DNA of 64,000 nt from Antedon mediterranea (Eukaryota; Echinodermata; Crinoidea; Comatulida; Antedonidae). A model generated the notes under the pieces. That model saw only the letters and a program-made list of their open reading frames with translations. It did not search any database and had not been told where the DNA came from. Of this stretch, positions 1 through 64,000 are shown one piece after another. The position numbers and the translations under genes are program-made. Each line of letters opens with the position of its first letter. Position 1 is the stretch's first letter. The stretch covers positions 12,700,932 to 12,764,931 of the forward strand of contig NC_092679.1 of assembly GCF_964355755.1 (NCBI RefSeq). Direction: 5' to 3'.

Positions 1-560
1 GATCCAAGCTATTTAAAATCGATTGTATTTTGGCTAGATTTGCAACATGCAATTTTAACAGGCAGGGGTGGTTGCAGAGGACTATTTTAAGGGTGTTGGC
101 CAAGAAGAGTCCAGCCGCAAAACCACATATTTGGCCCAAAGAGGAGCGATGCAAATTTTTTTTAATTACACCACTAGATGGCCGGAAATTAATTAATTAA
201 ATTTAATTAGCAATTATAATGAGTACAAATTATTTATTATCAAATCATAATTTTAAAAAGCTAAACAAAAAATAAGAGGCTGCTGCTATAAATATTTTGA
301 GCAAAAGGTTTAATTGTATTATTTTGAAATAAATGCTAAATAAGTCAGTAAAACCACAATTAGCAAAATTTATTTTCATTTATCCACTATAAACTGTATA
401 AACAGTGTTGCCTAAACAACACTCCAGAAAAAAATATTGAAATTTGCAGAAAGAAGGAATTGCCCAGGCAACACCCCCGCGTCTGCCCCTATTACCCACA
501 AATTGATTTTTATTGCTTCTAAACAAATTTTCAGTATAGATGTAAAAAAAACTAGAAATT
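1..560. repeat. Segment related to the flank upstream of FReD gene 4
   Basis: No gene is visible. Several stretches resemble 50590-51000 in the same order: a 'ggttgcagaggactattttaagg' type block (here 70-92, there near 50608-50630) and a 'gctaaacaaaaaataagagg' type block (here 261-280, there near 50862-50880) followed by a shared 'gatattgagcaaaatgtt'-like stretch. This suggests a diverged segmental duplication of the FReD locus flank. The exact limits are not resolved by eye. Confidence 0.5.
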
Positions 561-564
561 AATT

Positions 565-1760
565 TAACTTTGACGAATTATTGTTGGATCATTTTTATAA
601 TTTTATGGACATTAATATTTTTTAAACATGCACGTATGCGAACATACGATCGGAAAATGTTGATGTATGCCTTCCTATTATACGCTTATAGTGCTGAGTT
701 GTGTATATTATATGCCATATACATTAAGTACAGTATATACTGTATATCTATATACCGTGTAGCATTGGTGAAATTACGGACACACATCATGTTCTAATTT
801 TTTGGCATTGATAACATTATCAAAATAAACTTGTGGATAACAATATCGAAAGATAATGAATTGAGCAATAAAATATAACAATTGGAAGAAAATTTGGCAC
901 GTAGAAGCGTGGTGCGCGCTCTTTAAAATTTGTATAACTTTGACGAAAGAGATGAAAAAACTACTTTTTAACTTCAACTGGCCATATGATAACGTTACAA
1001 CATCCGATAGACCTAATTTTTAAATAAATTCATATCTACATTTTACAAGCTCTCATAATAAGTTATAAAAATCAAGGTCAACTTTATTTCAGAAGAGCTG
1101 CAAGGTATTCAAATATCCGTTGTAGGTGAAATTACGTAATCAGCGTTATTTACATTTTTAGACATGATGAAATCATCTAAATGGAAATGTTGGCAACTCA
1201 TGAGTAACATAATTGGTTGAGGTAGAATATATTAAAAATTAAAAGAAAATCGATCACAGATAAGCGAGATGCCCTCTGTTCAATATGATTGTCTAAGATG
1301 AAACGAAAAAAATCCAATTTTTTTATTTATGTGGCCAAATGATGACATAATTTTGTACGTCTAATATGTACATGATGCATTCATAACTCCTCCAACTCAT
1401 TGGCTTCCATAATCAGTTAAAAAAAATGGAGGTAAGCGTCCATTCTGAAGAGTTATATTTATATATTATAAGACCTTATTTTTTACCGTTTTTGACACTT
1501 TTGTGCAATTAATGTGCGCATTTTGTCATTTTTTAACCTGCTCGTATAGCGTTATTTAAAGTCGGAATAGACTCAAATTTGGTGAATGTAATTTTGAGCT
1601 TTTTAAATTTTTAACGCGCGATTTCACTATTAATTTTTATTTTATTTGCTATTCTTTTTACCCTTGACATGCAGTTTATGTATAGTGAATTTTATTGACA
1701 TGTGATTACAAGTAATATTGAGATATGATCGATAATGTGATTTCACAAAATTGCGTATAA
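565..1760 (-). repeat. Degenerate reverse-orientation relative of the Helitron-like family
   Basis: The stretch around 690-830 (tandem 'cagtatatactgtatatc', then a 'tgtagcattggtgaaattacgg' block, then 'gataacattatc') reads as a diverged reverse complement of the 3' part of the repeat at 22327-23902. A similar block is at 13380-13460. ORFs here (570-797, 774-977) are AT-rich noise. Boundaries are approximate. Confidence 0.4.
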
Positions 1761-1815
1761 ATTACGTCACAGATGAGTGAACTTTTTGAGATAATTGTTA
1801 CACAAAATAGTGTAA

Positions 1816-2015
1816 AGGTAAAGTAAAGGCGAGTCCCGTGTTCTCTGAACGTAGGGGAATGAGCTGTTAGGAGCTCATTGTACTAAGCCTCGGCATTATG
1901 TGGTAGGGTGGCCAGTTCCTTTCCACGCCGCCTTTTTTCTCGCTAGTATTTTCAACCAGGTACTCATTTTACAGCTGAGTGAACTGGGAGTTGTCGGGCA
2001 TTGAAAAAATTGACC
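1816..2015 (-). repeat. SINE-like dispersed repeat (unclassified)
   Basis: A less AT-rich patch with a compact block reading 'ggtactcattttacagctg' and a run around 1835-1870 with 'gagctgttaggagctcattg'. Its composition and phrasing resemble SINE bodies in marine invertebrates, but this is from memory and no second copy is in the window. The ORF on the minus strand (1896-2168) is not credible as a gene. Confidence 0.3.
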
Positions 2016-2169
2016 TTTGTGACATTGTTTTTGCAGCGGTATACTTTCAATAAGTTCAAACAAACAACAAAATAAGACAGACTCAAAAATACTTTTAATG
2101 CAGTGTTTAGTTGTTTCAAATACAATCACAAACTTTAAAAAGTATGCAAAACTCCATGAAGGTGCCATA

Positions 2170-2965
2170 CTATAAATACGTTATAAAATCAGTTTTTAAT
2201 CTAATAACAACAAGAAGCGTGTTAAGTAAAATTTCTGTGGAATTATTTAACATACCCATAAGTGCAAAGAAATAGCTTATTATAGAGGCTGTTCTTTTAT
2301 TCTAAACCAAATTTTTTTTTTAAATAGAAATGAATCCTTTGGTTATAAGTAACCCAAACATTACCAAAGTATAGTTTATATGAATTTCAAGTATAAAAGT
2401 ACAAGAAAAAAAAAATGTGGTACATGGTATTAAATGAATGAAAGTAACAAGCATTGAAGATATTTAACATGAAATTATCTTTATACATTTAAGATGTAGT
2501 AGAAAATCAATTTCTATACATACAAATCAAGTATTGAAGTCTGACATAAATGAGCAATTCATAATATTATTTTTAGGGAAAAACACTCTCAATATTATAT
2601 AATTATTTAAATGTGATTTAAAAATAAAACCCTCCATCATTAAAACATTCATGTAACTATGTTAAAACTGGTGTTCAAAATATAACTACCACTGTATGTG
2701 ATAAAAATAACTTTATGATTGTGTTTCCCAACAATAATATTAAACAAAAATTGCAAAATATTTTTTTTTAAATTGGAATTAAGACTTTGAATTAAGCTTG
2801 ATTAAAACAATAAAAACATATTAACAATAACAAAACTGAATGTCATTATTGTATTAAACATGTTAGCACTTAATTACTAACATTTTAAAGCTATCATTGC
2901 AACAATAAAAACTAAATTGTCTAAAGTCTGAATGCTCAAGCATTCAAAGAAACATAACAATTGAA
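2170..2965. other. AT-rich stretch with no recognisable feature
   Basis: Only AT-rich sequence with short homopolymers. It could hold 3' untranslated sequence of the minus-strand HECT-like gene, but nothing shows this directly. Confidence 0.4.
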
Positions 2966-4419
2966 TAAGATCAGCTATCAACAACATTTTTGGTTTGAGA
3001 AAAGAACCGTGTAAAGCTGGTACAAAATTTTAGCATACATGTTAATTCTTGGCATGACATCTCATTAATTGCTTCCCGTAACCACTCTTTCTCTTTATGA
3101 ACATTCTCCAGAGTATCCCACTCTACTATGTCTACCATCAACTCGGGTGTCATATCCACATGTTTCATTAGGAAAATAGAACACATTTCATTGCATCTTT
3201 CAATGAATGGCCTAAGTTCTGTATACTGAAGGCCATCTCTTATGCTTCAGTATCACTTTCTTTTGCATCAGATGTAGGACTAAGAGGTAATAAATAGTCA
3301 CTAATGTTACTGTTAGTTGTACTAACAATATCTCGGGAAGGCAACAAGTACACCCTCTTGTTTCCATATAAACGATGCAAAAGCTGTGCATTCCTTTCTT
3401 GATCATCAGTTAAACGTAGTTTAGTTAATCGTGAACCCATTCCAATCATAAACTCAAACCTAGAAGATATAATTTATAAAATGTAGATGACAAAATGTTA
3501 TGTTATTTACTGAAGGGAGGTGAAAGCTGTACACAAGGCATTCTTTTTTTTCTGACTTAAAACGCTCAGCACCTAAATATCAAGGTACAGTTCATTTATT
3601 ATTATAGTTATTTATTAAAAACATTCAGAATATGTACTGGTGTGTATATTGTAATGACCAATCAAAAATTATTCTGATCTTAACTGTACATCATATCATT
3701 GCACACAGGTTAACAAACTTCTTATGTTGGTACTATCACATTATATTGAAAGCTCAAAGTTAAGATTTTGCAAGGCATTTTGTTTAATCTTTTGAAGATG
3801 AAAAGGAAGCTGGAATATTGTTTCTATGAATCAGTCATGCTTGTAACCAATCAGAATCCCACTTTCGCTGAGCAAAAACTTATTCAAAATATTTTTTTGC
3901 AAATCAAACATTGCTTGTAAACTAAATTTAACATTTTAGTTTTCACTACAGTTACAGTACTTTATTTTAAATTTAAATAAATCAAAAGAACTTACTTATT
4001 TGGATCACTTTCAATTTCCAATATATCTGAAAACATATTTTCCAATTTTTTGTAAACTTCTTTTGCTGTCATGCATTGTTCTAGTTCAACATGATGATAA
4101 ACATGACCTGTAGTGTTAAAAGTAAATTTCATGATACATAATCAGTAAATATGATTTCTCATGTAGACAAAAACAAAAATAGGCCATGTTGAACCTTGAA
4201 AATGTTTATCAACTTTCAAAAGATTGAAAAAAAAATTCAATTTATTTTTTACTCAAGACACTGTTCTATACTTTTTATATATTTATTCATGAATTGAGGA
4301 ATTTTGTTTAAAAAAGTTCATTACCTAAATGTTTAGACTATAAATACATTTTTTTAAGTGAATGTGCCAAAAAAGTTTCTGAAACAAAAATTGGTAAGAA
4401 ACAATATTTTTAGTTGCGT

Positions 4420-4561
4420 GTACGCGACTCTATAGTTCACTATGTCGGTCGGTCGGTCTGTCTGTTGGTCCGGTATCACTATGCGTTTTAGCACGCGACT
4501 TATGGCTGTTGGCCTTGTTGGTTATCCGCTCTTGGCGGATAACCTCTTGTTATTGTCAGGA

Positions 4562-4592
<31 letters not shown>

Positions 4593-5742
4593 CTATGTTA
4601 TTCTTCTTTTTTTCCCAAAATTTTGTGTCACGTGTATCTCAAATTCTGATCAACATTACATCGTATAACTTTGTCAGAAGATTTACCTCTATGTGTAGAA
4701 GTGCAGGACAGCTCGTTTTTTTACTTTAGAGTCGCGCAGCGTAAGCTACGCACGATTTTATGAATTTCGCGTATTTAACATAGACTAAAAAGCAAAAGTC
4801 ATTTTGTAATGACACTTGGTGAACATTTAAGTCATATCAAGGGCAAACTTTCTATGGATTAAAAATGGCATGTTTGACATAAAGTTACACGCGCACGCGC
4901 GTTTAAAATTTCAAATTGCGAAAAATTCATTTCTAATCAACTTTCTACGCGTTTCAGGTCATTTTGAGCATTTCAAAAATTCCCACGCGTGCGCATATTT
5001 TTTACGCGCGCGTGCGCACGTAGCGCAAAAACATCTTTTTTTTGCTTGATTTTTGTTTTTTCAGCCTTTTCTAGTACATTTACCAATTTTCAATCAATTT
5101 CGACTTAAAATCACGTCATACGAGCACGTAGAATTGAACAATTTGCGCGCGTTTTTGATGAAAAAGTTCAAAAATTTGTGAAAATTATGCCTTTTTTTAA
5201 AAAGTCATAGATTCTAAACTCCGAGGTGAAAATATTTAAAATTTCAGATTCTGGAAGTAGATGAGTTGTTTTTCTCGAATCATGCATTGATATGGCTAAC
5301 CAGACATTGTGACGTCATCGTATGGCCACCCGAATATAAAATATAGGATTTTTTTCTCTTTCGTCATAGCTCGTCAATTTAATAGAGCGCATCTCTACTT
5401 ATCCTTATTCCATTTCACTCAATTTTTTTATATTGTCTAGATCAATCAATTACCTTTCGCATGATCCACCATTTTAAAAATTGTGATGACGTCATCATGT
5501 TCAAATGCGTCAATAACTTTGGTCACTTATTTTCACCTATTCTGCACTGTATGTAGTACGTATACAGTATATAGTGTTATACCGTATATACTTAGACGCG
5601 ACGCAACATAGAGAGCGCACTAACGTTTTTCAATGCCATAATCGTTTTATTTTTTTGCGCGCACTATTCTAACGTATGACGTGCACGTGGCTTTTGCACT
5701 GCGGATAACCTAACTCGTCCGTAGTGACGAGTTCAAATCTAG
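4420..5742 (+). mobile_element. Non-autonomous Helitron-like element, copy A
   Basis: The 3' end matches Helitron structure: an 8-bp stem (AACTCGTC at 5712-5719, GACGAGTT at 5726-5733) followed by a short spacer and CTAG at 5739-5742, with T as the next base. The same end is found in the copy at 22327-23902. A 29-T run lies at 4564-4592. Shared internal blocks include 'acgcgcgtttaaaatttc' and 'gtgacgtcatcgtatggcc'. The 5' end is not clear; 'TCTATAG' near 4429 is only a candidate. No Rep/helicase ORF is present. It lies in an intron of the minus-strand HECT-like gene. It has TGACGTCA palindromes at 5310-5317 and 5487-5494. Confidence 0.6.
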
Positions 5743-5850
5743 TTTTTATTAGTATTGAATAAAAAAACTGAAATACATAGTAGATTAGGATAATAATCAT
5801 AATAAATAACTAACCTTTTTCATCTAGTTTTCCATAGTAATTTGCCCTGG

Positions 5851-6378
5851 GGTGGATTGCTATAAAACAGTCTTAACTGATGGTCTTAACTCCCCGATTA
5901 AAGCCGGCTTTATCAGATAGACGGTCTTATTAAAGCCACTCCTGATAGACCATTGCTATAAAACAGTCTTGGATAAGACCGCGTAAAGTAACAAATTGAG
6001 GGCGTAGTTTGCGCGTAGAATACCAAATAAGGTAATGTTCGTCACGCTTGTTCAATTCACAATCATAACAGTACGTACATTTCTACGCGAGAAAATCCAT
6101 TCTAGGCCTATATAAGAATAAAATCACCGTTATTATTTGATTTAACACTTAAAACTCGTTTAATTGGTTGTCTTTGACGATAAATAATACGTAAAAGCAA
6201 CAAAAAGAGAGGTTTAAGACTGTTTTAAGACTCCTTCGAGTAGGCTTTAATTTTAAAGACCGTTTACAGGTCAGACCGCGGTATAGCAATGGTCTATAAA
6301 TAAAGACTACTTTCTACGTCACGAATTATAGCCGGCTAAGCGCTAAGACTGTTTATAGACCACTTATAACAATCCGCC
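5851..6378. mobile_element. 528-bp inverted-repeat MITE inside a coding exon
   Basis: Ends are GGTGGATTGCTATAA on the left and its near-perfect reverse complement (TTATAACAATCCGCC) on the right. The flanks carry CCTGG on both sides (5846-5850 and 6379-6383), a 5-bp target duplication. The interior is rich in inverted 'agtctta'/'taagact' motifs (for example 5867-5875 against 6343-6350). There is no ORF, so it is non-autonomous. Excision plus loss of one CCTGG restores an open reading frame in the minus-strand gene. Confidence 0.75.
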
Positions 6379-6834
6379 CCTGGGTATTTGATCGCTTTGT
6401 GATGTATCCAATAAAATGACTTCTTTTAAGTAGAAGTAATTTTGGTTTTGCCTAGAATTAGAGCATGAACGAGACCTTGAATTATCTTGTGTTCTTCTTC
6501 TGGTGGTATTTCTTGATCTTGTTGATGGTGTGGTAAATAAACTATTCATTTCACTATTTAGATCTTGGTGTGGTCTTCTTGTAGTATTTCTATGTGCTTG
6601 AGGTTGAGCATTTGGAGTTACATTCTGAATGATTGTTAAAAAATTGTCATTTGATAGTAGGGATTTGGTTAAATTATCTATATCAGTTGTTGAAAGCGAT
6701 GCCATGGTTTTATTTTTACAGTAGTTATCTGAAACAAAACAAATTATTATTAATAATTAAATTCATCAATACAGATACAGTACTGAATTAACTATCCTAC
6801 TACACAGTACTAGTGATGAAGCTCATATTTTGTT

Positions 6835-7236
6835 ACCTCCGCCAAGGAGGTTATGTTTTCACCCCTGTTGGGTGCGTGGGTGCGCGTGTGTGGGTGTGTT
6901 TGTGTGTGTGTCTGTGAACAGCCTGAAGGCCACAGTTTTTATCAGATTCTCACCAAATTTGGACACAATGATCTATGCCCCAAAAGCTCGGACGAAAAAA
7001 AAATATATAAAAATAAAAAAAACTCTCAGCGGGATTTGAACCAGGGACCTTAACTGTGAGAGGCTGGATACATAACCATTACACCAAACTCTCATCCACA
7101 ACTTTGTAGTGTGCAGTTAGCCTATTTACACTTAGAACTAATAAAAAAAATGTAAAAAAAAAACCATTTTCGGAGGGAATTTTATGTAGGGGAATTTTAC
7201 AGTAGGCGGAGGTTTGTACTCTCGGAGTACCCTCTA
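6835..7236 (-). mobile_element. tRNA-derived element with ACCTCCGCC/GGCGGAGGT ends
   Basis: The outer ends are ACCTCCGCC (6835-6843) and GGCGGAGGT (7205-7213), an inverted pair, with a trailing 'ctctcggagtaccctctag'. On the minus strand, 7022-7100 contains a tRNA-like Pol III promoter: an A-box-like TGGTGTAATGG and a consensus B box GGTTCAAATCC. The acceptor stem does not fold, so this is not a working tRNA. A (GT)n-like run lies at 6880-6915. The 'cctccgccaaggaggttatg' opening is one I recall from repeats in several aquatic animal genomes. Confidence 0.55.
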
Positions 7237-7319
7237 GTTTAGATATATTTTAAAGGATTATTCTACATTACAAGAAGAAGAATAGAATATCGCATTTTGT
7301 TATTTCAGTAGTAAAATAT

Positions 7320-7860
7320 TGATTGTTTTACCCAGGTCTAGTAGGGCTAGCTTACAACTAGCTGGGCTACTACTAGGCTAGGCCATACCCTGCAGGTTTG
7401 GCTAGCCTAACACCAGCCCTACTGCTGTTATCAACTCCAAATGTGTTAACTAACTATATCATGAATAGCAAATCTTGGATTTAGGCTTTAAGTAGGCCTC
7501 ATAAGTAGGCTCACGTCTGACCCTAAAATGTATAAACAAATAAATCCTTTTTTAAATTGATGACAGGTACAGTAAACGCTGACACTTAAGCTGCGTGATG
7601 TAGGCATTTAGCTAGTTTATGCGGTTTGCCTAGTTAGGCCTAGGCGGCACCTATATAATAGGCCTATGTATGCCTCTTGGCCTACTAGTAGACTAGCTAG
7701 CTAGGCTAGCTAGGTCCTGTACTGTTGTAGCTGTACTAGGCTAGGCTAGGCCTAGTAGGCCCTATACTGGTTTACAGCTCTAAGGAATGGGCTACTTTAC
7801 ATACTGTACTGTGTAGGCCTGCCTACCTCAACAATAGGATGACACTGACAGTTGACTATA
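7320..7860. repeat. CTAG/GGCCTA-rich low-complexity patch
   Basis: Dense overlapping tetramers (ctag, taggcc, gctagc), for example at 7690-7770. Similar but smaller patches occur at 36405-36600, 46290-46460, 46690-46730 and 56590-56650. No ORF or RNA is recognised. It lies upstream of the HECT-like gene and could include its promoter, but nothing specific is visible. Confidence 0.5.
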
Positions 7861-8099
7861 GTATAGATAGCCCTAATCAACGATTAAAAGAAGTATGGGT
7901 ATGAATTCCAGATTCCATCCAAACATGTGGTGCATGCTCGTCTCACTTGCTGAATACCATGAGGGTGCGTAGAGGTTATTCGCAGGCGGTGGCAGGCCGC
8001 CGGTCATCTAGCCATTCTAGACGATAAACCCCTTTCGAGAAATGGTATGGTCTTCACGCTTGATTAGAGATCTCTAACCAAGCGTTACAAGTGTACATT

Positions 8100-8300
8100 C
8101 CTTGTTACAACTACATTTTAAAAGTGTACAACTACATTTTAAAAGTGTACAACTACATTTTACAAATGTACAACTACGTTTTACAATTACAAACATGCAT
8201 TTTACAAATACACACACATTTTTAGGTTTACAAATACATTTTGCAATTACACACACACACATTTTAAATGTACACATACATTTTTCAGCTACACACTTTT
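8100..8300. repeat. Degenerate ~21-bp minisatellite
   Basis: Repeats of a 'gtacaactacattttaaaa' type unit: three near-perfect units at 8105-8170, then progressively diverged 'tacaaatacattttgc' units to about 8300, with an (ac)n run near 8250. ORFs on both strands are translations of the repeat and not genes. Confidence 0.7.
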
Positions 8301-8698
8301 GCTGCTTATGGCGCCCCATACGACACAACCAGACATACATGTAATTACAATAAAGTACGAAAATTTTTTAAAATGGGTGTAAGATAAGGTGCGAGATAAA
8401 TTCCAGTCAAAGTATATTGTGTGAAGGAGGATAAATGGACTGGTAAAATGTGAAAGTTAAAATTATTTTACTTAGCGTGGTAATCTGTTGACAGCATGAG
8501 CTGAAGAGGATGAGATGCTCACACTGTCAAAGATGATTGCGAGGGCGCCCTGCAATCACGTGATTATTTATTCGATCTGTCAATTAATCAATCAATTAAT
8601 CGAGGATAGAAATATGATTTAACTAAATAATTAGATTTTGTATTTCAATTCTGGTCATTAAATAATTTGGGATGTCAAAACTGTGGTTGTCGAGGAGG

Positions 8699-8938
8699 TT
8701 AATGTTGTTTGTCCCAATACTTGCATTTACGAGGTCGATGAGGGTTACCAGGTTTTGGGCCATCGTTGCTGCTTCGCCAGGATGCAACTGTCCTCTGAGA
8801 GAGTCGAAGAGTCGAGGCAAAGAATGACTTACAAACTTGCACAGATGATCCATCCTTCAGCTTCAGCCTATACATAAATGATGACTTTCTTCTAGAAACA
8901 CCGGGAAAAACTTTCTTCTGTTTAATTTCAACCTGCAA
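8699..8938 (-). pseudogene. Fragment of a 'CKSFF...RTVASW' family gene, copy 1
   Basis: A 79-residue minus-strand ORF with SRRKSSFMYRLKLKDGS, VQVCKSFFASTLRLS and RTVASW. This pattern (basic patch, aromatic strand, conserved CK-FF, then a helix-turn-like 'S.RTV..W') recurs in uncharacterised invertebrate proteins that I recall as transposon-linked. No start context or complete domain is visible. The matching ORF in copy 2 (11677-11910) differs at a few residues, so both derive from one coding ancestor. Function is not known. Confidence 0.5.
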
Positions 8939-9129
8939 TTAACAAAATAAATTACCAATTGCTCTACTGCTTCCATTATCCAGAATAATTTTAACTCATG
9001 CTGGCCACCAATGGTTTTCTGAAAAGTTATATTAGTGTACTATATGATATTTTCATTCATTTTCCTGACTATAGCCAAAATCCAGTTCCAAATTTTCTCA
9101 ATTTTGACTGAAAGTCATGTAGTAGTGCA

Positions 9130-9576
9130 GACTGCAAACCACCACATACATAGATATTAGACCTTCCTCCAGCCAGATGCAAAGTAACTGTAGGCTTTCT
9201 TGTCCTTGTATGACGACATTAGCCACTTACCAAGGTCGTCTACATTGTAGATATTTTTGCATGATATTTGCCGATGTCTGTAGACATAGTTGGGGGAAAT
9301 ATTCACCGAAGACATTCTGGTTACCAATTTAACAAACTTTGATCTGGTAAAACACTATGTGGTGTTTTCAAGTAGATCTGCATACCTCTTTTGCTTTGAT
9401 TTTGCATTCTGGGTCAAGGTGTTCGGTGCTGGTGCCTGTCCAGGTGCATACAGAGCTGCATACACAAGGCTATCAACTCTTTTCTACCAGAAACTTTCAA
9501 TTTCTGTTGCCTAAAAAAAGTCCTTTAGGGCTTCCATGTTCCAATGATTAATCTCGTCGATCGATATGTTGCTCAT
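9130..9576 (-). pseudogene. Decayed SAP-like gene fragment, copy 1
   Basis: The minus strand opens with an ATG at 9576 giving MSNISIDEINHWNMEALKDF, then an early stop. Beyond a frameshift it continues KVSGRKEELIALVYAA, which together form a SAP-type DNA-binding helix-extension-helix. Farther along (about 9300-9160) another frame reads KNIYNVDDLGKWLMSSYKDK, then KAYSYFASGW. I associate that combination with invertebrate proteins carrying a SWIM zinc finger and YqaJ-like nuclease, but neither of those domains is present here. It is a relic with several frame breaks. Confidence 0.5.
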
Positions 9577-9639
9577 TGTTGTTAAATGTATCGATTTTAT
9601 TTGAATTAATTATTTAATGACTAAGGGACGTAGTTCATT

Positions 9640-9870
9640 CTTCATCAAGTAACTGAATTTCGATTTCTGATATAAGTTGTTGAATTTTAAGTTTAACTTC
9701 AATTTGCTGTCGCTTAGGAAATGTTTTTGTCGTCTCTGCCATAGCACAAAAAAAACATCTACATCGCTCTTTCCTGTTTTTTTGCTTTTTTTGCAATTAG
9801 CTCCACTATGGCTTGTTTTCGTTGGTCTTTTACTGCTGCTGCTGGATTGTTTACTTTCTACGTCTTCATT
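9640..9870 (-). pseudogene. BESS-motif gene fragment, frameshifted (copy 1)
   Basis: The minus strand reads SSSSSKRPTK, then KKTGKSDVDVFF, as in copy 2. The poly-A/T tract at about 9750 is one base different in the frame, so the reading switches away from the BESS helix. The open version is at 12941-13219. Confidence 0.55.
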
Positions 9871-9914
9871 AAGATTAGTGGATGTTCTATATAAATTGAT
9901 AATGAAGTATACAT

Positions 9915-10640
9915 AAGTATGTAAATCCGAAGTAGACTGATGATAGTTTGCATTTATGTACAGAATTGTCTTTCAGTATGTACAGTAGGTTACAGTCTAG
10001 TAATATAAACAATTAAATCAGTCAATGTACATAGAAAATCAATTTTTCTGTCCATGTGGTGTAGAACTTATTGTTTCTATAATTAATTTCCTGTACATGA
10101 ATTAAATACCTTGAATACAGTCAAATGTGATTAAAAGAAACAGTGAATTAAAAAATATTGTATTTCATGATATACTTCAGCATGTGAATATTTTGTTATT
10201 ACGATAATTGTTTTTTTTTAATTATTCATTTAACTTAAAGTTACAGAAAGAAAACAAATTTCAACTTACTCCCTAGATTTTTAAAAAGAGTCCAAAAACT
10301 CAAGAATGTTAGCATACTTGTATGCTTTTGTTGGTGTGGCCTCCTCGCCACTTTTTTGTTTGTTTACGCTTACTGTTCATGAAGGCGTCAATGATGTTAC
10401 CCCATGTTCCAATGCTTAATCTCGTCGATCGATACTTTGCTCATTGATTTTATTTTAATTAATTTAACTTTTCCAAATTTGTTTTGTATTCTTTTAACAC
10501 ACCTCTAACTGAACTTGAGATTGTGTCGAGCGGGTGTAAATGGCAACAAAATTTCCCCGGCCTTAATTTCCCCGGAAAACTCCAAAGGATTTGTGATTGC
10601 GCTACCCTCAGCTAATTTCAAAGGAAAATATAGCTTGTCT
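9915..10640. other. No gene; contains a short partial copy of the direct repeat
   Basis: AT-rich. At 10405-10450 the block 'catgttccaatgcttaatctcgtcg' type sequence (start of the SAP-like ORF in the repeats) recurs, so a fourth truncated fragment is present. Nothing else is recognised. Confidence 0.4.
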
Positions 10641-10646
10641 TGATCC

Positions 10647-10922
10647 TCAAATGCAAGCATTGACGAGGTGGATGGACTGTGGGCATTGTCGACTGGCGGG
10701 ATGGTGTCCCTGTGTAATGGATTTGGCTGGGGGATTTCTGAAAGAGAGGTGCTGATAGGTTTGTTGTGATTTTTTTGGCTTATTGGCCTTAATCTCGGCC
10801 ACGGAAGTTACCAGGGTTTTGACGATGTGCTTCATGTCCTTTAATTCTTTATTTATGTCAAGTTCAGGTGGCACGGTTGTAGTTTTTTTTCTTTTTTGGT
10901 GCCGTCTTTTCCGTCCTGACAT
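10647..10922 (-). CDS. Short basic/coiled-coil ORF, unknown
   Basis: A 91-residue ORF beginning MSGRKRRHQKRKKTT with ATG at 10922. It has a strongly basic N-terminus, then a predicted amphipathic stretch (DINKELKDMKHIVKTLVTSV), then a Pro/Ser/Gln-rich tail. Longer versions of the ORF upstream use no better start. The layout (basic head, short coiled coil) resembles accessory proteins of mobile elements, but no family is recognised. It lies between the two direct repeats. It may be an exon or chance. Confidence 0.25.
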   Translation of the reverse strand: MSGRKRRHQKRKKTTTVPPELDINKELKDMKHIVKTLVTSVAEIKANKPKKSQQTYQHLSFRNPPAKSITQGHHPASRQCPQSIHLVNACI

Positions 10923-11054
10923 GGTGTATCTGTAAGAAAATCTTTGTGTGTCTTCGAAAATCTTCGAATGTGTGTCGACGGATATCATCAAGTTGCAGAA
11001 GTGGGGCAGGGGTGTGCTGCAACCATGTTAAAGAAGATAGTTTGCCGCCGACCA

Positions 11055-11308
11055 AGCATCCGAATCGGTGAGGTCATTGGATCTGAGGTTGATTATCAAA
11101 ATATCTGGCTTTAATGTGACCAATCGATTTACAAAATTAGTTTATCGTTTATCTTTAGCCTGGGCACCCCAAAGAACAGTATTATCATAGTGATGGCTGA
11201 TTCGGAAGTCAGCCAAAGGCCGATGTGGTCCAAGTATGGAGCCGGAGGAATTGCCCATGATGGAATGCGAGGCTGTCGCTCAAACCAGAAAACGAATGAG
11301 TGGCCTAG
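11055..11308. other. No recognisable feature
   Basis: Short gap between the basic ORF and the second direct repeat. Overlapping ORFs on both strands (11129-11413 minus, 11190-11405 plus) have no domain-like content. Confidence 0.3.
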
Positions 11309-11676
11309 GACACAACCGGACATAATTACAATAAAGTACGACAATTTAAAAAAATGGGGATCAGATAAGGTGCGAGATAAATTCCAGTCAAAGTATATTG
11401 TGTGAAGACACAAAGTCTATCAGTGTAGGAGGATAAATGGACTGGTAAAATGTGAAAGTTAAAATTATTTTACTTAGCGTGGTAATCTGTTGACAGCATG
11501 AGCTGAAGAGGATGAGATGCTCACGCTGTCAAAGATGATTGCAAGGGCGCCCTGCAATCACGTGATTATTTATTCAATCTGTCAATCAATCAATTAATTG
11601 AGGATAGAAATATGATTTAACTAAATAATTAGATTTTGTATTTCAATTCTGGTCAAAACAGTGGTTGTCGAGGAGA

Positions 11677-11910
11677 TTAATTGTCCCAATACTTGCATTT
11701 ACGAGGTCGATGAGGGTTACCAGGTTTTGGGCCATCGTTGCTGCTTCGCCAGGATGCAACTGTCCTCTGAGAGAGTCGAAGGGTCGAGGCAAAGAATGAC
11801 TTGCAAACTTGCACAGATGATCCATCCTTCAGCTTCAGCCTATACATAAATGATGACTTTCTTCTAGAAACATCGGGCAAAACTTTCTTCTGTTTAATTT
11901 CAACCTGCAA
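11677..11910 (-). pseudogene. Fragment of a 'CKSFF...RTVASW' family gene, copy 2
   Basis: Same reading as the copy at 8699-8938 (KLKDGSSVQVCKSFFASTLR then RTVASW), with a few substitutions and a shorter C-terminus. It starts just inside the boundary of the TTAA element at 11915, so the insertion lies immediately 5' of this reading on the minus strand. Confidence 0.5.
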
Positions 11911-11914
11911 TTAA

Positions 11915-12263
11915 AGATGTATTGTCACCCAAAAACTTGAAAAATGAAGATTAATTAAATCAGACTTTGAATATGTTATTTTGTAGTTTTAATAAAGTTA
12001 ATCACTTCCATAGAAAAAAAAACAAAAAAAAATGTTTTCACTTATAAAATGACAAAATAAATGGTTAAATTCAACCAAAAATCCATTGGCTGGCAGCCAA
12101 TTTGACAATTTTTTGCTTTAAATTACATTTTTTTCAGGTAAATACATTTTTTTTTTCAATCCAATTTTTTGTCAAGTGGATAACTATTATTATATGTTAC
12201 ATTAAAATGGAATATTTAACAAAAAATGTTTTAAGAATTATTTTTTCAGGGGACAATACATCT
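11915..12263. mobile_element. TTAA-flanked MITE, copy 1 (349 bp)
   Basis: Terminal inverted repeats are AGATGTATTGTC on the left and GACAATACATCT on the right. TTAA lies at both borders (11911-11914, 12264-12267), while the paralogous site at 8939-8942 has a single TTAA. This proves the target duplication from within the window. TTAA is the target of piggyBac-type transposases, but the termini lack the usual piggyBac CCC start, so the superfamily is uncertain. A second member is at 21348-21685. There is no ORF. Confidence 0.85.
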
Positions 12264-12539
12264 TTAACAAAATAAATTACCAAATTGCTCTACTGCTTCC
12301 ATTATCCAGAATAATTATAACTCATGCTGGCCACCAATGGTTTTCTGAAAAGTAATATTAGTGTACTATATGATATTTTCATTCATTTTCCTGACTATAG
12401 CCAAAATCCAGTTCCAAATTTTCTCAATTTGGACTGAAAGTCATGTAGTAGTGCAGACTGCAAACCACCACATACATAGATATTAGACCTTCTCCAGCCA
12501 GATGCAAAGTAACTGTAGGCTTTCTTGTCCTTGTATGAC

Positions 12540-12882
12540 GACATTAGCCATTGTAGTATTGTGGTATTTGCCGATGTCTGTAGACATAGTTGGGGGAAAT
12601 ATTCACCGAAGACATTCTGGTTACCAATTTAACAAACTTTGATCTGGTAAAACACTATGTGGTGTTTTCAAGTAGATCTGCATACCTCTTTTGCTTTGAT
12701 TTTTCATTCTGGGTCAAGGTGTTCGGTGCTGGTGCCTGTGTCCAGGTGCAGACAGAGCTGCATACACAAGGGCTATCAACTCTTCTTTTCTACCAGAAAC
12801 TTTCAATTTCTGTTGCCTAAAAAAAGTCCTTTAGGGCTTCCATGTTCCAATGATTAATCTCGTCGATCGATATGTTGCTCAT
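12540..12882 (-). pseudogene. Decayed SAP-like gene fragment, copy 2
   Basis: The ATG at 12882 gives the same MSNISIDEINHWNMEALKDF opening as copy 1, followed by the same stop, so the nonsense change predates the duplication. The KVSGRKEEL stretch follows in another frame, with an extra few bases near 12780. The segment corresponding to KNIYNVDDLGKW is largely deleted here. Confidence 0.5.
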
Positions 12883-12940
12883 TGTTGTTAAATGTATCGA
12901 TTTTATTTGAATTAATTATTTAATGACTAAGGGACGTAGT

Positions 12941-13219
12941 TCATTCTTCATCAAGTAACTGAATTTCGATTTCTGATATAAGTTGTTGAATTTTAAGTTT
13001 AACTTCAATTTGCTGTCGCTTAGGAAATGTTTTTGTCGTCTCTGCCATAGCACAAAAAAATACATCTACATCGCTCTTTCCTGTTTTTTTTGCTTTTTTG
13101 CAATTAGCTCCACTATGGCTTATTTTCGTTGGTCTTTTACTGCTGCTGCTGGATGGTGTACTTTCATCTTCATTAAATATGATGACAAAATAAATAATAA
13201 AAGCTAGCAAGTCACAGAA
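12941..13219 (-). CDS. BESS-motif exon, probable 3' exon of a DNA-binding protein
   Basis: The minus strand reads DESTPSSSSSKRPTK, a basic patch (ANCKKAKKTGKS), then DVDVFFCAMAETTKTFPKRQ and QIEVKLKIQQLISEIE before the stop at 12941. The second half is a BESS motif, the short three-helix protein-interaction element of Adf-1/MADF proteins. The basic patch may be a nuclear localisation signal. An AG acceptor after a T-rich tract (near 13170-13219) could start the exon. The Myb/SANT-like exon at 15242-15449 on the same strand is the natural partner, although 2 kb of repeats separates them. Copy 1 of the repeat holds a frameshifted version. Confidence 0.5.
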   Translation of the reverse strand, partial: FCDLLAFIIYFVIIFNEDESTPSSSSSKRPTKISHSGANCKKAKKTGKSDVDVFFCAMAETTKTFPKRQQIEVKLKIQQLISEIEIQLLDEE

Positions 13220-13374
13220 CATGAAACTGTACAGCAAAATAAAATGTCATCATTAGCTATACTACCAATTCATTTGAATGATTGGTTCGTATGAAATAAA
13301 CGAAACATGCACGCACGTTACGAATGCAAACAGTTGATCCATCCTCTGAGCCTATGGCCTGATGCATATACACA

Positions 13375-13480
13375 TAAGCATGTAGAGTACAGTGTATATA
13401 CAGTGTAGCATAGGTGAAATTGCGATACCCATTATGTTGAATGATGACGTTATCAAAATCAAACATGAAAAATTAAAAAT
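13375..13480 (-). repeat. Small fragment of the Helitron-like family
   Basis: The block 'gtgtagcataggtgaaattg' followed by 'gatgacgttatcaaaatc' matches the reverse-orientation relic at 755-830. Confidence 0.45.
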
Positions 13481-13614
13481 GTATATGGCCTTTAAATACA
13501 ACTAATTAATTTATACAAGCTAAATAAACAATCAAGCATGCGGTTTACACGCGCATCATTTACTAAAATTAAAGTTATATTTATTTAAATTTTATGTTTA
13601 AAAAATTACCCAGT

Positions 13615-13641
13615 CCCCCCCCCCCCCCCCCCCCCCCCCCC
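13615..13641. repeat. 27-bp poly-C tract
   Basis: Uninterrupted C run. Long C homopolymers are uncommon in AT-rich animal DNA. Shorter runs are at 19381-19392 and 60561-60574. The exact length may be affected by sequencing. Confidence 0.9.
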
Positions 13642-13892
13642 GAGAATTAACAAGAAAGTTTTGAGAAAAACACGATTGAAAATTCTGAACCAATTGCTGC
13701 TATTATATTTGGTATTTTGTAACATGAAATATATATATATATAAAGGTTAGTTGAAATGAGCATGCTGTCATATTTCTGTCAGCGCGTTTACATGGAACT
13801 CTGGGTAATTAATTTTGCAGATTGACCTTTCTAACTTCAAAAGTAAACAACAATTCAGTGTAACATTGGTCTATCTGCAGTTTTCATGTTTA

Positions 13893-14250
13893 AACGTACT
13901 TCATCATCATCATCCGTTACGCTATTCGTCTTGGGTAGACATTGCGTACGCTAATCGTTTCCATGACTCTCTTTCGATGGTCTGATGGTCTGTCATTAAT
14001 TTTGCGATCGATGTATTTGCTTTTTTGAGTTCTTTATTTATGTTTCCTATCCAGGTAGTTTTTTGGTCTGCCCACTGGTCTTTTAACTTTTCGAATGGAT
14101 TCTGTCAACGCTAATTTGGCTGGAGTGTCCATCGGAAGCCTTAGCATATGTCCGGTCCATTTGTTTTCTTTTCCTTATTATGTTTGACCATTTTAGTTCT
14201 TTCGTTCTGCTATATAGTTCTGTATTTCTGATTGTGTACGGCCACTTAAT
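13893..14250 (-). mobile_element. C-terminal LINE fragment
   Basis: Minus-strand translation with frame breaks gives ELKWSNIIRK, then MDRTYAKASDG, and TIERESWKRLAYAMSTQDE. This follows the 'LKW..H..R....R........D...W' pattern after the reverse transcriptase of several LINE clades. No catalytic motif is retained. A run of GAT codons ends the reading. Confidence 0.45.
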
Positions 14251-14298
14251 TTTTATAATTTTTCTTAATAATTAATAATAATAATAATGGCATAATTT

Positions 14299-14460
14299 TC
14301 AACATAGCTTTAATGTCAACTTTCTTAGCTTTAATGTCAACTTTCTTACTTCACTAATATTTCCATCCCGTTTTGCTAGTACTGGGTCAGGCACTTCAAA
14401 CAGCTCTGCCTGTACCCTGTTATTACTGCCACGGCTTCTTGTTTTTTTGTTTTGTGACAT
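14299..14460 (-). CDS. Possible 5' coding exon, unknown protein
   Basis: The ATG at 14460 opens MSQNKKTRSRGSNNRVQAEL followed by FEVPDPVLAKRDGNISE, then a GTAAGA that could be a splice donor at about 14345. Past it the frame enters a tandem 21-bp duplication (14304-14345) and stops at 14299. Composition is protein-like, but there is no family match. It could start the Myb/SANT-BESS gene or a separate one. Confidence 0.25.
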   Translation of the reverse strand: MSQNKKTRSRGSNNRVQAELFEVPDPVLAKRDGNISEVRKLTLKLRKLTLKLC

Positions 14461-14461
14461 G

Positions 14462-15236
14462 ATATGAATGGCACATGATAGTTATTACCTTTGACCAAAA
14501 ATTGGTTCGAAAAAAAAATTAATTTAAAGAAACATATCAATCGGGATACAACACTGCAGGTTTTTGGTAAATTTCTTTAATAAGTGAAATCACATCAAAT
14601 TAAAACGAAATTAACATTTCCATGCCTTGTGCGCCCTGATTAATTCTCGGCGACTGAATTCGGTAGCTCTACAGGCCGCGTCTGCTTCTTTGTAGCTGAA
14701 GCCACATTTTTTTTTGGACTAGATAGATAATTGCTTCTTTCACGGCAACTAATCGCATATAATTGCTGGTGTTTCTTAAATGAAAAAGTAAACAATATTT
14801 ATTATATTCCATACTTCCAGGGTCGCATCGTCAAATACTCGGACCTACAAAAAGTTGTATTGGATAATAATGTAGGGTAATGGTTTACACAAAGATGTAT
14901 ATCCTGTACTTCCTTTCCCCATTTTTATATAAACAATATTGGGATTCAAAGCCTTGTGGCTGACAGTGGCAGATTGTGCACAGTATAAAATATATATTGA
15001 CTTGATTGAAACTGAAAATAGACCAAAGTACTAAAAAACAAAGTATGTATAAACTAAGCCTGGGTCACAGCAGGGTTGAAACCACAGGACACTGTAATTG
15101 GTTAACCTTGCCTTAAAGTTGAAGTTCTCTGGGAATAATTGACTCTACCAATTCCGCAAACTCGGTCAAAGGAGGTGGCGGTTGGCCTCCCCCCGTCTTC
15201 GTAGATTGAATTGTTTAAGGGCAAAAATTTCTTTTT
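14462..15236. other. No confident gene
   Basis: The minus strand at about 14630-14760 has a modest open stretch (CGFSYKEADAACRATEFSRR) that could be an exon, with no recognised family. The rest is AT-rich. Confidence 0.3.
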
Positions 15237-15241
15237 TTACC

Positions 15242-15449
15242 ACTGTTCCTTGCAATGTTTAATGGAACGAATGTCCCCAAATCTAGGGTCATGGATACGT
15301 TTCACGTATTTCCATGCCGATGTTTTGGCGTCGTTTGTCTTAAAATCGGTCTTTTTACTCTCAATAATATCTGCCTTCTCTTTAATCAACATAATTAGGT
15401 TCATTTGTTCCTCCCTGCTCCAATTCATAGTCCTTCTTTGGCCGTCCAT
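15242..15449 (-). CDS. Myb/SANT-like DNA-binding domain exon
   Basis: An open exon starting at ATG 15449 (MDGQRRTMNWSREEQMNLIM) and running through EKADIIESKKTDFKTNDAKT to FGDIRSIKHCKEQW. The helix-spaced tryptophans (NWSREEQ..., SAWKYV..., KEQW) and the KKTD block match the Myb/SANT-like domains of MSANTD3-type proteins and of Harbinger accessory proteins. A donor-like GTAAAA directly follows CAGTG, so the exon probably splices there. The BESS exon (12941-13219) lies downstream on the same strand. Nuclear DNA binding is inferred from the family. Confidence 0.55.
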
Positions 15450-15540
15450 AGTCCGCGAAATTAAATTATATTCATTTTTACGTCTGCTATAGAAAGGGAC
15501 GTAGTATACGCTATTCTATTAGAACATTACGCTTGCGTAA

Positions 15541-15612
15541 TTTAGACGGAAACATCATGGACCACCTAGCTGCTGTAATTTAGAAGGAAACATCATGGAC
15601 AAATAGCTGCTG
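15541..15612. repeat. ~37-bp tandem duplication
   Basis: Two imperfect units of 'ttagacggaaacatcatgga' plus 'tagctgctgtaat'. They may be part of a small inserted element. Confidence 0.6.
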
Positions 15613-15634
15613 TAATTTTCCATGGCTTAATCCA

Positions 15635-15780
15635 GGACTAGTTAGTCCAGGTTTCATGAATACCATATCAAAGATAGTCCAGGATTATCCTTAGTCCTTG
15701 ACTAGATAGTCCAGAACTAAAGATAGTCCAGGACTGAAGATAGTCCAGAACTAAAGATAGTCCCCTTTCATGAATACGGA
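15635..15780. repeat. AGTCCAG-rich short-period repeat
   Basis: Six or more 'gatagtccagaact' type units at 15672-15763, bracketed by 'agtccaggtttcatgaata' (15643-15661) and 'agtcccctttcatgaatac' (15759-15777). The brackets are direct, not inverted. Confidence 0.6.
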
Positions 15781-16049
15781 ACAAAGAGACCTTCGAGATG
15801 ATAGTAACCATGGAAACAAGAAGGGCTATACAATGAAGGTCATTCAAACCCAACATTCCAGCCCCTAAATGCGGAATATTATATAGCATTTACACTTAAA
15901 CAAATTAAAAAATGGGTTTGAATCAATTTATGAAATTATTAAACTATTAAAATTAATACATAAACATAATTTTGAAACATCATTGGAAATCTCGAGCAGT
16001 ACTATCTTGTTGATTGGTCGTATAAGTGTTGATGATGCAGTCTTCAACT

Positions 16050-16840
16050 TCACAGATCGCACAAAAGTTCATCATTTAAATTTGCATACGCTTCGATAAC
16101 GCTACCAAGTGGCCAATTACTTCTGGGCATGTTCTCATCGAGCACCAGCACGATATCGTTAACTTGTATATTACGCTGAGTTTTGTTCCATTTTTTGACG
16201 TTCTTGTAGAGATGGTATCTATCATTCTGAGTAATTTTAGCAGGCGGAACTCTTGTTCACCTTTCTTACAGTCCTTATACATCTTTCCATACATCTCTGT
16301 GGTGTGAGCCAGCTGGAGGGTTGAATCTCCACTTGATGTGACGTTGTAACAAGAAATCATGAATGGTGTCTTGATTCCACTCTGCAATTGTTGTTCGTAA
16401 CTCTTTCTCACTCTTAACAAAATTGGCACCATTGTCAGAGCGAATTTCTTCCGGCATCCCTCTTCTTGCGATGAATCACCTTAGTGCATTTATAAACGAG
16501 TTGGTGTTCAACGATTGTGTAACTTCCAAATTGACGGCTTTAATAGAAAGAAAATAAAAATGACACCATACCTTTTGACTTCTGATCTACCTCTCTTTAC
16601 CATAAAAGGTCCGAAACAATTGACTCCAACATAAGTAAATGGCGGTTTAGCCAGAGTCACTAGATCAATTGGCATCTTTTGACTTGCCACAAGAGCTTGC
16701 AACTTTCTGCACTTTAAACATCTTCTGACTATAGCTTTTACATTGACTCTACCGTTCACTGGCCAAAACTTTTCTCGAAGTAGTGCTGTTCTTTCGAATT
16801 TCTAGATTTTTCTCAAGATAACTCTTCTTTTAACGCTCGT
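16050..16840 (-). mobile_element. BEL/Pao LTR-retrotransposon relic (integrase and C-terminal region)
   Basis: On the minus strand, several frames together show an integrase zinc-binding remnant (RRCLKCRKLQA), the integrase core (VNCFGPFMVKRG; then DNGANF with a downstream Glu region) and a downstream piece with NIQVNDIVLVLDE and NWPLGS. That order and phrasing are typical of BEL/Pao. The coding sequence is broken by frameshifts, and sequence is missing between the integrase core and the C-terminal piece. No LTR is recognised beside it. It is inactive as it stands. Confidence 0.7.
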
Positions 16841-17028
16841 TTCTGCAAGTACTTAAAGATTGCCTTTTCCGACTTTCGCAACTCTTCTACTGTTATTGGC
16901 TCAACATTGATAGATACAATTCTTCCTTATCTGACTTATTAGGAACAACCACCATTCATGAACCTACCTGTAATGACATGCTGAACACACTTTCTGGCCA
17001 GGTTTTAAATTGATAACTTTTGCATTAA

Positions 17029-17275
17029 ATGGTTTTCTGAAAAGTAATATTAGTGTCCTGACTATAGCCCAAATCCAGTTCCAATTTTTCTCAATTTGGA
17101 CTAAAAGTCAAATCAATCAATCAATCAAAGTAACATTTATTTCTCTTCTTCTCTTTCATAGAATATAAAAATTAACAGTAAATATGATTAAAATAAGAGG
17201 GGCAACATACCAAAAAAGCGAAGCTTGTATAAGGCAGCCCAACCCCAGCCCATAGTGCAGACTGCAAACCACCAC
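17029..17275. repeat. Third, truncated copy of the large direct repeat, interrupted
   Basis: 17029-17109 matches 12340-12445 and 17250-17275 matches 12452-12478 of the second repeat. Between them lies a 140-bp insertion (17110-17249) that begins with (aatc)4 and has a body typical of a LINE 3' end. Confidence 0.6.
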
Positions 17276-18190
17276 AGACGACTGTTGTTTCTGACAACAT
17301 TTTTGTAAAACATTCTCTGCATCGGCATGAAACTGTCAAACATAATATTGAGCCGATTTCCTCTATATCATAACAAGCAGACCTTTTGGAAGAGAAACAG
17401 ATTCTAAAGCATTAACAAATTCTTTGAGATCACCTGAATTTGTTGACGCCAAGAATAAAGTTGATGGCCAAATTTTCTACTCCATACGCTACCCATATGT
17501 CTATATCAAGGCAAATCTTCCTTGCACATCTCTTTGTAAATGTTCTAATAGGTGAAAGATATACAGATAAACATGCAAAAATGATAAATAAACCGTTAAA
17601 GATATATTGTCCAGACAAAGACACATGAACAATTAGGTCAATAAAGATTTTGAATAGGCGACTTCCACAGATCTCCACTTGTCTACTAAAATTCAGATTC
17701 AGATAACATTTATTCAGATAATAATGAATGAACGTACACAAAATAAAAAAAAGATATTAAAGTGAACATAGATAAAGCAAAGCAGTAATTGGAAGTCATT
17801 ATTATCATGGATCCCTTCTAGAAGTTTAAACTTGTCTCGCAGGGACCCACAAACAAAACACATTACTAAAAAAATAAACAATAAACCTAGAGTATATAAG
17901 TATATAATTGAGGATAAAAATTGCAGTATAATAACATAACTAACATCTTCTATATCAAATTTATTTAAAATTATATTTCTATATTTTCATTATATAAATG
18001 AAATAAGTACCGACATTGGTAAATGAAAAAAATTAATGGTTTTATGATATATGTAGGTTTTAGACACAATCTTGAAAATAACGTTTGTATAATTGGTTCA
18101 TTATAGCCCTGTAATGTGAATTGCTTTGCAGCCACTTTAGTTTTGGCAACTTAGGAAAATTCTCTCTACTTGCCATAAAAACATATATAT
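17276..18190. other. No confident gene; possible LINE 3' UTR pieces
   Basis: The minus-strand open stretch near 17350-17430 (GDLKEFVNALESVSLPKGLL) is not assigned. At 17690-17890 'agataacatttattcagat' and 'cttgtctcgcagggaccc' look like a LINE 3' untranslated fragment. The overlapping ORFs at 17430-17741 are not credible. Confidence 0.3.
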
Positions 18191-18196
18191 TTGGAT

Positions 18197-18480
18197 GGTG
18201 GCCATTTGAATTTTGGCCGCCATCTTGGAACTGAGTGCCTGCATATTAGGTAATATATACTGAATCAGTTTTACTGACCCAGACAATATTGATCCAGTGC
18301 CCAATTATTGGCTATTTACAACTTTACAGCCAGAGATATAATGATAATAATCATAATAATAAAATTTACCAGCGGCCATTTTGAATTTTGGCCGCCATAT
18401 TGGAACTGAGTGCCTGCATATTAGATAATATATACTGCATTAGTTTTACTGACCCAGACAATATTGATACAGTACCCAAT
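18197..18480. repeat. Two direct repeats of ~105 bp, 175 bp apart
   Basis: 18197-18302 and 18372-18480 share 'gaattttggccgccat', 'ggaactgagtgcctgcatat' and 'ttttactgacccagacaat' in order. No coding function is apparent. Confidence 0.8.
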
Positions 18481-18484
18481 GCAG

Positions 18485-19756
18485 CAAGTCATTTTCAGTT
18501 GGAGATAAGAATATTTCAGATAGCCTCCTGTTTCTTAAGTACATCAAAATACAATCAAGTGTTTACAACATAAATTCATCTGACTTCTAACCCTTAGGGT
18601 TTTTGAATAAAAACCACTTCCTCAATTTGGATTATATTGAATGTCTTCACATTTGTTTGCCAAGTTTCAAATCAAATTTATTGTACCAGGAATCTAATCA
18701 AAGTTATTGAACCTGTTGATGACCCAAAATTCAAGGAATTCAATTTTCCCTTTTTCTGGAATTATAAACTATTTATCAAAAAAAAATCTAATACAAATAT
18801 TAAGGCCTAGCCTACCTCAATTTTGTATTAGATAAAAAATAGTTATTTTCAACAACTTGCACAGCCTGCAATTAATAGACTTCCCTTCCAATCGAAGTAA
18901 TCAAATAGCGCGCAACTATTCTTTCCACCTGAGATTTCACAAGGTTCACGTATGTGTGTGAAAACATGTAATAAGTCGGGAGATCAAACCTGGTTACAAC
19001 TTGTTACAAGTTGTAATAATTTAGGCAGATGTAAAAAGGGTATAAGCCTACATTAGGCCTCTCATTGTACAAACTGCATTTTTAGTTAAAACGGAATGCA
19101 AACTTCTAGAAGGATTAAACATAAAAATGGCTTAAAATGAGTGCATGAGTAACTTTGTCTTTGCATACATCAATCTTCCCCTTGCACAAATCTCACCTGA
19201 AAAACTCCTGGTAGTAGTTATATATGACATTTGGGAAGGTTCATCTTTTCCAATCCGCCCATAGGAACCAAGTGGAGATAAGTTATTATTTTCTTGTAAT
19301 CAAGGCCTGTTTAAATTTAGATGAGTTATTATTTACAATTTATACATGCATTTGTTTTATATGCCCTTACGCATGTTAACCCCCCCCCCCCCTTACGCAT
19401 GTTTGCTATACTTTTCTACTATATTTTTCCACATGTTTAGTTTATAATAATATTTATTTTTAACTTATAAGTTTATAATGTAATTGTGTTTATTTAAATG
19501 CTTAATTTGAGAAACATTCCAATATGTAAAACCTTGAATACACCTGTTTAATGTTGTAGGTCTTCTTTAAAATATTCTATCACCAGCTGGTATTTTAAAA
19601 AGACAATTATATCTTGGGGTTATATGCTGCTTGACACTTGTTCTAGCCAAATTGCCTATATGCCCCTAGTGCAATAAGTTTACAATGCTTGTGTGTCCCT
19701 TGTAATGCATTTTATTACATTGTCGTTTCACCTGTTCTTGTACATACAATTTGTTG
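18485..19756. other. No gene recognised
   Basis: AT-rich, intergenic-looking. At 19370-19400 'cttacgcatgtt' flanks a 12-C run on both sides. Confidence 0.4.
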
Positions 19757-19762
19757 CCTGAG

Positions 19763-20499
19763 CGGGTATTGCTAAACACCGCAAACCCCCGCAAACCTCC
19801 AAAAAAATATAGCAAACCCCATCGAACCAACATAAAAGTGATTGAATTATGTAGTGTACAACCCACTGGGTATATCAATGTAAAAAAAAAATTAAATTTC
19901 TACTGTTAACTAATTATTTTTGGGGTAAAACATCATTTTTTGGTAAAAAATGATTGTTAAACCCCGCAAACCTCCAAAAAACCATAGCAAACCCCACCGA
20001 ACCAACATAAAAGTGATTGAATCATGTAGTGTACAACCCACTGGGTATATCCATGTAAAAAAAATATTAAATTTCTACTGTTAACTACTTATTTTTGGGG
20101 TAAAATATCATTTTTTGGTCAAAAATGATTGCTAATTTTTAACCAAAAAATGATGTTTTATCCCCCAAAACAAGTAATTAACAGTAGAAATTTAATATTT
20201 TTTTTAGATGGATATACCCAGTGGGTTGTACACTACATGATTCAATCACTTTTATGTTGGTTCGGTGGGGTTTGCTATGGTTTTTTGGAGGTTTGCGGGG
20301 TTTAACAATCATTTTTTACCAAAAAATGATGTTTTACCCCAAAAATAATTAGTTAACAGTAAAAATGTATTATTTTTTTTACATGGATATACCCAGTGGG
20401 TTGTACACTACATGATTCAATCACTTTTATGTTGGTTCGATGGGGTTTGCTATGTTTTTTTGGAGGTTTGCGGGGGTTTGCGGTGTTTAGCAATACCCG
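19763..20499. mobile_element. 737-bp foldback element, near-perfect palindrome
   Basis: The two halves are almost exact reverse complements around 20131. Each arm (~368 bp) contains two head-to-tail units of ~190 bp, each with 'ccgcaaacctccaaaaa', 'aacataaaagtgattgaat' and 'tacaacccactgggtatat'. The ends are CGGGTATTG and CAATACCCG, and CCTGAG flanks both sides (19757-19762 and 20500-20505), a 6-bp target duplication. No ORF is present; 19666-19878 reads through the arm and is noise. Confidence 0.85.
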
Positions 20500-20505
20500 C
20501 CTGAG

Positions 20506-21347
20506 CTGTGTTTGTGATTTTATTGATTTCAGGTGCTATACTTTTAACACAATTATTAGTATTTCATGAAACATGTATTTCATTGATTTTTGTATTCAAT
20601 AAAAAAAAATCTAACAAACGTAAAATAAACGAAACTGTCTTTTTTTTTATGTATGAAAATTTCCTTTAACAGAAATACAAATATATTATTTATATTATAT
20701 AAGTAATATTATATAACTAATTTAGATAAAATTGTTCTCTACATCGCAGTCAAACATATTTAAATGTTTTTATTGATTCATAGTCCGTACAATGTTGAGT
20801 GTTGTCAGTACAGAAATTCACATTCAAGGAACAAGAAAACAATCTCAAATCAAAACATTTATTGCACTTTATTTCAGTACTTTCTCTTAATGTACTAGTT
20901 TTACTTAGAATTAAGACAGATTTACCCAAACACATTTAATATTGTATGTGTAAAAAGTATTCTACAGAAATTTACAATTCTAACATAACTTAGTGTAATA
21001 TTATACAGGACATTAATTGTAAACGAAAAAAACTTTGCATTAAGAAGTATATTGCCATCCAAGAAGGGGTACATTATTAAGGAGACTCGTAAAGCCCAGT
21101 TTCTGCTGCTATACAACAAACGGTTTTAAAAGCATAATCACACACAATCATGATCCCAATTTGACCTCATTCAAAAGGTCACTGAATGGCGCAAACATTT
21201 GACTATGTGGATAATAATGACATCATTACATAAAAACAACCACAAATAATCACTAATGAAATAAAACCGTTTTATTTTTAGTGCAAAATAAGGTGTCATA
21301 GTGACAAGACAAGGGTCCTAACTTGTATTATTAAAATCTTTCTTCAA
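20506..21347. other. No gene recognised
   Basis: AT-rich. Minus-strand ORFs at 20750-20935 and 20922-21119 lack domain-like composition. Confidence 0.35.
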
Positions 21348-21685
21348 AGATGTATTGTCCCCCAAAAACATGAAAAATGAAGATTAATAAAATCAGACTT
21401 TGAATAGGTTATTTTGCAGTTTTGATAAAGTTATTCACTTCCGTAGCAAAAAACGAAAGAAAAATAATGTTTTCCCTTATAAAATGACAAATTAAATGGT
21501 TCAATTCAACCAAAAATCCATTGGCTGGCAGCCAATTTTTTGCTTTAAATTAGTTTTTTCAAGTAAAAAAATTTTTTTTTCCAATCTAATTTTTTGTGAA
21601 AATGGATAACTATTATGTGACATTAAAATGCCATATTCAACAACAACAATTTAAATAATTATTTTTTCAGGGGGACAATACATCT
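21348..21685. mobile_element. TTAA-flanked MITE, copy 2 (338 bp)
   Basis: Same termini (AGATGTATTGTCCCC and GGGGACAATACATCT) and the same internal order as 11915-12263, including 'aatcagactttgaata' and 'ccattggctggcagcca'. The flanks are TCAA on the left and TTAA on the right, so one target copy has mutated. Confidence 0.8.
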
Positions 21686-21689
21686 TTAA

Positions 21690-22326
21690 AATAACCACTA
21701 AAAAATTGTTAATTCACAGTTTATGTAATCAACTGAAATGAATAACTTGCACATGTGCAAATCATAAAAATGACGTCGTTGGGTATCGCTTGACATATTT
21801 AAATAGAAAAGTTCCTAATAACACCCATGGTCAACTTTCCCTGCCTGCACACGGTCAACTGATTTAATCCGATTTATGATATACACTAAATATACCTTTT
21901 TCAATATTGTACCAAACAACCGCCAAAACCTGCCAAAATGTCTTGTTTCGATAAAGTACATTGAAAAGATGTCCTTTTTATAGCAGATTCAGTTACAAAC
22001 AATATAGGGAATTTGTAAGATTTTTAAAAATACAGAGCCATGTCCTTGCAGTACTGTTATTTCAGATCAGTTTTAAATTTTAAAAAGAACATTCCATGAA
22101 AATTTGAGCTTCAGCCGCCAATTAAATTTTATTTCTATTCTTTATAGTTCAGTAAACAGTGGATACTGTATACCAGGTTTGTGTACATTGTTTATTTTGA
22201 ATGAAAAATACTAACGATCAGGCCCCAATAATACAAGTTTTAAAAGAATTGGGTGATCCTGTCACAACTAAATAATTACTCATTATTATTACATATTCTT
22301 AAAATGCAAATGATTGAAAATGCTAA
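21690..22326. other. No gene recognised
   Basis: Intergenic-looking AT-rich sequence between two mobile elements. Confidence 0.35.
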
Positions 22327-23902
22327 TTAGTTATCCGTGTAACTGTCCTGTTTCATCATCTTTTTTTTTTTTTTTTTTCTGTATTCTTCTTTCTTTCTGT
22401 CATTTTTGTGTCTCGCGTAACTCAAAAACGTGTAAACATAACATTTCATAACTTTGTCAACATGTGGGCATTTACGTGAAATTGTGCACCTCCTATTTTT
22501 GAATGACGTCAGAGTTGCGCAACATGACTTACGCGCGTTTTTCCGAATTTCGCGTATTTAACATAGATCGAAAACCATATAACAATTTAAATTGAAACTG
22601 AAAAAAAGTTTAAGTTATATCTTGCGCTAACTGACTATGGGGAAAAAATGGCATGTTTCACACAAAGTTACGCGCGCACGCGCGTTTAAAATTTCAAATT
22701 GCGAAAAATCAATTTCTAATCAACTTTCTACGCGTTTCATGTCATTTTAAGCATGTAAAAAATTCCCATGCGCGCGCTTTTTTTTACGCGCGCGGTGCGA
22801 ACGTAGCGTTGAAAACAATTTTTCTCTCGTGATTTATGTTTTCAAGCCTTTTATAGTAATTTTACCAACTTTGAAACAATTTCGACTTCAAATTACGTCA
22901 TACGGGCACGTCGAATTGGATAATTTTTGTGCGTTTTTGAGGAAAAAGTTCAAAAATTTGTCAAAATTATACCTTTTTTTAAACAATCATAGATTCTAAA
23001 CTACGAGGTGAACTTTGTTTAAATTACATATCCAGGAAGATGATAAGTTGTAGATAAGGAATCATGCATTGATATGGCAAACCGGACATTGTGACGTCAT
23101 CGTATGGCCACGCGAATATAAAATATAGGATTTTTGTATCTTTCGTCATACCGCATCTCATTTAATAGAGCGCCTCTCCACTTATCCGTATTCCATTTTA
23201 ACCCAGACTTTGAAATTTTCTAGGTCAATCAACTATCTTACGCAGGAGTAAAAATTTTTTTTATTTTTATGACGTCATCATGTCTAAAAATGTAAATAAC
23301 GTGGGTCACTTATATTTATCTTTACAGTAAATTTTAATCTGTTATAGCTCATCAGAATAAAATGTGATAATCACGATTAAAACGTTTTCTGGAAGCTATT
23401 GGATTGTAGATACGAATTCATGTAAACATTTTGCCAATCGGATGTTGTGACGTCATCATATGGCCAGTTGAATAAAAAAAGACGTATTTTCATATTTTGC
23501 CTAATAGTTCATCACATTTAAAAGGGTGCGCATCTATATTTTACGTATTCAAATTTCTTCTACACGTTAATATGTTGTTCCTGAGATAATTTCCTTCTGA
23601 AATTGCTATCTAAGTGTTTCATTTTGATACCGTCGCCATGTTAAAAATTGGAATAAATGGCGGGTCCCGTAATTTCACCTATTCTACACTGTATGTAATA
23701 TGTATACAGATTATACTGTTTGCATGTATATACTATGACACAAAATTGACAGAATTCAGCACTAACAGCATATCATATTCTTCAGTTCTTGTCATAATGC
23801 CATAATCTTTATCTGTGTGCAATATTCCAATGTATGACGTGCACGTGGCGTTTGTCGTGGTGCGGATAACTAACTCGTCAATGTGACGAGTTTCATGTCT
23901 AG
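22327..23902 (+). mobile_element. Non-autonomous Helitron-like element, copy B
   Basis: Parallel to copy A (4420-5742) from a 'ttatccg' block and an 18-T run (22361-22378) through 'gcgcgtttaaaatttcaaat' to the end. The 3' terminus has stem AACTCGTC (23872-23879) and GACGAGTT (23885-23892), then CTAG (23899-23902) followed by T. It is longer than copy A in its distal part, with an extra CRE-like block. TGACGTCA occurs at 22504, 23092, 23270 and 23448. No protein is encoded. Confidence 0.6.
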
Positions 23903-23904
23903 TT

Positions 23905-24250
23905 AAAATTTTAAAATGGATACAACGTTATATCAGAAAAGTGTTCCAATCATATCACTTAATCTACAAAAATGCAACTTTGACACTTAATTATTGGAAA
24001 GACATGAAGATCAATACTGTAATAATTCATATAAAAATCTATATTATTGTTTACATTAAATCTGCAGACGCAGCTAAAATACAAGTAAAACAAGTATAGC
24101 ACCAATGAATACTACTTTAAAAAGGTGTACAAAGTTATGTACATAAACACATTGACCATCAAAAGCTACACATTTTTTTGTGTTGGCCATACATACCAGT
24201 TCGATCCAAACTTTAAAAACTATGCGGCCGATTTCAATACCACAGTATTC
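23905..24250. other. No gene recognised
   Basis: AT-rich spacer between the Helitron-like element and the SINE. Confidence 0.35.
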
Positions 24251-24252
24251 AA

Positions 24253-24579
24253 GTGGGTGAGTGGCCGAGCGGTTAAGACAGTGGAACCGTAATCACGTAG
24301 CCATAACATCGGCAGGGGTTCGAGGCTCACTCACTCCATGATTCTAGTGGTAGAACGAGTCTTCTCGGATAAGGACTATAAACCGTAGGTCCAGTGTACA
24401 CAACTTGCTCGTGTGCACTTTAAAGAACCTAGTACATCTTTCGAGACGAGTAGGGGGTTACCCCGGTGTATTAGTACATCACAACCACTGATCACCAACT
24501 GGGATCACCTCTGGGAGACCAGTCTTTGACTGAAGAGGTTACCCAGTATAAATATATATTTCAATCAATCAATTCAATC
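24253..24579 (+). mobile_element. tRNA-derived SINE
   Basis: The head (24253-24337) resembles a tRNA of the Ser/Leu type: A box TGGCCGAGCGGT and B box GGGTTCGAGGC, with a 'gtgagt'/'actcac' stem. The body contains 'ggataaggactataaaccg', 'cgtgtgcactttaaagaacc' and 'cgagacgagtagggggtt', which recalls conserved SINE core domains shared among invertebrates. The 3' tail is (aatc)n-like at 24562-24578. It is not a functional tRNA gene. Confidence 0.75.
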
Positions 24580-24985
24580 AAGTCCTAACACAGTTTTAGT
24601 GTTCTCTTACTGATGAGTCTAGTAGGAACAATATTAAATTTCTTATCCAGGAATTTTACAAGAATGGCCTTAAAATATGTATTAAAAACTAAAAATAGAA
24701 ACTAAAAATATAAACTAATACAAGAAAATACACAAGGTTGGCTCTATTAATTGATTATGATTATTGACTATTGACTATTTTGTCTGTGTATCTTCATCAG
24801 TATCTATATTTTTCTTCAAAAACACCCTAAACTGCCTTTAAAAAAACTCCACACACATGGGAGATTATCACCTCTCATCATGAAAGAAGACAAGAAATCC
24901 AATTAACGAAATAATGTTTTCATCTTCATAATTATCTGTTTTTAACTCTGTACTGTTTGGTTAAACAATTCTTATTACCTCCTTC
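24580..24985. other. Probable 3' untranslated/intergenic sequence
   Basis: AT-rich. It could contain the 3' UTR of the minus-strand gene ending at 24986. Confidence 0.3.
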
Positions 24986-25147
24986 TTACACTGTGCTGCA
25001 TGGATCTCCATTCTCATCCTGATAAGTAGAGCCTAGCATACTAGGTTGAATTTTCTGTGTGCTAAATACTTCATCTGCACTCTCTTTCATCTGTGGCTCA
25101 TCGCCTTTGGCCTCGGCAATGTGCACAACTTTGTTTGTCTGGCCCCT
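24986..25147 (-). CDS. Terminal coding exon, unknown protein with PDZ-ligand-like tail
   Basis: On the minus strand a 17-base T run followed by AAG forms a strong acceptor, then an open stretch reads GQTNKVVHIAEAKGDEPQMK and ESADEVFSTQKIQPSM, ending ENGDPCSTV before the stop. The polar, acidic composition looks like a cytoplasmic tail. The last residues S-T-V fit a class I PDZ-binding motif (S/T-x-hydrophobic), as in many receptors and channels. Upstream exons should lie at higher coordinates, but none is recognised before the FReD array. The ORF extended past the acceptor is low-complexity noise. Confidence 0.4.
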   Translation of the reverse strand, partial: RGQTNKVVHIAEAKGDEPQMKESADEVFSTQKIQPSMLGSTYQDENGDPCSTV

Positions 25148-25209
25148 TAAAAAAAAAAAAAAAAATGACATTATACCGTAGATATTAAGGAACAAAAATG
25201 TTATCAATT

Positions 25210-26355
25210 AAATGTCAAACGGTAGTGGTAATGATGCAAAGACCTAAACTTAACAAATAATTTGTATATATTCATATTGTGATTAGTTAAATAATATTGA
25301 GTATTGAGAAAGTGTATGCTACCATGTGCAAAAGATCACATTTTTATGACAAAAGTAATTTTAAACAACTCAAATTAAAAACTAATGTTTGTTTGAATTT
25401 ATGTAAAAACCAGATAGAAATTATCTTTTTTCATGTTTTAACTTGTGAATATTCAATCAAAAAACATGTTTTTTTTTAGTTTAGTCATTTTGCATTCATC
25501 ATACTATGAAAACAGAGACGATAGTAGAAGCAAACTACCAAAACCTCTAGAAGGACCCTGTCCCTAGATTTCAGTTTATTCTGAAAAGTATCTCAGATGG
25601 TCAGCAACTGTCAATAGAATAGAAAATTGGGGTTAATGTATTCACATGCTTATCAAAACTGGTTGTTCTGCTTGCAGCAGCCTGAAACTGACGCTTTGAC
25701 ACCATACTTAGAGCACATAAATTGATTCAGTACTTTCATTATTGATTCCCATGACCTCTTCCATTGTGTCTTCACCTTATTTTAAAGGCCATGGTGCAGG
25801 CAAAACATTTCTATTCCAATAATTATCAATCTATAGTTCCTCTATGTTTCATAATTTTGGGGATTTTATTTGTGTTACAGGAGCTTGTTGAAAATAAGCA
25901 CTTTCTTATCAGTGGGAGGATAGTTCAAATTACACAGTAAAATCTCTTGTATTGTACACAAATGTTGTAAATAGAGAAACTATGAAAAATAAACGGTGTG
26001 GTAAAAAATGTTATCAGATGACTAAATATAGGTAATATAACTTGAATTTTACATTTCTAGTATTTTTATTCAACTTCAGAACTTTATTTTTATGCTATAG
26101 CAAAAATTATCCACTGTAAATCCATCATCTTTTTTCACCTTCTAGGGAGTCACCAGACATGTTATTACAATAGGTTTTCTACATAACTACTGAAAAAAGT
26201 GTTCCTGGTTTTTATAGAAAAATTGTGCCAAATTTTGTATTTGACCATTTTAAGGGAAATTTATGTTTTTTTTTCTTGATTTCTGTTACAATTTTTGATT
26301 TATGTACAATTAACCAGTTATTATATTTAAAATTCATGCCTGTACCTGAGCTTTA
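25210..26355. other. No gene recognised
   Basis: AT-rich. ORF 25297-25479 is low complexity and not supported. Confidence 0.35.
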
Positions 26356-26485
26356 AGGAAGTATTTCCCAATTTGAAATTTTAAAAAAGATTAACTGTTG
26401 ATCACAACATATTTTCCCATGTTGCTTTAAATGGACACCAAATATGGTTACATGGACATGGGTTCATATGGAATCGATTTAATAT
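26355..26485. repeat. Duplicate of the FReD gene 1 upstream region
   Basis: Shares 'atgttgctttaaatgg' followed by '(a)caccaaatatggttacatgg' and 'acatgggttcatatggaat' with 27925-28045, directly upstream of the FReD 1 TATA box. A weaker match is at 50560-50600. It probably marks another lost or displaced FReD promoter copy. Confidence 0.5.
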
Positions 26486-26489
26486 CAAA

Positions 26490-27920
26490 GGTGTTTTTCT
26501 TGGGACATTCTAATCCCCCAAAAAATGTTACTAACATACTCTGAAAAGTCAGTAGAACAATTAAAAATGTATTTAACCTTTATTTTAAGTAATTTAGAAA
26601 TTATTATGAAAAAGGTACAAACCGCCATAAAGAAAGAACAGCATGCACTGGTTATAGTCTTTCTTTTTATGTAGCCAATCAGAGGCGCTGAAATGAGTCA
26701 TGTGTGCACTCTTTATTTGCACTGGAGTGCAAAAAGTGCACAGCAAAAAAGCATAACAGTACTCTGCATGTAATCATATAAACCGATCACGTTATAGACT
26801 TGCTGCACGATTTACGCGTACGTACGTATGTATATATCTTCTGTACTACTCGACTGTTTTGCTAGGCCTACAGTAGGCTTGCTAGATGTGTGCTATTTCG
26901 GGTATTCACAATGTTATGCAACATTGTAATTACCCTCAAGTGCGCTGCATCTCCACTAACACACTCAGACTTGTGCATTATTTAGGCAAAGAGGAAAAAG
27001 CATAGACAAAATCAAAGTGAACATGCAATGTTCATCAAAAAAGCTTCATTTTTGTTGTTTAATAATAAAAGAGACAGACAACTAAAGATTGGCACTAACC
27101 GTCCCAAAGATTATTTTCATACTCAACAGAGGTTTGTTATAGTTGTAGGTTATCCATGGCATTAAAAGTCAATACATTCCAATGCCTTGCGTTTAAAACA
27201 CTCTGATCAAGTCTAAGCATGTATACATTCATGACAAACGCATGACAGTTTACATCGTAAAGTTGTTTTTTGTTATTTTTATTTATATAATGTTACTTTC
27301 AAATATACTGATTTGTGTTTTTACTACTTTAAAATAATTTCAAACATAATTATTACACAGACAATTCTGTGATTAATTTATGAAAATATTAGCAACGCCA
27401 ACTGTACTTTTCTTTAAAACTGAAAACATGAAAATAAATATTTGACGTTTAGCTATTTTGCTGTCATAATTATAACCTAGGGTACAGGTATAATTTTGGC
27501 CTGATAATCGTAGCCTTTTCATTGGTTACGGCTAAAATCACTGAGAAATGTGGATTAGGATTAGCATTATTAAATCTACTCCCCACCCTCCCCCTTGCTA
27601 GGTTTAGTAATGCCATCGGCAAGATCAGCCACCTAACGCTAATCCGCGGTTCAGACACAGAAATATGTATGCCACTTACATAACGCTAATTTAACGTTGC
27701 GAGTCTGAAAATACCATAAGGCAATTACACAATTAACTCAAGGTCAATGAAATAACTGGTTATTGATGTCCAATGTGGGTGATTTCCTTAATTTTAAGTA
27801 TATTTTTCTGTTGCCAAGAAATTTGTGGTATTCCCACAAAATATTTAAAAAAAAATAAACTAGATTCCAGTTACTTATTACTTCCCCTCTTCCATTGTGA
27901 CATTTATTGTTTCCTGTATA
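26490..27920. other. Intergenic, no gene recognised
   Basis: It includes a less AT-rich patch at 27590-27640. ORFs 27470-27658 and 27744-27962 on the minus strand lack domain features. Confidence 0.35.
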
Positions 27921-28057
27921 AACCTCCAAATTTGAAATTCTAAGAAAGAGTAACAATATCATCTGTCAATCATGGAAATTTATATGTTGCTTTAAATGGC
28001 CACCGAAAATGGTCACATGGACACGGGTTAATTGGAATATTCGATTATATCCCTGAT

Positions 28058-28067
28058 TATATAAATA
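28058..28067 (+). promoter_or_regulatory. TATA box of FReD gene 1
   Basis: TATATAAATA lies 121 bp upstream of the ATG. The other family members have a similar A/T box (40911-40920, 52308-52315) at 106-120 bp, so this spacing is conserved. Confidence 0.6.
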
Positions 28068-28178
28068 CACATGACTTTGGAGCTACAGTCCATAATTTAG
28101 TTAGTGTTCTGACGAGACACAACCACTAGCTTACTACTAATATTATATCAACCTGACATAGTTTGTAAAGGCAGAAAG

Positions 28179-30709
28179 ATGCTGGCAAGATGGTTCCTTG
28201 TGTCACTGATGGTGGCATTAACCCTCTCAGACAGCTGTGTTGTAGAAACTGAAGAACAGGATGGTGTTTCTAACATACTTGTTGTTATCAAAAAAGAATG
28301 TGGTGATGAAGGAAGCGATTTTCAAGACACTCGAGTATTAAAAGGTAGTTATTTTAATTGTGATGTTATGTGAACAAAATGCTTTGTATTTATGATGGCA
28401 TTTTAGATTGCCATATTGCATGCATATTGAATTGTAGGCAAGGTAGAAGAGTGAATTAAGCATCATACACTATGCTTATTTTTGCAACGTCTGAGTTCAC
28501 ATGATGTAGCTTACTTTTTTAAAAGCTTTGCCACATTAGAATGGGCTATGGGGGTATCATTCTTGCAAATAGGCTTATAGGCCATTTCACAGAGCTGTTC
28601 ACATCTGGCAATCATTTTTTGAAAGTGCATGATTAAACTAATTGATTAATATATTTATGATTGTCAAATGTTATGTTTTTTTTACGACCTGTACTCTTAT
28701 TGTAGTCTCACACGTTAGGAATTAGTTTTGGGAACAAGTTGACATGGGAGCAAGTGGAAATGAGACTTTGGATTGAGTTTACTGTAAATTTTTAATTACA
28801 ATTTATTTACTTATGTACATCTCTTTTAAGATTATCCACAAGATTGCACTGACTTACTTGAACGCAACAGTGAGGCAACAAGTGGTGCTTACATGATCAA
28901 TATTCGTGATGGAGGTGAACCATTCCGAGTTTACTGCGATATGGACACTGATGGAGGTGGATGGACGGTAAGGCCTAATATTTCATTCAATGTTAGTAAT
29001 TCTACAAAAATATTAAAACCAAAATATTATAATACCCGTAATAGTTTTCCATAATTATATGAGCATTAAAACACAGTGCCTTTAATTTTCAAAATTCACT
29101 AAGAAACTAGAGAAAATCATTGTGCACATGCGCATGTTTCTTTGCATGTGCAGATTGATTTTCTGTAGTTTACAGATTAATTTGTTATTTACTATATGAA
29201 CATACAGTATGAACACATAACTAGACTATGAAATTTAGGAAGTTAAAAACTCCACTGGACTGGAGGAACTGAACAATGATATAAGAAAGTCTAGTTTGAA
29301 CAGAAGAAACATTTTAGCAACACATTTCTTTTACCTGTAGTAATAGTAAATGTATATCTTGATCTTCCAAAATTCTTACAAAACGTCAAATTGTAGGTAT
29401 ACTCTACAAATTTACTCGACGAAATTCAATCATTATGAATATGACTTTGTCACAGATCTAAAACTCACTAATTAATTATATTTGTAAAGGTTTTTCAAAG
29501 ACGATAAGATGGATCCATGAATTTCTATAGAAATTGGGCAACATACAAGGCAGGATTTGGGAATGCTAATAGTGAGCATTGGCTTGGTAATGATAACATT
29601 CATCGCCTTACATCTGATGGTCAGTTTGAATTAAGAGTGGACATGTCCACTTTTGAAGGAGAATCTGCCTATGCTAACTATGGCAACTTTCGAATAGGTG
29701 ATGATGAAAGCAACTACAAACTGATATGTGGTAACTACAGTGGTAATGCAGGTAAGGACTTGTTTTCACACCGTTTGGCTCATCTACAATACATTACTAT
29801 AACAAATTAAATATTGTAATGTCAGTATTATGTCTGTCTGGTAATAGTGTTTCTCTGATACTTCTAAATAATAATATAGCACGACCTATGTTGAAATAAA
29901 ACTGTCTCACAAAGTCACGTTTCATTTGGAGATGACGTCATCATGTTAAAAGTTATTTCACCTATGCTACACTGTATGTACAGTAGTATGTATACAGTAT
30001 ATAGTGTATACCTGTATAGATACTTTAGACACAAAATAGAGAGCACACCAACAAAAAGTATAATTTATATCATGCACTAACTTTCTGTTGAAAAAATGGC
30101 ATGTTCCACAGAATGTTAAAAATTAAAAATGCAAAAAAATCAATTTCTATGCGTTTCATGTCATTTTAAGCATGTATAAATTCGCACGTGCGTACAAATG
30201 TTTACGCGCGTGGTGTGCAGTGTTATAAAAATCATTTTTTTGCATGAATAACATTTTTCCAGTGTTTCTAGTAATTTTACTAAATTTGAAACCATATTGA
30301 CTTAAAATCATAAGCATATGTCAAATTAAAGCAGGATTTAATGTAGTAAATTAGGAAGTACTATATACCAAAGTGCACATTATGTCCAATTTACTGAAAT
30401 TGGCTAGATTGTACTCAAATAATATTCAAATATTATATTATTATCTTTATTTTAGGTGATTCACTGTCATATCATAACAATCACCGGTTTTCAACCTTTG
30501 ACCAAGATCATGATACAGCAGCCTCATCATGTTCTGTGTCATACAAGGGAGCTTGGTGGTACAGGTATGTTGGATGTCATGTATCAAATCTGAATGGATT
30601 GTACCTGTGTGGTACAACTGATCAGTTTGCCACAGGTGTGGTGTGGAAAAATTGGAAAGATTACTACTATTCCTTGAAAACAAGCGAGATGAAAATACGT
30701 AGAATTTAA
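28179..30709 (+). pseudogene. Secreted fibrinogen-related (FReD) lectin gene 1, nonsense allele
   Basis: Four exons: 28179-28344, 28831-28967, 29490-29751, 30456-30709, with GT/AG at each intron and phases 1, 0, 1. Exon 1 gives a signal peptide (MLARWFLVSLMVALTLSDS) and an acidic linker with one Cys. Exon 2 begins the FReD (DYPQDCTDLLERN ... YCDMDTDGGGWT). Exon 3 opens VFQRR and then a TAA at 29505-29507 where intact copies have Glu (VFQRREDGS), truncating the protein at 106 residues. Beyond it exon 3 and exon 4 remain open (FDQDHD calcium-site motif, [15 protein letters not shown]), so the stop is recent, polymorphic or a sequencing error. A polyadenylation signal AATAAA is at 30778. Lengths fit the family apart from the stop (272 codons before the terminal stop). 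Confidence 0.85.
29925..30330 (+). repeat. Helitron-like family fragment in FReD 1 intron 3
   Basis: Contains 'gatgacgtcatcatgtt' (TGACGTCA at 29933-29940), 'cctatgctacactgtatg' and 'gcgtttcatgtcattttaa', matching 23270 onward and 22730 onward of copy B in rearranged order. The same fragment sits in the corresponding intron of gene 4 (54330-54980). Confidence 0.6.
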
Positions 30710-30789
30710 TGGTAGCATGATATAGTGAAGTTGATAACTTGAGTTAAACTCAGAGTATAATAATTAATTTGAAAATTAATAAAATTCAA

Positions 30790-32150
30790 AGACACCTAAG
30801 CTTTTAAAAATTTATGTAAAATTAAATACACTTAATGTGAAAAATAAGTTGATTCTAATAATTCAAGTAGGACGATACAAATACTAGCATTCATTCAAGG
30901 TTTTTATTCAATAAAACGAAAATTTACAGTGTAGCCAAAGGCTAAATTGTGTACAATTTTACAAAATATTGCACATATAAAAAAGTTAAAAAAGTTATCA
31001 CATAAAAAGAACATCTTATATTGAAATGAATTAGATAAAGTACATAATATGAAAATGAAAAAAACATTGAAAAATTAAAGAAATTGTTACAAATCATGGC
31101 CTAATAAAATATCTGTATTAAAACTTATGTATTATGTATTTCACATTGGTTGATGACGGCAACGTTGGCTAAATGTAATTATTCTTTATTATTCAACAGG
31201 TTAATTAGGTATGGCAAAGGGCTATTTTTATATCGTTTAGTTTTACATTTTATTTGTTGATATGGGTTGGTCTTTCTTAAGTTGTACGGTTTATTTCTAG
31301 CCATGATTGAAAATATGCTGACTTTATGCACAGATTGATATTTTCGTTTTTTTCTGTGATGCAATATATCGTGAAGGGAAAATATAGAAGGACAGTATTT
31401 CCCCGATTTTTAACAGATCCTGTAAAAGAAAGCACAATTCAGGTACAAGAAAACGCCACGCTAGGTCTACAGCTAGCATACAATGTTCATACGTTACAGC
31501 TTGACATAAGCCCCGTCTATTGTCATTCAACACAAGCTATTAGGTAATACTAGCAGGAACCTGTGCTCCGCACGGTCTTTATCTGCCTTACTATGTGGTT
31601 ATAAACTTCACATGGGAGGAGTAAGTATAATAAATAATAATATATGATAAAAGTACTCTGACAATTTGTTACAATAAAAAAAAATTGTATCAAGAATAAA
31701 ATTTGCAAACATTGATTTTTTTTTTACACTATTCCTTGACTTTGAAATATCTGTAAGCTAAAAATTGAAAGCAATACTGGATATGGAACTTTAGACTTTA
31801 CTTTGACTGTTCAGACTTTACAAAAATAGAAGACGCTAAAGAAATATTGTGCTGTGTGAATATTATACTATGGTGCGCATCAGAAATTGACAATGTGCAT
31901 GTACATAAGAGGGACATGCAGTTTAAAATATTTCAATGATAAAATAAAAAAAAAATGGTAATTTATAGTGAGATGTATTAAATGATACAGCTGCTTACGG
32001 ACTTAAAATAAACACAAAAAATAACAATATGCTTTATTTAAACGCGAAAACTTGGCTCAACTAGCAGTTGTTTTTCTGCAAGGCCGCGTATAAAAACAAA
32101 AAGTTCATCAGATAAACATTGATAGGTGCTTGTGAAAAAATTACACCTTC
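30790..32150. other. 3' flank of FReD 1 and spacer; faint LINE relic
   Basis: 31366-31548 resembles 49238-49430 downstream of gene 3 ('aggtctacag', 'acaatgttcatacg', 'gtcattcaacac'), so it belongs to the duplicated unit. On the minus strand 31179-31310 reads YNLRKTNPYQQIKCKTKRYK then NSPLPYLINLLN, like the C-terminus of some LINE ORF2 proteins. Confidence 0.35.
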
Positions 32151-34140
32151 ATTCTGTGACGCTTCTCTTCAGGCATATGGTATTTAGACGGCGATAATAA
32201 AATCGTTGGGTTTGTAGCCTCAAAGACTAAATTCTAGTGCTATATTTGGACTTAGGTTAGCGAAAGCTGTGGCAATGGATATCAAATGTTCACCAGACTG
32301 TGATCAGACTGAACGATACTTTAATGTCCGTTCACTTGTTTAACTACACGTGCCGCACATTTGGATATTTCTCAAGTTTTATAGATTTTGTAGTAGAAGG
32401 GTTGTAGTAGAAGGGGTCAGCCAAAACTTGTACTGTCAGACAATGGTACAAATTTTGTTGGGGGTAAAAGGGAATTAAGTAAAGTAATGGAAATGTTGGA
32501 TTTTAGGAAAATTAAAAACTATATGACTCATGAAGGAATTGGATGGAGTTTTAATCCACCTTTAAATCCACATTGCACATGTCTAAAGAAAGTCTAATTA
32601 AATCATCCCAAAAAATCAATGATTGCAATATTAGGCAAGGATAATAGCAAAATTAACCTTAGAAAGAACTTACGAAACATTTTTGGAATAGATGGGTTAA
32701 AGAATGGCTACCTACAATGAATAAAAAAAAATGGAAAGATCACACTCATGACTTTAAAGTTAATGATATTGTTATTGTAAAAGATAGATTTAATGTGAGA
32801 GGACAATTGCCCAGCGGTGGGAGGCTGCAGGGGCTCTAGCCCCCTCGTTGGGGAGCCAAAGGCAAAAAGAGCCACTAGCTAGTTTTCTAAATTGTCTTAG
32901 CTCAGCCCCACTTTCGAGCTGGTCATAGATACTGTACTTACCGGTATACATTTCGTTTCATATTTCGAAGTATAATACAGTCAGTGCATTGTATGGGGAC
33001 CTATAAGCTCTATTTTTCAATTGTTTTTGTTTTAGCTCTATTTAACTCTATTTTTCTAAATGTTCTTAGCTCCATCCCAGCCTTGGTGGGCTGGTTCTCT
33101 GTAGACTTGTAATTTTGTTTCTTATGTATAATTGCAATTTCCGGGGACCTAGCAGCCCATGGGTGTTAGTCTCGCGCATTTATAATTTCCATACCCCTAG
33201 GCAGCAACCAGCCTACGTCTCTTCTATTAACGATATACTATAATGGCTACCCTAAATCTGATTAAAACGGCTTCAAATTACGCTAGAACGCATAGCTTTC
33301 GGGGGCCCTTGGCGGCCCCCAGCCTAGTGATGCTTGCATCACTCGCATAGCCCAACGCCCACCCATCGGGGAATTTAGCCCTGCGTCGGGGAATTCAGCC
33401 CCGCGTCGGGGAATTTAGCTCCACGTCGGAAAGATCTTGGCGCCACCACTGCAATCGCCATGTAGAATACTTGTTATCCTGGATTAGATAACCATGTTAG
33501 AGTTGTTAAAGTGGTGAATTCTTAAGAAATATTACGAAGATTTGTCATTTAGAAATGCTGCCGAGTTAGATTAAGTTGTTTGAATTGTAGTTATATGTGT
33601 TAAATGGAAAAATAATATATGCGATATAAAGTGAATATTAATTGAAAGAATAAAATGTTAAAATAAATAAAAGAAACAAGAATTAATTAATCAATGAATT
33701 GTACATAGATAAAATTAATTAAAAGAAACAAGAATTATTCAATGAATTGTACATACATAAAAATAAAATATAAACAAATAAACAAAAAATTAATTAAAAA
33801 ATGAAAAATCGAAATATTTATTTAAGTTCATTAAAGAAATATATAAATGAGAAGAAATTGAAACAAAATAAACAATGTATGGTAATAGACAAGGAGGGGG
33901 ACAATGTTCAGAAGAATAGTTGTATTGTAGTTGTTGCATGAATTCTTTCTTAGATGGTTGAACACCTTTCTGTAAATTAGTTACGAACGTGTATGCACGG
34001 CGTAGCGTGTGTTCAGTTCAGTTCTTTTTGTTGTTGCAGGCGAAAATTTATTCGATTATTGCAACAGTTTAACAAACTATTGTTCGCTCTTCAATTGTGA
34101 AGATTAAATTTCGGAGTAAACCTGTCACTATCCGACAGGG
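32150..34140 (+). mobile_element. BEL/Pao LTR-retrotransposon relic with 3' LTR
   Basis: Plus-strand fragments in order: an RNase H-like piece (CDASLQAYG near 32158), a decayed stretch (LRLAKAVAMD near 32250), the integrase core (SDNGTNFVGG near 32440 and WSFNPPLNPH near 32545), a C-terminal DUF5641-like piece (DFKVNDIVIVKD near 32755), then its continuation after a nested element (HVRVVKVV near 33490). A polypurine tract (aaggaggggga, 33891-33901) precedes TGTTCAG at 33905, the likely start of a 3' LTR ending near 34135. Frameshifts and stops are frequent. The 5' half is missing. Confidence 0.65.
32812..33451. mobile_element. hAT-type MITE nested in the BEL/Pao relic (640 bp)
   Basis: The left end CAGCGGTGGG and right end CCACCACTG are imperfect inverted repeats, and flanking 8-mers caattgcc (32804-32811) and caatcgcc (33452-33459) differ at one base. 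The 8-bp target duplication and CAG...CTG ends point to the hAT superfamily. The interior has 'ggggaatt(t/c)agc(c/t)c(c/t)gcgtcg' tandem units at 33368-33428. The retroelement reading resumes directly after the right flank. Confidence 0.7.
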
Positions 34141-35250
34141 TTTACTAAATATATTGCATAAAACAAACAATAGGTGTAATTATTTAATTAATATTTTATA
34201 TCTTGCCCTTTTATAATACTAAATTCACAAAAAAAAAGTTTCAATTATTTAAAGGTATGGAAGACAGTATGGTAAAAAATTTGTCTTTGAACATATTGTT
34301 CCAATTTTCCTTAGGATAACAATATTTGTAATATTTTTGTTTTGTTTATGGATTATGAAATTTTCAATTTATGACTTACCTTGTAATACTATGTTTGAAC
34401 ACGAACCTTTTATGACTTTATCTTGTAATACATTAGTACAATATCTTACACTACCTTACGTACACTACCTTTTTATGATTACTATAAGTTCAAACACGAA
34501 CCTTTCATTACTTAACTTATAAGTTCACACACAAACATTTTATAACTTACCATGAAATAAGTTAAAACACAAACCTTTCATAACTTAACTTATAAGTTCA
34601 AACATGAACATTCTATAAATTATTTTGAAATAATTTTGCACAAAATTTATGTTTAATATTGTACTACATTGCACTTTTTAAAGCATGACCCTTTCACAAA
34701 TTATCTTGCATTACATTAACTGTTATGTAATAGGTGCTGAAAAATGACTTGAAATGTTCAAGTATGACAGGAATAATATTATTTTGTAATCTTTATGTTT
34801 GTAATAGATAGATATGCTTGTCATTTTGTTATGCATTTAAAAAACATACTACAGATTGACAAAATCTAGAAAAACCTACTCAAATCAGATCTACAAAACA
34901 TTGCACAGGTGCCCCAACAGTAAAAAATATCTATGTATTTTGTATTATTTGTATAAAAATCTGGGTCTGCTGCTCCAGACTAATAGGGTTGGGATATTTT
35001 TAAAATACTAACTAAAAATCGACACTACTCGCAAAGAGGCAGAATCGCATATATAATGCACTTATGCACTAAATGAATTAAATTACCATGTACAAGGTGA
35101 CAGTTTATGTTATTTTGTATTATTACAATGTTTACTCACTTTTCAATTTTTTTAAAGGACTCCATAAAACAAAATTCCTACGTTGTCATTTTAAAATGCC
35201 AGAAAACAAGATTTTGAAAATAAAGCTATTTAATGCTAAAACAACTTTTT
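34140..35250. repeat. Spacer with a degenerate minisatellite (34380-34740)
   Basis: Repeats of 'gttcaaacacgaaccttt' plus 'tatgacttatcttgtaata' type blocks every 45-60 bp. The reverse complement of the same unit is found in intron 1 of FReD 3 (41350-41560). No exon 1 for FReD gene 2 is detectable here. Confidence 0.55.
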
Positions 35251-36269
35251 AAAGATTATCCACGAGACTGCACTGACATACTTGAAAGCAACAGTGAAGC
35301 AACAAGTGGTGCTTACATGATCAATATTCATGATGGAGGTGAACCATTCAGAGTTTACTGCGATATGGACACTGATGGAGGTGGATGGACGGTAGGTTTA
35401 ATCAATAAGACACATAATATTCATGGATGCATATACATAAACTGGAGCAAGTTGGGTGGTCCTGTAATTAAGAGAATCTAAGTAGATCAGAAAATGAAAT
35501 TATAAGCAAAACATTTTCTTTACCTCGAAACATTGCAGTATAGGAATAGTAAATTTTCAATATTCTTGCGATAATGTACTCAGGTTAGCTTTCTATTACA
35601 ATTATTATTATATTTTATGAAGATTTTTCAGAGACGAGAAGATGGATCTATGGATTTCTATAGAAATTGGGCAGCGTACAAGGCAGGGTTCGGGAATGTT
35701 AATGGTGAGCACTGGCTTGGTAATGATAACATTCATCGTCTTACGTCTGATGGTCACTTTGAATTGAGAGTGGACATGTCAACATTTGAAGGAGGCCCAG
35801 CATACGCTCACTATGACAACTTTCGAATAGGTGATGAGAAAAGTAACTACATACTGACATTTGGCACTTACAGTGGCAATGCAGGTAGGGTTTAGCTAAT
35901 TATTGTCTAATGTTAATGTTCCCACCTAACTCTCATACTTCTTTAATCCACACTTTTCAATTATCTGATGATCTTTTATCCTACCGTTTCTAGTTCGTTT
36001 CATACTTTTATGTGTTTTTATTAATTTCTCGAGTGTGTAGAAAACTGTCCGTTGTTTCACTCCCGCACTGCTTGTCAGAAATGTCTTTCATACGCAACAT
36101 TTTTCTTTGGCATATAATAAAAATTCAGCGCTTCTGGTTCTTTTTCATATGTGTCATCTTCTTAAAATAGCCCTGTCTGCTGATTATTTTCTACATTCTA
36201 CCATTATAAATAACTCAAATGCCAAGTGCTTGGCCATATCTGTCATTTCAAAACTAGGGATTGAGTTTA

Positions 36270-37122
36270 CCGTATATTTCGGTGTATAAGTCGCACTTTT
36301 GACACGCAAATTTGACCTCTAAATTAAGGGTGCGTCTTATACACCGAACATAAATGCCTCACCACCACACAGAGTGTACATATCGTCACCTCGTTGGCTA
36401 GGCATGAGTAGGCTAGGCCTAGCTACAGTGTACTAACGTAACGGCAACCTGCTTCTGCCTAGTTTTCAAGGCATTTTAGCGTGATGTTATACTAAATATG
36501 ATAAAAAATTTGTTTATTATGGAGCTGTTTTAGGCGCTCCGATAAAATTTCATTTGTAAACGTTTACGATTGGAATAGGCCTAGGCCTAGTATTTAATTA
36601 TAGTTATACGCACGATCGCCGACCGCCGTACCCCCAGCGCAAGCCCTTCTTGGCGGCCACATGTTGTACGGTATTCGATTAGTATATTCTCCAGGTGATT
36701 ATAGCATGGACCTAGCGTACACACTTCTCGGATACATAGATACTAATCGAATACGATTTTCCGTGAAAACGTGCGCCCTCTCGAAATGATCGAGAGAGGC
36801 TAGCCCACACACGTGCGTGTTACACACACGGTCATGCACTCAATGTTGCGGGTGCGAAACTCATGAATAACAAGTTAGAAACAACTTGTTGAGGCTCGGC
36901 GCGGCCGAGCCTAGGTAAGAAAAAACCTAAATAAAGGACGCCGTTGTAGATATAACAAAATATATTATTAAAATAATATTGATTACAATTTAAAAAAAAC
37001 ATTTTTTTGATGAAATATAAGGTGCGTCTTATAGATCGACGATATAAAAAATACCGATATTTTACTCTCAGTTAGGGGGTGCGTCTTATACACAGGTGAG
37101 ACTTATACACGGAAATATACGG
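36270..37122. mobile_element. TA-flanked inverted-repeat element (853 bp)
   Basis: The left end CCGTATATTTCGGTGTATAA and the right end (reverse complement) CCGTATATTTCCGTGTATAA match, with TA at both borders (36268-36269, 37123-37124). Subterminal 'ggtgcgtcttatacacc'-like units recur at 36330-36350, 37020-37035 and 37079-37095. No transposase ORF was found, so it is non-autonomous. It has a CTAGGCCTA-rich interior and inserts in intron 3 of FReD 2. Confidence 0.75.
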
Positions 37123-37139
37123 TACTTAAAAAGCCACAA

Positions 37140-37800
37140 TTTATATATAATTTTTATATATAAAAAACTTTTGTAAAGTAATGGTTTTTGCTTCACTTTG
37201 ATATTTATTTGTTGTAATTCAATGTAAACTAATATTTAATTTAATTGATATTTGTATACCCATTTGTACTGTCTTAGTAGTAATTACAATTGTACTGTCA
37301 ACACAGCCTTGTATAGTAACACCAAATAATAGTGAAACAAACTATTTGTGTTTAAAGGAAGTTATAATAATAATAATAAAAATAAAATAATAATAATAAT
37401 ACCACCAACTTACTATTTATTACTATTTAACATCTATATTCAGTTTACTAACAAATTGACTTGATTTCTTTAATATTTCATATAACGACACTTTATCTTC
37501 CACAAGATTTATATACTATATATATATAACATGTTTTTATTCTTCATAAGGTAGAGTTACTTTAATTTTAGTATTGAGGATATTACGTTATATGAGTGCC
37601 ATGCACTCCTAAAATGCATGTTTTATGCAGGCGATCCGATCAATAGTCACCTCTCTAGCTCTAAGGATTGAAATTGCTATACTACATCATCAATAATATT
37701 CCTCATTTCAAGTATAGGGCCTACTAATAATAAATTTTCAATGATTGCATAAAAAAACAAATTTTGTATCAAGGTAATTTAAAAAAATGATTTTATTTTA
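37140..37800. other. Remainder of FReD 2 intron 3
   Basis: AT-rich with (aat)n near 37370-37400. No recognised feature. Confidence 0.4.
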
Positions 37801-38159
37801 GGAGACTCATTGGCGACCAAGACAATGACTCGTCTTCACGATGTGCTGTGGATTTCAAAGGAGCCTGGTGGTATGGTTCCAATCATGATTCAAATCTGAA
37901 TGGATTGTACTTGGGTGGTATAAATAGTCAGTCTCACCAAGGTGTGATTTGGGCACATTATAAAGGAGATAACTACTCCTTGAAAACTACTGTGATGAAG
38001 ATACGTAGAGTTTAATTCTACTGTTTGAGTATTGACACATGGTATAGAATAAGGTTGAAAGGAATGATATCTCTTTTAATATTATTTTCTTTTATCTAAG
38101 TTTAATAACAAATTAGAAATTGAATATTTAATGATGACATCTACTAATATCAATAAACC

Positions 38160-38915
38160 AAGAAATGTATTCAGACTTGTTAAACTTGTTATAATCTATT
38201 GACCGAATTAATTACAGTACTAAATTATAATCAAGTGTTATTCTTGGATTTCTGAAATATAAACAAAAGTGCAAAGTATGAAATGTGTTTTATTTCATGG
38301 TATGCTTATATGTTGGATGTTTTTAACAAGCCACAGTAACGAACATTGTGGACGCTACCAATATTTTTTATTCAACTTAAAATTATTCAGAAAATCATGG
38401 AGTTATCTATACAGTATTATATAATAATAATAGTAGAGTTCAATTTAATATAGCGAAAAATGCAGGGCCTCTAAGAAAATAACAAAAGATAATGATGATA
38501 GTGAAAATTAAAAAGGTGGGATTTGAGGAGTTTTTTTAATGTGGTGAGACCGTTTGTGATCGGTTAATACTCACAGTAGCAACCGGTACACGCGCGACGC
38601 ACTGAACATCCGGTGATTCGGCTCGAAGAAGACGAATTATTATTTATTCGGCCTACCTGATAATATTATTATTAATAATGTAGGCTTATTGATGGAAATT
38701 CTTCTGTTATTATTTAAACGACCTAGGCTAGTGAATATTTTATTGCCAAGGAATCATTAATTAGTAATTATCTGTATATTATTCTTCGCAAGGTAAGGTG
38801 TCTAGGCAGCTTGTTTACATACAATACAAAAAGGAGGCCTAGTCTAGCTACCCGACCCAGCAGATATTCTACTTGTTGTTGGCTACGTAATATAACAGAT
38901 ATCGCCTTTTATATC
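38160..38915. other. Intergenic, no gene recognised
   Basis: The 3' flank of FReD 2 and spacer. A GC-richer patch is at 38570-38640. Confidence 0.35.
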
Positions 38916-39054
38916 GGTAAAATATAAGATTTAACATCCCCTCGGGATGATATTATGTTCTCGGGGAATTATATATATTATTATTATATATATTATATAT
39001 ATTCCCTCAAACATAATATCATTCCCTTGGGGATGTCAATCTTATATTTCACCT
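38916..39054. repeat. 139-bp imperfect palindrome
   Basis: Left arm 'ggtaaaatataagatt..acatcccc' and 'gatattatgtt' pair with the right arm 'ggggatgtcaatcttatatttcacc' and 'aacataatatc'. The arms are ~55 bp with an AT-rich (tatta)n loop centred at 38985. It could be a small MITE or an RNA hairpin. Confidence 0.65.
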
Positions 39055-40740
39055 CTAACAGGCAATATATGTATAATATATTATGCACCCATTTACATAT
39101 GATTTTATCAACGATTTTACAGGAAAAGGGGGTACAAATCAACATTAAAAATCGTTAAAATCTTCAATTTTTTGTCAAAGTTGAACCGAGTTCAACTTCA
39201 ATGTTACGATCGGTAAAACTGACTGACCAATCAAATAGTTCATACATTAATTACGTCATCATAGTTTGTAGAGAAATTTACGTCCATGTATCCCAGCAAC
39301 GTCGAAAGAACCAAGAAACCATTAACGATCGCGTAAAAAATGTGTAAAAATTTGCAGTCCGGCTCGATCATCGTTATCGTTTGAATTGAAAATTTAACGC
39401 AGCTAGTCGTAACGTTTCGTCGACGGGAAAACAGGCTTTAGGCTGTTGCCGCAAAAGAAAACAGTTCCGTAGGCCTATATTAAATATGGTCTATAAAACC
39501 CACTATATTTAGATAATTGTATGACAAGAATCGACTGGCCAAAACGCCTCAGATGCTATCTCCGTGCGTCTAGAAAAAAGGACCTCTCTAGGACACCCTT
39601 AGACGATTATTTTCCCATATTGGCCCCCTTTTTATCAAAATTCACTTCACTCTTAAATATTTCCATACGGGGAGGTGCCGCATTTACAGGTATATTTTCG
39701 AGGGCCTGGTAGCACAAGTGTGGGAAAATATGGAGAGTTGGTAGCACAAGTGTGGGAAATGAGAGGGTGAAATTAGTAGTTTAAGTCCCTGGCCCGCCCA
39801 CCCGTGTCAAAATGTCAGGATTTATCCCAAAATTTTGCAGGGATTTTAGCATACTGGATGCTATAAGCCCGGCTATATAAGTCCCATCGTGGGGCCCATC
39901 CAACGCTAAATACCTTTGAATAGAGTTTTCACATCAGCAGAACACGAAATATAGTATGCCGGCCTAGGATAAAATCATTCAACTGTGACCACTCTTGATC
40001 AGCATCGTCATGCACCCCCCGCGGACGCGCGATAAACTTGTCAAAATTTGCAATGTCTCTTTGGCCATGCGCAGATCATGCCGGGAACCAGTACAAATAT
40101 TGCGCCCTCTCTGGCGTGGCCTTGTTTCTGCCGTCTTTTTAGAGCACACTGGATTTTGGTAAATGGTAGTTCAAGTCCGTAGTACAGTATTTTTCAGTAA
40201 AACAGGTAGCTCAAGTGCCTCATGTCTTGAAGTGGCTGCGGCACCCACCTGTTTGGTTTATATACACGTGATCCCCCCGGGGCTAGACACCATCCCAGAT
40301 GATGCTCATGATTCATGTTTGGCTTGTTGTGCCAAATATTTTTGTTTACATTTTCTCTCACCTCTTCCTACGAGGCATGTTGAGAAACAATGTCGAAAAT
40401 AGCGCACAAAAAGCTTAAAATGTGCACTCTGTAGTATCTGAAATGAACTCGAATGATACTAGGCCTACCCCTCATGCTGCTACTGATCGGCCAGTGGATA
40501 TTTCTATTTATATCCGAAAGGACCACCCAGGATTGAGGCGGACATTGCGGCTTATGTTGTTTTCCATATCGCAAACGCATTTAAAACAATATAGTGGTCT
40601 TTCGTTATTATGATGCACCAACTACAATACACTGTTTAAGTACGAAATTCATTCTGCACATGTGCGTATAAAATACTGACATTTTGTATATATCAACAAC
40701 TTGAGACTTATCGGATAGGCATACATACTGATGTACTGAA
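39055..40740. other. No gene recognised
   Basis: A less AT-rich stretch. A 20-bp direct repeat ('ggtagcacaagtgtgggaaa') occurs at 39708 and 39741. ORFs 39521-39712, 40163-40402 and 40368-40613 lack domains. Confidence 0.35.
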
Positions 40741-40742
40741 TG

Positions 40743-40972
40743 ATATTCCATTGGATATTATTTGTTTTATTTATTAGTTATTTCCATGTTTTACGGATTG
40801 TATTGTTTGTATAATAGATTTGTATTACACAAAGTGCTTACAAATGCTAATTTAGAATCAACCATTTATGTAGCCCACTTGACTGCTAGGAAACTCTCAG
40901 CTGAAAATGATACATAAATAGAGCTGACTGGGGCTACCTTCCATAAATTGATTACGGCTTTCTGATATTAAG
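40743..40972 (+). promoter_or_regulatory. FReD gene 3 promoter region (duplicated elsewhere)
   Basis: A ~230-bp block repeated at 62878-63109. It ends about 60 bp before the gene 3 ATG and includes the A/T box TACATAAATA (40911-40920), 111-120 bp upstream of the ATG. Conserved features are 'gctaatttagaatcaacc', 'tagcccacttgactgctagg' and 'gagctgactggggctacc'. Confidence 0.6.
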
Positions 40973-41030
40973 ACAGGACTCCCGGCTTATATATCAGACA
41001 GGTAGTTTGGTGACTGTGAAGGTGGAAAAG

Positions 41031-44000
41031 ATGCTAGGAAGATGTTTCCTACTGTCACTGGTGGTGACTCTGGCACTCAGCTATGTTGTAGAGAATGAAG
41101 AACTGGATGGTGTTTCTCAATTAATTGTTATAAAAAATGGATGTGGCGATGAGACAAAAAGAAAGGGTATGGCATTCTTTATAATATATATGTATATCCT
41201 AGAGTTGTTGAGGGATATAGACTAAATAGTTATATTTAGTTCATATTTGTGTCATCATCTCATTTTGTATTTAATTTACGCCGTTCCACAATAGTTTTTA
41301 TTCAACACTATTTCAAAGAGAAAAATATTAAAATCATATACTGTAAAGAAAGTCATAAAGGTTAATGTTAAGTCCGTGTTTGAACTTATTACAAGTGTAA
41401 TAAGTTCAGTCCTAAATGGTAAATTCTAACTTATTACAAGATAAGGCCGACATAAAAGTTTTGTGTTTCAAACTTATTACAAGATAGTCATACTGTAGGT
41501 CTGTTCAAATGCATTACAAGATAGTTATAAGGTTAGTGTTTGAACTTAATATTTTTTTTTTTTTATTTATTTTTTTTTTATTCAGTATATTACACAGAGG
41601 CGCCTTACAAGATGGAACCATCTTAGCTTCAGGGCGCCTCAGATTAACAAATACAACATTTTAAAACAACTAACAGAAACATCAATTAAATCAATTAATA
41701 TTACAAATTAAGTGTCCAAATATACAAATACATTAGCAAATAAACAGATTACATAACATAATATTGTCGAACACGAACTTTTATGTTTTTGTATGTGCTA
41801 ATCCAAATATCAAGTTGATCTGTGTGTTTAAAATATAACAATAACAATATAATCACTGATCTGTATCTTTAACCAGGTGGTAGTTTATGCAAATTAGAAC
41901 TTACTATGCTGTATGCTTGTGGAGTGATTAGTTCACTTGTGATATGTAGCTTGTTGGGTAAAACACAAGAACAACTTAGCCTGAAGTTAGACTGAGATTA
42001 AGAGACTTACAAAGTTAGAGTGAGACCTAGTTTAAGGCTTACTTTAGAAGCTTAAAGTTAGACTGAAATAGTGAAATATCTCTATGGACTGAATTATATA
42101 GTTTTAGAGGCTTCACTTAGCAGCCTAAAGTTTTAGCGAGGTCTGGAGTTTTAGTTTAGTCGTAGGCCTACCTAGTGAGACACTGGCATATTTATTTATT
42201 TTATTTATTTATTTATTTATTAAAGATCCAACAATATCTATTATGTAGACTATTATTTTTTTGTAAACCTTTTCAAAGGTTATCCACAGGATTGCACCAA
42301 CATACTTGAGCGCAACAGCAAAGCCAAAAGTGGTGCTTACATGATCAACATTCATGATGGAGGTGAACCATTCCGTGTTTACTGCGATATGGACACTAAT
42401 GGAGGCGGATGGACAGTAAGGCTAAACCAGTATAGTACGTTAATAGACTGGGGCTATTTATGTTTAATTTAAGAGTATCAAGTAGATTGAAATAAACATT
42501 TCAGTGACACCTTAGGCTTACAGTGCAATTGATACGAATACTATTAAACATAATTTCAATCTTCCAAAATCCTGCCATTAAGATATCAGCATTTTATTAC
42601 ATTTTAACAGTTTCTTTTGTTTTAAACCTTTGTTGTAAAGGTCTTTCAAAGACGAGAAGATGGATCCATGAATTTCTTTAGAAATTGGGCAACATACAAG
42701 GCAGGGTTTGGGAATGTTAATAGTGAGCATTGGCTTGGTAATGATAACATTCATCGCCTTACATCTGATGGTCACTTTGAATTAAGAGTGGACATGTCCA
42801 CCTTTGAGGGAGAATCTGCCTATGCTCACTACGACAACTTCCGAATAGGTGATGAGGAAAGTAACTACAAACTGATATGTGGTAACTACAGTGGTAATGC
42901 AGGTAGGTATAGGCCCACTAAACTAGACTAGTCTTACTTCCATGATGATCCACATATTAGCATGATAGCAGATAATACTTCGTAGTATTGTCCAATATCT
43001 AAAAAGATGATCTATATATATCATTTAAAATATTTATTTTTGACTGACATGCACAAAATATTGTACAAGAGAATACAGATGCGTGTACACTTTATAATAA
43101 ATAAAATAACTTAGATCATAGAAATATTATAGTGAACAATGTCTCTCTGCTTATATATTAGTCCAGTCAATCTAGTGATATTTAGAGGTAAACCCACCAC
43201 AAATTGCAATAGTAATGAAACAATAATTTTTTCATTCCAAATGTAGTTTATAATGACATATTAAAAGTCACCGAAAATTGAAGCATTGGAACACATTATT
43301 TTTTACGTAATCTCAACAACTATATAGTGATTATTCCATAAATATTTTGGGGTAGGGGGTAACATATACCCATAACTTGTGGTTTTATAATCCAATCTCA
43401 ATAATCTTGATATCAATGTGTAGAATATATATTTCTTTCTAATATGCAATTTAAAAAAACAAAATACAACATTTATTTATATAACTAGAGGTCAAAAGGT
43501 TATTGACCTTTTACAAAAACTCATTTTTTTCCTTAAAAAATGATTAACTGTAATATTGTGCCATAATTGTATATGCATTTAATCAAAATTGTGTTTTATC
43601 TGTACCTATCGATATATAAAAAAGGAAACATGAGTTAACTAGAAGAATTTTAAAAGTAATGATGTACTATTCTTATTGAAATTGATCAAATGTAAACAAT
43701 TTTGGGGTAGGGGGTAGCGTTTATGCCTATAATCCATTGTTTTATAATCATATCTAAATAGCTTTAGTACCAAATGTGTAGAGTATATATATTCTACTAA
43801 TAATATACATTAAAAAAACAATACAACAGTTATACATAACTAGAGGTCAAAAGGTCATTGACCTTTTACAAAAACTCAAATTTTCTTAAAATAGCGTAAA
43901 ACTAAATTATGTTTATATATATTATATTTATATTTTGGAAGTATTTGATGCAAATAATGTTTTTCCTGTACCTATTGTATCGTCATGAAATAGGACAAAT

Positions 44001-47000
44001 GATGCTAGCTAGAAGAAAATTGAAATTCATTAGCGGTATGTACTATTGCTGATTAATTAATGAGTCTTGATAATTTGGAATCAACTCATGATTTACTTTA
44101 GATAGATTTTTGATAATTTTAGTATCAACGAATGTATGTAATGAAAAGTATTTGATCTTCGCAGGGTTGCGTCTTCTCTCCTCTCCTATATATTATATAC
44201 ACGGATGACTGTCGGAGCAAACAGGACAATAGTCATCTTTTCAAATTTGCTGACGACACTGTCTTGCTGTCTCTTCTTCAAAATTCACAGGACGGTCATG
44301 GTTCCGCATTAGATGGTTTTATCCAATGTTTTGGAAACTCCTACTTGGAACTCAATGTGACCAAAACCAAGGAGATAATTGTAGATTTTAGGAAGGAGAA
44401 AGGACGCAGCCCTCTGGTATCCCCCACAAATGACGAACCAGCGATATTGTCCATTCCTTTAAATACCTAGGTACTATATTTGAGGACAATCTCAGCTGGG
44501 AATTAAATACAGAGGCAATAGTAAAGAAAGCTAGACACCAGAGACTTTATCTGTTAAGGAAGCTGAACCATTTTAATGTCGATAAAGTAATTCTCATGGT
44601 TTTTTATAATTTCTTTATTGAGAACGTTTTAACTTTTTTCCTTTATATGCTGGTTTTTTAGTCTTAGGGTCAAAGAGAGAAACTCACTACAAAGAATTGT
44701 TAACTTAAGTTCTAAATTAATAGGTTGTCAACTTCGTAGCTTATCTTCCTTCTGTGACATGCAAACTCTAGAAAAAAGTAGAGCTATTCTAAAAAATGTT
44801 AACCATACCTTGTTCAGTGATTTCGAGCTCATGCTTCATGGGCGTCGCTTTCAATGCCCGGCATGTAGAACAAACTGGAAAAGAAATTCGTCTTTGCCAG
44901 TTGCCATCCGACTCTTAAATTCTTGAACTTTGACTCTTGTTATATTGTACTGTATATTGTGATATTTTTGTATATTTTGTAAGATCATTTTAATCCAGAC
45001 CTTTTTATTTGAATTGCTCCGTGTGGGATGATATTGTTTAATCCTTCAAATAGAAAAGGATTCACAACTTATATGTCATCAGTATCACTTTTTTGTTCGG
45101 GTATTAGTACAGTGCAATGCCATTGCATTCACCACATGTATTTCTAGTTATCCATGAATGCTTCAAGGAGATACGCAGGTTCTGGCTTTAAGTCTGTGTG
45201 TAGAGGAACCATGTTTCCATCATCTGATCTTCCATCCCCAATCGATATGCGAGGTTGTACTTGTAAATGGGATGGAGTCAAAGGCATTCCACGTTGTCCA
45301 GGTAGTCAGTCCATTGTACAGACGCACTAACCCATTTTCTCTAGCAACCACAATGTCATCCCTTGTTTGCATCTGAAGACTAACAGCATAATGTCAGAAA
45401 TAAGTGCAATGACAAGCTTTTTTTAGAGCCACTTGTTTTCCAATTCCGAAATCTCTGGATGTTGTGTCACCAGTATCGCATGAGCAAATAGAAGGTTATC
45501 ACAGATGTCTCTCAAATGTACTGTTTGAACCAGTTTGATAGTCCAGCATCTCAGCTCCAGTCTAAAGAATATCACAAGATGTTTTAAAGGGGGGTTCCGG
45601 GTTTAAAATGAATAGTAAAAAATGTAAAATATATTTGTTTGTCTCTTGAACGGTAAAAGTTTCAATTTATATAAGCGCCCAGTGAAGCAGAACGAAGGCT
45701 GTGAAATGAGGCCAGATTACAAGTGCAGCTACGGCAAAATCACACTGTGGTTACAGAATAGGAAATTCGTGAAATGGTCAATCTTCCGACGACTCGTTAT
45801 CATTAACCATATCAATTACTTTTGTAAAATTATACTTATCTGATGTAATTATTTTAGTCGGTCTTCCCATTTATAAAGTCAATTTTCTATGAAAATCCAT
45901 CAAAACTGAAAAATTAGATAAGTTTGCACTTTACGTTTGCCGATTTTCGCACTGACTTAAAGAAAGCCTTCAAAGTCAATGAAGCGTAACGTATACATTC
46001 CTGCTGAGCGAGGCGAGCGAGACGACGATACACGTGCTCTCTGCCCATGCATGGCATCGTCACGTGATAAGCAGATACAGTATACAATACCAAACTGGTC
46101 GGGTCGAGTATACCCCGTCTATAATCACAACATGAACGATGTACAGTATTTGATTGAAGGTCGACTCGACCTACCGGAATGGTATAGATAATATAGCTCG
46201 AATGAGAGACAGTTGGAATATTTGTAAACATAAGTATTGCTAATTTTAACAAGTGTAGCTTATTATAGTAAAAGGCCTGGTAGTATCAATTCGCATAGGG
46301 TCTACTACACTAGCTAGCTCAATTTTTAACTGGGCCGGATCGGCTAGGTCTCCTTCCTACTACCGGTCTACTTGCTTGATTCAGTATCCGCTTTTTTGGA
46401 GAGTAAACTAGGCCTATTTTAGGCCTACTTATTAGACGATCGGGACAACATACGTGCGGACGGCGATCGGACCTTGTTTTGCCTCAATATTTACAGCCGA
46501 TTTTTGTAGAACGTTTTAGGTTTAGATTTTTTAGGAGTTTGGTTGATAGGATGGGTTTGGAATCCACTGATTTGTTATTTATGGGCCAATCGTTTAGTAA
46601 TAGGCTAGCTAGGCCCATGAATGATGGCCCCAATGTTTTAACGTAGCCATCGTGGCATGGAATCCCTAGTCAGAAATGGCTCTCACCCATGAATAAAATG
46701 ATTTAGGCTAGGCCTAGCCTAGTACGTGAAGCCGATATACGATCTGTACTATTCGAGGTATAAAAATAGTATAATTTATGACTCCGTAATCTGTACTAAA
46801 TTTTGTATTTCATTAAATGTCAAATAAATATATGCTACTACTGTTATTATTACACTTTAGGCCTAGCTTAGAAAATCTACAAAAAATGTATTTCACAATG
46901 GTCGGGTGGTCGTCGTTTGACAGGGGAGAGAGAACACAACGTACAAGCTTGACGTCGCGAGTTCGGAATCCACTGATGACGTGATTTTGTGAATAGCTCA

Positions 47001-49030
47001 TGAATATTAATGAGCTTCCCTAAGCTGCTGAAAAACAGACTTTTCATGAATTTACCCTAAAATATATATGAAATTTAATTTTTTTTAATTTCTCGTTATT
47101 ACTTCTGACATGTCTATATTGTTATGATATTTTTTATTTAATAAATAAACGATATTTAAAAGCAATTTTAAACCCAGAATCCCCCTTTAAATGCTTGACT
47201 GCAGAGGAGCACTAGTAGATCCGTGTCATCGGATAATGACAGATGTTTTCCTGTTTGCTGATTCAATGGTTTTTTGTACTATCCAAAAGAATATCTGCAT
47301 CAGCAGCTGCATTCACTCATTGCCATGTTGTTCAAATACTAGTTACGAAGATTTATAAATTGTTGTTTGTTACAGAAAGTGATCCTATTTTGTGGAACAT
47401 GTCACTGATAAAATATACAGGGACACTACCACCTGACCCGCCTTACCATGTGCGCCGTCTTTGGTGGATGAGCCGCTTTCATAATTATCAAAGACTATGC
47501 AGAGCAATATTTTTTACAGATCTCTACACTATTCCATGGAATGCTGTGCCGTAGAGCACTACCATCTAAAATGTAGGCCTACTGGACATCATTCAGTGAG
47601 TTGGATGTACTAGACTATTCAGAAGAAGTTGTTTCCACGTGGCATCATGTTGGTTTATTAGCTGAAAGTATTCCTCGAGTCTCCTCTGTAACTGTAGGAT
47701 TGATGCACACATACTGTATGACTTTATTGCCAGGATCTTGAATACATTGCAAGACTTCCTGCCCAAAATATTCAATGCTTACCACAATGCTAATATTCCG
47801 AGTCACCTGCAGTAACTCCCATGTCAATGGTATGAAGTCTCTGAGTCGTAACCAAATGGATTTTTCAATTGCCATTGTGTTCCTGACGTGTGGCCATAAG
47901 GTCTTATGTTGGCCGCTGCTGGAGTAACGCCCTGATACTATTACAAGGCATTACATACATTTCAGCGCAGATTTGGTCTGGATGTACGCATTCCTATATC
48001 TCTTGTCAAACCTCTGGTTTTCTTTGAGACTTCTCATAGAAACCTTTTCAATCACCAGGTCTGTTGACAATCCAGCCCAGATGGTCCGAATGTCATACAA
48101 CATGGAGGTCATTGTCAAACTGCTGTTGAACATCTTTGTATTTCTACTGGTTAAAAAATCGTTAAAATACTTATACATCCCAATATAAATACTGTAACCA
48201 TGGCAACACAAATGCCATCTGGAAAAAATGGAATGTAGATCATACAGAAGCAACAGGAACGGAGATGTCACTAATCTGCATCTTGAACTGGTAATGTGTA
48301 TCGCGTTGAACTGAAATGTTCACCCCAGGGTATCCCTGTGTATATACCATTGTTGTTTACAGCGAAAACAAAATTTTTAGCCAAAATTGACACATTATGT
48401 TGTGTTTTTCCGCAAAAATGACATTCTAAATAAAATGTTATGACTAGGCCTATATTAAGTTTGATATCACAGAATAGGAAATTTAATAAGCTTTCGGATG
48501 ACATAAATCCCACTTGTATATAATGTATTTTAAATGGTTAAATATATGTAATTAATGGGGCATATTAATTTTGACTTAAAATGACCTTTATTGACCTCTG
48601 ACCCTTGACCCAATGCTTGGATTTTCGGTGACTTTTAGTATGTCGTTCTACACATTATATAGAATTCAAAAATACTAGCTTTGTTACTATATTGCAATTT
48701 TTGGTGGGTATATCATTAGATTGACTGGACTATATATAATGCACAAGAATTCTAATAACTATTTGTAATTCTATTTTAGGTAATTCTCTGACATTTCATA
48801 ACAATCAACAGTTTTCAACGTTTGACCAAGATCATGACACGCATTCTACATTATCATGTGCTGGGATATTCAAAGGAGCTTGGTGGTATGCGGACTGTCA
48901 TAGTTCAAATCTGAATGGATTGTACTTGGGTGGTCAGACCGATCAGTTTGCAACAGGTGTGGTGTGGTATAAATGGAAAGGGCACTACTATTCTTTGAGA
49001 ACTAGTGAGATGAAAATACGTAGAATTTAG
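41031..49030 (+). CDS. Secreted fibrinogen-related (FReD) lectin gene 3, intact
   Basis: Exons 41031-41166, 42279-42415, 42641-42902 and 48780-49030; 786 coding nt, 261 residues. The start is the ATG giving [17 protein letters not shown], a signal peptide; the longer reading upstream begins at a non-ATG codon. Residues 18-46 form an acidic linker with one Cys (KNGCGDE). The FReD spans about 47-261: [54 protein letters not shown] (calcium-site motif), [13 protein letters not shown] (with the Cys-His pair that shapes the acetyl-group pocket in tachylectin-type FReDs), and MKIRRI. An extra Cys lies in LICGNYSG. The protein is probably extracellular, binding acetylated glycans, as known for ficolins and tachylectins. 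Intron 3 is 5.9 kb because of inserted elements. An ATTAAA is at 49161. Confidence 0.85.
41350..41800 (-). repeat. Minisatellite related to that at 34380-34740, plus a T-rich tract
   Basis: 'cttattacaagata' type units at 41385-41545, in reverse orientation to those upstream of gene 2. Then T-rich tracts (41552-41581) precede 'gaggcgcctta...gggcgcctc', a possible LINE 3' end on the minus strand. All of this lies in intron 1 of FReD 3. Confidence 0.45.
43349..43880. repeat. Tandem duplication, 355-bp period
   Basis: 'ggggtagggggta' at 43349 and 43704, 'atgtgtagaatatata' at about 43420 and 43780, and 'actagaggtcaaaaggt.attgacctttt' at about 43485 and 43850 repeat in order. The last block contains directly repeated AGGTCA half-sites (43854, 43862). 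Confidence 0.7.
44163..44927 (+). mobile_element. LINE reverse-transcriptase fragment in FReD 3 intron 3
   Basis: Plus-strand reading starts at reverse-transcriptase motif B ([17 protein letters not shown]) and includes motif C ([13 protein letters not shown]), then [14 protein letters not shown] frameshift near 44455 is followed by [16 protein letters not shown], a stop near 44660, and a C-terminal part ending [20 protein letters not shown] and [10 protein letters not shown]. It is 5'-truncated and broken. The clade is not certain (Rex1/RTE-like phrasing). Confidence 0.7.
45380..48290 (-). pseudogene. Decayed PIN-like gene of transposon-linked type
   Basis: Minus-strand pieces in several frames: [20 protein letters not shown] (near 48130-48040), [14 protein letters not shown] (near 47228-47187), then after a nested element [20 protein letters not shown] and [17 protein letters not shown] (45560-45425). 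The combination 'DTDLLVLL ... HA..GCDTTS ... GKxxALKK' with 'GLSTDL.IE' is one I recall from a widespread uncharacterised invertebrate protein group with a PIN-like fold; the assignment is from memory. Stops and frameshifts are frequent, and the order of pieces may be rearranged. Confidence 0.45.
45588..47186. mobile_element. TTAA-flanked element of 1.6 kb, nested
   Basis: Termini AGGGGGGTTCCGGGTTTAAA and the reverse of CCCAGAATCCCCCT match, with TTAA on both sides (45584-45587, 47187-47190). Joining the flanks at a single TTAA brings the decayed minus-strand gene (CSQAFK then further residues) into continuous reading, which supports the limits. No transposase is recognised inside. The ends differ from the AGATGTATTGTC family. 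Confidence 0.6.
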
Positions 49031-49237
49031 AACGATGAAAGGTTAATGGTAGCATGATACAGTGAAGTTGATAACTTTCGATACCTTTTGTTTAAACTTA
49101 AAGTTATAATAATTAATTTGAAATTGTTAAGACACTTTCTCAAAAAGGAATTTATGTAAAATTAAATACTATGGACCAATGCTATAATTTGTTCATCTTT
49201 AAACGGTTACAATTTTGAAAAATTATTATAATAATTT

Positions 49238-49430
49238 ATTGTGAAGGGAAAACAATAGAAGAACTATATTTCTCCGATTTGTATTAATAGGCTAGGTCTA
49301 CAGATACACAATGTTCATACGACTTGTATTAATAGGCTAGGTCTACAGATACACAATGTTCATACGACTGCTGTTTTTAAGCGCCGTCTACGAGGTCATT
49401 CAACACGAGCTACTTTGGTAACACATTGTT
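49238..49430 (+). repeat. FReD 3 3' flank with a 45-bp tandem duplication
   Basis: Two near-identical 45-bp units ('ttgtattaataggctaggtc' and 'tacagatacacaatgttcat') at about 49277-49321 and 49322-49366. The surrounding block resembles 31366-31548 after FReD 1. Confidence 0.7.
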
Positions 49431-50180
49431 TTTCTCTTTTTATCACAATTTACCTAACGTAATGTAACATATATTTAAGACAAGGAATATCTGGTTTAAT
49501 GTGTGCATTATTTTTACAAAACATCAAGCATTAGAGGAAAAGTGTATTCAATATGAACATATTTTGTTTTTAAAATTCCTTATTGAACTTTGTTAATGGA
49601 TGACACAAACCAGCAAACGCAGATAACCAATAAGCCCTCTCATAAAAACAAAAGCATGATTAATTAAAATGTCTAAAATATAAAACTAAGACATTCTGAC
49701 TCTGTAAACTTTTCAGATTCTATTGACAATCAATGTTTAATCTTTTAATATGAATAAAAATGGAAAATAAGTGGAAATGTAATAATGTCTAAACAAAATC
49801 AATAAAGTCTAATATGCAAGTTGTTTCTTCTGTTTATTTGTTTGTATTTTCTATTTATTATAGTTTGAGATTTAACTCTGGTGAGAATTAAGTATATATT
49901 TTAATCATTTCAATTACAAATACTTTTTATTCAATTATTTTGTCTCCAGATGGCACCTAAAAATATAAACATGGACAAGGAACAAGAAAAAACACACACA
50001 ATCAGAGAGTGACAGGATTCCTAAAAAGTTTCAAGAATAAACAATTTTTGCTTATGAAATACTATATTACTATATTTTTACTGTTATTTCTTTTTTAACC
50101 GAAATGTTTGTCATGAGGAATAAAGGCTTCAGGCTTAGACATTGGAGACCTGGGCTTGATGCCCATTAATAGCATGTCTT
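49431..50180. repeat. Duplicated 3' flank of the FReD unit
   Basis: 49600-49880 resembles 56040-56190 after gene 4 ('cagcaaacgcaga', 'aaaatggaaaataagtg', 'gtatttt ctatttattatagt'), so the FReD duplication unit extends well past the coding exons. No gene. Confidence 0.5.
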
Positions 50181-50184
50181 TTTG

Positions 50185-50270
50185 TTAGAGCAAGAGCAGT
50201 TTTAACTGTTCAGGCCTATTGCTTGCTCCTGGCAAGCTTGTACTTGATGACATTTTGATTCTAAAGTTTT
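50185..50270 (+). mobile_element. LINE 3' UTR fragment, related to the CR1-like element at 57-62 kb
   Basis: 'agagcaagagcagtttt', 'ggcctattgcttgctcctgg' and 'gtacttgatgacattttg' correspond to the reverse complement of 57735-57810. Confidence 0.5.
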
Positions 50271-50279
50271 TCAATGCAA

Positions 50280-51230
50280 ATGTGTAATTATGAATAATAT
50301 ATTTTAATACTCTTGAAAGCAGAAAAGAGTGAATTCAGAAAAGGACGAATTCCTACAGTATTTATTGGATAGATTTGTATGTATTTCAACACGATTTTGA
50401 CAATATGCTATTGAATGATTATATTGATTCAAATGCGAGTCGTTTGATAAAACTACCTTATTTTGTACTGTATCTTCAGAGTTGTTTCATACAAAATAAA
50501 CTTTGAGGGGATTTCCTGATTTGAAGTATATCATATTACAATTTAAGAATATTTGCCAATTGCCATGTTGCTTGGACACCAAATATAGTCACATAAACAC
50601 AAAGAAGGGCAGTTGCAGGAATATTTTAAGGGGGTTGAACAATCACACATTCATGATAATTGGCACCTTTAATTTTCCGGAAATGACACACCATGGGGCG
50701 CTAGCAAACAACAATACTATTGTAGCCTACATGTTCTGCAAAAACACACACGACTAACAATATTTTTTTGCATTCAATGCGAACGTCAGGGGAAGGCCCG
50801 ATGAAGACATTTTTTTCGGTATTATTATTATAATCAATTAATACAAATTGAATAAAAAGTTAAACAAAAAAATATGAAGCTTATAAAGATATTGAGCAAA
50901 ATGTTAATGTTATTTACAGTACTTTCGTACTGTCATAAATTCATTCTTGCTCAGAAACATATCTACAAAAAAAAACTGACTGCCAGTACATTGTGTGTGG
51001 TATTGATTGCTGGTTAAATTTTACACTGTCAATTTACAAAATTCTCTAATGTTATATGGATATTATATACGATGAAATGGGATCTAAATTTTAATTTACT
51101 GGTACAAAAAAATATAGGCAACTAGGGCCAGACCCCTGCACGGATCCCTGCACAAAAGTACATTTGTTGACTTAAGCTGACTTTAAAAAAAAAGTGGAAC
51201 ATCAATGAATATATTTAGCATTTATTTTAA
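50280..51230. other. Spacer; part is related to the window start
   Basis: 50590-51000 resembles 60-340. No credible gene; ORF 50503-50757 has no domain. Confidence 0.4.
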
Positions 51231-51450
51231 GCTTTGTTCACTTTTAAAAACAAAAATACATCATTGTACACCTTAAGATGCAAAAATGAAAATTGGGATT
51301 TTACTATAAGCCAAAATTGCTAATTCCAGAATGAATAAATAGACATAAATCCATCCTTCATTTTATTTGTTCTGGTGTATTTACTATTTTCATCTCTGGC
51401 ACTCTCTGACAACTGTGTTGTATAGACTGAAGAATAATTTAATTGTTATA
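51230..51450 (+). pseudogene. Decayed promoter and exon 1 of a lost FReD copy
   Basis: 51395-51445 ('ctctggcactctctgacaac', then 'tgttgtatagactgaagaat') aligns with gene 4 exon 1 (52450-52495, 'ctctggcattctcagatagc', then 'tgttgtagatactgaagaac'), with in-frame stops and no ATG. Upstream, 'gaataaatagacataaatcc' and 'tgttctggtg' parallel the gene 4 TATA and leader. No FReD exons follow before gene 4. Confidence 0.65.
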
Positions 51451-51454
51451 GACA

Positions 51455-52300
51455 CACTAGTGTTAAAAAATTAGGAAATACAGTTTAAATTGGAAATATT
51501 CCATCAATCTTGTCTTTTAGTTTAAAGGATAAATGGAATGCTTGTAATAGTAGATAATTCAATTATTTTATTTCAAGCACCTCTGGCTCGAAAAATTGTC
51601 TTACTTGTCAAATATAAAAAACATAGTAAAATATGATAAAACCTCAAAAGGGTAAAATACAAGTGCAACAATTATACAAACATTTCATAAAAAATAAAAC
51701 ATGGCAAGTAGTAAAATATCATAAAATGATTAGAAAACAGTGTCATATAAAATTTAAATAAAAAAAACAATATTCTTTCTCTACCATTCCTACAAAATGT
51801 TGAACAAAAGAACATTAAAAACCTGAAAAACCTGTTTAGTTATTGTTAGAAATCCAAATAGATTCTCTTACCAAAACCAATAGAGGGAAATAATAAGAGG
51901 AAAGCCATGATTCAGTTGATGTCTTAAATATATCATTTACTTTTTCCAAAAATATCCTAAATTTCTTTTACATATTAGTAACTGCCATCACAAATTGACA
52001 TTGGTACTCCTTTCCTTTCATTTCAATATTTGCTCAAATAAAGCTTTGTCCAAGAATATTTTGTTTCCTTACCATGTAGACACAAATTAAAATCATTTAG
52101 ATTTCCCATTTCTTATAATAGGTATACTTTTTATAAGCCAATTTTTACCCACATTTGATATTTTGTGTTTTTTTTTTTTGTTCTGTGGGACAAATGAAAA
52201 TATTAACATTTATTTTAAGAGTCAACTTAGAAGAAATTATTATTTGAGAAGAATACTTAAATTAAAATGTCATTGTCCTATACCACAATTGCACATTCCA
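51455..52300. other. No gene recognised
   Basis: AT-rich spacer between the exon 1 relic and the gene 4 promoter. Confidence 0.4.
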
Positions 52301-52307
52301 AAATGTC

Positions 52308-52315
52308 TATAAATA
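52308..52315 (+). promoter_or_regulatory. TATA box of FReD gene 4
   Basis: TATAAATA, 106 bp upstream of the ATG at 52414, at the same spacing as in genes 1 and 3. Confidence 0.65.
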
Positions 52316-52413
52316 GATATGACTTTAAGAAGTACCATCCATAATCTGATTGTGTTCTGGTGAAACAGGACTCTCGGCATCTACTTATATCATTTGAACT
52401 GAGAAGAGAAAAG

Positions 52414-55395
52414 ATGCTGATAAGATATTTCCTACTGTCACTGATGGTAGCTCTGGCATTCTCAGATAGCTATGTTGTAGATACTGAAGAACAGGATGGT
52501 GTTCCTCAATTACTGGTTGTTATCAAAAATGGATGTGGTGAAGAGAAAGAAAGAAAAGGTAAAAATAATATATTTCTTCCGTTAAACTGGCTAAAATAAT
52601 GTGGTAAAGCTGTAGTTTTTTTTAACTTGGTTGTTTTTTCAATTGATATTTATGTTTAGAAACCTAATATTTGCATACATTTTTATAATTTTTTTAAGCA
52701 ATACAGACTTCCAGTGATTATAGTTAACTTACTATAGTTGCCTTTGCCAATTAGATCCTCACTGTCCTTTTTTAGTTTCTCCATAATGAGAACTACACTT
52801 TCAATTTGAAACAAATGTTTAAGCCATAGAACAAAATCAGTGCTCAGAGTTAAGCTGTGAAGAAAAATTGTACACACTGCACCCTATATTATTTATAGGC
52901 CTGCTATCTGTCATAAAAAGCAAACATTTTGTACAAAAAGCTGACCAATGATTGGTATCACTGAATAAAACTCACTGTTGTGGAACCAATGCCATGTGAT
53001 CCAATATATATTGGTGAGTTTTATATAGTTGCATCTATGGTGAAATTATGTATTATAGAAATTAAAAAGCAACTTTTTCTTCAACTTGTAAACATATGTA
53101 TACTGCCCCTCAAAAGGCAATCTTTAATATACATTTTTTCAAGGTTATCCACGAGACTGCAGTGACTTACTTGAACGCAACAGTGCAGCAACAAGTGGGG
53201 CTTACATGATCAATATTCATGATGGAGGTGAACCATTCCGTGTTTACTGCGATATGGAGACTGATGGAGGCGGATGGACAGTAAGGCTTTTTATTATAAT
53301 GTTGGTAATTCTACAAAAAATGTTGCCCAATTATGAATGAGCTGAAATGAAGATAATACGATAAAAATAATAAAACCAAAATATTATAATTTTGCCTTAA
53401 ATTATGGGAACTCCTAATAGTTTTCCCCAATTGTATGAGCATTAAAACACATTGCAGTGGCCTTTTGTTAATTTTCAAAAGGTCTTTTGTTTCATGATGC
53501 ACTAGGCAAATACAGAAAATCATTCTGCACATGCGCACATATTGTGCAGAATGATTTTCTGTAGTTTACAGATGAATTTATTATTCACTATACGGACACA
53601 TATCAAGACTACTGAAATTTAGAAAATTGAGAACTCCGCTTGACTGGAGGAACTGAACAATGATATAAGAAAGTCTAGTTTGAACAAAAGACACATTTTA
53701 GCAACACATTTCTTTTACCTGTAGTAATAGTAAATGTATATCTTGATCTTCCAAAATTCTTGCAACAACAAAATGTCAACTTGTAGGTACGTCTCTACAA
53801 ATGTACTCGAAGAAATTCAACCATTATGAATATGACTTTAATTGTCACAGATCAAAAACTCACTAATTTATTTCAATTATATTTGTAAAGGTTTTTCAAA
53901 GACGAGAAGATGGATCCATGAATTTCTATAGAAATTGGGTAGCATACAAGGCAGGGTTTGGGAACTTTAATAGTGAGCATTGGCTTGGTAATGATAACAT
54001 TCATCGCCTTACATCTGATGGTCACTTTGAATTAAGAGTGGACATGTCCACCTTTGAGGGAGAATCTGCCTATGCTCACTACGACAACTTCCGAATAGGT
54101 GATGAGGAAAGTAACTACAAACTGATATGTGGTAACTACAGTGGTAATGCAGGTAAGGATTTGTTTACACACGTTTGGCTCTTCTACAGTACATGCTGTT
54201 TCAATAACAATTTAAATATTGTAATGTCAGTATTATGTCTGTCTGGTAATAGTATTTCTCTGATACTTCTAAATAATAGTAGAGCACCACCTATGTTGAA
54301 ATAAAACTGTCTCACAAAATCATGTTTCATTTTGATGACGTCATCATGTTAAAAGTTGGAATAAATGGCAGGTCCTGTATTTTTACCTATGCTACACTGT
54401 ATGTACAGTAGTATGGATACAGTATATAGTGTATACCTGTATAATTTGTATCATCACTAACTTTCTGCTGAATTAATGGCATGTTCTACAGAAAAAATTA
54501 AAAATGCAAAAAATCAATTTCCATGCGTTTCATGTCATTTTAAGAATGTATAAATTCCCATGTGCGTACAAATGTTTACGCGCGTGGTGTGCATAGTGTT
54601 ATAAAAATAATTGTTTGCATGAATTACATTTTTCCAGTACATTTAAAAGTAACACATAATAATGCCAACTTTAAGTCAATGGCTACCAGATGTCTCTGTG
54701 AGACGGTTATTTGAACCAGTACCAGTACCAGTGTTTCTAGTAATTTTACCAAATTTGAAACCATTTTGACTTAAAATCATGTCAAACGAACATGTCAAAT
54801 TAGACAATTTGTGCGCGTTTTTAATGAAAGAGTTAAACAATTTGTCAAAATTATTTTTTTTTTAACAGTCATACTTCCTAAAATAAACGCTGAAATTAAT
54901 TTTTATTATATATTCTGGAAGGTGATGAGTTATAGATATCGGATCATGCATTAATATGGCTAACTGAACATTGTGATATCATCATATGACGTAATTACTT
55001 TTCACATTCGCTTATAAAGATTTCATTAGTATTCAATCCAATGATATTAAAACATTTTGCCTTATGGAAAATTGATATAATAGATTGCATTGATTGCGTG
55101 ATATTCAAATATTATTATTTTTATTTTAGGTGATTCATTGACACTTCAAAACAATCACCAGTTTTCGACGTTCGACCAAGATCATGACACGTCTGGCTCA
55201 TCCTGTTGTGTGTTATACAAGGGAGCCTGGTGGTATGAACATTGTCATGATTCAAATCTGAATGGATTGTACTTGGGTGGTACAACTGATCAGTATGCAA
55301 AAGGTGTGGTGTGGAAAGATTGGAAAGATTACTACTATTCCTTGAAAACGACTGAGATGAAAATACGTGGAATTATTACAACAGTAAAAGGTTAA
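52414..55395 (+). CDS. Secreted fibrinogen-related (FReD) lectin gene 4, intact
   Basis: Exons 52414-52558, 53144-53280, 53891-54152 and 55130-55395; 810 coding nt, 269 residues, phases 1, 0, 1. Signal peptide MLIRYFLLSLMVALAFS, then an acidic linker with one Cys (IKNGCGEE). The FReD runs from about 50: [60 protein letters not shown] with an extra Cys, FDQDHD, WWYEHCHDSNLNG and TTEMKIRG. The C-terminus is extended (IITTVKG) because the stop used by genes 1-3 is lost. The start is the ATG at 52414, not the GTG-begun longer reading. AATAAA is at 55483. Introns 2 and 3 are close copies of those in gene 1. Likely an extracellular glycan-binding defence lectin by family. A minus-strand ORF across exon 4 is an antisense artefact. 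Confidence 0.87.
53512..53562. repeat. 51-bp perfect hairpin in FReD 4 intron 2
   Basis: Arms of 20 bp (ACAGAAAATCATTCTGCACA and its exact reverse complement) with an 11-base loop. Gene 1 has a degenerate version at 29111-29168. It may be a tiny MITE remnant or a structured RNA. Confidence 0.75.
54330..54980 (+). repeat. Helitron-like family fragment in FReD 4 intron 3
   Basis: Blocks 'gatgacgtcatcatgtt' (TGACGTCA at 54336), 'cctatgctacactgtatg', 'gcgtttcatgtcatttt' and 'aaatttgaaaccattttgac' match copies A and B and the fragment in gene 1. No 3' CTAG hairpin remains. Confidence 0.6.
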
Positions 55396-55519
55396 TGGTA
55401 GCATGATATAGTGAAGTTGATAACTTTCGCTATCTTTTGCTTTGTGAGTTAAACTCAGTGTATAATAGTTAATTTGAAAACCAATAAAATTCAAAGACAC
55501 TTTCCCTACGTTTTTCCAT

Positions 55520-56195
55520 GTAATATAATTGATTGATTGATTTACTTTAGTAACCAGAGTCACACAGATACATACAATATAAACATATAAAACAATTATA
55601 AAATCAGTACAACAGTAAGACTCGATCAAGTTAAAAGGATAACCCAAAAAAGTAAAATACTTAATTCTATTTGAACACGGAAAAACAAATTGCACAGATT
55701 CCATACACAAATTATAAAGGAAGAAATTAAAAAGAAAAATCCAAGACGTAAAAAAAAAACTATGATTTAAAATGGTTAAAATTTGTATAGAATGGTTTAA
55801 AAAAAAATGGAAATTTATGTAAATACTATATTGGCCTATTGAAATATATGTTTTCATCTTTAAACGGTTACAAAAATGTGAAAAATAAGTCGTTTCTAAT
55901 AATTTAAGCAGCCCGCTATAAATACTAGCATCCATCGTGTACAGATTGATATTTCTGTTGATTTGAAACATCAAGAATTGCAGGGAAAGTGTCTTCACTA
56001 TGAACACATTTTATTTTTTAATTTGTTACAGAACCCATAATTAATAGATGACACAAAACAGCAAACGCAGAATAAAATGGAAAATAAGTGTGGAAATTTA
56101 ATACTGCAAAAAACAAAATAAATAAAGTTTAATGTGCTAGTTGTTTCCTATGTTTGTTTGTATTTTCTATTTAATATAGTTTGAGATTTGTGGTG
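55520..56195. repeat. FReD 4 3' flank with a LINE 3' end on the minus strand
   Basis: A (gatt)n run at 55527-55540 followed by 'tactttagtaaccagagtc' looks like a minus-strand LINE tail and 3' UTR. 56040-56190 matches the gene 3 flank. The 251-codon minus ORF here is hydrophobic AT-rich noise. Confidence 0.4.
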
Positions 56196-56199
56196 GGTG

Positions 56200-57105
56200 T
56201 GGGTGTGGTGGGCGACAAACAGCATTGGTGTTAATATTTTGATATACGTTTGATATTAAATATTATTAAAAAGGTAGTCAATGGGTGTGGGAGGGGGGTT
56301 GTGGTGTATACTCTAGGGTAATCCTCATAATTACCCTGTTTTATAATAAATTTTTGAACTATAAACCAGTTGGTTGTTCTCTTGTAATATTAATAAATCA
56401 TGTGTTCGAATCTAGAGTTTTTCCATATTCTGTATTCAAAAAGTTAAAAGCCACCTATCTTAGCGAGCTCATTTGCATTTGTATAGCCAGATGGCATTAT
56501 TTTTAATTATTTTCTATTATAAAGAATTTCAAGATAGCTGATCTATCGTGATATTAGGTCTTAGGGGGTCTTAGCTTTCGTGATCTAAGGTTTTGTGACA
56601 TCCGCCTACTTAGCCTAGCTAGACCTAGGCTGAAAGACAGCAATACGAAACAGGCAACCGGAACTCATCTAGGCTAAATTATGTGTTTTCCAACGATTCC
56701 ACGTCTTGTAGAGATGTTTCCATTAATCGATCAAAATCCTAAAAATGATCTAAAGTTACTTTAAATGCCTTTTTGATCTAAATTAGTACATAAACCCTTT
56801 CCAAAAATGTACTTCCATCACCATGTCATAATAACATTTGCAACGAAAGTACAAAATAGGTGGCGCTGTTATATTTCAAAAGCAATAGTATAACAAAAAT
56901 ATTTCCAAAAGCGAACAGATTTTTTTGTTCATACACAAAAAAAAACTACTATTAAACGATCATTTAATAGTTTGTACTATTGCACTATTATAATATTGCC
57001 ATGTGACCCACAATCATCCAATCAAATGACAGGAATTTCTTTAGGTGTTATATAATATGATCTAACAATCTTTGAGTTAAAAATATGTGTGGCATTTGGT
57101 ACAAA
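56200..57105. other. No gene recognised
   Basis: Intergenic. A G/T-rich (gggtgt)n stretch is at 56192-56305 and a small CTAGGC patch at 56610-56640. Confidence 0.35.
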
Positions 57106-57111
57106 TGACAG

Positions 57112-57660
57112 TCAGTTTCCTGACGTATTAGCTCTAGGAGCCTGTAGCCGGACTAACTTGTTCTTATAAAATCTTGTATGTAATGGATGTTTCTTATCTT
57201 CTAAAATTTTAATTAATTTACTTAAGACCTGTTTTTCATAAAGATATCTTAAATCATTAACACAACCAATTATATTTGATGCTATCTTAGTAATTTTAAT
57301 GAGACCTAAATTTCTTGTGTGTTTCATTTAAATTACCCAACCAGACAATGAAAGAGATAACTACTATTTGAATAACTGTTTCATAGAATAATTTCAAAGT
57401 ACAATTCAGCTAAAATTAAATTTATTTAGCTTTCTGAGGAAATATAACCTTTAGTGACATTTTTTAATTATCTTGGCCATATTTTTTTCAAAGTTGAATT
57501 GATCATCAATATGTGTACCAAGATATTTGGTTTCATATGAACACGTTCTGATTGTCTGATCATTAACTATCAGATAAATTTTTTCATTTTTCTTTTTCTT
57601 TAAATCCCATATAATTTCTTTAGTTTTTCTAAAATTTATCTTGTCACTGCACCATGACAT
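57112..57660 (-). mobile_element. C-terminal LINE fragment adjoining the CR1-like element
   Basis: The minus strand reads CSDKINFRKTKEIIWDLKKK, then TKYLGTHIDDQFNFEKN, and after a break GLIKITKIASNIIGCVNDLR and LHTRFYKNKLVRLQAPRANT. This is the region after reverse-transcriptase motif C in Rex1/RTE-like LINEs, similar in layout to 44163-44927. Sequence between ~57330 and 57450 is missing or scrambled. Confidence 0.55.
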
Positions 57661-57956
57661 TAATTTATTTCGTTTGAAACGGAAGTGTCACCGGTTTGGG
57701 CAAACATCTAATAATAATAATAATAATATTTATTCGGCAAAAGTTCATAAAGTACAATTCATCTTGCCAGGAGCAAGTAATAGGCATGAGCCCAAACAGA
57801 AAACTGCTCTTACTCCATCATTACTTATAAAATACAAAAATAACAAAACTAAGTAGCACAAATTAAGTCAAAATAAAACAAAACAAAACAAAGTTATAAT
57901 GAGATACACCAATTAAAAATAAGCTGCATTGAATAAACAATATAAACAATTACAAC

Positions 57957-60874
57957 TTAATATTTTGAGATCAAATGTTTGGTGAGTTGGGATTTAAGGT
58001 CTGAAATTGTAGCACATTGTTTAATTTCATTGGGAAGTTGCTCCCATAATCTAGGGAAAATAACAAACGATGAATTTAAAAATGTATTGGTCTTTGCCTT
58101 CCAATGTATTAACCGCCCTTCACACCTCTCACTTGATCTCACAAACTCATTAAAGGATGAGGGACAGAGGCCATGCATTATTTTAAAACCTAATGTGAGT
58201 CTATACACTTTAAATATATCTTCAATACTTAAAATATTTAGGGTCTTTAACCTATATAAATATGAAGTGTCCCAATTTCCTTCTTTTCTGTACATAATTA
58301 TTCTAGTGGCCTTTCTCTGAACTCTTTCAAGTCTATACATATGAGATATTTCAGTGCCCACATACAACAACAGTAAATCACAACAGGTAGTATTAGTGCT
58401 TTGTAAAGATTTAGCATTGCCATCCAAGACATTGCTTTACTACATCTTGAAACAAAACCAAGAAGTTTGCTTGCCTTACTACAAACATAATCTACATGAG
58501 AGTGGCATGTTAATTTACTGTTGATATATACACCAAGTAGTTTAAATTCATGGACTCTTTCCGTTGAATCGGAATTGATATCTTAAGCAAATATGATGGG
58601 ATCTTTACACCTGGATAAACTCATTGCTGCCCATTTTGATGCATTTAATGGTAGTTTATTTAAAACTGACCATTCATAAATCTTATTTAAATCACTCTGT
58701 AACTTTATACAGTCTTCTAATTCATGAATAGGTCTTGAAATGGTATTGTCATCTGCAAATTGAAAAATTGAAGATTCTATACCATATTCCAGATCACTCA
58801 CATACAATAGAAACAAAAGAGGGCCAAGAACCGACCCCTGGGGTACCCCTGATATTACATTCTTCCAATGCGATATTTCACCTCTATAGATAACTCTTTG
58901 TTTTCTATTTAAAAGAAAATCCTGAATCCATTTATTTAAACCTTTGTTTAAGCCAATATTGTTAAGTTTCTTAATCAGACGCTTATGGGGTACTTTATCA
59001 AAAGCAGATAAAAAATCTAAGAAAATTACATCCACTTGCTTACAATTTTTTGCATCTAAACTTTGAGCCCATGAATGAAACGCCTTAGTGAGTAACAATT
59101 CAGTACTATAAGCATGTCTAAAACCAAACTGATTATCTGATAATATACTATTAGCCTCTAAGAAATTATTGATTCGGGTACACACAAGTTTCTCCATAAT
59201 TTTACAAACAATTGGTGTTAAAGACACAGGTCTGTAACTCTTAAAATCACCTTTAGGTTTTCCATGCTTTTTGAAAACAGGTACAACATTAGCAGTTTTC
59301 CACTGTTTTGGTAAAATGCCTTTTTCTAAAGATAAATTAAAAAAGTCGCACAACAATCGTGCTAGTTCTGCCCTACAAACCTTTAGAAATATGGGAAGTA
59401 AATTATCAGGTCCTGGAGATTTTGAAACAATTAAATAGTTTAATGCCTGATAAACCTCCATCACATTAAATTTCTCAAGTTCCATATAATGCTGAGGGAT
59501 AATATCAGAGTTGCAGAGCAAGTCATCATCATCATTATTACTGAAATTACTAGAAAATTGATAATTGAACAAATTTGCTATCTCTCTAGCATCTGTTACT
59601 ATAGCATCATTAATCTTAAAACTTATAACTTGTGAATCTTGTCTAATTGCCCTAATATATGCCCAAAATTGCTTTATATTTGAAGTAGCCTTATTTGAGA
59701 TGTCTAGAACATAATTTCTGTGACTACAATATATGGCTTTTTTCAGTTCCTTACTACAACACTTAAATCTATCTGTAGCTTCATTTGTTTTTAAAATCTT
59801 AGCCTTCCTATATAATTTTCTTTTCTTTGTACAAAGTTTCTTAATTTCTGTAGTAATCCATGGAAATGATTTAGTCTTATTTCTTTTCTTAATAAGCACA
59901 GATTTAGAAATAGCCTTGTTTATATTGTTCATTATACTATCCCAAATATTATTAATATTTTCAAACATAAAACAATTTTCCCAATTAAAATTAATTAATA
60001 TGCTTTTCATCTTTTCAAAATCTGCATTTTTTAGTGCATATACAGTTTTTGTTATAACTTTGTCACGTTGTTTTGATATCATTAAACATATCTCAATTGC
60101 CTCATGATCACATGAGTCAAAATTGTTAATAATTTGACATTTATCAATTAAAAGTAGATTACTAACAAAAGCCAAGTCCAAAAAGTGCCCATCCCCATTC
60201 CGTGTTACATAAGAAGGCTGATCTATTATTTGCACTAGTCCAGTTGCCATTGTTCCTTCTACCAAGCTTCCTGCTTGGGCAGATAAACCATTGTTCACAT
60301 TCAAACAATTCCAATCAACATGAATATTAAAGTCGCCTATGAGTAATACCTGTTTGTAATCAACAACTTTTGCTTGAACTTTATCTAGATTATCAATAAA
60401 GGAATTTAAATATTGAACATTTGAAGAAGGCGGCCTATAAAATACTCCTAATAAAATTTTACCTATATTACTATGACATTCTATCCAAATCAGTTCAAGT
60501 GTATCAACATTGAGATCTGTGCATAAAGATGGATTTAAACATGTTTTACAAGCAATTAAACCCCCCCCCCCCCCACCATGAGAATTTCTATCCTTTCTAA
60601 AAATGGTATAATCATTGTTTAAAAGCTGACTATCATATACTGTGCTATCGAGCCATGTCTCTGATATAGCAATGACGTCATGAGACGAAGAAGAAAATCT
60701 AGCATTGAAATCTAATAATTTGTTTTTCACACTTCTTATATTACAATAGAATAAACTTAACATTTTACTTGATTTTGTGTTACCTGAATTTACTATATTA
60801 CTGCTATCATTACTAGAATCATTGTTTATATTAATTTCATTTAATGTTATGTCATTATCATCAGCACTCTTCAT
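57957..60874 (-). pseudogene. CR1-like LINE ORF2 (endonuclease and reverse transcriptase)
   Basis: The first 763 codons are open. The APE endonuclease is at about 40-265: YCNIRSVKNKL, SETWLD at 71-76, GDFNIHVDWN at 180-189, CDHEAI at 255-260. The reverse transcriptase is at about 485-720: KSPGPDN, YRPVSLTPI, motif A FLDFLSAFDKV (Asp at 620 and 625), motif B SGVPQGSVLGPLL, and motif C FADDN. A TAA at 58583-58585 interrupts the frame after RCKDPIIFA. The same frame continues with FKLLGVYINSKLT and YKALILPVVIY, then shifts by one base near 58360 to LERVQRKATRII and onward to the stop at 57957. Poly-C at 60561-60574 encodes a glycine run. ORF2 would cut DNA and prime reverse transcription on its own RNA; as it stands it is inactive. 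Confidence 0.85.
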
Positions 60875-60916
60875 CTTAGCTACATTTATTACGGCTTCAT
60901 CTACTTTGCCATTTTT

Positions 60917-61891
60917 TCAGTGTTCAACTTGGCAAAATTTCGCTTTATGTCCTACTTGTTTACAAACCCAACACACAACTGCTTTTCCATGTCTGCAAAC
61001 TCGTCGTACATGTCCACTCTCGCCACAGAAATGACAATTTGCTACAGGCATGCTTTGATGATCTCTAGTGTGCGTGTTTCCAGTTCTTCTATTTTTCTTT
61101 GGTGATATTATTAACAGTACATTATTAATACTCTTAACCAAGGCTGATGTACCCCTCAAGTTAAGATGTAAACCATGACTTGTAAACTTTGATGAATCCA
61201 CTCCATATCGCGTAGTGAAAGCTCGGCTGTGATCAATAACAATGTTACCGAAAGAATACTTGAGCATTTCATTTACGTCAAATACGCGTCTGTTTAATGA
61301 AAGATCATCAAGTCTCGGGCAAATCGCTGAGATGAAAACCTCGCCTGTTATCCTCGTTTTAAGCCTTGATATCATATCGGTGTAGTCGTTCTTTAGTCTA
61401 TCTAAGTCAAAGTTGATATCGCAACAGTCATTTGTTCCAGCATGAATGACAACATTTTCTACATTGGTCAGATCGATCTCACATAATGTATAGTTAACTT
61501 GTTCCACAGTTGCTCCCCTTAATGTTCTGACAGATGTTTCACATAGGCCATTTGTCTTAATATGCTTCAGCATAGAGTCACCTATTATTAAATTTCTTTG
61601 TTGTTTAGCTGGAATTTGTTTAGCTGGAATTTGTTTAGCTGGAATCTGTTTAGCTGGATCCGGAATTTGTTTAGCTGGAATATGTTTAGCTGGAATTAGT
61701 TTAGCTGGAAATTGTTTAGCTGGAATTTGTTCGGCTTTCTTTGTAGGCTTTGGTGATCCATTATTGTAAGTAATGTTTTGCAAATTTTCTTCACAGACTT
61801 TGCCTTCTTCCCTAGTGATACTGAGGCAAGGGTTATTCAAATTAATAGATGTTTGAGTATTTGATTTTACAACTGATCTCTTTGCTAACAT
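60917..61891 (-). CDS. CR1-like LINE ORF1: SGNH esterase and zinc knuckles
   Basis: 324 residues. 1-55 are a linker; 56-98 a tandem five-residue PAKQI repeat; 99-262 an SGNH/GDSL-type esterase domain (IIGDSM at 102-107, HAGTND at 150-155, HGLHLN at 239-244). Two CCHC zinc knuckles follow: CHFCGESGHVRRVC (286-299) and CWVCKQVGHKAKFC (307-320). ORF1 proteins of this kind bind LINE RNA; the esterase's role is unclear. The catalytic Asp usually three residues before the His (DGxH) is His here, so activity may be lost. ORF2 starts 42 nt downstream. A coiled-coil reading that probably formed the N-terminus is in another frame just upstream. Confidence 0.8.
   Translation of the reverse strand: MLAKRSVVKSNTQTSINLNNPCLSITREEGKVCEENLQNITYNNGSPKPTKKAEQIPAKQFPAKLIPAKHIPAKQIPDPAKQIPAKQIPAKQIPAKQQRNLIIGDSMLKHIKTNGLCETSVRTLRGATVEQVNYTLCEIDLTNVENVVIHAGTNDCCDINFDLDRLKNDYTDMISRLKTRITGEVFISAICPRLDDLSLNRRVFDVNEMLKYSFGNIVIDHSRAFTTRYGVDSSKFTSHGLHLNLRGTSALVKSINNVLLIISPKKNRRTGNTHTRDHQSMPVANCHFCGESGHVRRVCRHGKAVVCWVCKQVGHKAKFCQVEH
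61607..61737 (-). repeat. 15-bp minisatellite inside LINE ORF1
   Basis: About eight units of 'agctggaatttgttt' (plus strand) encoding PAKQI-type pentapeptides in a linker before the esterase domain. One unit is altered to 'ctggatccggaatttgttt' (extra residues IPDPAKQ). Confidence 0.85.
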
Positions 61892-61892
61892 C

Positions 61893-62285
61893 TTGGTTGT
61901 TTGAAATCCTGTTCACTTACTAGTACCTGTAACGTCTTGACTTGTTCCTCTAATACAGCATTCCTATCAATAATTTCCTTATACGAGGATGAGAGATGTG
62001 CAAAATTTGCACGAACATCACGATATTCACTTAGTTGTTTCTTTAGATCTGCAATTTTATCCTCACAGCTCCTTAACTTTCTGCTTAGAGTAGAAGACTG
62101 TTCCCATGTTTCACCAGTCTGCGTTACAGCATCAGCAACAGATTCAACAGTTTGACATGAAATAGAATCTGTTTTTGTTGTTGTCAGTCTTGATTTTTAA
62201 CCACATCCAACAGTAATAGGAGTAGAGCAAACAGTTGGTACCACTAGAGAAACTTCACTATCAGATTTTAGATATTTATCTAGAA
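61893..62285 (-). pseudogene. Coiled-coil N-terminal part of LINE ORF1, out of frame
   Basis: The minus strand reads SCQTVESVADAVTQTGETW, then LRSCEDKIADLKKQLSEYRD and IIDRNAVLEEQVKTLQVLV, heptad-patterned, and stops at TAG overlapping the first codons of the esterase ORF. Upstream the same frame has one stop (near 62200) and then DKYLKSDSEVSLVVPTV. Coiled coil plus esterase plus knuckles is a usual ORF1 layout, so a frameshift near 61890 probably split one protein. Confidence 0.55.
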
Positions 62286-62294
62286 AACTATAAC

Positions 62295-62877
62295 AGTACG
62301 CAGGAAAAAATTTGATTGGTTATAGGTCAAAATTTTGAATGCATGACTTTCATATCTTATTAAGCGTTGTTCACTAATCTTGAACCTTGAATTGTCGTAA
62401 CGAACGAAAGATAATTGTCATAAGTAATCTTTTCCTGGTTCAGACCTATGTACGCCGTGCCACGTACACTACAAAAGCATAACTCTGTAGGTCTGAACAG
62501 GCCCTTAGATGCTCACATAACTGAGAACACCTGTGAGTTATGTACTATTGAGTTACGGTCGAATAAATGGAATGCAGTTATGTGTGTTTTGTTATTGTAT
62601 TGGTGTATTGGTAGCTTTTAGGTTTCATGAATCAGTTTCCTAAACGCCCCGCAAAAAAAATCTTATCAATATTGATTGATAGATAGATAGTTTGGTTTTA
62701 GTACGTTTACTTAGCATATAGATAACCATCATAAGTTTGTCTATTACATACATGTTGAAATAACTATGTATGTATGATAATTAAAATGGCTTCATATTTT
62801 AATTTGTTGTTTAAAATTTAATTTAAAATAAAAAAAAAAACAGTACAGTCATTCTTTATTAAAATTATACACATACT
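62295..62877. other. No gene recognised
   Basis: AT-rich spacer upstream of the LINE. Confidence 0.4.
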
Positions 62878-63109
62878 GTATATTCCATTAAATGTTATTT
62901 GTTTAATCTAATAATGATTTCCATGTTTTATGGATTGTATTATTTGTATAATAGATTTGTATTACACAAAGTGCTTACAAATGCTAATTTAGAATCAACC
63001 ATTTATGTAGCCCACTTGACTGCTAGGAAACTCCCAGCTGAAAATGATACATAAATAGAGCTGACTGGGGCTACCTTCCAAAAATTGATCACGGCTTTCT
63101 GATACTAAA
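62878..63109 (+). repeat. Orphan copy of the FReD 3 promoter region
   Basis: Matches 40743-40972 with few differences, including the A/T box TACATAAATA (63049-63058) and 'gagctgactggggctacc'. Similarity stops at 'gctttctgatactaaa', before where exon 1 would start, and no FReD exon follows. Confidence 0.75.
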
Positions 63110-63395
63110 GCCTGGTTTCCTGTCGACGTAAGATTTGGAAATGCTAACGTTTGTTACGATTGTTGCGTTTGTTACGTCTCTTCCGTTAAGTTGAACAAAA
63201 GTGAACGTCGTTTTGATCGTTCTGAACCGCAGGCTCACGAGCCGATAACGACCCTTACGTAAAGTTGACTTTTTTAACTTCAAGCGCTTACGGTCGTCTT
63301 ATGATCGTTACGTAAAGTTGAAATTTTTTCTTACGCTTCTGTGTTTGCTCGATCGATGGTTGCCCATGTCAGGCAATTGTTTTTCAGGTAGGCAG
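63110..63395. other. Short spacer, inverted-repeat-like content
   Basis: 'acgtaaagttgacttt' and 'acgtaaagttgaaatt' recur at 63257 and 63311; 'gttaagttgaacaaaagtgaacg' is nearby. No gene. Confidence 0.35.
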
Positions 63396-63920
63396 CCTAG
63401 GCTTAGAAAGGCACGCCCACATCTCGAATTTTGTGTTCAAGTATGGAATCCGTATCTTCAAAAGGACATAAATGTAATTGAAAGAGTACAACGTCGTGCG
63501 ACTAAATTAGTTCCATGTATCCGTTCATATTCATATGAAGATCGTTTAAAGTTTCTTGGCCTAACAACCTTGTATGACAGAAGAATTCGAGGTGACCTGA
63601 TTGAAGCATATAAAATTGTTAAAGATTTTGAGGGTGTAGCCAAGGATGACTTTTTCCAAATGAGAAGTAACATTAGCAGAATTACTCGAGGGCATCACCT
63701 GAGATTTTTCAAGCCTACTTTCCAGAAAGGATTGAACTGTAGAAGACATACCTTCTCGCAACGAGTAATAAACCATTGGAACAGTTTACCAGCCGACGTT
63801 GTCAATTCTGAGACCGCTAATACCTTCAAGAATCGCATCGACACAATGTAGTTGATATGGGGTTTAAAAAGGCACATCGCCTAAACTTTCCCATTATAAC
63901 TAAACTAAACTAAACTAAGC
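63396..63920 (+). mobile_element. 5'-truncated LINE fragment with (taaac)n tail
   Basis: The open reading runs RPHLEFCVQVWNPYLQKDIN, then VIERVQRRATKLVPCIRSYS, TTLYDRRIRGDLIEAYKIV, and FSQRVINHWNSLPADVVNS to a stop at 63851. This is the conserved C-terminus after the reverse transcriptase in CR1/Jockey-type LINEs. A short 3' UTR ends in a 'taaactaaactaaactaa' tail (about 63898-63918), the usual LINE 3' signature. It is a distinct element from the CR1-like LINE at 57-62 kb, with a clean reading and so probably recent. Confidence 0.75.
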
Positions 63921-64000
63921 ATACATGCTGTGTGGCATATACTGTACATAGGCCTAGCTACATAAAACGGAAAATGCCTAGCTAGGCCCAGGCCCAGTCC

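Follow-up and report, generated by a model that had tools for sequence, protein, structure and literature searches.

What kind of gene was struck at a locus of Antedon mediterranea where a MITE cuts a coding exon? The locus lies in a window of 64,000 nucleotides, the whole stretch of DNA that was analysed (NC_092679.1, positions 12,700,932 to 12,764,931), and the original prediction saw in it a gene with a recent or polymorphic knock-out. The reading preferred here, with a probability of about 96%, is nested transposition: the MITE sits within a passenger exon of an IS3EU-type transposon. No evidence against nesting was found in the comparisons of copies, termini and target-site duplications (TSDs). 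The features of the locus are collected in Table 1.

Table 1. Features of the locus, in window coordinates, with the comparison on which each is based.
Feature	Position	Strand	Basis
MITE core, 528 bp, non-autonomous PIF/Harbinger (NuwaI-like)	5851-6378	+	Genome-wide copies, termini, flanks
Left CCTGG flank of the MITE	5846-5850		Target-site duplication CTG at 5847-5849; ten paralogous empty sites
Right CCTGG flank of the MITE	6379-6383		CTG at 6380-6382
Passenger exon 1, 5' part, from ATG at 6705, cut by the MITE	6384-6705	-	Same protein in four other genomic copies
3' part of passenger exon 1, up to splice donor GATGAAAAAG/GTTAGT	5815-5850	-	Exon end at 5815; MITE-free copies
Passenger exon 2, 112 nt	3996-4107	-	Equivalent exon in MITE-free copies
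Passenger exon 3 including stop codon, 220 nt	3240-3459	-	MITE-free copies
HECT domain remnant	3004-3248	-	Comparison with full-length copies
Second insertion, 1219 bp, in passenger intron, Helitron-like ends	4520-5738		Other copies without insert at the site
IS3EU-like transposon hosting the MITE, window part	1-8320		Homology to copies, termini, TSD
Right-hand terminal inverted repeat of the IS3EU-like host, with GGCGCCCCATA at its end	7987-8320	-	Comparison of copies
6-bp target duplication CGACAC	8321-8326		Same as the 6 bp preceding the left end

The interrupted exon and its empty site

The minus-strand reading frame that starts at the ATG at 6705 reads ...SQSDQIPRGGLL and terminates within the MITE, which brings in a stop four codons past IPR. 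The terminal inverted repeats (TIRs) of the MITE are GGTGGATTGCTATAA and GGCGGATTGTTATAA, and its bounds become 5850-6379 when the 3-bp CTG target duplication is included. When the flanks are joined with a single CCTGG, a 19-nt junction is formed, AAATACCCAGGGCAAATTA, which each of the ten paralogues without the MITE contains; across the entire 80 nt compared, four of them do not differ from the joined window flanks. The empty site at the locus, as given by the paralogues, is C-CTG-G. The prediction that the MITE lies inside a coding exon, and that its excision with one CCTGG restores both the frame and the splice donor, is borne out to the base by the junction in these ten genomic copies.

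Phase is maintained from the splice donor into the exons at 4107-3996 and 3459-3240. The predicted gene model also held: in two MITE-free copies, on C8 and C1, the three exons form a 690-nt CDS with no internal stop, encoding the entire 229-aa product. Ten further copies of the exon-1 protein, with 86-100% identity, are spread over seven chromosomes. No credible function for the 229-aa product was found among solved structures. A retroviral Gag origin was rejected: the weak Pfam match to Gag_p24 (E = 0.0099) is sub-threshold and comes without retroviral features.

Private substitutions are few, with 2 in the 528 bp of the MITE and, in the host IS3EU copy, 1 in 453 bp and 1 in 1171 bp. These counts agree with the predicted recency of the MITE insertion, and we infer from them that the MITE and the host copy are both recent. 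Since the MITE is nested and absent from the other ten copies, it postdates the host copy, or else the immediate source of that copy. A polymorphic state of the MITE among individuals is possible.

The host transposon and its truncated passenger

Comparison with three copies of exon 1 reveals homology from the left of the window up to 8320, where it stops abruptly. The host element spans C10:12697272-12709251 (window -3660 to 8320, the left end being outside the window), about 11,980 bp including inserts. The inverted-repeat ends TATGGGGCGCC and GGCGCCCCATA are present at both ends of the window copy and of a copy on C11, and they follow the pattern TAYGG..CCRTA. Moreover, the 6-bp TSDs are perfect in both: CGACAC/CGACAC in the window copy and TCTAAG/TCTAAG in the C11 copy, where the TIRs are ~355 bp long. 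The TIR at 7987-8320 consists mostly of short tandem repeats, and the repeat number differs between the two ends of the element.

The strand opposite the passenger encodes an integrase-like transposase (rva_4, PF24764; E = 1.8e-69 in the C11 copy), and an rva_4 gene is located within 6-9 kb of 10 of the 11 exon-1 copies. A frameshift and an internal deletion have disrupted the transposase gene of the window copy. The IS3EU-type label of the host element is given by its termini and its TSD, and its transposase has an integrase-like core. IS3EU is characterised by TAYGG..CCRTA termini, 6-bp TSDs and a transposase of IS3/integrase-like type, and TA..TA termini, a 6-bp TSD, TIRs and an integrase-like DDE transposase are shared with the IS3EU/GingerRoot superfamily (PMC10045372, PMC12730594). 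Unlike that superfamily, the element has a HECT-type passenger and ~355-bp TIRs with internal short tandem repeats. On sequence grounds, the target of the MITE is the passenger (second) gene of a multi-copy IS3EU-type DNA transposon.

The passenger intron also carries a second insertion (4520-5738), with a terminal hairpin, CTAG and inverted GGTTATCCGC motifs close to both ends. It resembles a Helitron2/Helentron-type element, and relatives are found at 22361-23316, at 54329-54988 and at a different site in the C8 IS3EU copy.

Full-length copies of the passenger are predicted to encode a HECT-type ubiquitin ligase. At C3:10873029-10874384, a 452-aa ORF/exon matches the HECT domain (PF00632, E = 2.9e-10) and aligns along its length with that of E6AP, catalytic cysteine included: the putative catalytic Cys in SSVCTSTLFLP aligns to TCFNVLLLP of E6AP. 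As in HECT E3 ubiquitin ligases of the E6AP/UBE3A type, a cysteine occupies the catalytic position; unlike in these ligases, the protein is encoded within a transposon, and the window subfamily lacks most of the domain. Compared with the full-length copy, the window passenger misses ~1.39 kb on the 5' side of the remnant (between 3248 and 3238) and, on the 3' side, 191 bp at ~3005, which hold the catalytic C-lobe; hence, the catalytic lobe is gone. A search for the C-lobe in the window passenger found none, just profile positions 202-243 being left, below the cut-off. The truncation is common to most passenger copies, and C3:10873029 and C3:26471837 retain HECT parts that the window copy lacks. 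With the HECT domain truncated and the transposase broken, the MITE hit a gene that was already without its enzymatic part, in a non-autonomous transposon.

Among the alternatives, the one that survives best, itself unlikely, is exonisation of the MITE or its removal by splicing, with a working protein persisting from the window copy. The MITE lies within the exon, with its stop only a few codons past IPR, and the product would be without the HECT catalytic lobe regardless. An ordinary host gene with a recent or polymorphic MITE knock-out, as originally predicted, is very improbable. Frame, splice donor and phases do fit it exactly, and the MITE is young, but the entire gene is enclosed by the TIRs of a transposon, itself bounded by a 6-bp TSD, and nine of the ten other copies on seven chromosomes have an rva_4 transposase 6-9 kb away. 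An ordinary host gene is ruled out by this copy number and by the TIR/TSD boundaries. As the exon belongs to a multi-copy mobile element, no host gene knock-out is shown: the "gene knock-out" is to be read as one transposon copy struck by another. Until the copy number has been checked, exact restorability of an exon does not count as evidence for the knock-out of a host gene.

In the nested transposition, an IS3EU-type transposon, in which the transposase gene and the passenger converge, inserted at CGACAC. Later, the 528-bp non-autonomous PIF/Harbinger element entered CCTGG in passenger exon 1, duplicating CTG; a DDE_Tnp_4 transposase like that of C3:11193645-11196510 probably moved it in trans. 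The in-frame stop destroys the protein in one already non-autonomous copy only, presumably without any phenotype. A single passenger copy may have a regulatory or dominant role.

HECT genes beside IS3EU-type transposases across the genome

Genome-wide, 20 of the 46 HECT loci are located within 10 kb of an rva_4 (IS3EU-type) transposase, versus 0.14 expected; in 19 of the 20, the two genes converge (tail-to-tail). HECT loci with at least three exon matches, which are host-gene-like, are all more than 400 kb away from any rva_4 match. The transposases of the other HECT-associated families share only ~50% amino-acid identity with that of the window family; hence, the association is not that of one recent family. 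Examples of tail-to-tail loci are C3:10867856-10873517, C1:1865813-1867901 and C8:19944197-19946144.

It is quite probable that several IS3EU-type families, diverged to this degree, stably carry a tail-to-tail HECT passenger, perhaps countering host control, and that the window element is a degenerate, MITE-hit member. Fungal IS3EU elements have TET/JBP and alpha-kinase passengers, the alpha-kinase being opposite in orientation to the transposase (PMC12730594); judged by this analogy, the HECT gene may act against host control. The linkage of HECT and IS3EU across one genome is reminiscent of these fungal TET/JBP and kinase genes carried by transposons, and it suggests ubiquitin ligases as a further class of genes that transposons recruit. 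Among the papers of the library searched, none names both IS3EU and HECT, and broader literature searches for HECT in transposons or for IS3EU found nothing relevant. The MITE-in-IS3EU case is ordinary in kind; the HECT passengers are a worthwhile lead.

That the passenger is a domesticated host gene copied by transposons, with the window locus as the original, is hardly credible: introns and a conserved ORF would suit such a gene, but a TSD flanks the window copy itself, HECT parts kept at C3:10873029 and C3:26471837 are missing from it, and the diverged IS3EU-type families (~50% transposase identity) have an adjacent HECT gene of their own.

The MITE family and its candidate partner

In the search of the same genome, more than 200 candidates yielded at least 40 scored full-length copies of the MITE, almost all of them with 95-99% identity. 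The exact terminal 16-mers of the MITE were found 216 times (107 + 109), against 2 (0 + 2) for the reversed control pattern; together with the full-length copies, these counts exclude chance. CWG is present on both sides of 19 of the 30 MITE copies with flanks and is identical in 13 of the 19, and identical non-CWG triplets flank five more of the 30.

A candidate partner (L069) of 2866 bp, CTG-flanked, is situated at C3:11193645-11196510 between inverted copies of the MITE terminus. It encodes a DDE_Tnp_4 protein (E = 2.1e-38; gene at C3:11195272-11195718) and a Myb/SANT protein (1.5e-15), and it has 95% identity to one end of the MITE over 186 bp and 78% identity to the other over 249 bp. Because of the MITE termini, CTG flanks, common ends and these two proteins, the most fitting reading of the MITE is a PIF/Harbinger derivative with an internal deletion, and the C3 element is a plausible autonomous partner. 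Since identity to the MITE is no more than 78% at the left end of this element, it is perhaps a relative and not the direct parent.

CWG target duplications mark the NuwaI group of PHIS transposons; the MITE is like NuwaI in these duplications, and its partner in the two ORFs for a DDE_Tnp_4 transposase and a Myb/SANT protein (PMC4482050). The NuwaI-like label rests on both traits. A difference from NuwaI is that the W does not agree between the left and right flanks in about one third of the MITE copies flanked by CWG. In six of the 19, one flank is CAG and the opposite one CTG (L029, L034, L038, L050, L051 and L054). A plain 3-bp target duplication is expected to be identical on both sides; repair of the middle base or carried-over flanking bases may explain the mismatch.

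At C6:27490575-27491662, about ten tandem copies of a 96-bp unit from the interior of the MITE lie beside a full MITE. This array is possibly a MITE-born satellite seed.
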